Source of the DNA: Pleurocapsa sp. PCC 7319
GTDB lineage: Bacteria > Cyanobacteriota > Cyanobacteriia > Cyanobacteriales > Xenococcaceae
Direction: 5' to 3'
Assembly (NCBI RefSeq): GCF_000332195.1
Contig: NZ_KB235922.1
Span: 4,437,322 to 4,501,321, forward strand
Length of the DNA: 64,000 nucleotides
In this document: positions 1 to 64,000 of the stretch, one piece after another
How positions within the stretch are numbered: the first letter of the stretch is position 1
How the letters are laid out: each line of letters begins with the position of its first letter
Notes under the pieces: generated by a model
The model's database searches: none
Told to the model about the DNA's origin: nothing
The model's input: the letters and a program-made list of their open reading frames with translations, nothing else
Program-made: the position numbers and the translations under genes

Positions 1-1
1 A

Positions 2-928
2 CAGGGAGATGAAATTGGCGGTAAGTTAATTAATTTACTCAATCAAGAGTTAATTCCCAGTACTCCTGAACATGGCAATAAACAAATTCCTTTAGATGCA
101 GGAATTGGGATTAAGCCTATTAGTAAAACGGGATCTCAACGCTTAATTAGAAGAGCAATTCAGCATGCCTTGCGACTTCCCTCAAACAAACAGCAAGTCA
201 CCTTGGTACACAAAGGAAATATAATGAAATACACCGAAGGTGCTTTTCGTGATTGGGGTTATGAATTGGCTACTACAGAATTTCGTAGTGATTGTATTAC
301 CGAACGAGAATCTTGGATTTTAAGTAATAAAGAAGCTAATCCCCAAATTACTTTAGAAGAAAATGCTCGTCAGCTAGAACCTGGATATGATGCTTTAACC
401 TCGGAAAAACAGCAAAAAATATGTCAGGAAGTTCAAGCGGTGCTAGACGAAATTTGGGAGACTCATGGCGAGGGTAAATGGAAAAATAAGGTAATGATCA
501 ACGATCGCATTGCGGATAGTATTTTTCAGCAAATTCAAACTCGCCCTAATGAATATTCCATTCTTGCTACGATGAACTTAAACGGTGACTATATTTCTGA
601 TGCTGCCGCAGCAATTGTAGGTGGTTTAGGCATGAGTCCTGGAGCTAACATTGGTGATAATTGCGCTATATTTGAGGCTACTCACGGTACTGCTCCGAAA
701 CACGCGGGTTTAGATCGGATTAATCCTGGCTCGGTTATTCTCTCTGGCGTAATGATGTTAGAGTTTATGGGATGGCAGGAGGCTGCTGATTTAATTCAAA
801 CTGGCTTGGCTAAGGCGATCGCTAACCGCGAAGTAACCTATGATTTAGCCAGATTAATGGATCCTCCCGTAGATCCCCCACTCAAATGCTCTGAGTTTGC
901 TCAAGCAATTATTAAACACTTTGCTTGA
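2..928 (+). CDS. icd: NADP-dependent isocitrate dehydrogenase, 3' part
   Basis: Converts isocitrate to 2-oxoglutarate in the cytosol, supplying the carbon skeleton for ammonium assimilation in cyanobacteria. The reading frame is open from base 2, so the N-terminus lies outside the window. Visible family features are the [15 protein letters not shown] stretch near the edge, the nucleotide-side segment [18 protein letters not shown], the catalytic-loop region around [12 protein letters not shown], and [24 protein letters not shown] followed by [12 protein letters not shown]. The carboxyl end is complete. About 308 residues are present; the family is usually 415-475. The first ATG inside the fragment (base 170) is not the real start. 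Confidence 0.96.
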
Positions 929-948
929 AAAAGTCCAGCATTTATAGC

Positions 949-993
949 GGTTAATACTCTACTAACAGAGTTGTTTTCAGTATTGTATTAACC
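949..993 (+). terminator. Possible terminator stem after icd
   Basis: GGTTAATAC (949-957) is repeated in inverse orientation as GTATTAACC (985-993), with a loop of about 27 bases. It lies 20 bases after the icd stop codon. The loop is long and there is no clear T run, so this is a weak call. Confidence 0.3.
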
Positions 994-1035
994 AAATTTA
1001 AAAGTTATTCAAGATCGAGAAGCTTAATTGTTAAT

Positions 1036-1064
1036 CATGTTTTATGCAAAATGTTTTATGCAAA
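1036..1064. repeat. 14-bp tandem duplication
   Basis: ATGTTTTATGCAAA occurs twice in direct tandem upstream of the kinase gene. It may be a replication-slippage product. No regulatory role can be assigned. Confidence 0.6.
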
Positions 1065-1176
1065 ATCCTTTGATATAGTCTTGTATATCGGTTATCAATA
1101 AGTAGAATCAAACTATTATATTGTTAATAATTTCCCATTTCTTCGCCCAGTTAAACTTATTCAATTGCCCAATCTT

Positions 1177-2733
1177 ATGTCTGATGAGCTAATAGGCGGA
1201 CGCTACCGAGTTATCGATTGTCTGAGAACTACAGGCTTTTGTGAAACTTATGTAGCAGAGGACACCCATCTTCCTGGAGATCCTCACCCCCGTTGTGTAG
1301 TCAAAAAACTACAACCTCAATCCAACGAAGATTTTGTTTTGGAAACTGCTAGAAGACTATTTGACAGTGAGGCTAAAGTACTTTACAAGCTTAACGATCA
1401 CCGGCAAATTCCTCGTCTGTTAGCGCATTTGGAAGTAAACGAAGAATTTTATTTGGTACAAGAATATATTGAGGGCAAAGATCTGAGCCAAACCGAAATT
1501 GTTCCTGGCAATCGTTGGTCAGAACATCGAGTACGGGATTTTTTAATTGAAGTATTAGAAATACTATCCTTTGTCCATCAAAATAATGTAATTCATCGAG
1601 ATATTAAGCCTTCTAATTTAATTCGTCGTGCTGCTGATGGCAAGATTTTTTTAATTGATTTTGGTGCGGTTAAAGAAATTACTAATATGACTCTCACCGA
1701 AGGTCAGGGGAATGTGTTGACCGTGGCTATTGGTACTCCTGGTTATATGGCTAGTGAACAACAAAGAGGAGACCCACGCTTTAATAGTGATATTTATGCT
1801 TTGGGCGTAACTGCTATCCAGGCTCTGACTGGGTTCCATCCTGACCAACTACCCCGCGATCGCGATACTGGGGAAATTAGATGGCGTGAACACGTTCCTG
1901 AATGTAGTGAGGAATTAGCTCGCATCCTCGATAAAATGGTACGGAATGATTTTCTCCAGCGTTATAAAAATGCTAGTGAAGCTCTAGATGATATTCGCAA
2001 ACCAATAGACATAGGTAATAACCGATATCCAGCACCAACGGAAAAAAACCCTGTCGGCACACCTGCGAACACTCCCGTCAAGTCCTCAGGTACTAAACGA
2101 CTATTGTTTTTTGTAGTACTACCATTGACTCTAGGCTTGCTATTTCTCAGTCCTGTAGTCTGGAGAAAATTACAAGCCTTGAAATATTACAATGAGGGCA
2201 ACTCGCTGATTGAAGCGGGAGAATTCGAGCAGGCAATATCAGCCTTTGACAATGCAGTAACTAATTATAGTAAATTTGCTCCAGCTTGGACCAATAAAGG
2301 ATACGCTCAGGGAAAACTAGGCAAACATTTGGAAAAGTTTTCATCTTGTGTTCAAGCTACTAATGTTGACCCTGAATTTCCTGAAGCTTGGAATTGTAGG
2401 GGTCTAGCGCGATTTGATCTGAAACAATATGAAAGGGCATTACAAGAATATAATCAAGCGATCGCCGTAGATGCCGAATATTATCGTGGTTGGCTGAATA
2501 AAGGAGAAGTGCTGTTGAAATTAGGTCAACCTAGGGAAGCGATTGATGCTACTAGGCAAGTACTTAAAACCAAACCGGATTACTTTTTAGCCTGGACTCA
2601 GCTATGTCAAGCTTTATATGAGTTGGAGCAATACCAAGATGCGAAAGCTCACTGCGAAGAATCCCTAAAACTCAAGCCAGATTACTCCCCTACATCTACT
2701 CTATTACAAAAAGTAGAGCAAAAACTGCAGTAA
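1177..2733 (+). CDS. Ser/Thr protein kinase with TPR repeats
   Basis: A eukaryotic-type (Hanks) protein kinase of the cyanobacterial TPR-fused group. Residues about 1-275 form the kinase domain. They include GGRYRVIDCL with a degenerate glycine loop, the invariant lysine in CVVKKL, the catalytic loop HRDIKPSNL, the metal motif IDFGAVKE, and GTPGYMASEQ of the activation segment. A low-complexity proline-rich linker and one membrane helix (RLLFFVVLPLTLGLLFL) follow. About five TPR-like helix pairs lie on the far side of the membrane. The ATG at 1177 is preferred to the in-frame TTG at 1165 because family proteins start close to the GGRY motif. The substrate is unknown. Confidence 0.93.
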   Translation: MSDELIGGRYRVIDCLRTTGFCETYVAEDTHLPGDPHPRCVVKKLQPQSNEDFVLETARRLFDSEAKVLYKLNDHRQIPRLLAHLEVNEEFYLVQEYIEGKDLSQTEIVPGNRWSEHRVRDFLIEVLEILSFVHQNNVIHRDIKPSNLIRRAADGKIFLIDFGAVKEITNMTLTEGQGNVLTVAIGTPGYMASEQQRGDPRFNSDIYALGVTAIQALTGFHPDQLPRDRDTGEIRWREHVPECSEELARILDKMVRNDFLQRYKNASEALDDIRKPIDIGNNRYPAPTEKNPVGTPANTPVKSSGTKRLLFFVVLPLTLGLLFLSPVVWRKLQALKYYNEGNSLIEAGEFEQAISAFDNAVTNYSKFAPAWTNKGYAQGKLGKHLEKFSSCVQATNVDPEFPEAWNCRGLARFDLKQYERALQEYNQAIAVDAEYYRGWLNKGEVLLKLGQPREAIDATRQVLKTKPDYFLAWTQLCQALYELEQYQDAKAHCEESLKLKPDYSPTSTLLQKVEQKLQ

Positions 2734-2792
2734 TAAAAATAGCTTAAAATTTACACGGATATATCTTCGCAGTTCAATGTGCTGAAACAGCA

Positions 2793-3347
2793 TTACTTAC
2801 CAAAAAACTTAGTGTTTAAGCCTAGCAATTGCCAAAAATTTACTTGATAAGAGGTTGATTGTACTCCTCTATCTTGGTAAACTTCTTTGTCTGTTTGTAG
2901 GCTTTGATCGAGAATAGCGGTGACAACGTCATTGGCAACAATTGCCGGTTGTTCAGCTGCTCCCAAGGTAAGCAAGACTTTACTACATTCTGGTCCACCT
3001 GCTGTATTGGCACAAATGACAGGCAATCCAGCTTGCTCAGTACCAATAAAACTGATTTGGCTTAGGTCATAACCTTGGGCAGAGTAGTCTTCCAACTTCT
3101 CCGAAACACTATTACACAGTTGTTGCGGACTAGAAGATGACTTCAACGATAGTGCTTCATCATTCCAATGAAAGATCGGTAGTTTCTCTTCGCTTCCTAC
3201 AGGTTGTGCCACGGTGGTAGGAACACCTTCGGTAACTTGACAAGAAAAATTAAGTTGAGGAGTATCGGAGGAATCCGCCATCGCAGGAGATGTTCCTAAA
3301 GTGATCGCTCCTGTTACCAACAGTGCCGATAAATACTTTGTTTTCAT
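2793..3347 (-). CDS. COP23-domain secreted protein
   Basis: A small exported protein of the COP23 (circadian oscillating protein) type found across cyanobacteria; its biochemical role is not established. The chosen start, MKTKYLSALL, gives a clean signal peptide ending near SPAMA-DS. A longer TTG-started version (to 3368) would only add seven residues in front of it. The mature part shows the family pattern: FSCQVTEGVPTTVA, PIFHWND, a QQLCNSVSEKL segment, GLPVICAN, and a second cysteine in GPECSKVLLTL. It is convergent with the kinase gene, and about 365 bases separate it from the divergent ABC gene. Confidence 0.8.
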   Translation of the reverse strand: MKTKYLSALLVTGAITLGTSPAMADSSDTPQLNFSCQVTEGVPTTVAQPVGSEEKLPIFHWNDEALSLKSSSSPQQLCNSVSEKLEDYSAQGYDLSQISFIGTEQAGLPVICANTAGGPECSKVLLTLGAAEQPAIVANDVVTAILDQSLQTDKEVYQDRGVQSTSYQVNFWQLLGLNTKFFGK

Positions 3348-3712
3348 AATAAAGATTAAGTCTCCCAAATGTAAAAAAACGTCAGCTATTATTAAACAAT
3401 ACTGATATCTTTTTAATACATACGCCTCAATCTTAAAACATAAGCAATCGTCTCTTGATTAGTTAGATATCTAAGTTAATCTAAATAAATTGTTGTTTAA
3501 GATTCAGATTCATTGCCCAATAGGGGTTTTGAGTTCACAAGCGCACTACTAGTAGTATAGAAAATATACTTTACAAAATCAAATAGTTAAGTTATGGATT
3601 AGGTTAAGTTTACAGAATATTTATACTTACTGTACTGAATTAGCTTGGGAAAACCTTTTCTATTGATAGTATATTTCTTTTAAGTTCCTCTGTTTATGCT
3701 TGAATACAACCT
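3348..3712. other. Divergent intergenic region
   Basis: AT-rich spacer between two divergent genes, so both promoters should lie here. The only striking motif is a perfect 12-bp palindrome, ACTACTAGTAGT, at 3545-3556. No RNA gene or further reading frame was recognised. Confidence 0.5.
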
Positions 3713-4441
3713 ATGACGACAAATCTTCTAGAAGTTAAAGATGTCCATGCAGGCTATATTAAAGACCTCAACATACTACAGGGAATTAACTTTCGCATCG
3801 CTCCTGGAGAATTGGTAGCGGTAATTGGTCCTAATGGAGCCGGCAAATCTACCTTAGCCAAAACTATTTTTGGTTTACTGACTCCTCAAAAGGGAGAAAT
3901 TATTTTTAAAGGCAAAAATATTACTAGACTCAAGCCGGACAAAATTGTCAGACAAGGGATGTGTTATGTTCCTCAGATAACTAATGTTTTTGCTTCTTTA
4001 TCTGTGGAAGAAAACCTAGAAATGGGAGCGTTCATTCGTACTGGATCGCTTAAGTCTCTTAAAAACACCATCTATAATATGTTTCCCAGACTAGGTTCTC
4101 GTCGCAGCCAAAAAGCAGGAACTTTATCAGGGGGAGAGCGACAAATGTTGGCAATGGGAAAAGCTTTGATGCTAGAACCAGATTTATTGCTATTAGATGA
4201 ACCCTCAGCAGCTTTATCTCCAATTTTAGTCACCTCTGTATTAGAGCAGGTAAAAACAATAAATAAGACAGGAACAGCAATCGTACTGGTAGAGCAGAAT
4301 GCTAAAAAAGCCCTAGCAATGGCAGATCGAGGATATGTCCTCGAAAATGGTCAGGAGCGTTTTGAAGGAACAGGAGCAGATTTGCTCAACGATCCCAAAG
4401 TGGGAGAATTATATCTGGGGGCTGCTTTCAAATCAAATTAG
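3713..4441 (+). CDS. ABC transporter ATPase, LivF/NatE type
   Basis: The ATP-hydrolysing subunit of a hydrophobic or neutral amino-acid importer (LivF family; the cyanobacterial member is NatE). It acts on the inner face of the membrane with partner subunits that are not in this window. Motifs seen: Walker A GPNGAGKST, the Q-loop region CYVPQITNVF, signature LSGGERQ, Walker B LLLLDEPSAALSP and the switch region IVLVEQNAKKAL. The final YLGAAFKSN is typical of the LivF C-terminus. Length (242 residues) is normal. Many cyanobacterial natE genes stand apart from the other nat genes, as here. The exact substrate is inferred, not shown. Confidence 0.88.
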   Translation: MTTNLLEVKDVHAGYIKDLNILQGINFRIAPGELVAVIGPNGAGKSTLAKTIFGLLTPQKGEIIFKGKNITRLKPDKIVRQGMCYVPQITNVFASLSVEENLEMGAFIRTGSLKSLKNTIYNMFPRLGSRRSQKAGTLSGGERQMLAMGKALMLEPDLLLLDEPSAALSPILVTSVLEQVKTINKTGTAIVLVEQNAKKALAMADRGYVLENGQERFEGTGADLLNDPKVGELYLGAAFKSN

Positions 4442-4671
4442 ATATGAGCAGTTTTCTGCATCAGGATTTACCATAATTAATATATAGTTCGGCAGCAATT
4501 GACCAGACTGTGTTGCTTCTTTTAATCTTGTTTATATAGCGCAATAAAAGTTTATATATTTTTGTATCTTTGCTGAGAAATAGCAGATAGTTCCCAGGTA
4601 TTATAGATTGTGGCTCGCAAGATTTAGCAGCATTTTTATAGATTTTGTTTTGGTAAACTCTAGGAGAAGAC

Positions 4672-4812
4672 ATGGATTTTGTAACAAACATTTTCAGCGG
4701 TTTAGGCAATATAGATTTTAATGTAATTTTTCAACTACTTTGTGTGGCTTTGATTATGATTTCTGGTCCGGTGGTGATCTTTTTGCTAGCTTTACGCGGT
4801 GGCGATCTCTAA
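4672..4812 (+). CDS. psb30: Photosystem II protein Psb30 (Ycf12)
   Basis: A 46-residue single-helix subunit of photosystem II in the thylakoid membrane, near the PsbE/F and PsbJ side of the core. The reading frame begins MDFVTNIFSGLG and continues into the helix NVIFQLLCVALIMISGPVVI, ending FLLALRGGDL. That matches the family's conserved GPVVIFLLA-RGG-L ending. A GGAGA-like ribosome site (TAGGAGAAGAC) lies just before the ATG. It is too short for ordinary gene callers. An 82-residue frame on the other strand across this locus is a shadow. Confidence 0.93.
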   Translation: MDFVTNIFSGLGNIDFNVIFQLLCVALIMISGPVVIFLLALRGGDL

Positions 4813-4972
4813 AAGTAGCTGTTATTTTATATTTTGAATTTTCAATTTCTACCCTTCTTGCTCAATTGAGGGGTAGGTTTGTCATGTTGCGAAAACAAAC
4901 GATTGCCTAACTAAACATCAGTATTCTTTACTCTAATCTTACCTGACTTTAATTCTCAAATCTATCTGACCC

Positions 4973-5542
4973 ATGAAGGACAGACCTCAGTTTACCGCTA
5001 AAACTAGACAAGAATGGCGTAACTGGCTGAAAGATAATCATGCTAAATCAGAGGGGATTTGGTTAGTTACCTACAAGAAGAATAGTGGAATATCTTATTT
5101 ACCCTATAACGATATTGTTGAAGAAGCTCTGTGTTTTGGGTGGATCGATAGTTTACCGCGCAAACTTGATGAGCAGCGGACTATGCTTTATGTCTCTCCT
5201 AGAAAGGATCAAAGTAATTGGTCTAAAGCAAATAAAGATCGCGTAGCAAAATTACTAAAACAAGGTTTAATGACTCCTCCGGGGATAGAAAAAGTAAACA
5301 TGGCCAAAGTAGATGGCTCTTGGTCTTTTTTAGATGATGTAGAAGCTCTGATTCTACCTGACGATTTACTCCAGGCGTTAGCTCAAAACCCCATAGCAGA
5401 GAAATACTTTACAGCTTTTCCGCCATCAGTTAAAAGAGGTATTTTGGAGTGGATTAAAAACGCTAAACGATTTCCTACCAGGGAAAAAAGAATCTCTAAA
5501 ACTGTAGAATTAGCAGCCAAAAATGTTCGAGCTAATTTTTAA
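4973..5542 (+). CDS. YdeI/OmpD-associated family protein
   Basis: A soluble protein of the YdeI family, which in other bacteria is linked to resistance to cationic peptides; the molecular activity is poorly defined. Diagnostic stretches are the N-terminal WRNWLKDNHAKSEGIWLV, the core VEEALCFGWIDSLPRKLDE, the SPRKDQSNWSKANKDRV segment, and the C-terminal FPPSVKRGILEWI with AKRFPTREKRI. The length of 189 residues is typical. It stands alone between psb30 and ttcA with no sign of an operon. Confidence 0.87.
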   Translation: MKDRPQFTAKTRQEWRNWLKDNHAKSEGIWLVTYKKNSGISYLPYNDIVEEALCFGWIDSLPRKLDEQRTMLYVSPRKDQSNWSKANKDRVAKLLKQGLMTPPGIEKVNMAKVDGSWSFLDDVEALILPDDLLQALAQNPIAEKYFTAFPPSVKRGILEWIKNAKRFPTREKRISKTVELAAKNVRANF

Positions 5543-5626
5543 AATGCGATCGCTTTTTTGAAGCTCACAACATCTGTTTGATCGATAAAATATGAAAGCA
5601 TTGTCATAAATCAAAAAATATTAGAT

Positions 5627-6433
5627 ATGGAAGCGACCAAGGTTCGTACTTCTAAGAATTTCAAGAGACTTCAGGCACGGTTACGGGGATTAGTGGGAAA
5701 AGCGATCGCCGATTACCAGATGATCGAAGATGGCGATCGCGTGATGGTTTGCCTGTCGGGAGGAAAAGACTCTTACACAATGCTGGATATGCTGCTCAGT
5801 TTACAACGCAAAGCACCAGTAAAATTTGAGCTATTAGCAGTTAATTTAGATCAAAAACAACCAGGTTTTCCAGAACATATCTTACCTGAGTATTTATCCT
5901 CTTTAAACGTTCCTTATCGAATAGTGGAACAAGATACATATAGTACAGTTACGAGAGTCATTCCAGAAGGAAAAACCATGTGCGGCTTATGCTCTCGTTT
6001 GCGTCGGGGTATTCTCTATCGAGTTGCGGGAGAAGAGAGGATTAATAAGATTGCTTTAGGACATCATCGGGATGATATTGTCGAGACTTTATTTCTCAAT
6101 ATGTTCTATGGTGGACAGCTAAAAGCCATGCCCCCTAAACTTTTGAGCAATGATGAGAAAAATATTGTTATTCGTCCACTAGCATATTGTTCTGAAATCG
6201 AAATCCAGAAATATGCCAAAGTACGCAATTTTCCGATTATTCCCTGCAATTTGTGTGGCAGTCAAGAAAACCTACAACGAGTACAAATAAAACAAATGCT
6301 TCAAACATGGGAAAGAGAATCTCCTGGCAGAATAAATAGTCTTTTCCATAGTCTGCAAAATGTATCTCCTTCTCACCTAGCAGATTTAGAACTTTTTGAT
6401 TTCGCTGGTTTGGGTAAAACAATCAATACTTAG
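5627..6433 (+). CDS. ttcA: tRNA 2-thiocytidine biosynthesis protein TtcA
   Basis: Adds sulfur to cytidine 32 of certain tRNAs, using ATP and an iron-sulfur cluster. The PP-loop ATP site SGGKDSYTM is at about residues 44-52. Two cysteine pairs expected to hold the cluster are visible as [10 protein letters not shown] and CNLCGSQ, and [14 protein letters not shown] is the family motif between them. Length (268) is slightly shorter than the E. coli protein, as in other cyanobacteria. The start follows a HIP1-containing spacer and has no strong Shine-Dalgarno sequence. Confidence 0.95.
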
Positions 6434-6478
6434 GATTCGCTGGAAAGTTTATTGAGCTGGTCTAAATTTTTGATGTAC

Positions 6479-7117
6479 TCAAAGATTTTGGTTGACCCAT
6501 TTTTTGAGAGCTTTAATTGCTTTATTTCTGCCTTCAGCTTGAGCTTGTTTGACATGGAATTCAATAAGCTCAACGATAGGAATATTCGGAAAATTAGGAC
6601 TCATTTGTGATTCTAGATAATGGTTTTCCGCTAACAAATTAATTTGAAAACCTTTTCTGGTATAACGCCACAATTCTGAAACTCCTAACAATAAATAATT
6701 GTCTAATTTTGTCCTATTGGTTATATCTATTTCTATTGCCAAATCTGGCGGAGGGTCGATACTTAAATCTAATTTATCCTTGCCAATAACAGCTTGATAA
6801 TTTTTGATATAAAAACAAGCATCAGGTTCGACGGCCTGAGTCATTTGTTCGTTTTTAAATGTTGTCGAACCTAATGGTTCAAAATCAATTTCTAATTTAT
6901 CTAGTAAAATCCTGACTATTTCCCCTATTATCTCTTTATCTTTTTCATGCTCTGGTAAGGGAACCATTATTTCTAAAACTCCATTGCTGTATGAGATTCT
7001 GGAACTACGTTGTTCTCCTAAGTCTGCCAAAATCTCTTCAAAGTCTGGCCAGCTAATATTTTGTAATAATAATTGCTGACCTGGTTTGACAACAATTTTT
7101 TCTAGGGCTATTTGCAT
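6479..7117 (-). CDS. Uma2-family putative endonuclease (DUF820)
   Basis: A member of the Uma2/DUF820 family, which has a PD-(D/E)xK nuclease fold and is greatly expanded in cyanobacteria; its biological role is unknown. The predicted active-site residues are visible in EPDACFYI and PPDLAIEID, and the conserved YELxNG-like strand appears as RISYSNGVLEIMV. A basic C-terminus (AEGRNKAIKALKKWV) follows. At 212 residues it is full length. It is convergent with ttcA and lies 25 bases from the HAD gene upstream on the same strand. Confidence 0.88.
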   Translation of the reverse strand: MQIALEKIVVKPGQQLLLQNISWPDFEEILADLGEQRSSRISYSNGVLEIMVPLPEHEKDKEIIGEIVRILLDKLEIDFEPLGSTTFKNEQMTQAVEPDACFYIKNYQAVIGKDKLDLSIDPPPDLAIEIDITNRTKLDNYLLLGVSELWRYTRKGFQINLLAENHYLESQMSPNFPNIPIVELIEFHVKQAQAEGRNKAIKALKKWVNQNL

Positions 7118-7142
7118 TACTTGTTAAACATTAATTTCTTAC

Positions 7143-7808
7143 TTAACTAACAGCTTGACATTCACTGTCTAGTAGTTGCCATAATTGTTCGTTATTAAAA
7201 TCCTTAATAGTCATACTGGCACCTGCATCAATTAGATATTCTGAAGAATGACTGGAAGTCACACCAATAGTATAAATACCTGCACCAACTGCGGAGCGAA
7301 TACCAGCAGCCGAATCTTCAAAAGCGATCGCATTTTGACTAGCTACCCTTAAGCGACTCAAAGCTAATTCATAAGGCGCAGGATCGGGTTTTCCTGGTGG
7401 TGCGTCTTTAGCCATAATTACAGTGGGGAAGGTACCCTGTAAACGCAATATTTTGAGCATATAAGTGGCGTTATCTTCGGGTGCATTGGTGACAACGGCT
7501 TTTTTAATCGATGTATTTTCTATGAGACAAATTAACCGATCTAAACCAGGAGTTGGTCGTAAGGAATTAGCAACACGCCGAAAAGTTTCTTCCTTTTCTG
7601 TAGCTAGCTTCCAAGCCTCTTCTAGGGATAGCTGAGGAATAATATCTTTAATTATCTTAGAGTTGGTTCTACCAGAAATTCTCTGTTGATAGAAAGCGCG
7701 ATCAATATCCAGCTCGAATCTAACTAATATGTCCTGCCAAACAGCAAAGTGAATAGAGTCTGTATCGGCAAGAGTGCCATCTAAATCAAATAATATTGCT
7801 TCTAACAT
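7143..7808 (-). CDS. HAD-family phosphatase, beta-phosphoglucomutase-like
   Basis: A haloacid dehalogenase-superfamily hydrolase with a helical cap, of the sugar-phosphatase/phosphoglucomutase subgroup. Motif I is FDLDGTLADTD near the N-terminus, motif II threonine is in VVTNAPEDN, motif III lysine is in PPGKPDPAPY, and motif IV is FEDSAAGIRSA. The ATG at 7808 places motif I close to the N-terminus; an upstream in-frame GTG at 7817 adds only three residues. The substrate cannot be told from sequence. Confidence 0.9.
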   Translation of the reverse strand: MLEAILFDLDGTLADTDSIHFAVWQDILVRFELDIDRAFYQQRISGRTNSKIIKDIIPQLSLEEAWKLATEKEETFRRVANSLRPTPGLDRLICLIENTSIKKAVVTNAPEDNATYMLKILRLQGTFPTVIMAKDAPPGKPDPAPYELALSRLRVASQNAIAFEDSAAGIRSAVGAGIYTIGVTSSHSSEYLIDAGASMTIKDFNNEQLWQLLDSECQAVS

Positions 7809-7997
7809 TAAGCCCACACCAAGTTTTTGTCCTTAATTACTCTTAACATTTATTAGATAACATTTCTATATATTTGTTAGCTATATTTCGGTATTATGAC
7901 TGATGGGTTGTGGAGTAGAATCTCGACAAACTCTAACTGCTAATGTTTGCTACTCTAAAAAAAAGGAGCAATTACCCCAAGCAAGAGTTGAATAATC

Positions 7998-8345
7998 ATG
8001 AGTTTTTCAGAGCGTGATTTAAAAAGTAAGCTAGAAGAAATGGAAGCAGAAATAAATCAGAAAACTACTGCTGATTCTCAAGAGTCTAGCACGAAGACAG
8101 TTTTTCCCCAGGTTGAAATTAATCCTTCACCTCAGATGCAAAGCTGGATTGAGTCTGGTAAGGCTTGGTTTAAAAGTTTACCTAAAATCGGCAAGGCTAC
8201 AGTAGCTATCGGTGGCGTATGGCTAACATTTTCCATTTTAGGTGCCGTGCTGCATGTCGTTAGCAGCATACTCAGTATTGGGGTTATTGGCTTTATCTTA
8301 TATGTAGGCTATCGCCTATTTAATAGTAGTTCTGAGTCTAATTAA
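7998..8345 (+). CDS. Small membrane protein, function unknown
   Basis: A 115-residue protein with a charged N-terminal half (about 50 residues, likely cytosolic, rich in E, K, T and S) and a C-terminal half with one long or two short membrane helices, ATVAIGGVWLTFSILGAVLH and ISIGVIGFILYVGYRLF-like. The overall plan recalls cyanobacterial CAAD-type thylakoid proteins, but the match is too weak to name it. It precedes cbiET by 22 bases and may be co-transcribed with it. No catalytic motif is visible. Confidence 0.65.
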   Translation: MSFSERDLKSKLEEMEAEINQKTTADSQESSTKTVFPQVEINPSPQMQSWIESGKAWFKSLPKIGKATVAIGGVWLTFSILGAVLHVVSSILSIGVIGFILYVGYRLFNSSSESN

Positions 8346-8367
8346 AAGCTAATTCTGATTCGAGATA

Positions 8368-9630
8368 GTGGTAATCGCTGTAGTTGGTATTGGATTAGAT
8401 GGTGCAGAAGGATTAACTGCATCTGCGAGAAAAATAGTAGAACAGGCGACTGTTTTGGCGGGAAGCGATCGCCATCTAGATTATTTTTCTGACCACCCAG
8501 CAGCCAAAATAGCTCTATCTAATTTCAAGACGGGGATAGATCGGATCGCACGACTCGCTGATGCTAATCATTCGATTGTCATTCTAGCTAGTGGTGATCC
8601 ACTTTTTTTTGGTTTGGGACGTTTGTTATTAGCTAACTTTCCGGCGGCAGAAATACAGTTTTATCCCCACTTTAGTTCAGTACAGCTAGCTTTTAGCCGC
8701 TTAAAAATCCCTTGGCAAGATGTACACTTATGCAGTGCGCATGGACGCAGTACCGATGAGTTAGTTAAACTCTTGAAGCAGGGACAAGCAAAGATTGCCG
8801 TATTAACCGATAGCCTCAATCATCCAGCTGCGATCGCTCGTTTATTATTAGCTTTAGATTTACCTGTTAGCTATTCTTTTAATATTTGTGAAAACTTAGG
8901 AGATTCAACAGAGCAAATCAGCCATTTTCCTCCTGAGCAAGTTCCTCAATTAAGTAATTTAGATCGAGATAACTTTGCCGCATTAAACGTTTTAGTTCTC
9001 TTACGTCAGGAGCAAACTAATCATCTAGAACTGAACAACTTACCTCTAATCGGAATACCCGATAGTAGTTTTTTGAGTTTTAGCGATCGCCCCAGTTTAA
9101 TTACCAAGAAGGAAATTCGGCTGGCTATCTTGGGAGAGTTATCACTGCAATCTAACCAAACAGTTTGGGATATTGGGGCGGGAACAGGCTCGGTATCAAT
9201 AGAAATGGCTCGGCTTTGTCCCAGTTCTCAGATCCTGGCGATCGAAAAAACTAGTATGGGTTCAACTTTAATTACTCAGAACTGTCAACGGTTTGAGGTG
9301 AATAACATCACCAATATTTATGGCAAAGCTCCAGAAGCACTAATCAATTTACCCCATCCCGATCGCATATTTATTGGGGGAAGTGGTGGTAATTTAGTTG
9401 ATATTCTAAACGTCTGTGAGCAAAAACTTGTAGATCAGGGGGTCATAGTAATGTCTTTTGCTACCATCGAACATAGTTATCAAGCCCTGGGTTGGTTGAC
9501 TAGTAATTCTTGGCAGTATCGCTTATTGCAACTACAAATAGCCCGTTCCACACCAGTACAACATCTAACTCGTTTTACTCCCCTCAACCCAGTTACAATC
9601 ATCACCGCTACGAGAAATAATTCTCAATGA
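8368..9630 (+). CDS. cbiET: Precorrin-6Y C5,15-methyltransferase, decarboxylating (CbiET/CobL)
   Basis: Bifunctional corrin-ring enzyme of cobalamin synthesis. The N-terminal half (about 1-205) is CbiE-like: IAVVGIGLDG, and a glycine-rich SAM loop LASGDPLFFGLG. The C-terminal half is CbiT-like: a Rossmann methyltransferase with VWDIGAGTGSVSIEMARL and RIFIGGSGGN. The GTG at 8368 is taken as the start because it sits directly before the conserved first strand. The last codons overlap the 3' end of the convergent histidine kinase gene by seven bases. Length (420) matches fused CobL proteins. Confidence 0.94.
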   Translation: MVIAVVGIGLDGAEGLTASARKIVEQATVLAGSDRHLDYFSDHPAAKIALSNFKTGIDRIARLADANHSIVILASGDPLFFGLGRLLLANFPAAEIQFYPHFSSVQLAFSRLKIPWQDVHLCSAHGRSTDELVKLLKQGQAKIAVLTDSLNHPAAIARLLLALDLPVSYSFNICENLGDSTEQISHFPPEQVPQLSNLDRDNFAALNVLVLLRQEQTNHLELNNLPLIGIPDSSFLSFSDRPSLITKKEIRLAILGELSLQSNQTVWDIGAGTGSVSIEMARLCPSSQILAIEKTSMGSTLITQNCQRFEVNNITNIYGKAPEALINLPHPDRIFIGGSGGNLVDILNVCEQKLVDQGVIVMSFATIEHSYQALGWLTSNSWQYRLLQLQIARSTPVQHLTRFTPLNPVTIITATRNNSQ

Positions 9631-12311
9631 TTGTCGGCTAACTCAGTCAATTCCATAATCTCATCATATTCAAAATTATTGAGCATTCTAGTTAGTTCTT
9701 GTGCTAGATAAATATTACTGGAGTCAATTTGTTCGATCAGTTGCTCAATCATATCTGCATCAACTTCAATCGCAGCTTGCCGCAAATTTGCGAGCCATTC
9801 TGCTGGCATACTTGCCAAAACAGATATATCGATTGCTGGCGGTAAATATTTTTGTGAAGCTACATTTTGCTCTTGGTCTTGTTTCAGGAAAAGTGAATCG
9901 ATTTTATCGATTAACTCTTGAGCAGTAGAATTCGTTTCCAACTGACTACGATCGACTACTTTAATGGGAATTTGAAACTCAAATTTTGCTCCTTGCCCGA
10001 CAGTACTACTAACGTTAATTTCTCCTCCTAACAGGCGGACAAAATTCTGACTAATAGCCAACCCCAATCCAGTTCCTTCTTGAGCAATAGCTTGTTTAGT
10101 TTGGGTAAAAGGAGCAAAAATTGATTCTAGTTCTGATGCTAAGATTCCATCACCAGTGTCTTCGACTGTAAAGACGAGCTTACTTATATTGGGGGTCGGG
10201 TTTTTCGGAGGCATATTAGCAGAACTCATTCCTCTGAAGCTAGATTTAGCCATGGGTTGTCCGCTCGCCGAAGAGCGATCGATTATTGGTTCTACTTTAA
10301 GAGTTACTCTTCCTTTCTCGGTATATTTAATGCCATTCTCAATCAGACTGCTCAGAATTTGGTGTAGTTTAACCGGATCAGTTTGAATATACTGAGGCAA
10401 ATTAGAAGCTAAATCGAAAATCAGCTCTAGACTTGTATTCTGCGATCGCCTCTGGCGGTGGGCGGAGCCCAATCGCGGAGCCTGGACGGAGTCCAATCGC
10501 CTCTGGCGGTGGGCGGAGCCCAATCGCGGAGCCTGGACGGAGTCCAATCGCGAATCGTACCCTGCGGGTAATCGCCCTCTACGAGGAGGCGCATCCAATC
10601 GCAACTTAAACATTTTGGCTAAATTTTCCAATAAAAGATGTAGATCAAACGGTTTTTCTGTGACTGAAACCGCACCTGATTCTATTTTGGACATCTCTAA
10701 AATGTTGTTGATTAAAACCAGTAAATGTTCTCCACTACGTTTAACAGTTGCCAGGTTTTCTTTCTGTTGTGGGTTAAGTTGGGAATCTTGTAAAAATACT
10801 TGAGTGAAACCCAAAATAGCATGAAGAGGTGTTCGCAGTTCATGGCTCATATTGGCTAAAAATTCGCTCTTGGCACGGTTTGCCGCATCAGCAGCCTCTT
10901 TGGCGATTTTCAAGGCTTCCGTCCTTTGTTTAACCCGATTTTCTAGTTTTTCATTGGTATTTTCTAAATCTTTAAATGCTGCTTTGAGCTGGAGCACCAT
11001 CTCGTTAAAAGACTGTGCCAAAAGTTTTAATTCTCGGATACTTTTGGCTTGAACTACAGGATAAAAATCAGTCCCTGCTTTTCTGGCTTGGGCACTCTGA
11101 GCGACCAGATTAGTTACCTGACTTAAATGAGCAATTGGTTGAGCAATTCTACGAGAGGTGTAAATACCAAAAAGAGTCGCTATGACTAAAGCCAGTAAAC
11201 ATAACAAAATAGTGTTACGAGTATTAGCATTAATTTCTGCCATAAAGTCGGCTTCTGGAATGACCACTACAATTAACCAATCTAAGCCCAGCTCATCTTG
11301 ATAGGGTAAAACTTGAACTAACTGGCGATCGCCTCTGGTGCTGAGCGTCGTAATTGAGCCCAGCTTATCCTGCGGGGAATCGCTTTTTAATCTGAAATCT
11401 AGCTGTTCGGGACGATCTATGTTGTATAAACTGCGAAAATGCTGGGTTATATATTCAGATGTAGCTTTAATCAATAAATTTTGACTATCAATAGCTCGTA
11501 AACGTTTTTCTTTTCTCTCCACTGAATCGTAGATAAAAGGTTTTTCATTGCTAGAAGTAGCTACTAAATAACCATTCCGCTCCAAAATAAAAATTTGACC
11601 ATTTTCACTAATTTCTATTTTTTGGAGAAAATTGCCAATCCCACTCAAAATTAGATCGACACCAACTATTCCTTGGGTATCACCCTGACTATCTCGTAAA
11701 AAACCGGCAGCGGTAATACCTAATTCGCCACCAGTAAAAGTATAAATTTTGCTCCAATTATTCTCCTGAGTCAGTTGTGTATTGATATACCAAGGACGTT
11801 GTCTGAGGTCAAATTCATCAACTTCTAATAATTTCTGTTTTTGACCTAAACGATCCAGACTGTAAGTTTTGCGTTCAGGAACTTTAGTTACTTCTTTAGT
11901 GTAAAATTTACCGTCTTCTTGCTTAAGATAAATAAATTTTCCCGCCTGATTTCCCATATAAATTGCCCGTACAGAATCAAACAACTGAATAGTTGACCAA
12001 AAATCCTGTTGTGCATCAGAAAAATCAGCAATAGATATTTTTTTTAGTTTGATAGCATTTTGTTTTAGTCGAACAATTATGTGAGGTATCGCTAAATAAT
12101 TTTCCAGATGCTTTTCTACACCAGCCGTGACTTCACTCCTAAGTTTACGGGTAACATTGTTGACTGCTTGTTCTCCATTTCTCCAAGACAGATAACCTAC
12201 CAATCCTACAGTCAGAAATATGTGTAGCAGAAAAGGAATGGTAATAATATTTTGTAGAGAAAGGTTGCGATAAGACTTGCCTATCTTACGCCCAAGCGTC
12301 TTAAATGGCAT
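9624..12311 (-). CDS. Sensor histidine kinase with repeat-derived insertions
   Basis: A membrane sensor kinase of 895 residues. Order: an N-terminal helix (IITIPFLLHIFLTVGLVGYL), a large extracytoplasmic dCache-like sensor, a second helix (TILLCLLALVIATLFGIY), HAMP, coiled coil, HisKA with H-box FLANMSHELRTPLHAIL, and HATPase (N-box ENGIKYT, DTGDGI, GTGLGLAIS). A helical tail (MPAEWLANLRQAA through NNFEYDEIMELTE) resembles the tail that follows the receiver in cyanobacterial hybrid kinases, yet no receiver is present. About 47 extra residues, including a 17-residue unit repeated twice, split HisKA from HATPase. A second smaller insert follows VEPIIDRSS. The gene is divergent from the response-regulator gene and may signal to it. 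Confidence 0.93.
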   Translation of the reverse strand: MPFKTLGRKIGKSYRNLSLQNIITIPFLLHIFLTVGLVGYLSWRNGEQAVNNVTRKLRSEVTAGVEKHLENYLAIPHIIVRLKQNAIKLKKISIADFSDAQQDFWSTIQLFDSVRAIYMGNQAGKFIYLKQEDGKFYTKEVTKVPERKTYSLDRLGQKQKLLEVDEFDLRQRPWYINTQLTQENNWSKIYTFTGGELGITAAGFLRDSQGDTQGIVGVDLILSGIGNFLQKIEISENGQIFILERNGYLVATSSNEKPFIYDSVERKEKRLRAIDSQNLLIKATSEYITQHFRSLYNIDRPEQLDFRLKSDSPQDKLGSITTLSTRGDRQLVQVLPYQDELGLDWLIVVVIPEADFMAEINANTRNTILLCLLALVIATLFGIYTSRRIAQPIAHLSQVTNLVAQSAQARKAGTDFYPVVQAKSIRELKLLAQSFNEMVLQLKAAFKDLENTNEKLENRVKQRTEALKIAKEAADAANRAKSEFLANMSHELRTPLHAILGFTQVFLQDSQLNPQQKENLATVKRSGEHLLVLINNILEMSKIESGAVSVTEKPFDLHLLLENLAKMFKLRLDAPPRRGRLPAGYDSRLDSVQAPRLGSAHRQRRLDSVQAPRLGSAHRQRRSQNTSLELIFDLASNLPQYIQTDPVKLHQILSSLIENGIKYTEKGRVTLKVEPIIDRSSASGQPMAKSSFRGMSSANMPPKNPTPNISKLVFTVEDTGDGILASELESIFAPFTQTKQAIAQEGTGLGLAISQNFVRLLGGEINVSSTVGQGAKFEFQIPIKVVDRSQLETNSTAQELIDKIDSLFLKQDQEQNVASQKYLPPAIDISVLASMPAEWLANLRQAAIEVDADMIEQLIEQIDSSNIYLAQELTRMLNNFEYDEIMELTELADNH
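10446..10610. repeat. HIP1-containing palindromic repeats inside the kinase gene
   Basis: A GC-rich block unlike the flanking DNA. A 51-bp unit (beginning CCTCTGGCGGTGGGCGGAGC) is repeated twice in tandem. It is followed by GAATCGTACCCTGCGGGTAA and GCCCTCTACGAGGAGGC, which are small hairpins separated by ATCGC words. The unit is 17 codons long, so the kinase frame stays open. It looks like a cluster of small dispersed palindromic repeats of the kind common in cyanobacteria. Confidence 0.85.
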
Positions 12312-12864
12312 AGTGAAAGATTTTAACAGATGTTAGTATGCATAGTTCTCTATCTGGTTTTTATCTGAGACTGAGACTCTGGAATATTAGTAAGATGAAT
12401 ATCAGTTTGATTTTGACATAATCGATTATTATCCTGCAACAGAGCGTTCTGATTGTACTATAACTTTTGGCATTAATAAAAATTCGCTATAGTCGGCTAA
12501 ATCATCTATGCCTATAAAGTTGAAAACAACTTCTACTGATATCCAAAGTAAAACTTTAAAAACTAGTTTGTGCCACTGAATTTTCATTTTATTCACCTTG
12601 ATAACTAGTTACATTAACTACTAATTGCTACAAAATCGAATTAATATTTAGCTACCCAAACCTTAAATTTTCTGGTTATGTGTTTTGATAAATACAGTTT
12701 TGCTCTAACTAACTATTAAACTAAAATCAAATCGAGAATAACTGGGGATGAATTTTGGGAGTAGGGGTGATGCTAGGAAAATTTCCCTAGTTCTTCCCTA
12801 GTTCTTCCCTAGTTAATTTCATGATATTAGTCGAGTAAGTAGTCTAAAGAAGGGCGATCGCACG
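12312..12864. other. Divergent intergenic region, kinase and response regulator
   Basis: A 553-base AT-rich spacer between the divergent kinase and regulator genes. Apart from the three 11-bp direct repeats reported separately, nothing recognisable was seen: no reading frame of useful length, no RNA gene and no mobile element. Confidence 0.5.
12782..12814 (+). promoter_or_regulatory. Three 11-bp direct repeats, likely OmpR/PhoB-type operator
   Basis: TTTCCCTAGTT, CTTCCCTAGTT and CTTCCCTAGTT follow one another without gaps, ending 50 bases before the regulator start codon. An 11-bp direct-repeat period (an 8-base word plus 3) is what OmpR/PhoB-family winged-helix dimers recognise, and the downstream gene encodes such a domain. 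Autoregulation is inferred. Confidence 0.6.
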
Positions 12865-15150
12865 ATGCGGATTTTAGTAGTTGACGATGACGAAATTTTA
12901 GTAGCAGTACTCAAACGTTCCCTTAGCAGTCAGCGACACATAGTAGATATAGCCGAAGACGGTCAATTAGGTTGGGAATATGTCCAAAGTGGAGAATACG
13001 AATTAATCCTGCTAGATGTCAATTTACCAGGATTAGATGGGGTCAGTCTGTGTGAAAAAATGCGTTCTGAAGGCTGTGCTACGCCTATTCTCTTAATGAC
13101 AGCCCAAAATGCTACTCAAGACCGGATTCTGGGATTAGATGCCGGAGCAGATGATTATTTAACCAAACCTCTGGATTTGGATGAATTAAATGCGCGAGTC
13201 AGAGCTCTATCTCGCCGTGGAGAAGTTATTCCCACTGCTGTTCTGGATGTCCATGGATTAACTTTAGATCCTAGTAGTTGCGAAGTTTGCTATCAGCAAC
13301 AGCCAATTAAACTCACCGCTAAAGAATATAGTCTTTTAGAATTATTTTTGCGTAATCCAGCACGAGTATTTAGCCGCTCACAAATCTTAGATAAAATTTG
13401 GACCTATGACGATCCGCCACTAGAAGAAAGCGTCAAAGCACATATTAAAGGATTACGGAAAAAGTTAAAAAAAGCCGGAGTAGTCAATTGGATTGAGAAC
13501 GTTTATGGTATCGGTTATCGGCTTAATCCCCAAGTTTCTGAATCCCGCAACACTAAACAAACCGCTCATTTAAATCAAAACCAGTCTCATTCTAGTTCCA
13601 TTAAGCAAGAATTTAATCAGAAGATGGAACAGATGTGGCTTAAATATCAAGATAAAATGGCGGCAAGAATGAATATTTTGCAAACAACTGCATCTAAGTT
13701 GGAAAAAGGGGAATTAACACCTGATTTATCCCACAAGGCTCAACAAGCTGCCCATAAATTGGCGGGAGTTTTAGGGATGTTTGACCGAGATGCCGGAACA
13801 GAGATCTCCCGTGAAATAGAAACTTTACTTCGAGATAATCAAGCATTAGATGCTCTGCAACAAGAAAAATTGCTCTCTTTAGTAGCAGATTTAAATAGCT
13901 TGTTAGCATTAGATGAAACTTTAATTGAAAGCTCTTCAATCGAGATACCAAAATTATTATTAATCTCTACTGACAATCAATTGAGTTCAGAACTACAACA
14001 GTTAGGAAAAGCTCAAAGTATGGGTTGGCATCAGGTAGATAACATGGCACTAGCTAGGAGATGGTTGCAAACAAATTCTCCCTATCTAGTCGCCATTGAT
14101 ACGGAAACAGTGCCTCAACAACCTGAATATTTATCCTTAATTACCGAATTAACTGCCCGCACTCCAGCTATTCCCACCTTGGTTCTCTCTATTGCCGATA
14201 ATTTAGCCAATCGAGTTAAAGTTGCTAGTGCTGGGGCGAGCGGCTTTTTAGTCAAACCAACTACTTCTGCTTTAGTCTGGCAAACTACGAACCAATTATT
14301 AGAACGTAGTCAATCGGCGATCGCATCTATTTTAATTGTGGATGATGATCTAGTTTTTCTGGCAGCGCTCAGTTCAATTTTAGAGCCTTGGGGCATGAAG
14401 ATTTCCACCTTAGCTGAGCCGATACGCTTCTGGGAAGTTTTACAATCAACTCATCCAGATCTATTAATCCTTGATATCGAAATGCCTGAAATCAATGGCA
14501 TCGAATTATGTCAAGCTCTTCGTAGCGACCCAGATTGGCAGGAATTACCCACCCTATTTCTGACTGCACGCCAGGATCCTAAGACGATCCAGCAGGTATT
14601 TGAAGTAGGTGGAGATGACTATATATCTAAGCCAGTTGTTGGTGCTGAGTTAATCGCCAGGATTAATAACCGTTTGGATCGTAGCCGACTATTACATAAA
14701 TTAGCCACTCAAGATAGGTTAACAGGATTAAAAAATCGTCCTCAAAGTAGTCGTGAAATCGAAATATTGTTACAACAAGCTGGAGAGATTAGCCAACCGT
14801 TTTGTTTAGTCGTATTAAAGATAACTGAATTAAGGGAAATTAATCTTCAATATGGTCATCAAATAGGCGATCGCGTGTTAGCCCAATGGGGAAAAGTTAT
14901 TCAAGCTGCTTTTCGTAATCAAGAGGTAACTAGCTATTGGGGAAATGGTGATTTTATTATCGGTATTCCCAATCTCAACAAAAATCAAGGAGCTGAAAAC
15001 TTGACAGAAATTTTAACTATTTTAAGAAAGCAAATCTTTACTTCCCTGGAGGGAGAACGTTTTCAAGTCTCCTGCAACTATGCGGTAGCTGAATTTCCCA
15101 CAGATGGTAAAACTTTGCCTGCTTTATATCAGGCCTGCGAGCAGAATTAG
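12865..15150 (+). CDS. Multidomain response regulator: REC, winged helix, HPt, REC, REC, degenerate GGDEF
   Basis: A 761-residue regulator. Residues 1-120 are a receiver with acidic pocket DDDE and phospho-acceptor Asp51 (LILLDVNLPGLDG). About 125-225 form an OmpR-type winged helix ending WIENVYGIGYRL. About 250-350 form an HPt domain with AHKLAGVLGMF. About 360-490 form a receiver-like domain whose phospho-Asp pocket looks degenerate (VAIDTETVPQQ). About 490-610 form a typical receiver (LLILDIEMPEINGIEL). The rest is a GGDEF-like domain in which the signature reads WGNGDF, so cyclase activity is doubtful. It combines DNA binding and phosphotransfer in one chain. It is probably fed by the divergent kinase. 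Confidence 0.92.
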   Translation: MRILVVDDDEILVAVLKRSLSSQRHIVDIAEDGQLGWEYVQSGEYELILLDVNLPGLDGVSLCEKMRSEGCATPILLMTAQNATQDRILGLDAGADDYLTKPLDLDELNARVRALSRRGEVIPTAVLDVHGLTLDPSSCEVCYQQQPIKLTAKEYSLLELFLRNPARVFSRSQILDKIWTYDDPPLEESVKAHIKGLRKKLKKAGVVNWIENVYGIGYRLNPQVSESRNTKQTAHLNQNQSHSSSIKQEFNQKMEQMWLKYQDKMAARMNILQTTASKLEKGELTPDLSHKAQQAAHKLAGVLGMFDRDAGTEISREIETLLRDNQALDALQQEKLLSLVADLNSLLALDETLIESSSIEIPKLLLISTDNQLSSELQQLGKAQSMGWHQVDNMALARRWLQTNSPYLVAIDTETVPQQPEYLSLITELTARTPAIPTLVLSIADNLANRVKVASAGASGFLVKPTTSALVWQTTNQLLERSQSAIASILIVDDDLVFLAALSSILEPWGMKISTLAEPIRFWEVLQSTHPDLLILDIEMPEINGIELCQALRSDPDWQELPTLFLTARQDPKTIQQVFEVGGDDYISKPVVGAELIARINNRLDRSRLLHKLATQDRLTGLKNRPQSSREIEILLQQAGEISQPFCLVVLKITELREINLQYGHQIGDRVLAQWGKVIQAAFRNQEVTSYWGNGDFIIGIPNLNKNQGAENLTEILTILRKQIFTSLEGERFQVSCNYAVAEFPTDGKTLPALYQACEQN

Positions 15151-15179
15151 TTGCTGAGAATTTAACACTCAACAAAAGC

Positions 15180-15210
15180 AACCTTATCAACCATAGGCTC
15201 TAATAAGGTT
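15180..15210 (+). terminator. Possible terminator after the response regulator
   Basis: AACCTTAT (15180-15187) and ATAAGGTT (15203-15210) form an 8-bp stem with a 15-base loop, 30 bases after the stop codon, followed by ATTTGGTT. The T tract is weak. Confidence 0.4.
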
Positions 15211-15320
15211 ATTTGGTTACTCTAGCTATGAAAAAAGACTCGATAGCCATTTCATCTGGACCAATCAACAACACTCTTCTAAGTTTAGTCAGTTCACTGG
15301 TTTCCTGAAATGATAAAAAA

Positions 15321-15944
15321 TTAACGTCTTTTTATCCATTTAAAAGTGGATTGAATAGAACGACCTTGTTCATCAATTTTATATTCTAAAACCCAGCCAT
15401 CATCATAATATCTTCTGATCGTATGCCTATCGATAAATTCTTCGCGAAATTGATAGTTATTTTCGTGTCCATACCATTCAAAATCTTGCTGTGCATACGC
15501 AGCTGACAAGGAAAAGAAACGAGGTATCTTCGGCATGTCCAGAATCTTTCCTCTCTGAGCAATAATATTCCCCAGAGGTACTGTACTGTAATTATTATTA
15601 ATTCTACGAACTTCTAACAGGGCACGATCCTCAGGGTCATGAAGGAATTCGGGCTCCCCCTTCAAAAGATAAACTTTTGTCAACTCTAAACTAGAATTGT
15701 CTCTCAGTTCATCTAAACTGTCTCGATCTAGATTGAGATACATTTCAAATGGTTTGCGTAAAGTGATTGCCGTGGTTTGTTTTTGGAGTAGACAACCTAA
15801 TTGAAATAGAGCAACCGAATATGCCAAGAAAATACCTGTCAGATATAACAAAGCATTAATTTTAATCCTAGAAAAACTATTAATAAGCTGACTAAAAGTT
15901 ATTTCTCTAGGGTCTTTAGCTGGATATTCATCTTTACTTTTCAT
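15321..15944 (-). CDS. Hypothetical membrane-anchored protein
   Basis: Not recognised. This 207-residue protein has a charged cytosolic start, one membrane helix (INALLYLTGIFLAYSVALF) near residues 30-50, and a mostly charged remainder likely on the outer side. The C-terminal 60 residues are rich in aromatic and charged amino acids (FEWYGHENNYQFREE, RRYYDDGWVLEYKIDEQG). That is a beta-rich pattern seen in small exported domains. The only recognisable context is the protease locus upstream. No enzyme motif is visible. Confidence 0.6.
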   Translation of the reverse strand: MKSKDEYPAKDPREITFSQLINSFSRIKINALLYLTGIFLAYSVALFQLGCLLQKQTTAITLRKPFEMYLNLDRDSLDELRDNSSLELTKVYLLKGEPEFLHDPEDRALLEVRRINNNYSTVPLGNIIAQRGKILDMPKIPRFFSLSAAYAQQDFEWYGHENNYQFREEFIDRHTIRRYYDDGWVLEYKIDEQGRSIQSTFKWIKRR

Positions 15945-16143
15945 AGCACTATCTTCCTAGGAGACTGATTAAGTTAATTCTCCTGATTAATCGACCTAAT
16001 TCTCGATTTGGACTGTCACATTGAATTGCTGGATAATTGAGCGATCGCCTGCCCAAGATCGCTGTTGCTTAAGTTCTAGTCTTGCTCTTCCTGTAGCCTC
16101 AGTTTTTAAAATAATTGATCAACATGAAGAACAACCTAACTTC

Positions 16144-16321
16144 CTAAACTGAAATACCATAAGCTTCATCTAAGGCTGCTTCGGCATAATCATAAGACGC
16201 ATAAGCATATCCTTGATCTCCCCAAGAAGTTCCCCAACTGTTGCGGATAATGAATCTGTCGGCACTATATCCCACAATGGCGATCGCGTGTCCTCCCCTA
16301 ACAGTTTCTAATGGCTTCAGC
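16144..16321 (-). pseudogene. Papain-family (C1A) protease, C-terminal remnant
   Basis: The last 58 or so residues of a papain-like cysteine protease. They include the catalytic histidine in [12 protein letters not shown] and the asparagine in [18 protein letters not shown]. The C-terminal [16 protein letters not shown] is as expected for bacterial members. The half carrying the catalytic cysteine is missing. The fragment is joined out of frame, without spacing, to the truncated protein encoded just upstream, so it looks like the debris of a deletion or recombination rather than a working gene. Confidence 0.82.
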
Positions 16322-16651
16322 TCAGTAAGCCTCAAATTCTCCAGTAACCTCTGTTACCACCGATATCCCCTCCAATTCACTCGGAACATGGGGGCGGACA
16401 GCCTCATCTCGGAGATAAACCCAAATTACTTCGTCGCCAAGCTCATTTTGCTGAATACCGACGCCCATAACCCCATTAATCTCAAGTAACTGAGATTCGT
16501 AGGCTTGTTTAACGCGCAAAACATTTGAATCGGTCACTGCTTGCTCCTCCTCACCGCTGTAGGGCACCGATGCTTCTTCCATCATGTCAGCAGGCAAATC
16601 TGAAGATGGCGGACTCTCAAAATTATCAAGGGTATCAGGTGAGTTACTCAT
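16322..16651 (-). pseudogene. Truncated paralogue of the neighbouring trypsin-like protease (N-terminal part only)
   Basis: A 109-residue reading frame that begins MSNSPDTLDNFESPPSSDL, closely matching the start of the intact protease upstream (MSNGRDEYDSFESPPEV). It continues through an equivalent of that protein's pre-protease domain ([34 protein letters not shown]). It then stops just where the protease domain should begin, and the papain remnant follows in another frame. The shared leader favours this ATG over a start 15 residues upstream (16696), although the upstream start would give a lipobox-like LLNGC. It may still be translated as a small protein. Confidence 0.7.
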
Positions 16652-16937
16652 AGTTACCTCAGCACAGCCATTGAGTAATAGACACAACACAATCACAGGC
16701 GGTCATAATATCCATAATAGGGAAATCTGCATGATTTTACAAGACAGCTTGTCTACTCCTGTCTTCGGATCTAATACTCAGATCTTACACCTAATCTGTA
16801 ACCGATTTGTGTTGTCAGGGAAAGAGGTTATAGGTATAGTTTGCTTAAGGTTAGTTGTGAGCTGACTTTACAGCTCACAACTAACTTGCTATTATTCTCA
16901 GGTAAGCTTTTAGTTATGCCAGAGAATAAGTTATACA

Positions 16938-18128
16938 CTATGTGTACAGATTGATGTCAAGTGTTCTCACAACTCGAGTCATCTTGTTAGCGAATGTCAA
17001 TCCACCGCCACCAGCAAACAGTAAGCCAACTGGGTTGCGCCGACGGTCCCAAGTCCAAATTACGGAACCAGAATCACCACCATCACTGAATTTGCCTCCA
17101 ATACCACGAATAGTTATTTGGTCTCTAAATAGAGCCACTCTTGGGCGATAGTTGACGCGGATAGTTGCATTACAATCGATAATTCGCCCTCGAGTTAGAC
17201 CAGTGGTACGACCAGACTTACCAACTACCTGGTTCTTACGACATCTAACCAAACGCCTACTAATGCGATAGAGGAAATTACGTCCACCTTTTTCATAAAG
17301 CTCTTCTTTACGAACTCGACTAGGCCAACACCATCCTGTAGCTGCATCAACGTAGTTAGCCCCACCACTAAAGTTAATTTTGCGATAGTTCTCTAAGATG
17401 GCGACCCGATCACGAGGAGAACGGCCACCGTCAGCTCGACCTGGTTGGATGATCGAATCGCCAATTCTGGCATTATTTGAGTTAGCCAGGACGTGGTTAT
17501 TGCTAAGCATTAAGAGGCGTTTGTCCCTAGGAGAACGCCGTCCACGAGCTAAGCAGCCGATGGTTCCTGCAGTAATCCTGTAATGCCCAACCGAGACACC
17601 GCAGGGAGTGGGTCGATATTTACGACGATGGTTCTGTGCTTCAATCACACCTGTGACGATTACGTTCACAGGAATGTCGTCGCTGCTGGCGGATGAAACC
17701 CCCATGGAATCAACCAGAAGCGATTTAACTTCTTCAACAGAAATAGCCTCGGCTACATAGATATTTAGGGCAGGAACACCAGGGGCTAGACCAGGAGAGA
17801 AATCGTCTTCTGCTACACCCAAACCTACACCGACAATGTTGTTAGCCCCTTCAGTTGCTGCTTCGGCATCAACAGCTTCAGCGGTTTCTTCTTCAGAGGT
17901 GAGTTGGGCTAAACAAGTCTCAATGTCTCCCTTCATCTGAAGTATGCTATCATCGAAACCAAAATATAAATCTTCAGATTCAAGGTCAGCATCAGCATCT
18001 TCTTCTTCAAAGGTTTCTTCCCCTTCAGCCATTATCTCTTCTTCAAATTCAAATTCGTCTTCTATCTCCTGTTGTGCGACTTCAGGAGGAGATTCGAAAG
18101 AATCGTATTCATCTCGTCCGTTACTCAT
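16938..18128 (-). CDS. Trypsin-like serine protease with acidic leader
   Basis: A chymotrypsin-fold protease of 396 residues. Residues about 1-70 are very acidic (runs such as EFEFEEEI and EETFEEEDADADLE). A pre-protease domain follows (NNIVGVGLGVAEDD, NIYVAEAISVEEVK, VIVTGVIEAQ). The protease domain has the expected triad: His in LMLSNNHVLAN, Asp in ANYVDAATG, and Ser in SDGGDSGSVIW. The second half is arginine-rich, in contrast to the acidic N-terminus, so the leader could neutralise or gate it. No signal peptide is visible. A truncated paralogue with the same leader lies 286 bases downstream. Confidence 0.85.
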   Translation of the reverse strand: MSNGRDEYDSFESPPEVAQQEIEDEFEFEEEIMAEGEETFEEEDADADLESEDLYFGFDDSILQMKGDIETCLAQLTSEEETAEAVDAEAATEGANNIVGVGLGVAEDDFSPGLAPGVPALNIYVAEAISVEEVKSLLVDSMGVSSASSDDIPVNVIVTGVIEAQNHRRKYRPTPCGVSVGHYRITAGTIGCLARGRRSPRDKRLLMLSNNHVLANSNNARIGDSIIQPGRADGGRSPRDRVAILENYRKINFSGGANYVDAATGWCWPSRVRKEELYEKGGRNFLYRISRRLVRCRKNQVVGKSGRTTGLTRGRIIDCNATIRVNYRPRVALFRDQITIRGIGGKFSDGGDSGSVIWTWDRRRNPVGLLFAGGGGLTFANKMTRVVRTLDINLYT

Positions 18129-18288
18129 TTTGCACCTCGCAAATTAGTTTAACTCATAAAATTTTTTGGTAACCAGAGGATAAATTTCTGCTAAGATTAA
18201 TCCTCATAAGTCGATTATGTACATAATCATCTATCTATATAATCCTCAACATAAATGTTGAAAACAATACGACGATCTGCGTATAGGA

Positions 18289-18900
18289 TTATGTAGAAAT
18301 TGCAACAAACAGCCCATTTAGCAGTCCCAACTTTTTCAGGGCGACCATCACAGCAGCTGTGCGAGTTTGTACATCCAGTTTCCTGTGAATATGCTCCAGA
18401 TGTTTTCGCACCGTTCCTTTACTGCAACCCAACACTTTGGCGATCGCGGCATTACTTTTATCCTTAGCAACCCAAAAAAGGACCTCTGCCTCACGTTTAG
18501 TTAGTCCTAGTAATTGCAAAGAAGAAATTGAGAAAGGTTCAAGTTCTTGTTCTTCTAGTAGCACGAGATATTCTTCACCGACTAACTGGGAAATAATGTG
18601 AACACTTAACCGCTTTCCTGCTTGCTCAATGTACAAGGGAGAGCGGGGGCATAGAACATCATTGTGGGAAATGAGTAGTGAAATCTGATGCTTGAACCAA
18701 GATTGTAATAGTTCTGGCAATGAATGTGGATCGTAAAGAGAAAAATACCGACTCAGCAGTTGTTCTCCTCGTTGAGTCATAAACTGCACCTGCCCATCGG
18801 GTGTCACAATAATCGCACCAAGTTGATCGAACACTTGCTTGAGTTGTGTCAGCCCTTGTCGCTCTTCGTTAAATTTAGAAGTATTTTCATCTGTCTGCAT
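18289..18900 (-). CDS. LuxR-type transcriptional regulator with PAS-like sensor
   Basis: A DNA-binding regulator. The N-terminal 110 residues resemble a PAS fold (LKQVFDQLGAIIVTPDGQVQFM, GEQLLSRYF). The C-terminal 65 residues form a LuxR helix-turn-helix: LTKREAEVLFWVAKDKSNAAIA, then VLGCSKGTVRKHLEHIHRKL. The ATG at 18900 (MQTDENTSKF) is preferred. The frame extends to 19017, but that extension is partly made of a repeat-like segment (18961-18990) and has an odd amino-acid mix (CVAKPCRQAYHH). It lies upstream of the protease gene on the same strand and could control it; that is inference from position. Confidence 0.85.
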   Translation of the reverse strand: MQTDENTSKFNEERQGLTQLKQVFDQLGAIIVTPDGQVQFMTQRGEQLLSRYFSLYDPHSLPELLQSWFKHQISLLISHNDVLCPRSPLYIEQAGKRLSVHIISQLVGEEYLVLLEEQELEPFSISSLQLLGLTKREAEVLFWVAKDKSNAAIAKVLGCSKGTVRKHLEHIHRKLDVQTRTAAVMVALKKLGLLNGLFVAIST

Positions 18901-19547
18901 TAAATATTGACGGACTAAATTTAGGATACAGCGATCGCATTTGTTCCAATTATGGTGATAAGCCTGACGGCATGGCTTCGCTACGCAACTCAATGACATC
19001 CTTTGTTTTGCTAACATTAGGTTTCTCCGCTATTCAAAATTCACCAACAGTCACAGCAGGTCTCGTTGTTTTAGGGTGGGGTAATCTGTGACAAATTCTG
19101 TTTCAGGAGATGGATCTAAAACGTTTTCTCATCTCACGTCTCAACATTCATCGCCAAAAATGCTTTCTCTGGAAGGAGTCATTAGCACTCTCTCCGTCGA
19201 AACACGACTCACTTTCTTAAAACTTTTACCAGAAAAAGACACTCTGTACGTGATTCAAAATGATATCTAGAATCACGTTCGGATTTATATTTTTTGTTCT
19301 TATTTAACTGCTTCTTTTAAACTAAACAAAAAACGTGAGGAACTTGTGTGCAAACTTAAATGTTACAAAGGTTGATTATGAACAGTATCAGCGATTCAAT
19401 TGCTAATTAACGACTTTGATGTGGATAAAATTGAGATTAGACTAAGATTTAAATCTAAAAAGTTAAAAAATAAGCACAATCTTCGGGATAAGCGGTCATC
19501 AACACTTAGATTAGAAGAATACTGAGCGACAGACTTAGGAGATAGAA

Positions 19548-20861
19548 ATGCAAAACTTAGGCAACTCAACAGTTCCTTCTTTACTATCTGATGCGAGTAA
19601 AAGATTAGAACAGGCTTTAAAACACGTAACTATTTCTGAAGACGCGATCGCTCGTCTACAGCATCCGAAAACAAGTCTTAGTGTATCTATTCCCGTACGG
19701 ATGGATGATGGTAGATTAAAAGTATTTTCTGGCTATCGTGTTCGTTATGACGATACTAGAGGTGCGGGTAAAGGGGGAGTTCGTTATCATCCTAATGTCA
19801 GTTTAGATGAGGTACAGTCATTAGCTTTTTGGATGACTTTTAAATGTGCCTTATTAGATTTACCCTTCGGTGGTGCCAAGGGAGGCATTACCGTTAATCC
19901 TAAAGAATTATCCAAGGCGGAGTTAGAACGACTAAGTCGCGGTTACATAGACGCGATCGCCGATGCTATAGGTGTTGATACAGATATTCTGGCTCCTGAT
20001 GTCTACACTAATGCAACTATAATGGGTTGGATGATGGATCAATATAGCACTATTCAGCGTCAACTATGTCGGGGCGTGGTAACAGGAAAACCTCTCTCTT
20101 TAGGGGGTAGTAATGGTAGAGATACAGCTACGGCAATGGGGGCATTTATCGTCATTCAAACTATGTTACCCAAATTTCAGTTAAATCCCCAAGAAACTAC
20201 CGTTGCCATTCAAGGTTTTGGTAATGCAGGTTCAGCGTTAGCCGGTTTTCTGGCTGAGGCAGGATACAAAATAGTTGCTGTCAGTGATTCCAAAGGCGGA
20301 ATTTATGCACCTCAGGGTCTAGATATTGCTAGCGTAAGAGAACATAAAAACCAGAGTCGAGAAATGAAAGCAGTATATTGCCAAGGCAGTGTATGCAGCA
20401 TCGTGGAACATCAAGTTATTTCTAATCAAGAATTGCTCGCTTTAGATGTGGATGTCTTAATCCCGGCAGCATTAGAAAATCAAATCACAGCAAATAATGC
20501 AGACGATATCAAAGCTAAATATATCTTTGAAGTAGCCAATGGTCCAATTAGCTCTGATGCGGATAAAATTCTCGGAAAAAAGGGAATATATGTATTTCCT
20601 GATATTTTGGTTAACGCGGGGGGAGTTACGGTTAGTTATTTTGAATGGGTACAAAACCGTAGCGGTTGGTATTGGACTTTAGAAGAAGTTAATCAACGCC
20701 TCAAAGCAAAGATGGAGGCGGAAGCGGAAAATACTTGGACTATTGCCAAGGATTTAATAATCGATGCTCGAACTGCGGCTTATGTGAATGCTCTTAACCG
20801 CTTGGGAACAGCCTTAGATGCCAAGGGAACAAGAAACTATTTTGTTAAAACTGATAAGTAG
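19548..20861 (+). CDS. gdhA: Glutamate dehydrogenase (Glu/Leu/Phe/Val family)
   Basis: Interconverts glutamate with 2-oxoglutarate plus ammonium. Glutamate-binding and catalytic segments are clear: GGVRYHPNVSLDEVQSLAF, then FKCALLDLPFGGAKGGI with the catalytic lysine, and DILAPDVYTNATIMGWMMD. The dinucleotide fold follows with AIQGFGNAGSALA. PAALENQIT and GGVTVSYFEWVQN complete the family signature. The 437-residue length is usual for hexameric bacterial enzymes. The ATG is preceded by TTAGGAGATAGAA, a good ribosome site. No NtcA consensus (GTAN8TAC) was noticed in the 277-base upstream spacer. Confidence 0.94.
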   Translation: MQNLGNSTVPSLLSDASKRLEQALKHVTISEDAIARLQHPKTSLSVSIPVRMDDGRLKVFSGYRVRYDDTRGAGKGGVRYHPNVSLDEVQSLAFWMTFKCALLDLPFGGAKGGITVNPKELSKAELERLSRGYIDAIADAIGVDTDILAPDVYTNATIMGWMMDQYSTIQRQLCRGVVTGKPLSLGGSNGRDTATAMGAFIVIQTMLPKFQLNPQETTVAIQGFGNAGSALAGFLAEAGYKIVAVSDSKGGIYAPQGLDIASVREHKNQSREMKAVYCQGSVCSIVEHQVISNQELLALDVDVLIPAALENQITANNADDIKAKYIFEVANGPISSDADKILGKKGIYVFPDILVNAGGVTVSYFEWVQNRSGWYWTLEEVNQRLKAKMEAEAENTWTIAKDLIIDARTAAYVNALNRLGTALDAKGTRNYFVKTDK

Positions 20862-20942
20862 TTAAGTCAGAAATAAGCTACTAATCTTCACCTAATTTAT
20901 CTGTTCTCGATGACGGAGATACCTCACGTTCAAGAAACTAGA

Positions 20943-20966
20943 AGAAGATTTGATGATTTATCTTCT
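20943..20966. terminator. Possible bidirectional terminator
   Basis: AGAAGAT and ATCTTCT form a 7-bp stem with a 10-base loop between the convergent gdhA and the 161-residue membrane protein gene. The position suits a terminator. The stem is short. Confidence 0.35.
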
Positions 20967-21009
20967 ATTAGAATATTATGCAATTTTAATATATGCCAGC
21001 TTCACTTCA

Positions 21010-21495
21010 TTAAGGTGTGACAATACTGCCAAATACAAATATTAAGGCAAAAGAATTTAATAATGTTAAGACAAAAAATAAGCTAAATAAATAAAAATTA
21101 ATCGTACCAAATCTGGGGATTCGCTTGATCCACTCTTCAGTTTTACCGTTTCTAACTGCCTCTTGCATTCTCACAGTAGTATTTAACCCGTCAATACGCA
21201 ACATAGATTCAAATTTAGCTTTTTGAAGAATAATTCTTCGACGATATTCAATACCTTTGAGTAAAGTTTGTAATCCTATAAATGAAGTTAATATACCCAA
21301 AAAAAATAAATAAGAAACAAAATATTGAATAACCTTAAACTCAACTACTCCTAATAAAAAACAAGCAAAAAAAATAATCGTTAAATTTACTATGATGAAG
21401 AATTTGTTACGATTCCAATTCAGATTAACCTGAAAATGATATTCATTTACAATGAGTTCATATAGTTTTTCTTGCTGCATAGTTCCCGTATTCAT
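21010..21495 (-). CDS. Hypothetical protein with three membrane helices
   Basis: Not firmly recognised. It has 161 residues: a soluble N-terminus with aromatic and charged residues (YELIVNEYHFQVNLNWNRNK), helix 1 (FFIIVNLTIIFFACFLLGVV), helix 2 (VSYLFFLGILTSFIGLQTLL), a cytosolic charged loop of about 50 residues, and helix 3 (FYLFSLFFVLTLLNSFALIF). The plan, including an RxxKFFxxVN-like start of helix 1, recalls small RipA- or SLATT-type membrane proteins that occur with stress or defence genes. That resemblance is only by eye. It is monocistronic. Confidence 0.6.
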   Translation of the reverse strand: MNTGTMQQEKLYELIVNEYHFQVNLNWNRNKFFIIVNLTIIFFACFLLGVVEFKVIQYFVSYLFFLGILTSFIGLQTLLKGIEYRRRIILQKAKFESMLRIDGLNTTVRMQEAVRNGKTEEWIKRIPRFGTINFYLFSLFFVLTLLNSFALIFVFGSIVTP

Positions 21496-21970
21496 TAATC
21501 AATAACAGTAATCAGAAACATTTTTGTATAATCTATTTACTGCTTAAAGATTATTTTAACCGCTTATATTATTCTTGATTAATTTGTTTGATCTTCCAGA
21601 GTTCGCTAATCAAGTTAACGAAGGGATAAAGGACAAAGGATAAAGAAATAGCCTTTGGAAACCAGGCTTTTACTTCTTGTTACGACAGCATACGGCTAAC
21701 TATGTACTTTGGCGCTCATGGGACTCATGGGACTAAGATATTCTTTTGCCGCATATATTTATAATTCACCCCTTAATGGCTAAAGCCCTGGCAAAAATCT
21801 ATAGCCCAATCCTGTAAATCTCATTGGGTGGGTTGAAACGTAGAAAATTTTTGGGAACGCATAACCCGCTCAATCAAAGGTTTGACTTAAACTAAATCGC
21901 TTTTTCCAGAAAATTTCAACTCTATTTAATTTACATTGAAACAATTAATAATTTAAATTTGGCTTTTCTG
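21496..21970. other. Intergenic region without recognised features
   Basis: A 475-base AT-rich spacer between divergent genes. A short direct repeat (GGGACTCAT twice near 21718-21733) and a GGATAAAGGACAAAGGATAAAG stretch near 21624 are the only patterns seen. The msrA promoter must lie here. Confidence 0.4.
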
Positions 21971-22459
21971 ATGAACAACATAAAATCGAACCTTCACAAA
22001 GCTACTTTTGGAGCGGGGTGTTTTTGGAAAACAGAAAATGAGTTCCTTCAAGTAACAGGAGTAATCAAAACCTCTGTGGGATATATGGGGGGAGATTTTC
22101 CTAATCCTTCTTATTTAGATGTAGTAGCACGCATTACGGGACATGCTGAAGTTGCTCAAATTGAATACGATCCAGAAGTAGTTAGCTATGAAGAATTACT
22201 AAATATATTCTGGCGAATTCATGACCCTACAAGTCTTAATCGTCAGGGTGCAGATCGGGGAGAGCAATATCGCTCAGTAATTTTTTATCACACCGCCGAA
22301 CAGGAACAAATTGCTCGTAAATCTAAATTGCAGCTACAGCGAGCAGGTAAATATGACCAAGATATTGTCACACAAATCAAACCTGCTAGTGATTATTATT
22401 TAGCTACAGAAGAACATCAGCAATATTTAGCTAGAAAAAATAGTTCAGTTAAAAAATAA
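21971..22459 (+). CDS. msrA: Peptide-methionine (S)-S-oxide reductase
   Basis: Repairs methionine-S-sulfoxide in proteins. The catalytic cysteine sits in FGAGCFWKTENEF. Supporting motifs are GVIKTSVGYMGGD, ARITGHAEVAQIEYDP and DPTSLNRQGADRGEQYRS. The chain ends soon after EEHQQYLARK and has no C-terminal resolving cysteines, so it would need an external reductant or an alternative mechanism, as in other short MsrA forms. The ATG at 21971 is used; an upstream in-frame TTG (21959) adds four residues. Confidence 0.93.
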   Translation: MNNIKSNLHKATFGAGCFWKTENEFLQVTGVIKTSVGYMGGDFPNPSYLDVVARITGHAEVAQIEYDPEVVSYEELLNIFWRIHDPTSLNRQGADRGEQYRSVIFYHTAEQEQIARKSKLQLQRAGKYDQDIVTQIKPASDYYLATEEHQQYLARKNSSVKK

Positions 22460-22499
22460 ACAGAAGGATACCAATACTATCCTCATTAATATTTGACAT

Positions 22500-22546
22500 T
22501 TAAGCAAACACTTAATTATTATAAATTTAGTTAAGCAAATACTTAA
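22500..22546 (+). promoter_or_regulatory. Paired operator-like inverted repeats before the ArsR gene
   Basis: TTAAGCAAACACTTAA (22500-22515) and TTAAGCAAATACTTAA (22531-22546) are two near-identical sites, each a TTAAG/CTTAA inverted repeat with a 6-base centre. They start 31 bp apart, about three helical turns, and end 13 bases before the start codon. The position fits autorepression by the ArsR protein. Confidence 0.65.
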
Positions 22547-22559
22547 CTATTGTGTTTAT

Positions 22560-22883
22560 ATGAGTAGAACTGCTAGTAGTGCTGATGTATTTGCAGCGAT
22601 CGCCGATCCGACTCGACGGGCAATCCTAGATCTTTTACGTCAGGGAGAACAACCAGTTAAGCAAATTGCCCAACCATTTGCCATGTCTCTTCCTGCTATT
22701 TCTCAACATCTAAGTGTGTTGTGTGAAGTAGGACTTATTACCCAAAGAAGAGAAGGAAGGCAGAGATTTTATCGCTTAAATCCAGAACCTTTAAGACAGG
22801 TATCTGATTGGGTAAATCATTACCAACAATTCTGGCAAGAAAAACTAGATGTCCTGTGTGACTATTTGGAGGATAATCCATGA
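22560..22883 (+). CDS. ArsR-family transcriptional repressor
   Basis: A 107-residue winged-helix regulator: FAAIADPTRRAILDLLRQGE, then the recognition region PAISQHLSVLCEVGLI and the wing QRREGRQRFYRL. There is no cysteine cluster of the metal-sensing type, so it is probably one of the non-metal ArsR proteins that are paired with an SRPBCC partner. Its stop overlaps the next start by four bases (ATGA), so the two are translationally coupled. The paired inverted repeats directly upstream are a likely autoregulatory site. Confidence 0.92.
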   Translation: MSRTASSADVFAAIADPTRRAILDLLRQGEQPVKQIAQPFAMSLPAISQHLSVLCEVGLITQRREGRQRFYRLNPEPLRQVSDWVNHYQQFWQEKLDVLCDYLEDNP

Positions 22884-23443
22884 CAGATCGAGTAAAGCTA
22901 AGTGTTTTTTATCCCTATCCACCAGAAAAAGTTTGGCAAGCTCTAACTGACTGTCGTGCTTTGAATATCTGGATGATGAACAATGACTTTGAACCGCGCT
23001 TAGGGCATAAATTCAAGTTTGAAAGCAATTCTTTACCAGGCATAACAACCATTATTCACTGTGAAGTGGTGGAATTAAATGAGCCGAAACGTCTTGTCTA
23101 TACTTGGCAAGATGAGGTGAAGAGCGAACCGTCACTGGTAATTTGGATATTAACTCCAGTTGAAGGAGGAACGCAACTGCAATTAAGGCATCAGCCCACT
23201 GGGTATGCGACAACAGTTGTTTCTGGTAAAAGTTTCAATTTTGGACGGATTGGGACTCGCGCCGACCTATTATTCTACGAGCAACCAGTTCCCAACTTCA
23301 ATAAGCAGATGCCAGATCTGAGTTGGCCTCAATTAGCGACAAAAGATGAACTAAATTCTTTAGTTAGTTATAGAGACTCTAAAGAAGAATGGGATTATCG
23401 TCTCAATTACAAGTTACCACAAGCATTACAGCATGACTGCTAA
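22880..23443 (+). CDS. SRPBCC (AHSA1-like) domain protein
   Basis: A START-like fold protein, 187 residues. It opens VKLSVFYPYPPEKVWQALTD, typical of the AHSA1 branch. The central strand EVVELNEPKRLVYTWQDEV and VIWILTPVEGGTQLQLRH follow the family pattern. Such proteins bind hydrophobic ligands in a deep cavity. When encoded with an ArsR regulator they may act as its ligand sensor or effector. The last 60 residues are longer than in the minimal domain. It is coupled to the ArsR gene; the next gene starts 27 bases on. Confidence 0.85.
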   Translation: MTDRVKLSVFYPYPPEKVWQALTDCRALNIWMMNNDFEPRLGHKFKFESNSLPGITTIIHCEVVELNEPKRLVYTWQDEVKSEPSLVIWILTPVEGGTQLQLRHQPTGYATTVVSGKSFNFGRIGTRADLLFYEQPVPNFNKQMPDLSWPQLATKDELNSLVSYRDSKEEWDYRLNYKLPQALQHDC

Positions 23444-23470
23444 TCGGTCATTAATACTCAAAATAAAGCT

Positions 23471-24346
23471 ATGAATCAAGCAAGTCAGTATCTTTTGGCA
23501 TTAGCAAAACGAAATATACAAGCCTATATTGCCAATCCAGAAGCGAAAGCAGCAATGGTTACAGGCTCTACTGCTACAGGACAAGCAGATATTTATTCCG
23601 ATGTAGAGATGTTTATTTACTATGATGAGTTACCTAATCTTGACAAGCTACAATCTGCCCGTCAGCAAAATCAAGGTTCAGAACCTATCCGCATTTTGAA
23701 TGGATACAACGAGGGATTCTTTGGAGAGTTTTATTTTATCGATGGGGTACAATTTCAGATCGGTAATGTAACTATAGCCTTTTGGGAACAGGACATAGCA
23801 ACGATACTAGAAAAACTTAAAGTAACTTCGACCCTACAAAAAGCTCTTTCGGGAATGCTTGACTGTATTCCTCTATACGGCGAGATGTTAATTCAAGAAT
23901 GGAAAAGACAGATTGCTAACTATCCAGATGCTCTAGCACGAGCGATGGTAGACAAACATTTAGATTTTTTCCCAATCTGGGCTTTACAAGAACACTTGGC
24001 GACAAGAGATACCACACTTTTCCAGCATCAAATACGTTTACAAGTAGGACAAAATATCCTTGGTGTTCTGGCGGGATTAAATCGTTTGTATTACTCAACT
24101 TTTCAGTTCAAACGCATGAAACAGTTCATCGAACAGATGAATATTGCTCCCGAAAACTTATATATGCGTCTGGAAAGTCTCTATCATCAAGAACCTCTAT
24201 CTGTTGCTGACCAACTAAAAGAACTAGTAGCCGAAACTGTAGAGTTGGTTGAATTGTATATGCCAGACATAGATACATCCCAAGTTAGGAAATCGCTCGC
24301 TCGTCAAGGGTACATCTGGAAACCAGTAAGCGAGGAAAATAAATAA
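23471..24346 (+). CDS. Nucleotidyltransferase-domain protein
   Basis: A polymerase-beta-fold nucleotidyltransferase with the motif VTGSTATGQADIYSDVEMFI, carrying the GS and acidic metal-binding residues near positions 36-50. The rest is helical and resembles the substrate-binding part of antibiotic-type nucleotidyltransferases, including LDFFPIWALQEHLATRD and LNRLYYSTFQFKRM. The substrate is unknown; a link to drug resistance is possible but not shown. It sits in a run with ArsR, SRPBCC and cupin genes, and the next gene begins two bases after its stop. Confidence 0.8.
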   Translation: MNQASQYLLALAKRNIQAYIANPEAKAAMVTGSTATGQADIYSDVEMFIYYDELPNLDKLQSARQQNQGSEPIRILNGYNEGFFGEFYFIDGVQFQIGNVTIAFWEQDIATILEKLKVTSTLQKALSGMLDCIPLYGEMLIQEWKRQIANYPDALARAMVDKHLDFFPIWALQEHLATRDTTLFQHQIRLQVGQNILGVLAGLNRLYYSTFQFKRMKQFIEQMNIAPENLYMRLESLYHQEPLSVADQLKELVAETVELVELYMPDIDTSQVRKSLARQGYIWKPVSEENK

Positions 24347-24348
24347 AA

Positions 24349-24696
24349 ATGTCCAAACAAAAATTTGTTGATACTAATATTCAATCCTGGCAGTACTTAG
24401 AGCAATTTCCAGGTACACAAATTCTACCCTTGGCTGAACCAGTACCAGAGGGTTCAATTCATCAGTTGCGGATGAAAAAAGATACTGTTATTCCAGTTCA
24501 CTATCATCCTTGCGATGAATATGTATACGTTATTGAGGGGATTATTGAGACAGGTGGAAAAGAATGCAAAGCAGGAACTTTTTGGTTTACTCCTGCTAAC
24601 ACTAAAAACGGTTCTCACAAAGCTATTACCGATGTAGAACTTATAACAATTCGCCTTGGTGCAATGGGAGTATTTGAAGGGGAAAGAAAATCTTAG
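24349..24696 (+). CDS. Cupin-domain protein
   Basis: A single-domain small beta-barrel protein of 115 residues. The first cupin motif is visible as IPVHYHPCDEYVYVIEG, with two histidines and a glutamate to bind a metal. The second motif is weaker (FTPANTKNGSHKAITD). Its function cannot be told; members include isomerases, dioxygenases and sensors. It follows the nucleotidyltransferase gene by two bases and is almost certainly in the same transcript. Confidence 0.85.
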   Translation: MSKQKFVDTNIQSWQYLEQFPGTQILPLAEPVPEGSIHQLRMKKDTVIPVHYHPCDEYVYVIEGIIETGGKECKAGTFWFTPANTKNGSHKAITDVELITIRLGAMGVFEGERKS

Positions 24697-24999
24697 TCAT
24701 TGGCGATGAAATAGAAAAAATAATGCTACATACAAAAAAGGAGAAAAATGAATGTGGAAATAGATGAGCGGAATTCTCAAGATAGAAATATCAGAAACAG
24801 TAGTAGTTTATGGTGATAATTATGAGTTCAAATCAACAATTTCTGCAAAATTTATACGATGCTTTTAATAACCGTGAAATTGAAACAATTATCTCGTTTA
24901 TGCGCCCGGATGTGAAATGGGCGAACGGAGTGGAAGGCGGTTTTGTTTACGGACGCGACGCAGTGCGCGAATACTGGACTAATCAATTCAAGAATAATG

Positions 25000-25150
25000 A
25001 ACTACAGCTATCCGCTTCGCTGAGATAGCTGTTTCCGTCGTTTCAATGCCCCAAGTTGTCTCATGTTTCCACACGAGATAGAGCTTGGCGACTCGGCGAC
25101 TGTAGAGGCAAGTTCCTTACCCCTGGCGTAATTAAGCATAATCTGGGCTG
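25000..25150 (-). ncRNA. Predicted omega (re)RNA at the tnpB 3' end
   Basis: TnpB nucleases use an RNA made from the 3' end of tnpB and the adjoining element end, with the guide copied from flanking DNA. By analogy, the scaffold should cover the minus strand from roughly 25150 down to 25000, including the end hairpin at 25005-25031. The guide should begin just beyond the junction (TTCTTGAATTGATTAG, minus strand, from about 24994). The limits are approximate and nothing in the sequence proves expression. Confidence 0.4.
25005..25031. repeat. Terminal hairpin of the IS605 element (tnpB side)
   Basis: CAGCTATC and GATAGCTG form a perfect 8-bp stem around the loop CGCTTCGCTGA. The tnpB stop codon (25008-25010) lies inside the stem. 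Confidence 0.85.
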
Positions 25151-26264
25151 CTGCTACATCTCTGTCTAATGGCTGTTGGATACCACAATCGCAAACGTGA
25201 AATCTTTCGCTTAAATCTTTTTTGCGTTTAATTCCACAACCAGGACAAGTTTGAGATGGAGCAACTTTACGAGTTGGTATCTCAACATAAATACCTCCTG
25301 CCTCGGTTACTTTGTACTTAATTAAGTCTTTTAAATTACCTATTCCTACGTCTAAAAGGCTACGATTAAGCCCAGTCTTTTGTTTCTTACGCTTACTACC
25401 TTTCTTGGCTTTTTTAGTTAGGTTTTTAAGGTTTAATTTCTCAGTAGCAACGAAGCTATTACCGCTTACTATTTCTGAAGCCACCTTATGTTGCCAATCT
25501 TGACGCTGACGAGCCACTTTAGACTGTATTTTAGATACAGTCTTATTAGCCTTTTTCCAACGACGAGACGGCTTAATCCGTTTTTTATAATTGGGTGCGC
25601 GTTTTCTCCTACTCTGTTTAGCCAGATGATTAATTTTTCCCTGAGACTGCTTGATAAACCGAGGATTATCAATGATTGTGCCATCGCTGAATGATACTGC
25701 GTGGTGAGTTCCAAAGTCTAAACCTACCGCCCCAGTATTCGTTACTGTTCTACTTGGTATACAATCAACCGTAATCGACGCATACCATTTGTCTTGTTTA
25801 AACAAGATAGTACAAGTTTTAGGAGTACCCCAATCTTTAGCTTGACCACGCATCTGAATGTTTCCTAAGTTAGATAACTTAAGATAGCCATTCTTACCAG
25901 ACGTATAAGCCTTCCATCCAGCTTTACAGGGATAAGTCCAGCCTTTATAGCGTCGAGAAGATTTAAATTGCGGATAGCCAGATTTGAGCTTAAAAAAACG
26001 TTGAAAGGCATAATCGACGCGCTTAACCGTCGCTTGTAATGCATGACTACCTAATTCTTGATACTCTATCCAGCACTCTTTAAACTTAGGCAAACAATTC
26101 TGTTGGTCAAAATAATTTATCGATCTATCAAATTGTTTGTACTGAGTTTTTCTGTGGCTAACGCAAGCGTTATACAAATCCTTGTGCAACCTGCGCCAAT
26201 AGTGCAACTTCTGGTTTTGAGAAGCTGATGGATAAAGTCTAAAAGCAATTCTTTTAGTAGCCAT
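25008..26264 (-). CDS. tnpB: TnpB RNA-guided nuclease
   Basis: The transposon-encoded ancestor-type nuclease of Cas12, 418 residues. The N-terminal part is IAFRLYPSASQNQKLHYWRR with a helical domain. RuvC acidic residues are present in AVGLDFGTHHAVSF, FVATEKLNLKNL and PLDRDVAAAQIML. The zinc ribbon between the last two is CPGCGIKRKK followed by CDCG. All three catalytic positions look intact. The gene ends inside the terminal hairpin, the usual position for overlap with the guide RNA. It would cut the empty site next to its target-adjacent motif and so help the element persist. Confidence 0.93.
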   Translation of the reverse strand: MATKRIAFRLYPSASQNQKLHYWRRLHKDLYNACVSHRKTQYKQFDRSINYFDQQNCLPKFKECWIEYQELGSHALQATVKRVDYAFQRFFKLKSGYPQFKSSRRYKGWTYPCKAGWKAYTSGKNGYLKLSNLGNIQMRGQAKDWGTPKTCTILFKQDKWYASITVDCIPSRTVTNTGAVGLDFGTHHAVSFSDGTIIDNPRFIKQSQGKINHLAKQSRRKRAPNYKKRIKPSRRWKKANKTVSKIQSKVARQRQDWQHKVASEIVSGNSFVATEKLNLKNLTKKAKKGSKRKKQKTGLNRSLLDVGIGNLKDLIKYKVTEAGGIYVEIPTRKVAPSQTCPGCGIKRKKDLSERFHVCDCGIQQPLDRDVAAAQIMLNYARGKELASTVAESPSSISCGNMRQLGALKRRKQLSQRSG

Positions 26265-26324
26265 ATTCTTCGACCGCAGACTGGTATTATTAGAGAGTAT
26301 CAGTTACACCTGTACCCTGTCAAT

Positions 26325-26735
26325 ATGCTTATCAGAAAAGGTTCTCATAGTATTTTTAGTGTGAAACTACACTTTGTTTTTGTAACTCACTACCGCAAAA
26401 AAGTTTTAACCAAAGCAATGATTACACGATTGGAGCAAATGATTAATCAAGTTGCTAATAAAATGTCTTGTTTGGTTATTTCTTTTGATGGGGAAAGCGA
26501 CCATATCCATATTTTGCTGGACTTCCATCCAAAAAACTCAATTTCTGCTGTAGTAGGGTCTTTAAAAAGCAGTACAGCCAGAATGTTGAAAAAAGAATTT
26601 CCCGACGAAGTAAGAAAACATTATTGGGGAAAAGCTTCTTTTTGGTCGAATTCTTATTACGTGGCATCAACAGGGGGTGCGCCAATAGAGGTTTTAAAGG
26701 AATACATTGCAAATCAGAAAACTCCAGAGAAGTAA
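26325..26735 (+). CDS. tnpA: IS200/IS605 transposase TnpA (Y1, HUH)
   Basis: A 136-residue single-strand transposase. The HUH metal motif is DHIHILLDF at about residues 64-72. The catalytic tyrosine is in IEVLKEYIANQ near the C-terminus. The beginning, SIFSVKLHFVFVTHYRKKVL, is typical. Length is normal and no frameshift is seen. It is divergent from tnpB with a 60-base gap, which must hold both promoters. It would excise and insert the element as single-stranded DNA at replication forks. Confidence 0.94.
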   Translation: MLIRKGSHSIFSVKLHFVFVTHYRKKVLTKAMITRLEQMINQVANKMSCLVISFDGESDHIHILLDFHPKNSISAVVGSLKSSTARMLKKEFPDEVRKHYWGKASFWSNSYYVASTGGAPIEVLKEYIANQKTPEK

Positions 26736-26779
26736 CAAATTTTCGGGGTATTGAACCCCTCAATTTGTGCGCTATCCTT

Positions 26780-26806
26780 CCCTAATCCACTTCGCTGAGA
26801 TTAGGG
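26780..26806. repeat. Terminal hairpin of the IS605 element (tnpA side)
   Basis: CCCTAATC and GATTAGGG form a perfect 8-bp stem around the loop CACTTCGCTGA. The loop shares nine bases with the opposite end. Confidence 0.85.
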
Positions 26807-27173
26807 ACTGACGCGCTTAATGTTCAACCAGAGCTTGAGACGCTAAAATTTGAGACAGACGAAAATAATCGAAACGTTGTTACCGTTCATCAGGTCATCA
26901 AAGATTTACAAGGCAATTTACTTGCGGATGCAACAGTTCAGCAAATCTTTACCATTGAGGATGGTTTGATTAGCCTTTACGAAATTGGCGAAACTGAAAC
27001 TATCCAAGAAATGATTCAAAAGGCGAGAACCTCTGATAAACAATAGTAATGCTTCGATTATCAGTTTGTGAACCAAGCTGACAACTAACCGATTTCACTC
27101 TCAAAAACTGACTTCTAGAACCAAGTTAGAATAAAACTTTTAGCCTTATACAGAGAGCAAATATCAACAAATT

Positions 27174-28481
27174 ATGGCTACTAAAGTAACAATTATCGGT
27201 GCTGGTCCTTGTGGAATTCTTCTCGCACATTACCTGTTACGCCGTGGCAATTATCAAATTGATATTTACGATCGCCGCAGCGATCCTAGACTCGTTTCTT
27301 TTTCTACCTATAGAACCTATCCTCTAGCTTTGTGCGAAAGAGGTTTGTCTGCTTTAAGAAATATTCCAGGACTAGAAGAAGCAATTAAAGCAGAGGCCAT
27401 CGCAGTTACAGGACGTGTTGCTCACTTAAATAATGGCAAAAGCCGTTACCTGCCAAGAAGCAAACCTGTATACACCATTGATCGAACTACCTTAGCGATC
27501 GCCTTGTTGAATAAGTTGACAGAACAATACGATGATAGCCAGGTCAAGATTAATTTTGACTGTCAATGTACTCGCCTCGATCTTCAAACTAAGACGGCAT
27601 ACTTTGAAAACAAGAGCCAAACAGCATCTAATTTAAAATTTACTGTTGGTTACAATCTGTTAGTTGGTGCCGACGGAGTGCGATCGATAGTCAGAAATTC
27701 TCTACTTAATACTAAGCTATTTGAATTAGAGCAAAAATATTTAACTAATGGCTATAAAACCCTTTATCTTCAACCTGATGCTGATAAAGGATACAATTTT
27801 CAAGCAGGTCAGCTTTATGCCTGGTCGTTAAAAGATGGCACAAGGTTCTTAGCAGTACCACAACTCAATAAAACCGTTAGTTGTATCCTACAGTTTCCCA
27901 AACCTGAAAATTTTCTTACTTCTTTCTCCAGCGTGCAAGAAGTGCTGGCTTTTTTCCAAGAAAACTTTCCCGATATTAGGCAAAATCTATCCGAAGAAGA
28001 AGCAAAAGCTTTTTTAGAGAAACCAATTTCTCGGATAATGACAATTCGCTGTAACCCTTACCATTATGATGATAGCGTTTTAATCTTGGGAGATGCTGCT
28101 CATGCTGTCTCTCCAAGTCTCGGTCAAGGTTGTAATTCTGCTATGGAAGATGTAGTAATTTTAGAGCGACTTTTGGATAAATATGAAGATAATTGGACAG
28201 AAGTTCTGGCTCAGTTTAGTTTATGTCGAATACCAGATGCTCATGCTTTAAGCGAACTTTCTGATTATGCTTTTCCTTTGTCCAAAAGTCTAGTCATAGA
28301 ATGGCTGTTGCGGCGAAACATTAGTAGAGTAATGCACAAACTATTTCCAGAGTATTTTCCTCTTTACTTTTCCGAACGTGCTGCGGATACAATGGATTCC
28401 TATTTAGAAATACTTAATTCAGCACAAGGTTGGATTTCTAAAGTTAAAAGAGAAAACAAAAAGTTTTACGAAAGATTGTAG
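27174..28481 (+). CDS. FAD-dependent aromatic-type monooxygenase
   Basis: A flavoprotein hydroxylase of the p-hydroxybenzoate or kynurenine 3-monooxygenase type, 435 residues. The FAD dinucleotide site is TIIGAGPCGILLAHYLLRRG at the N-terminus. The conserved middle segment LLVGADGVRSIVRN and the ribityl-binding motif ILGDAAHAVSPSLGQGCNSA are both present. The long helical C-terminus (WLLRRNISRVMHKLFPEYF) resembles the kynurenine 3-monooxygenase group. The substrate is unknown. Downstream lie only gene fragments. Confidence 0.88.
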   Translation: MATKVTIIGAGPCGILLAHYLLRRGNYQIDIYDRRSDPRLVSFSTYRTYPLALCERGLSALRNIPGLEEAIKAEAIAVTGRVAHLNNGKSRYLPRSKPVYTIDRTTLAIALLNKLTEQYDDSQVKINFDCQCTRLDLQTKTAYFENKSQTASNLKFTVGYNLLVGADGVRSIVRNSLLNTKLFELEQKYLTNGYKTLYLQPDADKGYNFQAGQLYAWSLKDGTRFLAVPQLNKTVSCILQFPKPENFLTSFSSVQEVLAFFQENFPDIRQNLSEEEAKAFLEKPISRIMTIRCNPYHYDDSVLILGDAAHAVSPSLGQGCNSAMEDVVILERLLDKYEDNWTEVLAQFSLCRIPDAHALSELSDYAFPLSKSLVIEWLLRRNISRVMHKLFPEYFPLYFSERAADTMDSYLEILNSAQGWISKVKRENKKFYERL

Positions 28482-28564
28482 TTATTGAGTGCTGCAATAA
28501 ATTATAAACCCAAAACTTATCAAAAACTATAAATTTGATTCGCAGCCGTGAAACTTTACTTCAA

Positions 28565-28699
28565 GAAAGTAAGACGATCGCTCAAGCTTGGTAAGGTTCT
28601 CAATTAATTGTGACCGAAGGACTCGGACACCAAATGATTCTTAGGGACAAACAAGTTATTCAACAAACTGTGAAATTTATCAAAGAACAAAATATCTAA
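28565..28699 (+). pseudogene. Alpha/beta-hydrolase C-terminal remnant
   Basis: Reads TIAQAW, a TAA stop at 28592-28594, then GSQLIVTEGLGHQMILRD and QVIQQTVKFIKEQNI before the final stop. TEGLGHxxILRD is the catalytic-histidine end of a known group of bacterial alpha/beta hydrolases, in which the preceding words are usually AWPGA. The proline codon appears to be replaced by the stop. The nucleophile half is absent. Confidence 0.65.
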
Positions 28700-28720
28700 A
28701 TTACTCATACTTAAACCGCC

Positions 28721-28906
28721 ATGAATCTTCCCGAACCAGGCAAAATACCCTTTATATTCCCATCATCAGATAATACAGAACCAGCAGATAATACAGAACC
28801 AGCCTTCAATATTTATTCTCACTTACTGGTAAAAAGAATTATTTTTTTGCGAGACGAACTAACAGAAGAAAAAACTAACGAGATTATTACCAAACCCCCT
28901 GCATGA
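28721..28906 (+). pseudogene. ClpP/ClpR-like N-terminal fragment
   Basis: A 61-codon frame that resembles the start of cyanobacterial Clp proteolytic subunits: PGKIPFIFPSS, then NIYSHLLVKRIIFLRDELT with EEKTNEIIT. It ends before any of the catalytic serine, histidine or aspartate regions, where a Clp subunit would continue for about 140 more residues. It also holds a duplicated ADNTEP-like hexapeptide made by a 15-bp direct repeat. The call as debris of a clp gene is moderately secure; expression is doubtful. Confidence 0.6.
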
Positions 28907-28951
28907 TTTTGACTCTTTTGAGTTTATTCAATATTTAGTCAAAAAATAATT

Positions 28952-29980
28952 ATGAAAATTTTAGTCATTGGCGGTACTAATTTTATTGGTCCTTACGTTA
29001 TTCGCCAATTAATAGAAATGGGACATGAAGTAACAGTATTTAATCGCGGAGAAACAGGAACAAATTTACCAACAGAAGTTAAACGGATAAAAGGCGATCG
29101 CCACAAATTATCAGACTTCAAATCGGAATTTGAAAAGTTTGCACCTCAGGTAGTGTTAGACATGATTCCCTACACTACTAAAGATGCTCAGGATGTAGTA
29201 GATACTTTCAAAGATATTGCTCAACGAGTTGTAGCTATTAGCTCTGGGGATGTTTATCGTGCCCGTGATATTATCTGGCAAAAAGAGACAGGTATTATCG
29301 ACTCTACACCTTTAACTGAAGACTCTCCTTTGCGCTCTCAACTTTATCCTTATCGTGGTCTTTCTGACGATCCTTTTGCTCATGATTATGACAAAATTCC
29401 CGTCGAGCAAGTGTTGATGAGTACTAGTAATCTACCAGCAACAATTCTCAGACTACCGATGGTTTATGGTGCTGGAGATTATCAACATCGCCTATATCCC
29501 TATCTCAAACGCATGGATGATAAGCGTCCGGCCATTGTGTTAGAGGAAAAAATAGCTCATTGGCAAGGTTGTTACGGCTATGTAGAAAACGTAGCATATG
29601 CGATCGCCTTAGCTGTCAATGAGGAAAAAGCCCAAGGGCGTATATATAATGTGGCAGAGTTACCAGGTTCAACTGTGGCAGATTTAGTTAAAGCGATCGC
29701 CGAAATTGTTGGCTGGCAGGGTGAAGTAGTTATCGTTCCTAAAACCCAGATGCCAAACAGTTGGAAATCTAAGTCAAATTTTGACCAACATTGGATTACA
29801 GATTCAACTCGCATTCGTACTGAATTAGGCTATACAGAAATTGTTAGTAGGGACGAAGCACTGAAGCGTACTATTACTTGGGAACGAGAGCATCCCCCCG
29901 AAGTGGCTTTAGAAAAAGGACATTCCAAACTATTAGATTACAAAGACGAAAATGTAATTTTGGCTAGCTTAAAGTCATGA
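28952..29980 (+). CDS. NAD-dependent epimerase/dehydratase (extended SDR)
   Basis: A 342-residue extended short-chain dehydrogenase-like protein. The cofactor motif is VIGGTNFIGPYVIRQLIEMG followed by VTVFNRGET. The usual YxxxK catalytic pair is not obvious; YDKIPVEQVL occupies the equivalent place and supplies YDKIPVE, a motif seen in the atypical CSP41-like and isoflavone-reductase-like branch. The C-terminal half carries WQGCYGYVENVAYAIALAV, as in that branch. The substrate is unknown. A sugar nucleotide or an RNA-binding role, as in CSP41, are both possible. Confidence 0.85.
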   Translation: MKILVIGGTNFIGPYVIRQLIEMGHEVTVFNRGETGTNLPTEVKRIKGDRHKLSDFKSEFEKFAPQVVLDMIPYTTKDAQDVVDTFKDIAQRVVAISSGDVYRARDIIWQKETGIIDSTPLTEDSPLRSQLYPYRGLSDDPFAHDYDKIPVEQVLMSTSNLPATILRLPMVYGAGDYQHRLYPYLKRMDDKRPAIVLEEKIAHWQGCYGYVENVAYAIALAVNEEKAQGRIYNVAELPGSTVADLVKAIAEIVGWQGEVVIVPKTQMPNSWKSKSNFDQHWITDSTRIRTELGYTEIVSRDEALKRTITWEREHPPEVALEKGHSKLLDYKDENVILASLKS

Positions 29981-30242
29981 ATTATTTTCTTCTTCTGTAG
30001 GGGTAGTCTAACTATCAAGAACAGTAACTTAGTTCGAAGTAGGCCCACTCCTTTCACGCCACATTTTTGTCCTCTTAAACTTTTAGCATTGTACGTAATA
30101 ATAGGGCTTTACGAGATTAATAAGTTTTTTGCTGGGATTAAACAAATAAATTAGCTTTTATCTCAAAATAACTTTTATTTGCTAATTCATATTAGACGTA
30201 ACATATAAAAGTAAACTGCTCTTATAGAAAATAGATTGAACG

Positions 30243-31325
30243 TTGTCTAATTCATTATTAATTAACTTATCTGTTTTATTTGATAAGCCTACAGGTATTG
30301 CTACTTATGCAAAAAACGTTATTCAGAGCTTAATTAGTCTTAATCCAACTTTATTATCGGCTTGGAAACATGAGGCATTTGAGTGCTATTCTATTCCCGA
30401 CAATATGACCCCTGCTCAGGGAAGTAAAGGACACCTGAAGCGTTTGCTGTGGACACAATTCCAGCTTCCTCAAATATATAAGCATTTAGAAACAGATTTG
30501 ATTTATGCCCCAATACCAGAAGCACCACTATATAGCAACTGCCGCTATATAGTAATGTGTCACGATTTAATTCCCTTACGTTTTCCCAGTTGGACTTCTC
30601 CTCTGACAAACTATTTTCGTTATGTTGTCCCGTTAGTCTTAAAACAAGCAGAACACATTATCTGTAATTCGGAAGCAACAGCCAAAGATATTGTCGATTT
30701 TTATGGTATTACTGCCAAAAAGATCACACCGATTTTGTTAGGGTATGATGCTGATAATTTTTATCCCAGAAAAATATCTACCCCTGCTTCTAAAAAGCCT
30801 TATTTTTTATATCTTGGTCGTCAAGATCCTTACAAAAATGTGGCAGGATTAATTGGTGCCTTCGCCGCCATACCAAATCAAGATTATCATTTGGCGATCG
30901 CCGGCTCTACTGACTCACGTTTTACCCCTAAGTTACAACATCTGGCGCGGGAATTAGGAGTTGCCAAACGGATTCAGTGGTTGAATTATCTTGATTATCA
31001 AAAATTACCCTTAATTATCAGCGAGGCGATTGCTCTAGTATTTCCGACTCTTTGGGAAGGTTTTGGACTACCTGTCTTAGAAGCTATGGCTTGCGGTACT
31101 CCTGTAATCGCTTCTAATCTAGCTTCTTTACCTGAGATAACGGGCGATGCAGCAATTTTGATCGATCCTTATAATACAGATGCAATTACTAGGGCTATGA
31201 TAGACATAGCCAAAAATCAAGCAATGCGATCGCAATTAAGTCAATTAAGTATTCAACAGGCACAAAAGTTTAGTTGGGCAAAAACAGGTGCAGCCACTAA
31301 ACAAGTTTTGAAACAATATCTTTAG
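30243..31325 (+). CDS. Glycosyltransferase family 4
   Basis: A GT-B fold retaining glycosyltransferase, 360 residues. The N-terminal acceptor domain has [17 protein letters not shown] and [12 protein letters not shown], and the C-terminal donor domain has [18 protein letters not shown] and the nucleotide-sugar signature [21 protein letters not shown]. It transfers a sugar from a nucleotide donor, probably in exopolysaccharide or lipid glycan synthesis; that is inferred. The start codon is TTG, chosen because the family's first strand begins immediately and no ATG or GTG is available upstream. Confidence 0.92.
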
Positions 31326-31373
31326 TAGCTGTCAGCTAATAGCTATCAGCTATTAGCTATTAGCTATTAGCTT
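31326..31373. repeat. Heptanucleotide repeat (TAGCTAT type)
   Basis: Imperfect copies of a 7-bp word (AGCTAAT/AGCTATT) follow directly after the glycosyltransferase stop codon. The same word, in either orientation, recurs at 35283, 38502 and 52541. Confidence 0.8.
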
Positions 31374-31557
31374 TGATGAATTCCCTGATTCATCTCGATT
31401 CATTTTTAGTATTTTGGTAGAATACAAGCATTATACAAGTGATCATAGTTTAAGTTTATTTAGTTAAAAAGTTTGCTATAGGAAGACAGATTCATTGTCT
31501 TGGCAACACCAGCTTCACCGACCTCATAATTCATAGTTCATCACCTTATGTATAGTT

Positions 31558-32940
31558 ATGACTGAGCAAGAAAACCGCAAGGCGAGTAATCATTGGCGAT
31601 CTTCAATCGGCTTTATTGCTGCTGCTGCTGGTTCGGCAGTGGGGCTAGGGAATATTTGGAAATTTCCCTATATTACTGGTCAAAATGGTGGTGGTACTTT
31701 TGTTCTATTTTATCTACTGTGTATTGTCATTTTAGGGTTGCCGATTATGGTGGCAGAAGTCATGATCGGTCGCACAACTCAGAGTTCACCAGTGCGAGCT
31801 TTTCAGCGATTAAGCGCACCCAACTCTGGATGGCAGGTCGTTGGTATGCTAGGGGTGTTCGCTGGAATTTTAATTTTATCTTTCTACAGTATTGTTGCAG
31901 GTTGGGGACTACACTATTTATTTCTCTCTATTGTGGGAGGATTTCCTCAAGGTAATAATCCTCAAGCCTATACCGATTTATTTGACTCTTTGGTGCAATC
32001 AGTGAGGTTAAATATCTGGTGGCATAGTCTCTTTATGGGCATAACCATTGTGGTAGTTTTGCGCGGAATTAGAGGTGGTATTGAGAAGTTTGCTAATTGG
32101 GGAATGTTAGCCCTATTGATATTACTTGGAGGACTAGCTGTTTACGGTGCTACCCTGCCTGGATTTTTGCCTGCTGTAAAATTTCTCTTTGCTTTTAGCG
32201 ACAATTTTACTTGGAAATCAGCCTTAGAAGCTTTAGGACACGCTTTCTTCTCATTGTCCCTTGGTATTGGAGTAATGTTAACCTATGGTAGCTATTTGCA
32301 GCGTCACGATGATGTTGTTGGTACTTCAATTGCCATTGCGATCGCTGATACTATCGTAGCTATTGGAGCTTGTCTAGTTCTATTCCCCATTGCTTTTAGC
32401 GTCGGACTTGAACCTTCTGCGGGACCAGGGTTGATTTTTATTAATATTCCCCTTGCTCTGCTTCAGCTCCCTTGGGGACGAATCGGATTATTGGTATTTT
32501 TTGTGTTGCTATTGCTCGCTGCTCTTACCTCTGCGGTATCACTTTTGGAAATGGCAGTATCTTTTTTAATCGATTCATTAGGTTGGTCCAGAACCTTAGC
32601 AGCTTCGACAATGGGCGGCTTTATATACTTGCTAGGTATTCCCTCTGCTCTTAGTGGTGGGTCGGGATTTTTTGGTGCAGGTTTAAAGCAGTTGATTGGT
32701 ATGAGCTGGTTTGATGCGGCAGATTATCTTTCGAGCAACTGGTTACTACCCTTAGGAGGGATTGGTATTAGTCTTTTTATAGGGTGGAGACTGAATCCTC
32801 AGCTCAGGACTTTGGAGTTTCAAGATGGTTCCAGATTGGGTTCTAAGTCGGGACTTTATTCAGGGTGGCTTTTAGTTGTGCGTTGGCTATCTCCGATAGT
32901 AATTGTTTTGGTAATGCTTTACAATTTAGGGTTTTTTTGA
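31558..32940 (+). CDS. Sodium-dependent transporter, NSS/SNF family
   Basis: A LeuT-fold symporter of 460 residues with about eleven or twelve membrane helices. The first helix holds the family signature GFIAAAAGSAVGLGNIWKFP with YITGQNGGG after it. The conserved segment FFSLSLGIGVMLTYGSYL of helix 6 carries the sodium and substrate site. It likely imports amino acids or a similar solute with sodium. The substrate cannot be named. Upstream lies a 230-base spacer with the heptamer repeat and no clear riboswitch. Confidence 0.92.
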   Translation: MTEQENRKASNHWRSSIGFIAAAAGSAVGLGNIWKFPYITGQNGGGTFVLFYLLCIVILGLPIMVAEVMIGRTTQSSPVRAFQRLSAPNSGWQVVGMLGVFAGILILSFYSIVAGWGLHYLFLSIVGGFPQGNNPQAYTDLFDSLVQSVRLNIWWHSLFMGITIVVVLRGIRGGIEKFANWGMLALLILLGGLAVYGATLPGFLPAVKFLFAFSDNFTWKSALEALGHAFFSLSLGIGVMLTYGSYLQRHDDVVGTSIAIAIADTIVAIGACLVLFPIAFSVGLEPSAGPGLIFINIPLALLQLPWGRIGLLVFFVLLLLAALTSAVSLLEMAVSFLIDSLGWSRTLAASTMGGFIYLLGIPSALSGGSGFFGAGLKQLIGMSWFDAADYLSSNWLLPLGGIGISLFIGWRLNPQLRTLEFQDGSRLGSKSGLYSGWLLVVRWLSPIVIVLVMLYNLGFF

Positions 32941-33008
32941 AAACACTCCTATTATTTTTTAGCCACAAGTTCATCAAGATACAGCGATATGCAGAGAAAA
33001 GAGAGATT

Positions 33009-34532
33009 TTACAGTTCTGATCTAGGGGCAATCATAGACTCTATGTCTGTCAACATTGGTCCCCCGCTTAGATCTGGAGCCGCAATATCCAAAACATCAG
33101 AAGGACTACCGGGATCGGAACTAATAACTGAATCTATAAATTCAGTTCCATCTTGAACTGCATCGTCATATACTACGGGAAAGTGATCGGAGGGAAAAGC
33201 TTGTGTATTAGCATTAGGTAATTGATTTAGTACGGTTCCTCCTTGAGTAATTAAGTCCGCTTCAGTAAACAGATAGTCTAAAGTGGCTACGGGATTTTCT
33301 CTGGCATTAAAAGTGAAGTCATCGGGGGGTATGAGATCTTGATCCCATTGATTTAAGTCTTGTCCAGGTCTACTGGGAAATGCTCCCACAATATTGCCAG
33401 TTGCCTCATTACCGTTGGCGATATCTCTGTTGAAGTCGCCTAAAACAAATACGTTGTCTAAGTTTTGGGAAAAATCTAAAATGTCATTAAGCGAATCTAC
33501 TGCATTATTTCCTGTATTAGTACTACTGCCTGACGAAGCATGAACAGAAATGTAAGTACCTTCAGGTGTAGAAACACCAATAAAACCACGCTGATTCGTA
33601 TTAATCGCGTTATTAGTATTGGCAAAAAGCAAAGGAGTTGTGTTTTCTGACGATGGTGGATCTCTCAAAACTATCGCAGTGCCTAGATCCTCAGAGCCAC
33701 TAGTGTCATTATAAAATAGTCGATAATTAATACCGTTTCGCTGAAAGTCAAACTGTCTGCCTTCTAAGATAAAGTTATCATTATTGATAGCTGGCTGTTG
33801 AAAACTTTCCACTTCCAGAGTTCCTGGTTCCGCTATTTCACCTAAAGCACCTTGTAAGGTGAATCGACTAACTTCTTGAAGTGCCATAACTTCAATTGGT
33901 TGTAGACCTTGATCTGGATTCTCCATGATATTAAACACTTCTGCCAAAGTGTTGCTACCACTATTCGTATTGCCATTTATATTCCAAGTTGCAATAGGTC
34001 GGAACTCCACCTCTGTTTCTTGCCCATTGACAAGAATTGTATGAGAATCGTTTTGATAAACTAAATCGGAGAAAATATTATTTCCTTTAGCTCCTTGGCT
34101 AAATCTCTCAGCATAAGCTGTACCCTCATCAAAAGGTTGGCCATCGAGGGTGGTGGTGTCCTCAGTTCCGTTTAACTGTACATCCCACCAATGCCCAATC
34201 TCCTGTTCGATACTACTTTCAATACCTGCTGCATCTAAATCTTCTGAAAGTAAAATTGTCTGACTCTTTTGATCAAAAGCAGCACCATGAGTAATTCCTT
34301 GGGCATCGATCAATACCTCAGATGAGACAAATTTTACTTCGGGACGCAATGTCCCATCGGCAAACTTGTTTTGTAGATTGACTAATTTATCCGACGAGCC
34401 AAGATTATTCCCAAACACATCAACGAAAAGATCTTGAAATTCTTCGAATGTTGTGAATTCGGTTTCAAGATTTTTGGCGTGGGTATCTAAAACTTCTCGA
34501 GCAATTCTAGTACGTTCTTCAAGCTGTATCAT
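33009..34532 (-). CDS. Zincin-like domain fused to CdtB-like endonuclease/phosphatase domain
   Basis: A 507-residue two-part protein. Residues about 1-165 contain DAQGITHGAAFD, the SSIEQEIGHWWDVQLNG motif and a following DEGTAYAERF. That resembles the degenerate zinc-peptidase-like modules found at the start of large cyanobacterial calcium-binding proteins. Residues about 170-470 form an exonuclease/endonuclease/phosphatase fold close to cytolethal distending toxin subunit CdtB: ATWNINGNTNSGSN, IEVMALQEVSRF, YISVHASSGSS, FVLGDFNRDIANG, ATLDYLFT and SDHFPVV, so the expected catalytic N, E, H, D and H are present. No signal peptide is visible; the last 40 residues could be a type I secretion tail. 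The target (nucleic acid or phosphoinositide) is unknown. Confidence 0.8.
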   Translation of the reverse strand: MIQLEERTRIAREVLDTHAKNLETEFTTFEEFQDLFVDVFGNNLGSSDKLVNLQNKFADGTLRPEVKFVSSEVLIDAQGITHGAAFDQKSQTILLSEDLDAAGIESSIEQEIGHWWDVQLNGTEDTTTLDGQPFDEGTAYAERFSQGAKGNNIFSDLVYQNDSHTILVNGQETEVEFRPIATWNINGNTNSGSNTLAEVFNIMENPDQGLQPIEVMALQEVSRFTLQGALGEIAEPGTLEVESFQQPAINNDNFILEGRQFDFQRNGINYRLFYNDTSGSEDLGTAIVLRDPPSSENTTPLLFANTNNAINTNQRGFIGVSTPEGTYISVHASSGSSTNTGNNAVDSLNDILDFSQNLDNVFVLGDFNRDIANGNEATGNIVGAFPSRPGQDLNQWDQDLIPPDDFTFNARENPVATLDYLFTEADLITQGGTVLNQLPNANTQAFPSDHFPVVYDDAVQDGTEFIDSVISSDPGSPSDVLDIAAPDLSGGPMLTDIESMIAPRSEL

Positions 34533-34938
34533 AGTTTAAGATCTCCTTTGCTTTAATTTAATCGTAGAGATTCAACATTTGAAAAACATCTGAAAAACGT
34601 CTTGAATCGTACCTCAACTAAAGAGATAAATACCCTTCAACTTTCGCTGATAACTAAGTATATTTGCTTTATACCAAAGTCTTGGAATCAAATCGATAAT
34701 AACTAGTAGACAGTAGTGCACCAAGCAAGTATATAAAATACTACGATTACTTAGGAAAACTAATTAACCTGAACTCAGGTTAATTAGTTTGTTACACAGC
34801 TTAGTTTTTTCTGGTCTATCTACTCAGCTGAAGTAAAGTTTTGCGAATTTAGCGATAAGTTACAAACTTAGTTTCCGATAAGACTTTTCTTGTAGACTTA
34901 ATCGTTAAGTTGAGCTTTAAATTAAATATCTTAGTTTT
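34533..34938. other. Divergent intergenic region
   Basis: A 406-base AT-rich spacer between the divergent nuclease-like gene and the small symporter subunit gene. It contains one remarkable palindrome (34757-34790) and otherwise nothing recognisable. Confidence 0.5.
34757..34790. repeat. Perfect 16-bp inverted repeat with a 2-base centre
   Basis: AAACTAATTAACCTGA and its exact complement TCAGGTTAATTAGTTT flank AC. It lies about 150 bp before the symporter genes and 225 bp before the nuclease-like gene. It could be an operator for a dimeric regulator, a terminator or part of a small repeat. Confidence 0.85.
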
Positions 34939-35241
34939 ATGTCAGGTAGCGTAGAAAGATATTCTTCAAGCGATCGAGAAGAGGACAGAGAAATTAGGGA
35001 ACAAAGACTTCGGGCTTACTGGCGGGCAAATACTGCTCTAATCCGAAACTTATTAATTGTTTGGGCTTTTGTTTCACTTGGTTGCAGTATTTTATTTGTG
35101 CCACTACTCAACCATATTAATCTGGGTGCTGTGCCTCTTGGTTTCTGGATGGCACAACAGGGGTCAATTTTTACTTTTGTAATTCTTATTTTTATCTATG
35201 CGATCAAGATGGATAAACTCGATCGCAAGTATCGAAAATGA
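34939..35241 (+). CDS. DUF4212 small subunit of a sodium:solute symporter
   Basis: A 100-residue protein with two membrane helices (TALIRNLLIVWAFVSLGCSI and FWMAQQGSIFTFVILIFIYA) and the short sequence IREQRLRAYWRANTALI in front. The final YAIKMDKLDRKY is the family's usual ending. In the VC_2705 type, this small protein is encoded just before a large SSS-family carrier, exactly as here (106-base gap containing repeats). It is probably needed for assembly or activity of the carrier. Confidence 0.92.
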   Translation: MSGSVERYSSSDREEDREIREQRLRAYWRANTALIRNLLIVWAFVSLGCSILFVPLLNHINLGAVPLGFWMAQQGSIFTFVILIFIYAIKMDKLDRKYRK

Positions 35242-35282
35242 GTTCGGAGTTCGGAGTTAGTAGTTAGTAGTTACAAACAACT

Positions 35283-35310
35283 ATTAGCCATTAGCCATTA
35301 GCCATTAGCC
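35283..35310. repeat. Heptanucleotide repeat (ATTAGCC), four units
   Basis: Four exact tandem copies of ATTAGCC, followed by degenerate copies, in the gap between the two symporter subunit genes. The word is the complement of the TGGCTAA unit at 52541. Confidence 0.85.
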
Positions 35311-35347
35311 ATCAGCTATCAACCACTAATCATTATTAACAAACATC

Positions 35348-37039
35348 ATGTCTGTTGAAGCCTGGACTACAACTTTTGTCATTATTTCTTTTATTCTCTA
35401 TTTATATATAGGTTGGCGATCGCGAGTAAAGGATAGTAAGGGATTTTTTGTTGCCGATCGGGGTGTTCCCGCGATCGCTAATGGAGCTGCAACGGCTGCT
35501 GATTGGATGTCGGCAGCTTCTTTTATTTCGATGGCGGGGATTATCTCTTTTTTGGGCTATGATGGCTCGATGTATTTGATGGGTTGGACTGGCGGTTTTG
35601 TTCTCCTGGCTTTGTTACTAGCCCCTTATCTACGTAAGTTTGGGAAATATACTGTTCCCGATTTTGTGGGCGATCGCTATTATTCTGTTTGGGCAAGATT
35701 AGTGGCAGTAGTAGCGGCTATTTTTGTCTCTCTTACCTATGTAGCGGGTCAAATGCGTGGAGTAGGCATTGTCTTTAGCCGTTTTTTACAAGTCGATATT
35801 AGTACCGGTGTGATCATCGGCATGGTAATTGTGGCATTTTTTGCTGTGCTGGGAGGAATGAAAGGGATTACTTGGACACAAGTAGCCCAATACACTGTTT
35901 TGATTTTTGCCTATCTAATTCCCGCTATTGCGATCGCTTTGATTTTGACAGGAAATCCTCTTCCTCAGTTGGCATTTGGTTTTAGCGATATTATTGATAA
36001 ACTCAATCAGGTTCAATTAGATTTGGGTTTTGCTGAATATACTCAGCCCTTTGTGAATAAATCCATGTTGGATGTCCTGTTTATTACCATTGCCTTGATG
36101 GTGGGAACTGCGGGACTTCCTCATGTAATTGTCCGCTTTTATACTGTGCCGACAACCCGTGCTGCGCGTTATTCGGCTGGTTGGGCATTACTATTTATTG
36201 CGATTCTTTATACTACAGCCCCTGCGGTATCTGCTTTTGCCCGTTACAACTTAATCGATAGTTTGCATAATAAAACGATTGCCGAAGTTCAACAACTAGA
36301 TTGGGCAAGCAAATGGGAAAATACAGGTTTATTAGGATTTGAAGATAAAAATGGTGACGGTAGAATCGCCCTAACTCCAGAAGAGTCAACCAGCGAAATT
36401 ACGATCGACCGCGATATCATTGTTCTTTCTACCCCAGAAGTAGCGAACCTGGCACCTTGGGTAATTGCCTTAGTGGCTGCGGGGGGGTTAGCTGCGGCTT
36501 TATCTACTGCCTCAGGTTTATTGCTAGTAATCTCCAGTTCTATCGCCCATGATGTTTACTATCGGATTATTAATCCCCAAGCTTCCGAATCTCAAAGGGT
36601 GATGGTCGGTAGAATTATGGTCGGATTTGCGATCGCGATCGCTGGTTATTTTGGTATTAATCCTCCTGGTTTCGTGGCAGAGGTGGTTGCTTTTGCTTTT
36701 GGATTAGCTGCTGCTAGTTTCTTTCCCGTTATTATTTTGGGTATTTTTGATAAACGTACCAATCGGGAAGGGGCAATTTCAGGAATGGTAGTTGGTTTGG
36801 CTTTTACCACCTTTTACATTATCGGTGTCAAATTTTATGGTATGTCTACTTGGTTTTTAGGCATATCTCCTGAAGGTATTGGCACATTGGGAATGGTAAT
36901 TAACTTTATCGTGACCTATACTGTCTCTCGCCTTACTCCACCACCGCCTCTAGCCGTTCAAGAAATGGTGGAACACTTGCGATCGCCAGAACTAGATGGA
37001 CCTCCACTTTCCGATCTGGGAGAAGAACAGTTGGATTAA
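35348..37039 (+). CDS. Sodium:solute symporter, VC_2705 family large subunit
   Basis: An SSS-family carrier of 563 residues with about 13 membrane helices, related to acetate permease ActP. Typical parts are VADRGVPAIANGAATAADWM, FISMAGIISFLGYDGSMYL and GTAGLPHVIVRFYTVPTTR. A loop contains FEDKNGDGRIALTPEE, an EF-hand-like acidic turn that is a normal feature of this subfamily. It pairs with the upstream DUF4212 protein. The substrate is likely a short organic anion; that is by family analogy. The last 44 codons are duplicated 1.45 kb downstream. Confidence 0.93.
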   Translation: MSVEAWTTTFVIISFILYLYIGWRSRVKDSKGFFVADRGVPAIANGAATAADWMSAASFISMAGIISFLGYDGSMYLMGWTGGFVLLALLLAPYLRKFGKYTVPDFVGDRYYSVWARLVAVVAAIFVSLTYVAGQMRGVGIVFSRFLQVDISTGVIIGMVIVAFFAVLGGMKGITWTQVAQYTVLIFAYLIPAIAIALILTGNPLPQLAFGFSDIIDKLNQVQLDLGFAEYTQPFVNKSMLDVLFITIALMVGTAGLPHVIVRFYTVPTTRAARYSAGWALLFIAILYTTAPAVSAFARYNLIDSLHNKTIAEVQQLDWASKWENTGLLGFEDKNGDGRIALTPEESTSEITIDRDIIVLSTPEVANLAPWVIALVAAGGLAAALSTASGLLLVISSSIAHDVYYRIINPQASESQRVMVGRIMVGFAIAIAGYFGINPPGFVAEVVAFAFGLAAASFFPVIILGIFDKRTNREGAISGMVVGLAFTTFYIIGVKFYGMSTWFLGISPEGIGTLGMVINFIVTYTVSRLTPPPPLAVQEMVEHLRSPELDGPPLSDLGEEQLD

Positions 37040-37041
37040 TT
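36908..37041 (+). repeat. 134-bp direct repeat, copy 1 (inside the symporter gene)
   Basis: The 3' end of the symporter gene, from ATCGTGACCTATACTG to just past the stop codon. A second copy lies at 38360-38493; by eye only about five of 134 bases differ and there is no gap. Confidence 0.9.
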
Positions 37042-37155
37042 AGAGTTAGCTGAAAAAGCCTAAATATATTCGGCTTTCCCAGAATTTTGGGAGATAAATA
37101 GGTGAGTTTATCTAAACTGAAAGTTACGGAAAAAGCTGAACTTTGGTAGACTCCA

Positions 37156-38205
37156 CTATGTATTTCTGCTGGATAACTTGCGGTAGTAATCTGAGTAGAA
37201 GTTCCATGCTGTAACTAGATATGTCAATGCAAAAAGTAGAAGAAACACAACTATTTTTCCTGCCATGATGCTTTCCTTGGGAAACGTTAGGAAGTTCAGA
37301 ATTAAGTTTGAAGTGAGATAAAAAGTTAAGGTTTTTGAACCAATAAGAATAATCGCCTTCTTAGTTAAAATGGAATTGGCTATTTTCAGAGACAATAAAC
37401 GCCTCATAAAAATCAAAGATAAAAATATAAATATGGATGTAGTCAATAGATCTATTGGTTCTAAGTTCATCGTAGCCTTATATGTGTCAGATGATGCAAC
37501 AAATAATGCATGTAAAACTAAAATTGGAAGCGATGCCCAAGATAAGATACGTGATTGAGAAGTATTTGAAATCAACTGCTGCTCAATAGATGATATATAA
37601 AAACCAATAAAGTAGATAATTATAGCTGGCAGAATCGGATAGGAAATCTGCTTATTACCCAGACCCCAAAAAGTTCCGACAATCTCGCTATGAATTATTG
37701 TTTCTGGACTTGGTACGTAAAGCAAAACACAGTAAATACTAAATATCAAAGAAATCAACAGAAAACATAACTGTTTTGACTTCCAATACAAAGCAATAAT
37801 AACAGGCGAAACTATATAAATAGCGGAAAATGTAACAAGTACCTTAGTGTAAAACTCGTGTCCATAAATAAAATCATATAAGTCAGTAGGTATTGAAGCA
37901 CCTGTAGACAATCGTAGAAATGTTACATATCCTATGTATACAAGTAATATTTCTAAGCCCTTTCGTAATAATTTTATTGTTGTTTTAACAGCATTATTTT
38001 GAAATCTAACTAAATAGATTTTATAAGCCATGTAACCAGCAGTAAAAAAGAAAAAAGAACCAACATTAAATATCTGTTTTTGAACAAAACGAGAAGGAAA
38101 CTCTAAGATACCTAAATCAAATCGATTACTGAAATGAAGAATAATAGCACTAATAATAATTAAAGCTCTAAGCACGTCAAACTCTTCTTTTCTTCTATTA
38201 TTCAT
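37156..38205 (-). CDS. Acyltransferase-3-like membrane protein
   Basis: A 349-residue integral membrane protein with about ten helices. The N-terminal EEFDVLRALIIISAIILHFS matches the acyltransferase 3 pattern (R, then the conserved histidine at the end of helix 1), followed by FFFTAGYMAYKIY. Family members transfer acyl groups to sugars or lipids at the cell surface. The gene is AT-richer than its neighbours, lies opposite to them, and is bracketed by the 134-bp direct repeats, all of which suggest a later arrival at this locus. Confidence 0.8.
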   Translation of the reverse strand: MNNRRKEEFDVLRALIIISAIILHFSNRFDLGILEFPSRFVQKQIFNVGSFFFFTAGYMAYKIYLVRFQNNAVKTTIKLLRKGLEILLVYIGYVTFLRLSTGASIPTDLYDFIYGHEFYTKVLVTFSAIYIVSPVIIALYWKSKQLCFLLISLIFSIYCVLLYVPSPETIIHSEIVGTFWGLGNKQISYPILPAIIIYFIGFYISSIEQQLISNTSQSRILSWASLPILVLHALFVASSDTYKATMNLEPIDLLTTSIFIFLSLIFMRRLLSLKIANSILTKKAIILIGSKTLTFYLTSNLILNFLTFPKESIMAGKIVVFLLLFALTYLVTAWNFYSDYYRKLSSRNT

Positions 38206-38359
38206 GTGAAAATATTCTAGCTATATTGTGTTGTGTTATATTCCTCTATTGTGTCTGTTCTAATACTCATGTAATGTATTCTATTGGCTTTCAGGATGCT
38301 ACTCAGTGACATCAAAGATATTATGTTCTCTATGGAGAGTAAGTCATATTTACCTGATC

Positions 38360-38493
38360 ATCGTGACATATAATATCTCTCGCCTTACTCCACCATCGCC
38401 TCTAGCCGTTCAAGAAATGGTGGAACACTTGCGATCGCCAGAACTAGATGGACCTCCACTTTCCGATCCGGGAGAAGAACAGTTGGATTAATT
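38360..38493 (+). repeat. 134-bp direct repeat, copy 2 (symporter 3' end duplicate)
   Basis: A near-identical copy of bases 36908-37041. It includes the C-terminal codons RLTPPSPLAVQEMVEHL and the stop, but no symporter gene in front. A short open frame from 38306 merely runs into it and is not a gene. Confidence 0.9.
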
Positions 38494-38501
38494 TATCAAA
38501 A

Positions 38502-38547
38502 AGCTAATAGCTAATAGCTAATGGCTAATGGCTAATGGCTAATAGCT
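38502..38547. repeat. Heptanucleotide repeat (AGCTAAT/GGCTAAT)
   Basis: Three AGCTAAT units followed by three GGCTAAT units and a partial one, starting eight bases after the 134-bp repeat copy. Confidence 0.85.
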
Positions 38548-38710
38548 GGGGCAAAGCCCCCTTATGGATAAGTAAAAAGTTTACGTGTTTTTAACCTCTG
38601 GATGTTGATGAGAAAAACTCGTGACCAAGCTGGCTCATAGATATTTGATTTTACATAAAATTGTGAAAAAACCTGATAAATGGGAACTATATTGATTAAG
38701 TGACCCACAA

Positions 38711-40756
38711 ATGAGGAGGTATAAAGTGTCAGGGAGCTGGATAAAATCATTTATATCAGTATATTTGGGTATATTGGTCTGGGAGTTTTCAGGGTTATCG
38801 GCTAAAGCAGTTTCTCCCCCTACCATAGACCGAACCGAAGAATGTGAATTATTAGTAATTGGTGGCGGTTTATCAGGAGTGGCTGCTAGTTACGAGGCAT
38901 TGCTAGCTGGAAAAACAGTCTGTATGACCGAAATTACTGACTGGGTAGGAGGACAGATTTCTGCTCAAGGTACTTCAGCATTAGATGAAAGAACTACACA
39001 ACGCTCTCGTCTTTTCTTTCCTCGAGGTTATCTAGAATTTAGAGAACGGATCGCCAAATATTACGATCAACTTAATCCTGGTGATTGTTGGGTAAGTGAG
39101 TCCTGTTTTTTACCCAAAGATGCAAACGAGCTGATGTGGCAACAGCTTAAAGATGCTGAAGCTAAAGGACAGGGGACTTTGAAATGGTTTCCCACCACTG
39201 TAGTTAAAGATTTAGAAGTCCAAACTATTCCCGGTGAAGGAACAGGTAAACAAATTACTAGTGTCGTAGCGATTCAACATAGTCCTCAGAATGAAAACTT
39301 ACCTCTAAATACCTTACCGTTATCTAGCACAATTGAAGATGCTTATACTTACGAAGACTCCAAAGTATTTAGTAAAGAAACAATTCAGTTTGTTCCTCAA
39401 GCAAAGTCAGATAAGACTGCGGACTGGTATGTGATCGAAGCTACTGAAACAGGAGAAATAGTTGGTCTAGCAGATGTTCCTTATCGTCTGGGAGTCGATC
39501 CTCGTTCCGCCTTTGAACCTTCTTCTTCTAGCCTGACAGGAGATCCTTATTGTACCCAAGGGTTTACCTATACCTTTGCTATGGAGGCAACTGAAGAAGC
39601 CCAAGAGCATCAGTTGCCTGATTTTTATAGTCAACACCAAAACTATTACAGTTATGAACTCGAAAGATTAGCCGATTTCGGCTTAGTCTTCACCTACCGT
39701 CGTATTTGGAGTCCTAAAAGAGGAGAATTAGAAAAATTTGGCGGAATCGAGTTTACAGCACCTACTCCTGGGGATATCTCGATGCAGAATTGGACTTGGG
39801 GCAATGATTATCGTCCAGGAACAGCCCAAGACAATTTAATTTATACTCGCGAACAACTAGAAGAATTAGGTCAACTTAACCCTGGGGGTTGGCTAGGGGG
39901 ATTACGCACCGAAACTTTAAGTAAAGGCGAAGATCATGCTCTAGGTTATTTTTATTGGCTAGTCAAGGGCACAACGGATTCTCAGTTAGGAGATGACGTT
40001 AAAAAACCCCATCCCAATCACCGTTTATTAACAGGATTAGATTCTCCGATGGGTACAGCCCATGGTTTATCTAAATATCCTTATATTAGAGAGGGCAGGA
40101 GAATTATTGGCAGGGTTTACCCTGGCTATTCTCAGGGATTCACAGTAACTGAAATTGATATTTCTCGTGCTGACTATCGAGATGAGCATTATAGCGAAAG
40201 TCTTAGCCCGACTACCTATCGTCAATTATGGAAAGTGGTAGATGGGATAGATGCTATAAGTAATAAAAATATGAATCTTGAAGAGATTAAAAGACGAACT
40301 CGTTCTACTATTTATCCTGATTCTGTAGGAATTGGTCATTACGCGATCGATTTTCATCCCTGTATGAATGAAAGCCCTCCAGAGAAAGCAGGTAATACTG
40401 AACGAGAAGGAGAAAGACAGGGCGGAGGACAAGCTTATCCTTTTCAAATTCCTCTAAGGGCAATGATTCCTCAAGACCTTGATAATTTAATAGTGACGGG
40501 TAAAAGTATTGCTACTAGTCATATTGCTGCTGCTGCTTATCGAGTACATTCTTTTGAGTGGTCTTCGGGTGCTGCTGCTGGTGTTGCGGCAAGCTTCAGT
40601 TTAGATGAAGAAATTATGCCCTACCAGTTAATAGACGAATCATTTTTGAAAGAGACAAAGTTGCAATTATTGAAAAAAAAGCTGGATCAAAGTGGCAATC
40701 CCACAGCATTTCCTAATACTTCAATTTTTAATCAGGATTGGGAGGATTGGCAATAA
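38711..40756 (+). CDS. FAD-dependent oxidoreductase, exported or membrane-anchored
   Basis: A 681-residue flavoprotein of the FAD_oxidored type. A hydrophobic N-terminal segment (SFISVYLGILVWEFSGLSAKA) looks like a signal peptide or anchor and is followed by the dinucleotide fold LLVIGGGLSGVAASYEALLAGK. Next comes WVGGQISAQGTSALDE, typical of this group. The C-terminal half has VTGKSIATSHIAAAAYRVHS and a flavin-binding SSGAAAGVAASFSL. Substrate and electron acceptor are unknown. A GTG at 38726 is an alternative start. It is followed by the nest of mobile elements. Confidence 0.87.
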   Translation: MRRYKVSGSWIKSFISVYLGILVWEFSGLSAKAVSPPTIDRTEECELLVIGGGLSGVAASYEALLAGKTVCMTEITDWVGGQISAQGTSALDERTTQRSRLFFPRGYLEFRERIAKYYDQLNPGDCWVSESCFLPKDANELMWQQLKDAEAKGQGTLKWFPTTVVKDLEVQTIPGEGTGKQITSVVAIQHSPQNENLPLNTLPLSSTIEDAYTYEDSKVFSKETIQFVPQAKSDKTADWYVIEATETGEIVGLADVPYRLGVDPRSAFEPSSSSLTGDPYCTQGFTYTFAMEATEEAQEHQLPDFYSQHQNYYSYELERLADFGLVFTYRRIWSPKRGELEKFGGIEFTAPTPGDISMQNWTWGNDYRPGTAQDNLIYTREQLEELGQLNPGGWLGGLRTETLSKGEDHALGYFYWLVKGTTDSQLGDDVKKPHPNHRLLTGLDSPMGTAHGLSKYPYIREGRRIIGRVYPGYSQGFTVTEIDISRADYRDEHYSESLSPTTYRQLWKVVDGIDAISNKNMNLEEIKRRTRSTIYPDSVGIGHYAIDFHPCMNESPPEKAGNTEREGERQGGGQAYPFQIPLRAMIPQDLDNLIVTGKSIATSHIAAAAYRVHSFEWSSGAAAGVAASFSLDEEIMPYQLIDESFLKETKLQLLKKKLDQSGNPTAFPNTSIFNQDWEDWQ

Positions 40757-41051
40757 AATTTTGTTAGCCGATTAACTTTATTAGCGATCGCCATTTATCA
40801 AAAAGTTTTTAGCTTTTAGCTTCTTGGCGCATTCGCTCGCGGCACGGGAACCAACAAGACCGCGATGTCAACAATGTTGTGGAATAAATACTGCTTGGTA
40901 TATCTATCAGTGGTGTGTGCGGGGAGAGCAATCCCTTTGATGTGGATGGGATTGGAACACAAAAGTGCTTCAGTTGCTTTTGAGAAATATCAACCACTAC
41001 TCGAAAGAGCCAAAGAGAAACTCAAAGAGTTTCCTGATGTGATGTTGTTAG

Positions 41052-41233
41052 TGGGACTTAGACAAAAAATGATGGCAAAAAGGGGGGAAAGCCTTATATA
41101 TCAATATTTTTAGGTCAAAAATACCTAAACCCTGAATATAACTAGGTTTGAGGCGAGTTTACCTCGTTCGAGGTAAACTCGTTGTCTGGCAAGGCTTTCC
41201 TCCCTTTTTAGCCCGAAAAAATGTCTAAGTCCC
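41052..41233. mobile_element. Miniature inverted-repeat element (MITE), 182 bp
   Basis: Both ends carry GGGACTTAGACA in inverse orientation; the similarity continues imperfectly to about 43 bp (AAAAAGGG, GGAAAGCCTT). GTTAG is duplicated on each side (41047-41051 and 41234-41238). No coding capacity. It contains a perfect 13-bp inverted repeat, CGAGTTTACCTCG, with a 2-base centre at 41154-41181. Removing it restores the outer transposase frame. Confidence 0.85.
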
Positions 41234-41574
41234 GTTAGCAGACAGAGGATTTGCCAATCACGATCTGGTGAGGTGGCTAAAGCAGAGTCCTTGGCACTGG
41301 GGCGTTCGCCTTCCGTCAGATACAACAATTTATGGAGTGCGTCGTCGGGGTTTTGGTTACGGAATCCGTGAGCTTTATCCTGCCAAAGGAGAAGCCAGGT
41401 TTTACCACCATGTCAGACTTTGGTCAGATGGCAAACTTGAGTGCCATCTAGCATTAGCATCCGTGCATGGTCTTCAAGAACAGTGGGGGATTATTACCGA
41501 CGAACCTCCCACTCTAGAAACCTTTTGGCAGTATGGTTTACGTTTTCGCATTGAGCAACTATTCCTCGATAGTA

Positions 41575-42538
41575 TAGTCATTCTAAATAATTTCCGTATG
41601 ATTTAACGATGTCATCCAAGGAAGTACCAGGAGCGGAATAAATACGTCTTTTTTTGAGGATGCCCTAAAGGATTAGCTTCGCGTCGCAAAGTCTTGTTCG
41701 ATACGATTAAAATCAGGTGAATAGGGTGGTAAAAACAAAACTTTGTGACCCGCTTGTTCGGCAATGCGAAACACATCATCCTTGCGATGAAATGCCGCAT
41801 TATCAAGAATTAGAGTGGAGTTTGGTTTCAATTCGGGAATTAGATGCTCTTCGAGCCATTGATTAAACCATAAAGCACCATTTACTTCCTTTAAAAAGAA
41901 CTGGTGCTAACAACTCTTTGCCTCTTTTGCCAGCTATCAGACTTGTTCTTGTTCCTCTTTTACCATTGCGATTGGCGAAGCCACTGCCCTTCGGGCAATC
42001 GCCGTAAGTTTTTTGTCCTCGTTTTGACCAGCCATAAGGACGATAGACATATTCTTCAAAGCCTGATTCATCCAAGTAAACTAAATTGCTTGATCCGTCA
42101 AGAATGACAATTTTACGTAAATTTCTCAGAAAGCTGATTCGCTCACTATGCTTACGTTCAGTGTATTTCAGCGTTTTTTTTACGAGTTAACTTCATTTGC
42201 TTCTGGGCATACCCAATAGCACTCGTATGCACTCCAAAATATTGCGCCCTTTCTCTTAACAAAGCATCTGGATTTTCTTGAATATGTTGGGCAATTGCTA
42301 GAGAGTCTAGTTTTCGCTTTCTTCCAAGTTGTGGTGCTGGAGTCAAATTCTTTCTTCGACACCAATCATTCACACACCATAGACTTACCTCATATCTTCT
42401 TGATGCTTCGGCTTTGGAGCCTCCAGCCGCTACAAAGTCCACTACCCGCTTTCGCAAATCTACACTATAAGTCATCTAACCTGATTGATTTCTCATCTAG
42501 CTTATATTATTTCATATGTTTCCTATTTAGAATGACTA
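41575..42538. mobile_element. IS630-family element, 964 bp
   Basis: Flanked by a TA on each side, the target duplication of the IS630/Tc1 group. Counting those TAs, a perfect 17-bp terminal repeat TATAGTCATTCTAAATA is seen at 41573-41589 and inverted at 42524-42540. One degraded transposase gene lies on the minus strand. Removing the element restores the outer frame. Confidence 0.9.
41578..42475 (-). pseudogene. IS630 transposase, frameshifted
   Basis: The first part encodes the helix-turn-helix domain (MTYSVDLRKRVVDFVAAGGS, EASRRYEVSLWCVNDWCR). At a run of eight A residues near 42174-42181 the frame changes into TLKYTERKHSERISFL and VYLDESGFEEYVYRPYGW. A two-base loss after LLAPVLFKGS moves it again into NGALWFNQWLEEHLIPEL and LILDNAAFHRKDDVFRI. 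A repeat-like insertion (about 41670-41690) after SPDFNRIEQD breaks the end before ILKKRRIYSAPGTSLDD. DDE residues can be traced (LDESG, LDNAAFH and the following E). The first shift could be programmed; the others show decay. Confidence 0.85.
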
Positions 42539-42686
42539 TAAATCGGGGGTTTTCGATTTAGCTGACTTTTCACGGCATCTTTTGGAGGAAATATAAGTTG
42601 TGTAACAATATTCGCTAACAATTACTCATTTAGAGAAATCTGCGCTCTCGATAGAGCAAAATAATTGAGCCGATTGTAAGTTATGA

Positions 42687-44087
42687 ATGAATCAGACCAA
42701 AAATTCAATAACGGAAAAATGCGACTTTGGAGATCAACGTTTAACCAAAAGGGCGATGTTCATCGAATCAAGATTATCGTTAAAATATGGCAAGCCACTC
42801 TCAGAGATTTTTGAGAGAGCAAGTGACCTGAAAAGAGCTTATGAATTCTTTGCCAATCCGAAAACTAGCTTAAGCAGTGTGTGCCAACCCTATCATCTTC
42901 AAACAGCAGCTCAGATTAAAGCACTCCCCATCGTATTAGCAGTGGGAGATACAACCTATCTCGATTACAAAAAAATCCTCGACAAAAGAGCCGAATATGG
43001 ACCGATTGGCAATGGGGGAAATGGACTAATTCTACATAGCACCTTAGCCCTTGATGCCGACAATGGACAACCAATAGGATTACTAACAGAAAAACTGTGG
43101 CATCGAGAGCATGAAGAAAAAGGGGAAAATCTAACGAAGAAACAGAGGAAGAAAAAACAAGCAGAAGCCAGAAAACGCCCAATTGAAGAGAAAGAATCTT
43201 ATAAATGGATAGAAGCTCTCAAAGAAGTCGAAAAACTCTTAAAAATCTCCGTTCCAGAGCCTACAAGGCCCAAAATTATCCATGTATTTGACCGAGAAGG
43301 GGACATTGCGGAAGTCTTTGCTCAAGTCAGTAAAACCTCAAATACAGGGTTAGTAGTAAGAGCAGCACATAATCGAGCACTTGAGGGAGAAAACAGTTAT
43401 CTATGGTCATGGCTACCATCCCAACCGATCAAGATGGAAGTAGCGATAGAACTAGCCAAAACCAAACAGAGGACAGAGCGAATCGCAGTTTTGGCAATTA
43501 GATATGCACCTATTAAACTTCGTAGTCCCGCCAGAATTAAAGAACCAGAATCTTTTGAAGTTTATGGGGTTTATGCCGTAGAAATTGACCCCCCAGAGGG
43601 CTGTGAACGCGTAGAATGGATGATCTTGACTACAGAACCCGTTACAAATGAGGAACAGGCACAAACCATTTTACGGTGGTACACTTACCGTTGGCGAATT
43701 GAAGAATATCATAAAATTCTCAAGTCAGGATGTAAGGCGGAAAGCTATCGTCTATCTGGAAATAGTATGCAGGTATTATTAGGATTTTTAACAAATATTG
43801 CGGCACAATTGTTAAAAATGACTTATTTAAATCGAACCGAACCAGAAGCACCGGCATCTTCGGTTTTAAATGAGGTACAACTTGAGGTTTTAGCTGCCAA
43901 AGGAAGAAAATCAGTCCCCGTAGTAGATTTGACGGTAGCCTGGGCGATGCAAGCTGTAGCTCGTTTGGGCGGTTACTTGAGTCATCGAAAGAAAAGTAAT
44001 ATTGGTATTACCGTTTTATGGCGCGGATTTTTAGAATTGCAATCTTTGTGTGAAGGATGGCAATTACGCTCCCATTTTAAAGTTTAG
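42687..44087 (+). CDS. IS4-superfamily (Tn5-like) transposase
   Basis: A full-length DDE transposase of 466 residues. The N-terminal Tn5-type DNA-binding part reads CDFGDQRLTKRAMFIESRL followed by DLKRAYEFFANPKTSLSS. Catalytic acidic residues are expected in VLAVGDTTYLDYKK, IIHVFDREGDIAEV and the Y-(2)-R-(3)-E-(6)-K motif YRWRIEEYHKILKSGC. No internal stop is seen and the terminal repeats are intact, so the element may be mobile. The ATG at 42687 keeps the DNA-binding domain complete. Confidence 0.93.
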   Translation: MNQTKNSITEKCDFGDQRLTKRAMFIESRLSLKYGKPLSEIFERASDLKRAYEFFANPKTSLSSVCQPYHLQTAAQIKALPIVLAVGDTTYLDYKKILDKRAEYGPIGNGGNGLILHSTLALDADNGQPIGLLTEKLWHREHEEKGENLTKKQRKKKQAEARKRPIEEKESYKWIEALKEVEKLLKISVPEPTRPKIIHVFDREGDIAEVFAQVSKTSNTGLVVRAAHNRALEGENSYLWSWLPSQPIKMEVAIELAKTKQRTERIAVLAIRYAPIKLRSPARIKEPESFEVYGVYAVEIDPPEGCERVEWMILTTEPVTNEEQAQTILRWYTYRWRIEEYHKILKSGCKAESYRLSGNSMQVLLGFLTNIAAQLLKMTYLNRTEPEAPASSVLNEVQLEVLAAKGRKSVPVVDLTVAWAMQAVARLGGYLSHRKKSNIGITVLWRGFLELQSLCEGWQLRSHFKV

Positions 44088-44182
44088 GAGGGAGTTGATT
44101 GCTACGAGGTGCGGGAGTAGGATAAGGATTTGGTTAGCGAACTTTATTACATAATGAATTAGGACTTTTTCTGGTCTTAACT

Positions 44183-44575
44183 ATGCCCAATGCCCGTCAA
44201 CAGAAGGATGTAGCCAGTCGTCTAGATGAACTTAAACATCTTCTCAAACAACTCCAACAAGATATTGAAGACATCCGCTCTGAAGGAGAAATTGCTCCGT
44301 CTGGTTGTTGGATTGTCCGTTACCAAGCCAAAGGACAAAAGGGGGGTCGTTATTGGTATTACAAATGGATGTCCCATGAACCGATTTTTGTCACCAAAAA
44401 TGGGACTCCATCTCGTCATCGATATTTAGGCAAAGCTGGAAGTAAAGATTATTTGAACGCGGTTGAAGCTCTATCTCGTCGTGGCCGAATTGAAGCATTG
44501 GAGCGAGGGATGAGTACACTTTCAATGGGGTTGGAGGATTTGGTAGAGGAAGCATCAAGATTCAGCAAAGGTTAG
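44183..44575 (+). CDS. Passenger gene of the IS50-like element, function unknown
   Basis: A 130-residue protein encoded inside the terminal repeats, 95 bases after the transposase gene and on the same strand. The N-terminal half is a probable coiled coil (VASRLDELKHLLKQLQQDIE). The centre is WIVRYQAKGQKGGRYWYYKW with EPIFVTKNG and HRYLGKAGSKDYL. The end is helical. Small proteins with this WxxRYQ...YWYYK...LGK pattern occur widely in cyanobacterial genomes near mobile DNA, but no activity is known to me. It may be an accessory or regulatory factor. Confidence 0.75.
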   Translation: MPNARQQKDVASRLDELKHLLKQLQQDIEDIRSEGEIAPSGCWIVRYQAKGQKGGRYWYYKWMSHEPIFVTKNGTPSRHRYLGKAGSKDYLNAVEALSRRGRIEALERGMSTLSMGLEDLVEEASRFSKG

Positions 44576-44966
44576 CGAACATTGTTACCTAACTTATACT
44601 CTTTTCCAAAGATGCCGTGAAAAGTCAGTTCGATTTAGAAGGGTCACGGGTGCGTGATGTTCAAGGTCTTGAGCATTTATATTTGGCAGTGGCTATTGCT
44701 ATCCTTTTTGCTACTCTCACTGGCATGGCGGTACAAAAGGCGGGTTTTCGCCGTCAAGTTGACGCTCATTGGAAACGGGGCTTGATTTTTTAAAAATGGG
44801 CTTGCGCTGGCTTAAAGGCTCTATTCATAAAGCTCGTCCTTTTTTGAGACTCGATTCTTTGCTCTATCACGATCCAACTCCTTGCTTTGCTTCGGCTAAA
44901 GCTCGTGATACTTTCTATCGGCAGTTTCCTTTTTCTTCTGTTCAAGACTTCTACTGCTCTTTCTGA

Positions 44967-45662
44967 ACTCCTTCTGAAGATGTGTCAGTCAGTCAGGCTC
45001 GATCCTGCTACCAAGTCAGCTTCCATCTCAACAGCAATTTCCGCCAACTCCCGCCCCTGTTGACGATTTTTGACTCTTTGTTTTATAACTCAATAGGCGG
45101 ATTCCACGGTTCTGGTCGCATGGGCAGATTCTGGTTCTGTTGATGGAAAGCTTATTTTACTGCTCATTTTAACCGCTCCCAAAATTTGTGGTGTCGAACA
45201 ATAATTCGCAAGCAACAATCGCGAATTGTCTTCAGTCTTTTTACAAGTTATTTAAGTTGCTCAACAGTAAACCAGCCTTAGTTTTTGATTACTGAATCGG
45301 TGTTCTAGCCAAAAAGAAACTGCTTTCCCCGGTAATTTAGTCATGATATTTGAAGAGTAAAATCTTTCAGTATTGATATTGTTAATTTAAACAATTTGTC
45401 AAATCAAAACCTATCTATTATAAGATTTATTTTCTGATTTTTTTGCAATAAAAATATTGTTTTTTTAGTACAAATACTTATGATAATTATTCACTTTGAT
45501 TGAAATATTTTCGAATTTTAAACTAATCTATCTTGAGAGAGAAAGTCAACTATTTTTCTTAAATAAAACTTACTTATGTTAAGAATAATATTAATATCAT
45601 TTCCGATCTCTGAAATAATTATTTAGTACAATTTAGCTAATAAAACACTATTGTAAATTGAA
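44967..45662. other. Intergenic region after the element nest
   Basis: 696 bases. The first 200 or so may still belong to the outer, decayed insertion sequence, but no terminal repeat could be identified. The rest is very AT-rich with no recognised gene, RNA or repeat. Confidence 0.4.
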
Positions 45663-46877
45663 TCAAGTTTTGGCTCTTTCGTACCAAATCATTAAAGGAG
45701 CGGCAGTCACACCATGAACGACGATTGATAACACCACTACTGTAAAAGTAATCCAAGAGAGCTGTTCAGCTGTTTCTCCTGTTATTCCTTTACCTAAAGC
45801 ATAAGTTAGATAGTAGATCGAACCTAAGCCTTTAATACCAAACCATCCCATTAAACTGCGACGTTTTTTAATTAAATTCATTCCTAATGTCGCTAACCAA
45901 ACTCCTACAGGACGAATTACCAGGAATAATAGTACTGCAACTAACAAGGACTGTCCCGCATATTTGAGCATCGGCTCAATTAATAAAATTGTACCTAGAA
46001 TAATTATCGCCGTTATTTCTAAGAGCTTCTCAATCTGTTCGACAAATTCTAATTGTGCTAATCTTTTATCCTGTTGGCGATAACTACGCTGTACTACTAA
46101 GCCCGCGATAAATACTGCTAAAAAACCATAACCATTGACCAGTTCTGTTAGAGCGTAAGTTAACAAAATAATACTCAATGCTACAAAATCTTCCATCAAA
46201 TCGTCTGCCGAACGACGTTTCTGTAAAGTGCGATCAATCCAGGCTATAGTTTTGGCCACGACAATACCCATAACAATAGCCGACGCGATCGCCCAAATTA
46301 AATCGATGCCGACCCACTGCTTAAACCAGTTATCCCAGTTCGGATCTTTAAAAGCATAAATACCAAAATAGACAAAAGGAAAAGCTAGAGAATCATTAAG
46401 ACCACCTTCAGAAGTCAAAGCAAAACGTAACTCGTCTTCATCTTCTACGTGAGTAAGCTGTACTGCTGAAGCTAAAACGGGGTCTGTAGGGGCAAGAATC
46501 GCACCCAATAGCACTGCTGCCCCCCAACCCATACCTAAAAGATAATGGGAGATCGCTGCTAAAGCAAAAATAGATATGGGCATCAATAAGCCAATCAGTC
46601 TAATTGTAGATTGCCATTCCCCAACTCTGAGAGGACGGTTAATTTGTAGTCCGCAACCAAATACAGAAACGATAACCACAAATTCAGTCAATTTTTCTAA
46701 GAATTGGGTGTCTGGTCTAATGCTAATCAAGCCCAAACCATTAGAACCAACTAAAATTCCAACTACTAAATAAATTAGGGCATAAGAAAGAGGTAGACGA
46801 TTAATCCATCCCGAACCTAAAGTTACTCCCAATAACAATAGGCCAATTAATAACAGATTTATAATATACGTATCCAT
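45663..46877 (-). CDS. Cation:proton antiporter, CPA1/NhaP type
   Basis: A membrane exchanger of 404 residues with about 12 helices, moving Na+ or K+ against protons. The paired-acid segment LLGAILAPTDPVLASAVQL is the typical TDP motif. The TSEGGLNDSLAFPFVYFG segment has the second key acidic residue. RSLMGWFGIKGLGSIYYLTY is typical of the last helices. There is no long cytosolic regulatory tail. It is probably transcribed alone; 304 bases separate it from the NACHT gene upstream. Confidence 0.92.
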   Translation of the reverse strand: MDTYIINLLLIGLLLLGVTLGSGWINRLPLSYALIYLVVGILVGSNGLGLISIRPDTQFLEKLTEFVVIVSVFGCGLQINRPLRVGEWQSTIRLIGLLMPISIFALAAISHYLLGMGWGAAVLLGAILAPTDPVLASAVQLTHVEDEDELRFALTSEGGLNDSLAFPFVYFGIYAFKDPNWDNWFKQWVGIDLIWAIASAIVMGIVVAKTIAWIDRTLQKRRSADDLMEDFVALSIILLTYALTELVNGYGFLAVFIAGLVVQRSYRQQDKRLAQLEFVEQIEKLLEITAIIILGTILLIEPMLKYAGQSLLVAVLLFLVIRPVGVWLATLGMNLIKKRRSLMGWFGIKGLGSIYYLTYALGKGITGETAEQLSWITFTVVVLSIVVHGVTAAPLMIWYERAKT

Positions 46878-47181
46878 TAAGTTATTAAATAAAACTGTCT
46901 TAATTTATCGCTATCTTAAAAGAAATCAAATCATTCAAAAGTTATACTTCTGACGAGATCAAATAACCTCAGCATTAAAGTTTAAATTATGAGGAATTTA
47001 TTAGAAACTAAAATCATAATTTTATTCATTTAGATTCCCTAATTTGCAACTGTAATTTGATTTTAAAAATAATACGTTTGATGTCAATTATAAATGCCGC
47101 GGGGAACCCACGGCTACAGTCCCTCCGGAGGACAGAAGTTAATTTCACGAATGATTTAGATTGTTATATTAAACACATAAT
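46878..47181. other. Intergenic region with a GC-rich dispersed-repeat segment
   Basis: Mostly AT-rich. At about 47095-47137 a GC-rich stretch (GCCGCGGGGAACCCACGGC then CCCTCCGGAGGACAG) stands out and forms two small hairpins, like the small palindromic repeats elsewhere in this window. Confidence 0.55.
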
Positions 47182-50037
47182 TTAAGTTGACTCAAATAAT
47201 TTATTGCCACACTTAATACAAAATTTGCCATTTATAGGATTATCATGATTACAAATGCTACAAATATTCTGATTTTCGACTGTATTTGAAAGTTGAGCTA
47301 CATTCTGCTCAATATTTTCAGAATCATCCTGGATTCTTGTGTTAATCTGAGCGAATGATTGTGGAGTTTGTCTGAAAGTTAAGGAAGCGGTTTCACTAGA
47401 TACTTGGTTTTTGTGGGCAAGATGTTCCTTCAACATGTGGTGATAAAAAATGTAGCCACTACCAACCTTTTTCAATATTTGACGCTCAGCAGCATAATCG
47501 AGGAAACGAGCGTAATTCCAAGGCATACGATCTTGATGGTAAAGAATTAAGCGCAGGTTAAAGTGTTGGATGCAACTAACTCCACCGACGAGCAACCCAA
47601 CAAGACCTCCAAGACTGAAACCTTCTTTCAACCCAAAACTGAGACCTTCCCTCAAGCCAAAACTCATCCCAAAAATCAGTCCGATAATCAGCCCGACAAT
47701 CAGCCCAAAAATAATGGCATTCTTGGCAGAATTCCAAATTCCCTGATTAGGAATAGTTTTTTGTTCGACTTCTTCACTACCCAATCCACTTCTGAGTCCA
47801 AATATTAGTCCGCAAATTAATCCGCAAATTAATCCAAATATTAATCCCTCTTTAATACCAAAAAAAAGTCCAAAACTCAGCCCGTCGCTAAGTCCAAAAA
47901 TTAAGCCAAAAAATAGCCCAAAAATTAAGCCAAAGGATACTTCATCCATAATCCTAGACTGAGCTCTTTGCCATGACCAACTCATTTGCTCAAAAAAGGT
48001 GATTTTTGTCGATAATCCGGTAATTACGCCGCCAAAAATTCCGAGAATTAACCCCGGTATCCAGCCGAAACTTAAGCTAAGACACAGAGTAAAACATAGC
48101 CATCCCAATAGAAAATTACTAATTTGATAGCTTAATTTTTCATCTTGACTTTGAAGCAAGCTAGGTTGCATTTTCTCGATTAAAAATACTGTTTGTGATT
48201 GATGGACCATTGTTTGGGCTAACCAACTAAGCCACTGTATTACTTTGTTCTGAGGATATTTTGCCGAATCAGAATGCCATAATCTTCCCGATCTAATGAG
48301 TAGCATTCGCTTGATATAAGTATCAAATAAATGTTGTTGGCGATTTTTGGTTGAACGCAACTGCTTAATTAAATCTTTTGCTGACCAATCTTGATAAGCC
48401 CTAGTCATTAAATTGAGGTTTAGAGGAAGTTGGGCAAATTTTTCCAGTTCTTGATCCTCTGGCAAGAGTTTCTTTAAGCCTGTCAGTGAAGTACCTGCTG
48501 TGGTAACAACATCAGAAACTTGTTGCTTTGAAAGGGTCTGAATACTAATAGCACTACTAAGTCGTAAGCGTTCAGTCAGGGCTTCATAGTCTTTAAACCG
48601 ACTAGAAATGACGATTTCGGTATTATTATAAGTTGCGATAAATTTATTCAAATCCCGAACACAAGCATTGCGCAGTTCTTTGGTTTGTTTTTCATCATCT
48701 AATCCTGTCCCTATTTCATCTAACCCATCCAGCAGTAAAATCAATTGCTCCTGTTCCATCCAAGATTTACTCAAGGTCTTGGGAACTTGATATATTTCTT
48801 TTAGTTTTTCGATTAACCATTGTTCCATCGATTGTTCCTTTTGCCCCCAAGAAGATATGTTGAAGATTACAGGAATTGGCTTGGTTAAATCTTGTTCCGT
48901 CTGGTAGACCAAACGTTTGGCTAATTCTAATAGAGTAAAAGTTTTGCCCGAACCTAATTCTCCCAAAATTAAGAGAATTTTGCCTTGAGCTGTTTGATTC
49001 AAGATATCTGTTGATTGTAGTTCTTCAAAAGACTTGTCCAGTTCTGCCGGTATTTCTCCAATCCCATCAAAGTTAGAAAGTACTGCATAGGAACTAGTTT
49101 TCCAATCGAAGTCTACAGCAGAATTAGCTAATGAAGCAGACGGAAAAAAATTTTCGATCCAGAATTGTCGGACTTTATTTAATAGAATTTTACGCTGACT
49201 ACGTTCTTCCTCGGTTATAGCTTCGCGAATAACATTAGCTTGTCCAAAATTATCCCAAGTTCCCCTGACTTTGGCTCGATATCGCTTATAACGATTTTCT
49301 TTTTTAAGTGCTTCGATCAGCTTCGAGGGAAAATTGGACTGTGTGGATGAGTCTGGAGCGTCATTGCCAACAGTCGAGGTCAATTCCTCTGGGAAGAGAT
49401 TAAGATTTTGATTCTGCTTCAGAACTGGTTTTAAATGGTTGGGAATGAAAACTTGCTCAATGGCATCTAAAGCCTCAAAATTACGGCTGACTCCAGAACG
49501 ACGTGTACGTGAAGTATTGGCCTTGGCAATCTGAATTTGAATCGCATTGCGACCGAACATGTAAGACTCCTCAATTGATTTTCCCCAGCCTAAAGCTCGA
49601 TAAAATCCGATCGCAAAATCGAGAGCTGCATTATCTCTAATCTCCTGACTAATACCGATCACATATTTGATATGTTGAGCGATCGCATTAGCTATAACTT
49701 CGTTATAACAACCATCTAGTAAAACGCACTCAACCTTCTTCTCAAGAGAATCAAATAAATTAGATAAAGTATCTGGATTAACGACTTGTTCCTCGCCAGA
49801 ACTATTCTGGAGTATCAAATCATGCTCCTCGGTTCCCAATCCGCAAAAGTGAACAATTCTGGGTTCATGCTCTAGAAATACATCGTGTAACTCTTCTGGA
49901 GGTACAGCCAACCCAAACTGGGTCTCGAATTGCGACCGGTTTATAGAGCGTTTGATGACATTAATCAAGTCTTTGGTTTCTCGGTTTAACTTAAGATCAT
50001 GCCTGGGATTTGTGGTTAAAATCAAAATTTGCTTCAT
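47182..50037 (-). CDS. CHAT-like / NACHT NTPase / multi-transmembrane / zinc-ribbon protein
   Basis: A 951-residue STAND-type protein. Residues 1-200 resemble a CHAT (caspase-like) domain: RIVHFCGLG at 61-68 and VLLDGCYNEVIANAIAQHI with Cys110, then YVIGISQEIRDNAALDFA. The usual catalytic GHG histidine is Leu67 here. The NACHT domain has P-loop GELGSGKT at 359-366 and Walker B LILLLDGLDEIG at about 432-443. After the helical part come many GLIFGL-like repeats (about 640-840), a glycine-rich multi-helix membrane region. The C-terminus is a zinc ribbon, CSICNHDN and KFCIKCG. Ligand-driven oligomerisation at the membrane is expected by family analogy. Its neighbours are a caspase, a lipase and a wall peptidase gene on the same strand. 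Confidence 0.85.
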   Translation of the reverse strand: MKQILILTTNPRHDLKLNRETKDLINVIKRSINRSQFETQFGLAVPPEELHDVFLEHEPRIVHFCGLGTEEHDLILQNSSGEEQVVNPDTLSNLFDSLEKKVECVLLDGCYNEVIANAIAQHIKYVIGISQEIRDNAALDFAIGFYRALGWGKSIEESYMFGRNAIQIQIAKANTSRTRRSGVSRNFEALDAIEQVFIPNHLKPVLKQNQNLNLFPEELTSTVGNDAPDSSTQSNFPSKLIEALKKENRYKRYRAKVRGTWDNFGQANVIREAITEEERSQRKILLNKVRQFWIENFFPSASLANSAVDFDWKTSSYAVLSNFDGIGEIPAELDKSFEELQSTDILNQTAQGKILLILGELGSGKTFTLLELAKRLVYQTEQDLTKPIPVIFNISSWGQKEQSMEQWLIEKLKEIYQVPKTLSKSWMEQEQLILLLDGLDEIGTGLDDEKQTKELRNACVRDLNKFIATYNNTEIVISSRFKDYEALTERLRLSSAISIQTLSKQQVSDVVTTAGTSLTGLKKLLPEDQELEKFAQLPLNLNLMTRAYQDWSAKDLIKQLRSTKNRQQHLFDTYIKRMLLIRSGRLWHSDSAKYPQNKVIQWLSWLAQTMVHQSQTVFLIEKMQPSLLQSQDEKLSYQISNFLLGWLCFTLCLSLSFGWIPGLILGIFGGVITGLSTKITFFEQMSWSWQRAQSRIMDEVSFGLIFGLFFGLIFGLSDGLSFGLFFGIKEGLIFGLICGLICGLIFGLRSGLGSEEVEQKTIPNQGIWNSAKNAIIFGLIVGLIIGLIFGMSFGLREGLSFGLKEGFSLGGLVGLLVGGVSCIQHFNLRLILYHQDRMPWNYARFLDYAAERQILKKVGSGYIFYHHMLKEHLAHKNQVSSETASLTFRQTPQSFAQINTRIQDDSENIEQNVAQLSNTVENQNICSICNHDNPINGKFCIKCGNKLFEST

Positions 50038-50130
50038 TTAGATACTTGACTTCTCGACTAAAATTTGTATTTCTTGAGTAGCCCACTTTGCTTCAGGATC
50101 GGATTCATAAAACATAGCACGAGTCATCAT
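50038..50130 (-). pseudogene. Caspase-tail-like short reading frame before the NACHT gene
   Basis: Thirty codons whose core, DPEAKWATQEIQILV, resembles the last residues of the caspase gene upstream (NPNADWATQEIRLTV). Its TAA is immediately followed by the ATG of the NACHT gene. It may be the end of a deleted second caspase-like gene, or a real small protein coupled to the NACHT gene. No good ribosome site precedes it. Confidence 0.5.
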
Positions 50131-50337
50131 AAGGAAAATTATCTTCAAAGGTTTTATACGGGAGCATCCCACTTTTTCTATTAGGTAATTATACTTATTG
50201 TCAAAACGACCTTATTATTTCAGAAAATTATTTGCAAAAAATAAACTTGGAAAATGATGATATTTTGACTCAATAATATCTCTGAAGAAATAGCCCTCCC
50301 AAAATATTTAAAATTTAAAGAAGGACTAATCTAAAAA

Positions 50338-52485
50338 CTAACGTTTAACAGTTAGTCGTATCTCTTGGGTTGCCCAATCAGCATTAGGATTTGGTTTTGT
50401 TTTGGCTTTTCTAGTTATTACTGGAGGCTCGTCAATATCAGCTCCGATAGTAGATAAAAGATCGTTGAGAGGATTAATAGTTATTGTTTCACCTCTTGTT
50501 CTCATTTGCTCTGCTTGTTGTTCGAGTTCTCTATTAAGATTGCCTTTTGACTGCATATCTTTATCCAAAGAAGGAAGAAGCAACCATTGAAAATTGGCAA
50601 CTCCTTTAGTGGCAAAAACCTTCAGAGTTTCCTTGGCTTCTTCGTAACCTACTCTTTCTGGTAATTCAAATTCAAGTTCAATATCAGGGATTTGTTGATC
50701 GCGATCCAGTTGGAAAAAAGAAGCTTCAATATTTTGAATTGGAAGTTGGGAAATTTCCCAAGTTGGCTCTAAATCTAAGATAGCAACATTAAGAGCTTGA
50801 GGAAAAGTATTTCTCAGTCGTAAAAATACTGTTTCTCCTTGTTTCAGTTCAATGTTATTCGGATCGGCAAAAGCTTGCTTGTTGCGATCTAAAAGCTCAA
50901 ATTCTAAATACTCAGTTATTTTCGAGGCAGAATTCTCCAAAGCTTGCACGGATTGGTATTTAGCCAAATGAACTAAGCGATCGCACACTTTTTGCGGAGC
51001 GTCTGGATCTTCTATGCTTAAAGCTGGACGTAAGTTTTCGAGGGGCATTCCTATACAAATTTCATACGTGCTATCTCTGGCAACAGCCACCTGAAAGTGT
51101 CCTTCTTCTCCATCCTTGACTTCCACTACCCAACCATTACCTTTTAAGGCTTGACGTACTTTTTCTAAGGCTACTGTTTGTTTATCTACTAAATTTGTGG
51201 GTAAATCTTGTTCTTTATCTCCTGCCTGTTTGTTAGCAAATAAACGCACTTTCCGAATCAAATCTACAGGTGCAGCAACCATTACTGCTGAAGCACCAGG
51301 TTCGATTTTACCTTTAACCTCAATTCCTCCTGCTGCGGCATCTAAAATTTTGGCGGATGACTTATCCGCTTCAATATCGTCCGTCAGTTCGGCGATCGCA
51401 ATTTGTTGGGTTTTATCAGAAAAGTCGCTCACATCAACGGGATAAATCGCAAAGCGAGTACCACTACTTAAACCTGCTACCAAGCCTGCATCCAGGGTAA
51501 TTTCTTGACTATCTTGAGCCACCTTAATTACTGTTACGGTATAGGGTTTATATTCTCGTCGATCTCCAAATACCAGGCGATCACCATCCCCAATCAACAT
51601 GGGTAATTGTTGAGGAAACTTACTCTGAATCATGCCCTTAATCCTACTGTAGAGCGATTTATAGGTTAAGACAGAAGTACTGCTAGTTAGGGTATCCATC
51701 ATCCAATAAGTCAATGCACCATTGCGTTGTCCGCCATTCACTGCATACTCATAGGCATATTCTGTAGGACGACAGGCAGCTATGAATATATAATCCTTAT
51801 TTGGTAGCCAGCCACCAGAGAGATCGGGATCGACTTGAGTTAGAATGCGCCAGTTATCCAATAACTCTTGTCGTTCGGCAACCAAACTATCTTGGTTTCT
51901 AGCTGTACTGTCTACCAAATTATTTTCATTACCTCGAATGGCACAATCACCTCTGGTAGCTCCCCCAGAATGACAACTGTCAAAAATCACCGTCACAATA
52001 CATCCTTTATCATTGAGACGTTTGAGCAAAGTAGCCATCTCTACATCTCGCAGGTAGCGACCATCGGCATTGCCAATATCCATCGGCACAATCCCTTCGT
52101 CTTGTCGATGTTTCCCCTCTAGTTCGGGATAAATAGTTACTGCACGTCCACCATGTCCAGAGTAGTGAATGTATACTTGCTCTCCAGGATTAGCAACCGC
52201 AGTTATTTCTGCAAAAGCATTAACAATATTGGCATAGGTAGGGAGTATATTTCCTTGAGCAGCTCTAAATGCCGATAACTCATTGCTTTCTTCAACCGGA
52301 GCCGTAAGTTTCCAGATCTGTTCGGAAGGAACTCCCAGGGTATCCCGAAGATAGCTATCTACAAGATCTATATCCCGTACACATCCCCCCAAATTTTTAT
52401 ATAGTTGAGGGTAAGTCTGGATCGACTCGTAGTAGTTAATTCCAATTAGCAAAGCATAAAGTTTGGATTCATTTATGTTTGTCAT
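50338..52485 (-). CDS. Caspase-family (C14) protease with C-terminal accessory region
   Basis: A bacterial caspase/metacaspase-like protease of 715 residues. The p20-type domain occupies about 1-290: LLIGINYYES, the catalytic His111 in YIHYSGHGG and the catalytic Cys171 in IFDSCHSGGATRGD. Two loops rich in acidic residues follow. The middle (about 310-480) has beta-rich segments (DAGLVAGLSSGTRFAIYPVD). The last part (YLEFELLDRNKQAF, VFLRLRNTFPQALNVAILDL) resembles DUF4384-type domains often fused to such proteases. It has no membrane helix. Specificity is probably for arginine or lysine, by analogy with metacaspases. A heptamer repeat lies just upstream. Confidence 0.9.
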   Translation of the reverse strand: MTNINESKLYALLIGINYYESIQTYPQLYKNLGGCVRDIDLVDSYLRDTLGVPSEQIWKLTAPVEESNELSAFRAAQGNILPTYANIVNAFAEITAVANPGEQVYIHYSGHGGRAVTIYPELEGKHRQDEGIVPMDIGNADGRYLRDVEMATLLKRLNDKGCIVTVIFDSCHSGGATRGDCAIRGNENNLVDSTARNQDSLVAERQELLDNWRILTQVDPDLSGGWLPNKDYIFIAACRPTEYAYEYAVNGGQRNGALTYWMMDTLTSSTSVLTYKSLYSRIKGMIQSKFPQQLPMLIGDGDRLVFGDRREYKPYTVTVIKVAQDSQEITLDAGLVAGLSSGTRFAIYPVDVSDFSDKTQQIAIAELTDDIEADKSSAKILDAAAGGIEVKGKIEPGASAVMVAAPVDLIRKVRLFANKQAGDKEQDLPTNLVDKQTVALEKVRQALKGNGWVVEVKDGEEGHFQVAVARDSTYEICIGMPLENLRPALSIEDPDAPQKVCDRLVHLAKYQSVQALENSASKITEYLEFELLDRNKQAFADPNNIELKQGETVFLRLRNTFPQALNVAILDLEPTWEISQLPIQNIEASFFQLDRDQQIPDIELEFELPERVGYEEAKETLKVFATKGVANFQWLLLPSLDKDMQSKGNLNRELEQQAEQMRTRGETITINPLNDLLSTIGADIDEPPVITRKAKTKPNPNADWATQEIRLTVKR

Positions 52486-52540
52486 GATGTGAATCTATTA
52501 TTGTTTATCAAAATAAACTATTAGCAAATAACTTCTTAGA

Positions 52541-52608
52541 TGGCTAATGGCTAATGGCTAATGGCTAATGGCTAATGGCTAATGGCTAATGGCTAATGGC
52601 TAATGGCT
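52541..52608. repeat. Heptanucleotide repeat (TGGCTAA), nine units
   Basis: Nine exact tandem copies of TGGCTAA plus a partial one, between the lipase and caspase genes. The longest of four related arrays in the window. It is too short-period and spacer-free to be a CRISPR. Confidence 0.95.
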
Positions 52609-52667
52609 TTTTGATCTATTTGAACTTGAAAGGTTAAGAGCCTATAGCTAAGAGTCAAGCTTTTGAT

Positions 52668-54167
52668 CTAGCTATTAATATCGGCAACTTCAAACAGATC
52701 GTGAACTGGGTTGGGCGAATTTTCTCCTGTCTTTTCTGTAGTTACCTTCAGGCGATATAGACCAGGTTCAAGATTCAGAATCTCTGAATTAATTGACCAT
52801 TCATTACTTTGATTGACAAAATCTAGATTGATATCAGGACGGCGCTCAGAAACACAAACTAGATGACCTTTCAACGCCCCAAAATCTTCATCCCCATTAA
52901 TCTTAGCTTTAATCAAAATTGGTTCATTTTGGAGATAAAGATCGTCTAGCAAGAGACTAATACCTTTTTTTCCAGCTCGAATACTTCTGCCTTGTTTGCC
53001 ACGTCTACCTCTGATATCCTCCAATGTCTCACCAGTATCTTGGGACACTTGCATTTTGTTGAGTAAATTTAACAAAATATTTGGCTGATTTTGTAGAGAG
53101 CCGTGAGCTTCCGCTATGAAACTGGGAATTTCCAACACATCGCGATCGCTAAATTCGATTGGAAAAGCAGAAATCTGAGGCACTGTACCATCGCCATCAG
53201 CTAGACTTGCCAAATTTCTATTTTTCATGATTAACGGTAACTCTCTGCCAACTGTGATTTTTCCATTAGTAAATTCAGCAGATTGTAAAGTCGGTTGTTG
53301 TATACCGACAAAGGGAACTGTGGCATAGGAATCTGAATGAGTCTTAACTGCGGCTTCAATTTCCCTATGAAAAGCTAAAGCCTGATTAGCTTTTTCTTGG
53401 TCAATATTCGGTAGGTTGGCAACTTCGGCAACTCTTTTACTGGCTCCGTCAACTTGCAAAACAGGATAGATAGGCAACAACTGATAGATGGAAGTCAATG
53501 AATTAATAATCTCTCTCATGCCCAAAAGCTTCAGGAGATCGATTCCTTGCTTCCTAAATCCATTGGCAAGTACATCGATCGCATTTACCGAGCCACGGTA
53601 AGGAGTACCAAAAGTAAACAATGCTCTGGCATCTTTCCAACCCCCTAACACTTCTAAGTAATAGCGAGAGATTAATCCTCCCATGCTATGAGCCAAAAGA
53701 ATTACCTTGGCATCACTATTGCCGCTAGATTCCCGCCATGTTTTTAATCTTTTATCTAATAAACGTTTCAGGATATTAGCATTAGCACGATTATCCCGGC
53801 GCCAATCGTAGGGGAAATAATAAAAGTTAGCTACTTGGTCCTCAGGATCTTGGTAGATATCCCCTTTGATTACCTTGAAGTTATCAGTAATCAGCTTCGA
53901 AGTTTTGTCATAGCCATCTATTTTCCATAATCCAGGAATTAGATGAGTATCTTGAATCAAGCCAGTTGGTATGACACCATCATCAAGGTTCCCACCTTCT
54001 GGATCATCTCCTTCTAATTTTAAATCACCCAAGCGATCGCCCAAACTTCTTACTACTTGCCAGATTGCTTGACCGGAAACATTCCACAGGTCTTTACCAT
54101 CCTTTTGTAAGATGCTACCCATAATTCCGGGAAGAATTACCACCATATCTTTCATTTCAGTTGGCAC
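52668..54167 (-). CDS. LCAT-like alpha/beta-hydrolase (lipase/acyltransferase)
   Basis: A 499-residue protein related to lecithin:cholesterol acyltransferase. The N-terminal VVILPGIMGSIL is the oxyanion region. The nucleophile is Ser161 in ILLAHSMGGLISRYYLE, and FGTPYRGSVNAID and the later GDGTVPQISAFPIE segment carry the expected remaining features, with the acid and histidine further on (AEAHGSL). A C-terminal domain of about 110 residues is beta-rich (EWSINSEILNLEPGLYRLKV) and may bind a partner or lipid. The start is GTG, supported by AGGAG seven bases upstream. No signal peptide, so it may act from inside the cell. Confidence 0.87.
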   Translation of the reverse strand: MPTEMKDMVVILPGIMGSILQKDGKDLWNVSGQAIWQVVRSLGDRLGDLKLEGDDPEGGNLDDGVIPTGLIQDTHLIPGLWKIDGYDKTSKLITDNFKVIKGDIYQDPEDQVANFYYFPYDWRRDNRANANILKRLLDKRLKTWRESSGNSDAKVILLAHSMGGLISRYYLEVLGGWKDARALFTFGTPYRGSVNAIDVLANGFRKQGIDLLKLLGMREIINSLTSIYQLLPIYPVLQVDGASKRVAEVANLPNIDQEKANQALAFHREIEAAVKTHSDSYATVPFVGIQQPTLQSAEFTNGKITVGRELPLIMKNRNLASLADGDGTVPQISAFPIEFSDRDVLEIPSFIAEAHGSLQNQPNILLNLLNKMQVSQDTGETLEDIRGRRGKQGRSIRAGKKGISLLLDDLYLQNEPILIKAKINGDEDFGALKGHLVCVSERRPDINLDFVNQSNEWSINSEILNLEPGLYRLKVTTEKTGENSPNPVHDLFEVADINS

Positions 54168-54302
54168 TAATCATCTCCTGTTACAAAAATAGAATTCGAT
54201 TCTGAAACTAAATAAATGAATATATAAATAGAAGACTTGATAGCTAATTAACCCTGATATTTCAAGTCTTCTTCCAGCCAAGCATTTTATAAACCAAGTA
54301 TT

Positions 54303-55226
54303 TTAAGCAAAAAGTTTAGCGAGAGTATTCGCTCCAACTACACCATCTACATTAATACCAGAATTTTCTTGAAACTGTTTAACAACCGTGGCTGTTCCCT
54401 TGCCATAATAACCGTCAGGTACAATGCTATATCCATGATCTTGTAATGCTTTTTGAACTTTGAAGACATCAGAACCTTCCGTCATTGGAGTAGTGAGCTT
54501 AAGCAGTCTCGGTTTTTCGTCCCAGGGAGCAATTTTAAATCCATAAGCAGGTGATTCATTCAAACTACGTTCCGTATTGGGTCCCCATACTCCATCTACG
54601 GTAAGTGTTTGACCGGGATTATTGTTATTCCATAATTGTTGGAAAGCTTTCATGGTTGCTTGGCGAATATCTTGGGCACCAGTGCTAACATAATCAAAAT
54701 GAGGCTTGTCCCGGGGACCAAACCATCTCCAGCTATGTTTTTTGAGGTAAGGTTGCCAACCAGTATGATCGTTAATATCAAGAGCTAACCCGCTTTGATG
54801 GTTGCTTCTTCCAGGTCTGGCAACAATCGGATAGCCACAACTTCTGCCCCAGTTAAATAATAGTAATTGCTGGGCAATTGTTCTATATCCAGAGTTAACT
54901 GTCATTGTTCTACCCCGCTCCTGAATCGCTTTAGCCAGAGCTGTTTTGGCCGGGGCTTGAAGATAGGGAAAGGCAGCCTTATTAAGATTTACATTCAGCT
55001 CTTCAAAACTAACCAATATATTAGGAAACATTACATTCATCTGATGAATCAACTGCTGGGACAAAGCATTACAAGCAGAAGTTGAACAGCCAGGAGTATT
55101 TTTAATTAGACCCGAATATGATTTAGCTTGGTCATCAAATGCCTCATCCTCACGATTATGAACTTCACCACAAAGTTCTGATTCATAGTCATACCAGTCT
55201 GGTAGTTTTAATTCGATATCTTTCAT
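54303..55226 (-). CDS. M15-type D,D-peptidase with peptidoglycan-binding domain
   Basis: A predicted cell-wall peptidase of 307 residues. The catalytic zinc domain (VanY/D-Ala-D-Ala carboxypeptidase family) shows VNSGYRTIAQQ, RSNHQSGLALDIND with the metal His and Asp, and WRWFGPRDKPHFDYV with the second histidine. The C-terminal region has a possible degenerate PG-binding repeat (FQQLWNNNNPGQTLTVDGVW) and a clear PG_binding_1 motif (VQKALQDHGYSIVPDGYYG, FQENSGINVDGVVGANTLAK). The ATG at 55226 has an ideal GGAGAAG site. An upstream TTG (55280) would add 18 hydrophobic residues. Without those there is no signal peptide. It is the first gene of the putative cluster, 135 bases before the lipase gene. 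Confidence 0.85.
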   Translation of the reverse strand: MKDIELKLPDWYDYESELCGEVHNREDEAFDDQAKSYSGLIKNTPGCSTSACNALSQQLIHQMNVMFPNILVSFEELNVNLNKAAFPYLQAPAKTALAKAIQERGRTMTVNSGYRTIAQQLLLFNWGRSCGYPIVARPGRSNHQSGLALDINDHTGWQPYLKKHSWRWFGPRDKPHFDYVSTGAQDIRQATMKAFQQLWNNNNPGQTLTVDGVWGPNTERSLNESPAYGFKIAPWDEKPRLLKLTTPMTEGSDVFKVQKALQDHGYSIVPDGYYGKGTATVVKQFQENSGINVDGVVGANTLAKLFA

Positions 55227-55280
55227 ACTACTTCTCCGAACAAAATAACCTGGTAATAAAAAATGAGGTGTAAAGATCAA

Positions 55281-56062
55281 ACTAAGCCAAGTTTGATCTT
55301 GGTATCAACTCTTACCAAGTAGCTAACGGCTAAAAGCCCTTATTTTGCTTAGACAATATTTCTTTGGTTCATAGATTTTAAAGCAGAAAATAACTCTTTT
55401 TTATTTAGTTTACGCTTATTTTTATGTCTAACTTTATTGGGCGATCGCACACTTTGAATTTTTTTTTTCGAGTACTTCTATATTATTGGTCATTAATGAG
55501 CTTAATTTTTACGCAAAACAGCGAATATTTGTAATATCAATTTACATAATTTGAGGAAACCTCAAAGGCTCGTACGCCCCGCCCCAATACTTCTCGTTTA
55601 AGACTTTCCACTTTGAAAAATGGGATATTAGTTGAATTTACGCATGAAAAATACCTTCTTGCGCGGTTAATATAATTGACACGAAGTATCTATCATTGCT
55701 TATTTGCATATTAATCTCTTAACGCGATCGCCACGGCTAGGGTGATCGCTTTCCTTGCTTGGCTAATTAACTCACGGTTCGCTTAATTAATCATTTTTAA
55801 TGTCCTAACATAATTGTGTACGGCTATAGCTTCTCGGCTGGAGCATTTCTGACCAAAGTCGGGGAAACTGTCCACTAAACGCTTTAAAAGACAAGAATTA
55901 CTAGATTGTGAGAATGTTCTCACGTTACTTTCAAAATACATTCATCCAGACAAGTTTAACTAAAAATTAAGAGGAGATTAATAGGTCTTAGATATTTGTA
56001 GCCAGATACATTAAAACTACCTATTTTGAAACTCGCCAAGCGGTTAAGCCGCAGGAGGTGAA
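55281..56062. other. Large divergent intergenic region
   Basis: 782 bases between the divergent wall-peptidase gene and glycerate kinase. Two HIP1-type words, a GC-rich patch (TCGTACGCCCCGCCCC near 55570) and the palindrome at 55908-55923 are the only marked features. No gene or RNA was recognised. The promoter of the putative four-gene cluster should lie near its left end. Confidence 0.45.
55908..55923. promoter_or_regulatory. 16-bp operator-like palindrome
   Basis: GTGAGAATGTTCTCAC has two perfect 7-bp arms around a TG centre, about 140 bases before the glycerate kinase start. It could bind a dimeric regulator. No family can be named. Confidence 0.4.
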
Positions 56063-57238
56063 ATGACTTTAAATATTTTAATCGCTCCATCTGGTTTTAA
56101 AGAAAGTCTCGATGCCGAACAAGTTGCTGATTGTATTGCAGCAGGCATCAAGAGAGTCTTACCCGATGCTCGAACAATTAAAGCCCCATTAGTAGATGGA
56201 GGAGAAGGTTTTACTAAAGCATTGGTTGAAGCTACAGGAGGTACTTTACACCCTGTTCAAGTAACTGGACCAGTAGGACAAAAAATCAATACATACTATG
56301 GTTTACTAGGAAACACTTATTATAAAACCGCGGTTGTGGAAATGGCAGCAGCAGCGGGTTTGCGTCATGTTCCAACTGAATTGCGCGATCCTCTAATAAC
56401 CACTACTTACGGTGTTGGAGAATTAATTAGAGCCGCTTTAGACGCTGGAGTTGAGCGCATCTTAGTTGGCTGCGGAGATTCTGGTACTAATGACGGCGGT
56501 GCTGGTATGGCACAGGCTTTAGGTGTCAAGTTACTGGACTCAGAAGGAAAACAGTTGGGTTTTGGCGGAGGGGAACTGATCAAACTAAAGCAAATTGATT
56601 TATCAGAACGAGATCTGCGTCTCGATTGGGTACAAATTGATGTGGCTTGTAACTGGCATAATGTGCTGTGTGGCTCTCAAGGGGTAGCCAGAGTATTTGG
56701 TCCGCAAAAAGGAGCATCTTCTGAAACTGTTGAAGAAATGGCTCTGGCTCTAGAACACTATGCCACAGTTATTAAAGCAGATCTAGGTATTCAAGTGGGG
56801 CAACTGCCTGGTAGTGGTGCTTCTGGTGGTTTAGGAACAGGTTTACTAGCTCTATTAGATGCGAAATTATATCCTCGCTATGAAATCGTTATGCAGTACC
56901 TAGAAATAGATCGCTTACTGCCACAAGTAGATTTAGTAATTACTGCCGAAGGATGTCTCGATTCCCAAACTCCTAGGGGTAAAATTCCTTCTGAGGTTGC
57001 CCGACGAGCCAAACGTTACAATTTACCAGTCATAGCTTTAGCTGGCACGATCGGTCAGGATGCTGAGGTCAACTGGCAACACGGAATTGACTATTTTGCC
57101 AGTATTTTGACCTATCCTTGTCAACTACAAGAAGCGATCGCCGAAGCTTCAACTTTATTAACTAACGCGTCCGAAGGCATAGGAAGATTGCTGCTAGTGG
57201 GTCGACAAGTTAGACATTGCACCTTGAGCGGATGGTAA
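56063..57238 (+). CDS. glxK: Glycerate kinase (GlxK/GarK type)
   Basis: Phosphorylates D-glycerate with ATP, a step of photorespiratory or glyoxylate-derived carbon salvage. The start MTLNILIAPSGFKESLDAEQ, the LVDGGEGFTKALVEATGG segment, the glycine-rich CGDSGTNDGGAGMAQALG and the PGSGASGGLGTGLLAL motif are all family hallmarks. Length of 391 residues is normal. A strong ribosome site (GCAGGAGG) precedes the ATG. It begins a row of five genes in the same direction with small gaps. Confidence 0.94.
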   Translation: MTLNILIAPSGFKESLDAEQVADCIAAGIKRVLPDARTIKAPLVDGGEGFTKALVEATGGTLHPVQVTGPVGQKINTYYGLLGNTYYKTAVVEMAAAAGLRHVPTELRDPLITTTYGVGELIRAALDAGVERILVGCGDSGTNDGGAGMAQALGVKLLDSEGKQLGFGGGELIKLKQIDLSERDLRLDWVQIDVACNWHNVLCGSQGVARVFGPQKGASSETVEEMALALEHYATVIKADLGIQVGQLPGSGASGGLGTGLLALLDAKLYPRYEIVMQYLEIDRLLPQVDLVITAEGCLDSQTPRGKIPSEVARRAKRYNLPVIALAGTIGQDAEVNWQHGIDYFASILTYPCQLQEAIAEASTLLTNASEGIGRLLLVGRQVRHCTLSGW

Positions 57239-57310
57239 ATGAAAGTTAATTCTTCGGTTTCGATTTTCAGAATTTGAAGTTTTCAGAAGTATATTTTCAG
57301 GAGAAGAATA

Positions 57311-57514
57311 ATGAAAAATACATTATGGTCAAAAACCAACGAGACATATATGTCTTGGATGAATAATGAAGATTGGTTTAATTTGGGAAAAGCTGATGCC
57401 TGGTCAGATAAACCAAAACGCCCTCCAGAAGATGCTCAAGCTGCCAGTATGTATGACCTTGGTTATAGCGAAGGGGGGATTAAACATTCGCCGATGATTA
57501 ATAATCACAGATAA
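57311..57514 (+). CDS. Small hypothetical protein (67 residues)
   Basis: Not recognised. It is a soluble, tryptophan-rich, charged peptide (YMSWMNNEDWFNLGKADAWS, YDLGYSEGG) with a very good ribosome site (CAGGAGAAG) eight bases before the ATG, which argues that it is translated. It lies 72 bases after glycerate kinase and 13 bases before the next small gene, so it is probably part of the same transcript. Confidence 0.65.
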   Translation: MKNTLWSKTNETYMSWMNNEDWFNLGKADAWSDKPKRPPEDAQAASMYDLGYSEGGIKHSPMINNHR

Positions 57515-57527
57515 CTGAAAAATTGAC

Positions 57528-57764
57528 ATGAACCCCAATGAAGATTTTTGTGACTTTTCTGTCAAAAAATGGCAAGGAATACAAGCACTCGCTAAAAAGA
57601 TGCAAACACTAAGCAGCTTACTGGATGTTTTTGACAGTAACGAAATTAAAGCTCAACCACTAGCTAATGACTGTCAATCTCTAGCAGATAGTTTAAAAGC
57701 TGACTTGAAGAACGCCATTGAAACTTTAGTAGAGCTAATCGAAGTTGAAAATGTGGTTGAATAG
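57528..57764 (+). CDS. Small hypothetical protein (78 residues)
   Basis: Not recognised. An acidic, mostly helical protein (VKKWQGIQALAKKMQTLSSL, LADSLKADLKNAIETLVELI) without membrane segments. It could be a helical-hairpin or coiled-coil adaptor. It is tightly packed between the preceding small gene (13 bases) and the transporter gene (14 bases), so co-expression is likely. Confidence 0.6.
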   Translation: MNPNEDFCDFSVKKWQGIQALAKKMQTLSSLLDVFDSNEIKAQPLANDCQSLADSLKADLKNAIETLVELIEVENVVE

Positions 57765-57778
57765 CCTAGCTAGAATTC

Positions 57779-59290
57779 TTGCGGAGCGGAAAAAAGGGAA
57801 GTAGGGCAAAAGACGGAGGAGACATACAGCAATTGATTGCTTCTAAGAAAGTACCTAAGACTTATAAATATCAAGAAAACTTGCCAGTATCCCATCCCAG
57901 ACCTTTACGCTGGGTAGTTGATGCAGCTTTCCCACTAGCGTTAACTCTCACCGCTGGCATTAGTGTTTTATTGCCGACTTCCCTCCCTACAGAAGGACGT
58001 TTATCACTGTTTGCTTTTATCGTAGCTGCTATATTATGGTCAACAACCTCAATCAACGCTGCTTACGTTGCTTTGGGAACCGTCATGCTATTGGTTTTGA
58101 CTGGTGGTACATCTCAAGAACAACTTTTTGCCGCCTTGTCTTCTGATGTCATCTGGTTGATGATTGGAGCTTTTATCTTAGGAGGTGCAGTTCAAAAAAC
58201 TGGACTAGCAGCAAGGTTAACTCAAATTGTAGTGGCGCGAGCTAATACAGTCCGCAGTCTTTTTTGGCTGTTAACTAGCGTTTTGATTCCTCTATCTTTC
58301 ATAATTCCTTCTACTTCTGGTCGAGCGGCGGTTACGATCCCCGTCTTTCGTAGTATTACTGCTGCTACTAATGACAAGCGGATAACTCGCGCGATCGCCT
58401 TATTAATGCCAACTGTTATCTTAGTTTCAACTATAGGTGCAATAGTTGGTGCTGGTTCTCACTTGATCGCCAATGACTTACTATATCAAATTACTCAGCA
58501 AAGAATTTCCTTTACTCAATGGGCGATTTATGGATTACCGTTTGCCATTGCTGCTAGCTACGCTTCTTGTTGGGTAATTATGAGACTATTTTTAAATAAG
58601 TCTCGACTTGATCGCCCATTACCACCGCAGAAACTAAAACAACAACCTCTTTCGACCAAGGAAATTAAAACTCTTATTATTGTCCTAATGATGGTGTTAC
58701 TGTGGTTGACTGAAAATTGGCATGGCTATGAAATTGCCACTATCTCTGTGGCAGGGGCTTTAATATTGACATTGCCTAATTTAGGTATTTTGAGCTGGCA
58801 AGAAGGCATCAAAGCAGTTTCTTGGAATTTGATTATTTTTGTTGGTGCAGCTTTAGTCTTAGGGCGATCGCTAATTGATTCTGATGCAGCGCAGTGGATC
58901 ATCAGTAAAATTTTCCAGATTAGTACTATTTCTCAAAGCAACTCACATTTATTTATATTGCTACTACTGGCGTTAATTTCCCTCACATCTCACCTCTATA
59001 TGACTTCCCATACAGCAAGGGCAGCAGCCTTAGTACCTCCAATGTTGTACTTAGCGAATAGTTTGCAACTTAATCCAGTAGCCGTTTTATTCTTAAGTAC
59101 CTTGGGTATGGACTATTGTCTAACCTTTCCTGTTAGTTCTAAGGCACTATTAATCTTCTGCGAACTAGACGATCAAACTTATCAGCCAACTGATTTACTC
59201 CGTCTCAGTTCTGTTCTGCTTTTAGTTCATTTGGGATTAATTATCTTATTTTATTTTGGTTACTGGCGCTGGATTGGCCTGGCATTATGA
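57779..59290 (+). CDS. SLC13/DASS-family anion:sodium symporter
   Basis: A membrane carrier of about 503 residues and 11-12 helices, of the divalent-anion symporter family (dicarboxylates, sulfate). Typical parts are VIWLMIGAFILGGAVQKTGL, the SFIIPSTSGRAAVTIPVF hairpin motif and LYMTSHTARAAALVPPMLYL. The N-terminal 40 residues are a basic cytosolic extension. The start is an unusual TTG; there is no other start codon before the first helix. It overlaps the downstream kinase gene by four bases. Substrate may be a two- or three-carbon acid, given the glycerate kinase gene upstream; that is inference. Confidence 0.88.
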   Translation: MRSGKKGSRAKDGGDIQQLIASKKVPKTYKYQENLPVSHPRPLRWVVDAAFPLALTLTAGISVLLPTSLPTEGRLSLFAFIVAAILWSTTSINAAYVALGTVMLLVLTGGTSQEQLFAALSSDVIWLMIGAFILGGAVQKTGLAARLTQIVVARANTVRSLFWLLTSVLIPLSFIIPSTSGRAAVTIPVFRSITAATNDKRITRAIALLMPTVILVSTIGAIVGAGSHLIANDLLYQITQQRISFTQWAIYGLPFAIAASYASCWVIMRLFLNKSRLDRPLPPQKLKQQPLSTKEIKTLIIVLMMVLLWLTENWHGYEIATISVAGALILTLPNLGILSWQEGIKAVSWNLIIFVGAALVLGRSLIDSDAAQWIISKIFQISTISQSNSHLFILLLLALISLTSHLYMTSHTARAAALVPPMLYLANSLQLNPVAVLFLSTLGMDYCLTFPVSSKALLIFCELDDQTYQPTDLLRLSSVLLLVHLGLIILFYFGYWRWIGLAL

Positions 59291-60807
59291 AACTACAGCA
59301 AAAACTCTTATCTACTTTTGGTGGTTTAGTTGTATTGGCCTTACTCAATGCAGGGGTAACGGGGTGGGCAATCTATAATTGGCAAACCAGCAATCGAGAA
59401 CTCAACAATCATTATCAACGTAGTTTACTAATCAAAGAATTAAAAACGCGAGTTATTAATGCGACTCAAACAATTCGAGATGTGATCGCTACAGGTGAAC
59501 CTAATGCAAGAAGTCAATTTGAAACAGATATTGCTCCTGTTCAGCAGTATTTTCGGAATTGGTCACAATTGGCACACAATGGTGCAGAGAAAAAGCAAAT
59601 ACAAGAACTCAAAAACGCCTATTTATTATTGCTTAGAGATTGCGAAGAAATTTTACAATTATTGGCAGAGGATCGTAAATTCGAAGCTTTAGAGATAAGA
59701 AGAAATAAGCTTCAAAACACCAGTATTCCAATGTTTAAAAAACTTGGTGAACGAGCAGTTGATTCCGATCAACAAGACCGTCAGGCAATTCTGAGACGAG
59801 TCAAACAGAGTCAAGAAACAGCAGAATTGGTTCTGATCTTGGCCGCTTTTGGGACAATCTCCTTGAGCTTGCTGCTGATAGCTTATCTCAACTCCGATCT
59901 GTTTACCCCCCTCAAGGAAGTGAAGCAAGCTCTTGATAATCTTAGTCAAGGCGGTCGCCAAATTTATTTGGATGCGGAAAGAGGCGATGAAATTGGTTCG
60001 GTCAATCGCGCCTTCAATCGGCTGGTCGAGTCATTGCAAAAACGAGAAAAACTTCTAGAGCTGGCAGCTTTGGAAACAGTTAATGGGACAGCAGCAGGGA
60101 ATAGCTCTTCGATCAAGAACGCACCTTCCCGGCTACTTGTACACCAGCTCTTAAATCAAATGGAAGTACAACTAGCTCAATTGGATTACAAGAACGGGAA
60201 CGGGAACGTTAAAACGGCTAGGAAGCAGGTAATTATTAATCAAGTTACTCAACTATTAAGTACAGTCACTCATCTAACCGAGTTTGGCTTTCCTCTGGAT
60301 CTTAATCTTACAGAAATTGATATTCGAGCGTTGCTGTATGAGATCGTAATTAGTTTTCAGGAAGAATTGGTAACTCGTAGCATTAGTATTGAATTAGAGA
60401 TCGCACCAGAAGTAAAACGAGCAGTTGTAGATCGGCTAAAATTGCGAGAAGCAATTAAGCAGTTGATAGAAAATGCCTTGGAAGCACTTCCAGAAACTGG
60501 TGGTCGAATTGGTATTTTTACTAACGTGGTAAGTGATAATGAGTTACTGATTGATGTAACTGATAATGGCACGGGAATCAAAAAGTCCTTGATCGATGGA
60601 TTCTTTAATAGTGCAGAAATACTGTCAGGAACTCAGCAAAGTCGATCGCCGATGGGACTCAAACTTACCAAGGAGATCGTCGAACAGCATGGCGGAGAGT
60701 TGACACTTAATAGTGAGTTGAATCAAGGCACACAGGTACAAATTAAGTTACCGATACTGACTAAAAAGTTGCGATCGCCATCTTTGAAGCTTTCCCAACA
60801 AGTTTGA
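59287..60807 (+). CDS. Sensor histidine kinase
   Basis: A membrane sensor kinase of 506 residues. Order: helix 1 (LVVLALLNAGVTGWAIYNW), a periplasmic four-helix-bundle sensor of about 150 residues, helix 2 (LVLILAAFGTISLSLLLIAY), HAMP (LFTPLKEVKQALDNLSQGG), a helical dimerisation region, and a HATPase domain (LIENALEALPETGG, DVTDNGTGIKK, PMGLKLTKEIVEQHGG). A classical H-box is not evident; LLVHQLLNQM is the nearest candidate for the phosphorylated histidine. It is translationally coupled to the carrier gene, so it may sense the carried substrate. No cognate response regulator is in the window. Confidence 0.88.
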   Translation: MKLQQKLLSTFGGLVVLALLNAGVTGWAIYNWQTSNRELNNHYQRSLLIKELKTRVINATQTIRDVIATGEPNARSQFETDIAPVQQYFRNWSQLAHNGAEKKQIQELKNAYLLLLRDCEEILQLLAEDRKFEALEIRRNKLQNTSIPMFKKLGERAVDSDQQDRQAILRRVKQSQETAELVLILAAFGTISLSLLLIAYLNSDLFTPLKEVKQALDNLSQGGRQIYLDAERGDEIGSVNRAFNRLVESLQKREKLLELAALETVNGTAAGNSSSIKNAPSRLLVHQLLNQMEVQLAQLDYKNGNGNVKTARKQVIINQVTQLLSTVTHLTEFGFPLDLNLTEIDIRALLYEIVISFQEELVTRSISIELEIAPEVKRAVVDRLKLREAIKQLIENALEALPETGGRIGIFTNVVSDNELLIDVTDNGTGIKKSLIDGFFNSAEILSGTQQSRSPMGLKLTKEIVEQHGGELTLNSELNQGTQVQIKLPILTKKLRSPSLKLSQQV

Positions 60808-61230
60808 TGTCTCAGTTCTGGGTAGACCAAGGTTAAGGATTTTATTCCTAAAGATGAAGTTCACTCTGCTTTTCAGAGATTCATTGATATTCACTTTTCT
60901 TGGATTACTCTTAGAGACTAAGAAATATGTTTTACAATTCCTGCATAAAATATCAAGCTGAACGTATTTATAACTTAATCAATGAAGTTATAAATACCGC
61001 CGGTAAAACAACTTATAAAACTGCCGGTAAATAAAATTTACCAATGATCGAGAGGAGATAAGCTGATGTCTTATGATATCAGCTTGTTTCTATTGGAGTT
61101 CGGTTGAGGCGAGATACAATGGTCATCATAGCTGGGATTAGATTCATAATAATATACTTTTGAAGTTTACTGCTCAGCTTTTTTCTCTACTTACTTACCG
61201 TCTAACTCACGTGTTATTTGGTTTAAAGTT
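60808..61230. other. Intergenic region before the UPF0182 gene
   Basis: 423 bases. It contains two related short direct repeats (ATACCGCCGGTAAA and AACTGCCGGTAAAT near 60995-61030) and a hairpin at 61060-61085. No reading frame or RNA gene was recognised. Confidence 0.45.
61060..61085 (+). terminator. Possible terminator hairpin
   Basis: AAGCTGATGTC and GATATCAGCTT form an 11-bp stem with one mismatch and a TTAT loop, followed by GTTTCTATT. It lies 250 bases after the kinase gene, a plausible end of the five-gene operon. Confidence 0.4.
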
Positions 61231-64000
61231 ATGAAACGTCTTTATCAACCATTATCGGTCTCAATTGTAGTTATTATAGGCTTATGGGGTATTTTTGAGA
61301 TTTTTTCACGTTGGTTTGCGGAAATACTCTGGTTTAAAGAAGTTGACTATCTCTCAGCATTCTTAATTCGACGGGGAAGTGAGTGTACTTTATGGTTATT
61401 AATCTGTATTATTACGAGCTTATTTCTGGGGTGGAATTTGTGGTTAGCAAGTCGCTGGCAATGGCATTGGCGATCTAAAGAGGAATGGTATGATGCCGGA
61501 GTTTTCTATACTTCCTTGCCAAAACAATTTGTTACTCAAAATTCTCATAAAATTACTTTGGGAAAACAATTATCCATTAGACCCGATTCTGAGCAAAAAA
61601 CTTCTTCTCCCCGCTTAAAATTACCTTTATTACTTTTGGCTGCGATCGCAGCTGCTGCCGCTCTTACCTATATACTTCTTCATAGTACCCAAATCGCACT
61701 ATCTGTTTGGGAAACAAGCTATCGCTTACCCAAAATTGCTTCTCGTTTAAAACCCCCGCTAGATATCTTTGACCTAGATAATCTGACTAACTTCATTTTG
61801 AGCTATCTCCGTCAGTTGGGAATTGTGGTGGTTATTGTGCCGTTACTTTTATGGAAACCTAAGATTAGTTTAAAAGTAAGCGTCATTTTAGTGGGTATTA
61901 TTTTTGGGTTTATCTGGGCAGGAAATTGGGCAATTGTACTCCGCTTTTTAAATCCTTCTAGCTTTAATTTAGTAGATCCGCAATTTCAAAAAGACATTGG
62001 TTTTTATATCTTCCGTTTGCCTCTTTGGCAGCTATTTGAATTTTGGTTAGTTGAAGTGTATTGCTATGCATTAATATCTTGCACCTTATTTTACTTATTA
62101 TCAGGGAATAGTCTTTCAGAGGGTCGTTTTCCAGGTTTTTCTCGCCCTCAACTTCGCCACCTTTCTATTTTGGGCTCAGGAGTAATGTTGAGTTTAGCTA
62201 ACCAACATTGGTTGAATCGTTTTGAGCTACTTTATAACTCTAGTGGAGTAGTTTATGGTGCAGGTTATACCAGTATTAAAGTTCAGTTAACTATAGAAAT
62301 ATTTTTAACTATAGTAGCGGTACTTAGTGCAATTTGGTTGATATACAAAGGATTTACTGGATATCAAAATCTACAGCTCAAGAAACGTAAAATAAAGCGC
62401 ATTATTTGGTTGATTTTGCCCTTTATGATCTATTTGTTCGTCTTTTCCCTGAGTAATTTTTCTAGTGCCACAATTCAACATCTATTGGTACAACCCAACG
62501 AACTAGTAAAAGAAAAACCATATATCGAGCGTAATATTGCGATGACTCGCAGAGCCTTTAACCTGGATAATATTGAGGCAGAAACTTTTAATCCCCAGGG
62601 GGCATTAACGGCTGAAGATCTAAAGAATAACAATTTAACGATCAAAAATATTCGGTTGTGGGATACTCGCCCAATTCTAGAAACTAACCGTCAACTACAG
62701 CAAATCCGTCCCTATTATCAGTTTGCCGATGCCGATATTGATCGCTACGTCCTTGGTAAGGATGCTAATACAGCTAAAGGCGATAAACAACAGGTGATCA
62801 TTGCAGCTCGGGAATTAGATTATGGACAAGTCCCAGAAATTGCCCAAACCTGGGTAAATAGACATCTTATTTATACTCATGGTTATGGTTTTACTCTCTC
62901 TCCAGTAAATCAAGTCGCCCAAGGGGGATTACCTTTCTACTACGTTAAGGATATTGGTACAGGAAGCCAAGATTCTGGAACGCTTAGAGCATCTGATGAT
63001 TTAATTCGTCAGAGTATTCTCCTTGATAAACCCCGTATTTATTACGGAGAGTTAACCAACACCTATATTATGACTGCTACTAAGTTAAGGGAGTTGGATT
63101 TTCCTAGTGGAGAAGAAAACGTTTATAACACCTACGATGGCAATGGTGGAATTAAAATTGGTAATTACTGGCGACGAATATTGTTTGCCGAATATCTTAA
63201 AGATTGGCAAATGCTATTTGCACAAAATTTTACTGATGATACTAAGTTACTGTTTCGACGTAATATCAAACAGCGTGTTGAAGAAATAGCCCCCTTTCTT
63301 AGTTATGATCGAGATCCTTATTTAATAGCCGCGAAAATTCGTCAGGATGAGAATCACGAAAATCTTTATTGGATTATTGATGCCTATACTACTAGCGATC
63401 GCTATCCTTATTCCGATCCAGGAGAAAATAAATTTAACTATCTTCGTAACTCAGTCAAAGTAGCGGTGGATGCCTATAATGGCAAAGTGGATTTTTACAT
63501 TTCAGACCCAGAAGATCCAATAATTCAAACCTGGGACAAAGTTTTTCCCCATCTATTTAAACCACTCTCAGCTATGCCATCAGAATTACGTCGCCATATT
63601 CGCTACCCTGAGGACTTATTTCGGATCCAGTCAGAAAGATTACTTACTTACCACATGACAGATCCTCAGGTATTTTACAATCGTGAAGATCAGTGGCAAA
63701 TCCCCAAAGAAATTTATGGCACAGAGTCGCAGCAGGTAGCGCCTTACTACCTTATCATGAAGCTCCCCACTGCTACCCAAGAAGAATTTATTTTGTTGCA
63801 TCCTTATACTCCTAGGAGTCGGTCTAACTTAATCGCTTGGTTAGCAGCCCGTTCCGATGGTGCAGAATATGGCAAATTGCTGTTATATAAATTCCCTAAA
63901 CAAAAACTGATTTATGGACCGAATCAAATAGAAGCTTTAATCAATCAAGATCCTGTGATTTCTCAACAGATTTCTCTTTGGAATCGTGAGGGGTCACGGG
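61231..64000 (+). CDS. UPF0182 family membrane protein, 3' end cut by the window
   Basis: The reading frame stays open from the ATG at 61231 to the window edge, 923 codons. It begins MKRLYQPLSVSIVVIIGLWG and has about seven membrane helices in the first 400 residues, with WFKEVDYLSAFLIRRGSE and RFLNPSSFNLVDPQFQKDIG, then FYIFRLPLWQ. A long soluble part follows (YIERNIAMTRRAFNLDNIEA, IRLWDTRPILETNRQLQQIR, YYQFADADIDRY, HLIYTHGYGFTLSPVNQV), all characteristic of UPF0182. Usual length is about 900-1,000 residues, so little is missing. Its function is unknown. It should be membrane-located with a large outer domain. Confidence 0.92.
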   Translation, partial: MKRLYQPLSVSIVVIIGLWGIFEIFSRWFAEILWFKEVDYLSAFLIRRGSECTLWLLICIITSLFLGWNLWLASRWQWHWRSKEEWYDAGVFYTSLPKQFVTQNSHKITLGKQLSIRPDSEQKTSSPRLKLPLLLLAAIAAAAALTYILLHSTQIALSVWETSYRLPKIASRLKPPLDIFDLDNLTNFILSYLRQLGIVVVIVPLLLWKPKISLKVSVILVGIIFGFIWAGNWAIVLRFLNPSSFNLVDPQFQKDIGFYIFRLPLWQLFEFWLVEVYCYALISCTLFYLLSGNSLSEGRFPGFSRPQLRHLSILGSGVMLSLANQHWLNRFELLYNSSGVVYGAGYTSIKVQLTIEIFLTIVAVLSAIWLIYKGFTGYQNLQLKKRKIKRIIWLILPFMIYLFVFSLSNFSSATIQHLLVQPNELVKEKPYIERNIAMTRRAFNLDNIEAETFNPQGALTAEDLKNNNLTIKNIRLWDTRPILETNRQLQQIRPYYQFADADIDRYVLGKDANTAKGDKQQVIIAARELDYGQVPEIAQTWVNRHLIYTHGYGFTLSPVNQVAQGGLPFYYVKDIGTGSQDSGTLRASDDLIRQSILLDKPRIYYGELTNTYIMTATKLRELDFPSGEENVYNTYDGNGGIKIGNYWRRILFAEYLKDWQMLFAQNFTDDTKLLFRRNIKQRVEEIAPFLSYDRDPYLIAAKIRQDENHENLYWIIDAYTTSDRYPYSDPGENKFNYLRNSVKVAVDAYNGKVDFYISDPEDPIIQTWDKVFPHLFKPLSAMPSELRRHIRYPEDLFRIQSERLLTYHMTDPQVFYNREDQWQIPKEIYGTESQQVAPYYLIMKLPTATQEEFILLHPYTPRSRSNLIAWLAARSDGAEYGKLLLYKFPKQKLIYGPNQIEALINQDPVISQQISLWNREGSR

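What the first reader, a model, noticed from the sequence alone, without database searches (positions are those of the whole stretch)
47182..55226. Putative four-gene cell-death or defence cluster: wall peptidase, lipase, caspase, CHAT-like/NACHT membrane protein
Seen: four adjacent genes on one strand encode an M15 peptidase with a PG-binding domain, an LCAT-like hydrolase, a caspase with intact His111/Cys171, and a CHAT-like/NACHT/multi-TM/zinc-ribbon protein. Known: STAND NTPases of the NACHT type, and caspase and CHAT proteases, are recurrent parts of bacterial conflict and programmed-death systems. Inference: here the switch (NACHT) is combined with effectors able to attack protein, membrane lipid and peptidoglycan, none with a clear signal peptide, which would suit suicide or lysis from inside. 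I do not know this exact combination as a described system. The gaps (135, 500 and 300 bases or less) are wide for one operon, and repeats lie inside, so chance adjacency is possible.
Basis: partly seen in the sequence, partly recalled or inferred. Interest (0 to 1): 0.82.

Follow-up and report, generated by a model that had tools for sequence, protein, structure and literature searches.

The report
Cyanobacterial caspase–endolysin–lipase death cluster
This cyanobacterial gene cluster puts a caspase-like protease, a predicted membrane-lipid-cutting enzyme, a phage-type wall-cutting enzyme and a sensor-like switch side by side, as related genomes also do in part, and it probably makes a cell burst itself on command, though no experiment has yet shown this.

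Summary
The four genes are present on one strand: M15 peptidase with wall-binding domain, LCAT-like lipase, caspase (His111/Cys171 intact), CHAT-like/NACHT/multi-TM/zinc-ribbon protein. In 388 class genomes, 12 of 17 with the lipase also have this caspase subfamily (about 1 expected), 10 of 12 within 4.3 kb. Less circularly, of caspase loci outside the search model, 11 of 16 examined have an endolysin-type wall hydrolase (GH24, M15 or papain-like C39) just upstream on the same strand. GH24 genes: 12 of 67 lie within 5 kb of the caspase, 0.11 expected. Best reading: a STAND-controlled orthocaspase that unleashes a cytoplasmic lipase and endolysins, i.e. programmed lysis for defence or development. 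Recurrent Arg-[Gly/Ala/Ser] linkers suggest caspase processing (hypothesis). Parts have precedents: caspase with alpha/beta-hydrolase, caspase with STAND NTPase, gasdermin operons with endolysin-like genes. This gasdermin-free combination I did not find in nine paper searches. Here the CHAT histidine is Leu, so that domain is probably not catalytic. Only 4 of 388 genomes have the whole set.

The parts
54303..55226 (-). M15 (VanY-like) peptidase with C-terminal peptidoglycan-binding domain, endolysin-type; 55280 if the TTG start is used
   Evidence: Pfam VanY and PG_binding_1; PHROG 2649 'endolysin' E 2.5e-32; the His, Asp and His of SNHQSGLALD and DKPHF are invariant in the 11 aligned rows; no TM or signal-like stretch by hydropathy
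52668..54167 (-). LCAT-like alpha/beta hydrolase (predicted phospholipase/acyltransferase), probably cytoplasmic
   Evidence: Pfam LCAT 7e-18; Ser/Asp/His triad invariant in the 7 aligned rows; nearest solved structures by sequence include PLA2G15 and LCAT; no TM call
50338..52485 (-). Orthocaspase with long conserved C-terminal region; catalytic His111/Cys171
   Evidence: Pfam Peptidase_C14; His111 and Cys171 invariant in 31 distinct relatives including the window; nearest solved by sequence: metacaspases
47182..50037 (-). CHAT-like (His replaced by Leu) - NACHT NTPase - Gly/Leu-rich multi-TM - C-terminal zinc ribbon: probable STAND switch at the membrane
   Evidence: Pfam NACHT; PADLOC chat; motifs; hydrophobic segments about 639-785; six full-length relatives 42-49% identical
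52540..52608 (.). Perfect 7-bp tandem repeat (ATGGCTA x 9.9), about 55 bp upstream of the caspase start
   Evidence: Tandem Repeats Finder
47096..47114 (-). Terminator-like hairpin just downstream of the NACHT gene, a possible end of the unit
   Evidence: pattern scan; such sites occur at about chance rate in this region (9 found, 7.9 expected)

Best explanation
A regulated cell-lysis (suicide) module. Shown by computation: the four genes belong to a recurrent, modular neighbourhood of an orthocaspase subfamily, an LCAT-like lipase, one or two endolysin-type wall hydrolases, and a CHAT-like or CHAT-NACHT membrane protein; the wall enzymes checked by hydropathy have no signal-like N-terminus. 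Inferred: the NACHT protein is the trigger. On sensing a stress signal (phage infection, or a developmental or damage cue) it oligomerises at the membrane and activates the caspase. The caspase processes itself and cuts its partners at Arg-[Gly/Ala/Ser] sites in linkers. The freed lipase then attacks the inner membrane from the cytoplasmic side, playing the part of a holin, so that the cytoplasmic endolysins reach the wall and the cell bursts. The lipase as hole-maker and the Arg cleavage are the least certain steps.
For: Co-occurrence: lipase and caspase both in 12 genomes (17 and 26 of 388 carry them; Fisher 2e-12), 10 of 12 within 4.3 kb (partly circular, 10 of the 28 caspase places are model rows). 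Less circular: of 18 caspase places that are not model rows, 16 loci were examined and 11 have a wall hydrolase upstream on the same strand, one of them (G329) only a fragment. GH24 by Pfam's model in 32 genomes: 12 of 67 matches (11 loci) within 5 kb of the caspase, 0.11 expected. The slot is swappable: GH24+M15, GH24+C39, M74+GH19, M15 alone. Endolysin PHROGs. In 11 relatives chosen for gap measurement, 10 of 23 gaps are 40 bp or less. Caspase-lipase and caspase-NACHT distances correlate (6 of 5000 permutations each). Arg-[Gly/Ala/Ser]: caspase loop after Cys171 31 of 31 (shuffles 18.6), caspase C-terminal linker 27 of 31 (14.3), caspase-linked GH24 11 of 12 (4.9) against 4 of 21 GH24s away from the caspase (shuffles 7.4). 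Outside the class, one Streptomyces locus has a CHAT-protein gene directly upstream of the lipase gene.
Against: No expression, phage or lysis data. Only 4 of 388 genomes carry the whole set, one with its NACHT gene split by an insertion. Of 26 class caspase loci examined, 10 lack an upstream same-strand wall hydrolase, 16 lack the lipase and 4 have none of the partners (one on a very short contig); the three plasmid caspases have neither wall hydrolase nor lipase. G497, of the same family, has gaps of 822 and 518 bp, with a 114-aa ORF on the other strand between lipase and caspase. Caspase-M15 and caspase-GH24 distances do not correlate significantly (338 and 516 of 5000). Of 4 full-length CHAT-NACHT places not used in the model, only 1 lies beside the caspase. 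The window's M15 pairs with an M15 that is not beside a caspase (support 0.868). The Arg motif also occurs in 6 of 8 lipases read that have no caspase neighbour; M15 is weak (9 of 11, shuffles 5.6); an invariant Arg so near the active site may be structural; shuffles ignore kinship. A GH24-C39 pair also occurs with no caspase on its contig. Passages of the MaOC1 paper gave no cleavage-site support.
Confidence: 0.6

Rival explanations
1. Developmental lysis rather than defence: the same machinery kills chosen cells of a filament (necridia, hormogonium release) or remodels septa.
For: Wall and lipid hydrolases with a protease suit programmed killing in filaments (general knowledge); a review of cyanobacterial death describes an autolytic type with early loss of the peptidoglycan layer (passages). 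The window neighbours that I scanned look like housekeeping genes (glycerate kinase, Na/H exchanger, transporters); PADLOC was run on the four genes only, not on the rest of the window.
Against: Patchy distribution (lipase in 17 of 388, caspase in 26 of 388), decayed parts (GH24 fragments in G370, G377, G393) and related lipase or caspase genes on plasmids look like conflict genes, not core development.
Confidence: 0.2
2. A loose cluster: caspase, CHAT and STAND genes are abundant in these genomes and gather in variable regions, so the neighbours are not one system.
For: Composition and order vary between loci, window gaps are 135-300 bp and those of G497 larger, and 4 of 26 class caspase loci examined have none of the partners.
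Against: Expected chance adjacency is far lower than seen for GH24 (0.11 against 12) and for lipase-caspase (10 of 12 genomes that have both). All 17 same-strand wall hydrolases among 33 distinct caspase loci lie upstream. Some relatives' gaps are 2-9 bp.
Confidence: 0.12
3. Weapons against other cells: the lipase and wall enzymes are exported effectors (type VI-like) and the caspase/NACHT part is separate.
For: Lipases and peptidoglycan hydrolases are common interbacterial effectors (general knowledge); one neighbour in G062 has a weak Tlde1-type match (E 0.0066, below cut-off).
Against: No signal-like N-termini in the wall enzymes checked. I saw no secretion or immunity gene among the window neighbours scanned, but did not search for them by model.
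Confidence: 0.08

Closest known systems
VMAP (vWA-MoxR) ternary conflict systems with caspase plus alpha/beta-hydrolase (Kaur et al. 2020, eLife 9:e52696; passages, sections 32 and 33, section 9 part 1 of 2)
   Same: [quoted passage not shown] found among others in cyanobacteria. The paper also lists lysozyme- and papain-like wall peptidases as effectors in another system (NucA/EAD1)
   Different: No MoxR, vWA or VMAP gene in the window cluster; here the NTPase is a CHAT-like/NACHT membrane protein and endolysins are added. Whether the two hydrolases are one family was not tested
Bacterial Death-like domain (EAD) systems (Kaur et al. 2021, eLife 10:e70394; passages)
   Same: Effectors there include caspase and membrane-lipid-hydrolysing alpha/beta-hydrolase; [quoted passage not shown]
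   Different: Coupling there is by Death-like adaptor domains, which I did not test for here; NACHT type and endolysins here
Bacterial gasdermin operons (reviewed in PLoS Pathog 2022, PMC9612521; passages)
   Same: Caspase-like protease beside a membrane-damaging effector; endolysin-like genes (lysozymes, amidases) sometimes nearby; holin-endolysin mimicry proposed there
   Different: No gasdermin recognised here; an LCAT-like lipase stands where the pore would be
CARD-NLR systems and LypABC (Banks et al. 2026, PMC13236601; abstract, outline and passages)
   Same: NLR-like ATPase plus proteases control lysis; that paper cites CARD-NLR variants with phospholipase effectors (the cited paper is not held)
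   Different: Trypsin-like peptidase and CARD there; orthocaspase and endolysins here. CARD was not tested here
Metacaspase operons and metacaspase-amidase fusions (Asplund-Samuelsson et al. 2012, PMC3501461; passages)
   Same: Prokaryotic caspase homologue linked to a peptidoglycan hydrolase, proposed to favour a cell-death role
   Different: Amidase, few cases; no GH24/M15-caspase-lipase-NACHT cluster in the passages seen
Phage holin-endolysin lysis cassette
   Same: The M15 and GH24 enzymes match phage endolysin families
   Different: Host-encoded with a protease and NTPase; no holin recognised

Membership tests
VMAP ternary system | MoxR ATPase, vWA protein and VMAP gene in strict order | tested here: not met
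   None among the window cluster and the three nearest neighbours scanned
VMAP ternary system | alpha/beta-hydrolase of the same family as here | not tested
   Kaur's sequences were not compared
Bacterial gasdermin system | gasdermin gene next to protease | tested here: not met
   No further minus-strand ORF of 80 aa or more inside the window cluster. Unknown 253-aa neighbour in two relatives has no Pfam match above cut-off, no PADLOC and no significant PDB sequence match; its fold was not tested
CARD-NLR or EAD system | CARD or other Death-like adaptor domain | not tested
   No fold prediction was possible
NACHT-type STAND NTPase | NACHT domain with Walker A and B | tested here: met
   Pfam 38.4 bits against cut-off 26.7; motifs
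Active CHAT protease | catalytic His and Cys | tested here: not met
   HFCGLG / DGCY in the window; HFCGHG in 10 of 12 copies
Orthocaspase (bacterial caspase homologue) | p20-like domain with His-Cys dyad | tested here: met
LCAT/PLA2G15-type lipase | alpha/beta hydrolase with Ser-Asp-His triad and LCAT profile | tested here: met
LCAT/PLA2G15-type lipase | phospholipase or acyltransferase activity | not testable with these tools
   needs an assay
Phage-type endolysin | match to phage endolysin families | tested here: met
   PHROG 2649 E 2.5e-32 for the window M15
Phage-type endolysin | no signal peptide | tested here: inconclusive
   hydropathy only

The most novel reading that the evidence does not exclude
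Cyanobacteria carry a complete lysis cassette of their own: an NLR-like switch and an orthocaspase that unlocks a cytoplasmic lipase (in place of holin or gasdermin) and one or two phage-type endolysins by cutting a shared Arg-[Gly/Ala/Ser] linker motif, so that one protease fires membrane and wall attack at the same time.
Probability: 0.35. Interest if true: 0.87.

Novelty: new variant of a known kind. Interest (0 to 1): 0.72.

Why it matters
What cyanobacterial metacaspases (orthocaspases) cut, and how cyanobacterial cells execute programmed death, is to my knowledge still open. This cluster names candidate substrates encoded next door (lipase, M15, GH24, C39), a candidate trigger and candidate cleavage sites, all testable in vitro. 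It would also give a gasdermin-free counterpart of pyroptosis-like lysis in bacteria.

Tried and rejected
Chance adjacency: tested by genome-wide counts and disfavoured. 'M15 subfamily found only beside the caspase': the top 10 places of the 388-genome M15 search are all beside the caspase, but all 10 were in the model, so this was circular. A tree with 10 other M15s put the window's M15 with one that is not beside the caspase, so I dropped the claim. 'CHAT-NACHT subtype only in the cluster': 8 of 11 full-length places lie beside lipase or caspase, but 7 of these 8 are model rows; among the 4 others 1 is adjacent.

Gasdermin: a 253-aa protein in G257 and G343 has about gasdermin length (recalled) but no Pfam match above cut-off, no PADLOC match and no significant PDB sequence match. 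Viral origin: no lipase match in phage records (the caspase was not searched there); viral contigs gave only distant lipase and caspase relatives (25-31% identity). The search for related loci in named genomes found only two Streptomyces loci. Rfam: no match in the window at gathering scores. Promoter and terminator scans were at chance level.

First counts of the Arg motif in caspases (29 of 29 and 19 of 21) held duplicate fetches and missed members; I recounted on 31 distinct caspases. The first GH24 control (5 of 21) was misplaced in about half of the rows; replaced by 4 of 21. The controls are 21 of the 55 GH24 matches away from the caspase.

Papers: nine searches. None listed a paper that I recognised as describing this combination; only openly licensed papers are held, and I judged by listings, abstracts and passages.
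Full report
THE OBSERVATION. The window lies in a 7.39-Mb, 10-contig genome at G000:C7:4437322-4501321. Four genes on the minus strand read 5' to 3': M15 peptidase with peptidoglycan-binding domain, LCAT-like hydrolase, caspase, NACHT protein (families). Gaps are 135, 182 and 300 bp. Active-site motifs are intact in M15, lipase and caspase, and Walker A and B in the NACHT protein. The N-terminal CHAT-like domain is below Pfam's cut-off but matches PADLOC's chat model; the two relatives scanned are above the Pfam cut-off. In the window its His is Leu67 (HFCGLG) while 10 of 12 copies have HFCGHG, so here it is probably a binding or oligomerising domain. Hydropathy shows no TM stretch in M15, lipase or caspase, and at least five hydrophobic segments in the NACHT protein (no signal-peptide predictor was available). 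The nine wall enzymes of relatives that I checked likewise show none.

CONSERVATION OF THE LIPASE WITH THE CASPASE. A profile of 7 lipases finds 17 of 388 class genomes (E <= 1e-40). A profile of 14 caspases finds 26 of 388, 28 places (E <= 1e-90). Both occur in 12 genomes, where 1.1 are expected (Fisher 2e-12), and in 10 of the 12 the genes lie within 4.3 kb; the other two are G257 (different contigs) and G418 (fragments). This is partly circular, since 10 of the 28 caspase places are model rows found next to lipases. In the same family, genome G497 has lipase, caspase (74% identical) and NACHT in the window's order, with gaps of 822 and 518 bp, a 114-aa ORF on the other strand in the first gap, and the contig end just before the lipase.

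THE WALL ENZYMES. The less circular test is this: the caspase model was built without regard to wall enzymes, and 18 of its 28 places were not model rows. Of these, 16 loci were examined (the two tandem G257 caspases count as one; the G418 fragment was not fetched). 11 of 16 have a wall hydrolase upstream on the same strand: G393, G329 (a fragment), G257, G336, G442, G355, G033, G290, G255, G343 (contig C249) and G004. With the model loci it is 16 of 26. With all loci in hand, after dropping two duplicate fetches (L105, L109), it is 17 of 33, every one upstream of the caspase on the same strand within 3 kb. G024 and G295 have one on the other strand, and G394 has an astacin-like LysM gene that I did not count. 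The enzymes vary: GH24 phage lysozyme plus M15 (for example G240, G022, G336, G033), GH24 plus papain-like C39 (G355, G290), C39 alone (G343 C249), M74 plus GH19 (G231), M15 (window, and G442 on a short contig). By Pfam's GH24 model in 32 genomes, 12 of 67 matches (11 loci) lie within 5 kb of the caspase; 0.11 are expected. Their best phage families are endolysins: PHROG 2649 (2.5e-32) for the window's M15 and PHROG 7 (1.7e-60) for the G240 GH24. GH24 is broken or fragmentary in G370, G377 and G393.

THE NACHT PROTEIN. A 9-row profile gives 11 near-full-length places (1164-1585 bits) in 10 of 388 genomes; the other places listed are at or below 710 bits and match only from about model position 238 on, i.e. 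without the CHAT part (two candidates per genome were scored, so lower-ranked ones are missed). 8 of 11 lie within 3 kb of lipase or caspase, but 7 of these 8 are model rows. Of the 4 new places, G319 is beside the caspase, two are in G336 (caspase on another contig) and G180 has neither. The whole set (wall hydrolase, lipase, caspase, CHAT-NACHT) is in 4 of 388 genomes: G000, G240, G231 and G377, the last with its NACHT gene split by an insertion and its GH24 broken.

THE LIPASE ELSEWHERE. Without the caspase, the lipase sits beside other protease or NTPase modules: a GUN4 protein and a NACHT/NPHP3-like HEAT protein on a conjugative Sphaerospermopsis plasmid, an AAA/NACHT-like protein on a Rhizobium plasmid, transglutaminase-like plus NB-ARC-TPR in G135, and a CHAT-domain protein directly upstream in one Streptomyces locus. 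So the lipase looks like a portable effector.

MECHANISM. A short Arg-[Gly/Ala/Ser] motif recurs in linkers. On 31 distinct caspases, Arg184 (13 residues after the catalytic Cys) is invariant and followed by Gly in 22 and Ser in 9; the stretch holds the motif in 31 of 31 (shuffle mean 18.6, maximum 27, over 2000 shuffles). The variable C-terminal linker holds it in 27 of 31 (14.3, maximum 22). Caspase-linked GH24s hold it just before the lysozyme domain in 11 of 12 (4.9), against 4 of 21 GH24s away from the caspase (shuffles 7.4), one of the 4 (G343 C135) being of the same subfamily. M15 N-termini: 9 of 11 (5.6; weak). In the lipases, of 22 whose linker between catalytic and C-terminal domains I could read (G257's was cut off), Arg-[Gly/Ala/Lys] is in 19: 13 of 14 with a caspase neighbour (G231 has Lys-Gly) and 6 of 8 without (G091 and G283 have none); this was counted by eye without a shuffle test. 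Distant caspase relatives cut after Arg or Lys, though bacterial gasdermins are cut after Leu or Arg (passages of PMC9612521). I therefore propose that the caspase activates itself and releases its partners. Kinship inflates the counts, and an invariant Arg near the active site can be structural; this is a hypothesis. Divergence of caspase and lipase, and of caspase and NACHT, is correlated (6 of 5000 permutations each), lipase-NACHT more so (r 0.97, n 7, 20 of 5000), M15-GH24 also (r 0.62, n 8, 67 of 5000); caspase-M15 and caspase-GH24 are not significant (338 and 516 of 5000), which suits a switch-protease-lipase core with an exchangeable wall-enzyme pair.

KNOWN AND NEW. Kaur et al. 2020 already say that a caspase in VMAP systems is always next to an alpha/beta-hydrolase gene, and describe lysozyme and papain-like wall peptidases as effectors in another system. 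Kaur et al. 2021 link caspase effectors to STAND genes (passages). The review PMC9612521 notes endolysin-like genes near bacterial gasdermins. Metacaspase-amidase links are known. A CARD-NLR-like system controls lysis in Caulobacter. I found no description of an orthocaspase with GH24/M15 endolysins, LCAT-like lipase and CHAT-NACHT protein in nine searches of open papers. I therefore call it a new variant of a known kind, of high interest, with function still to be shown.

Noticed in passing
L071:11470-14814 (G370): The caspase is fused to a full-length serpin domain (Pfam Serpin E 1.5e-71, residues 753-1113): a protease carrying a protease-inhibitor fold, in the M15-lipase-caspase cluster.
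   Followed up: partly
L064:9777-11132 and relatives in L080, L082, L089, L090, L109: A protein family of about 450 aa with signal-like N-terminus and TM segments (hydropathy of one copy) recurs within about 6.5 kb of the caspase in 6 genomes; no Pfam match in the two copies scanned.
   Followed up: partly
L084:16519-17280 and L072:10162-10929: A 253-255 aa protein (59% identical) near two caspase loci, of about gasdermin length, without Pfam match above cut-off, PADLOC or significant PDB sequence match.
   Followed up: partly
window 52540-52608: Perfect 7-bp tandem repeat, 9.9 copies, about 55 bp upstream of the caspase start; could vary in copy number and alter expression (idea only).
   Followed up: no
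L036, L069 (also L035, L039, L040 by eye): A second lipase module: transglutaminase-like DUF553 domain (Pfam match in L069 and one L036 protein), with STAND-type NTPases beside the lipase (NB-ARC, NACHT/NPHP3-like, nSTAND3, AAA), in cyanobacteria and on a Rhizobium plasmid.
   Followed up: partly
L084:8257-16431 (G257): Two tandem caspases of the subfamily followed by a 1223-aa protein with three caspase-domain matches and TPRs.
   Followed up: no
L142:4745-6735 (G343 contig C135): GH24 and C39 wall-enzyme pair of the same subfamilies with no caspase recognised on its 8.6-kb contig; the endolysin pair may also travel alone.
   Followed up: partly
window 47182-50037, C-terminal half: Hydrophobic segments made of GLxxGL-type repeats, variable between relatives; possibly a channel-like or pore-like part (idea).
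   Followed up: no
window 42687-44087: Transposase gene with Tn5-type dimerisation and DDE matches, about 3 kb beyond the cluster.
   Followed up: no
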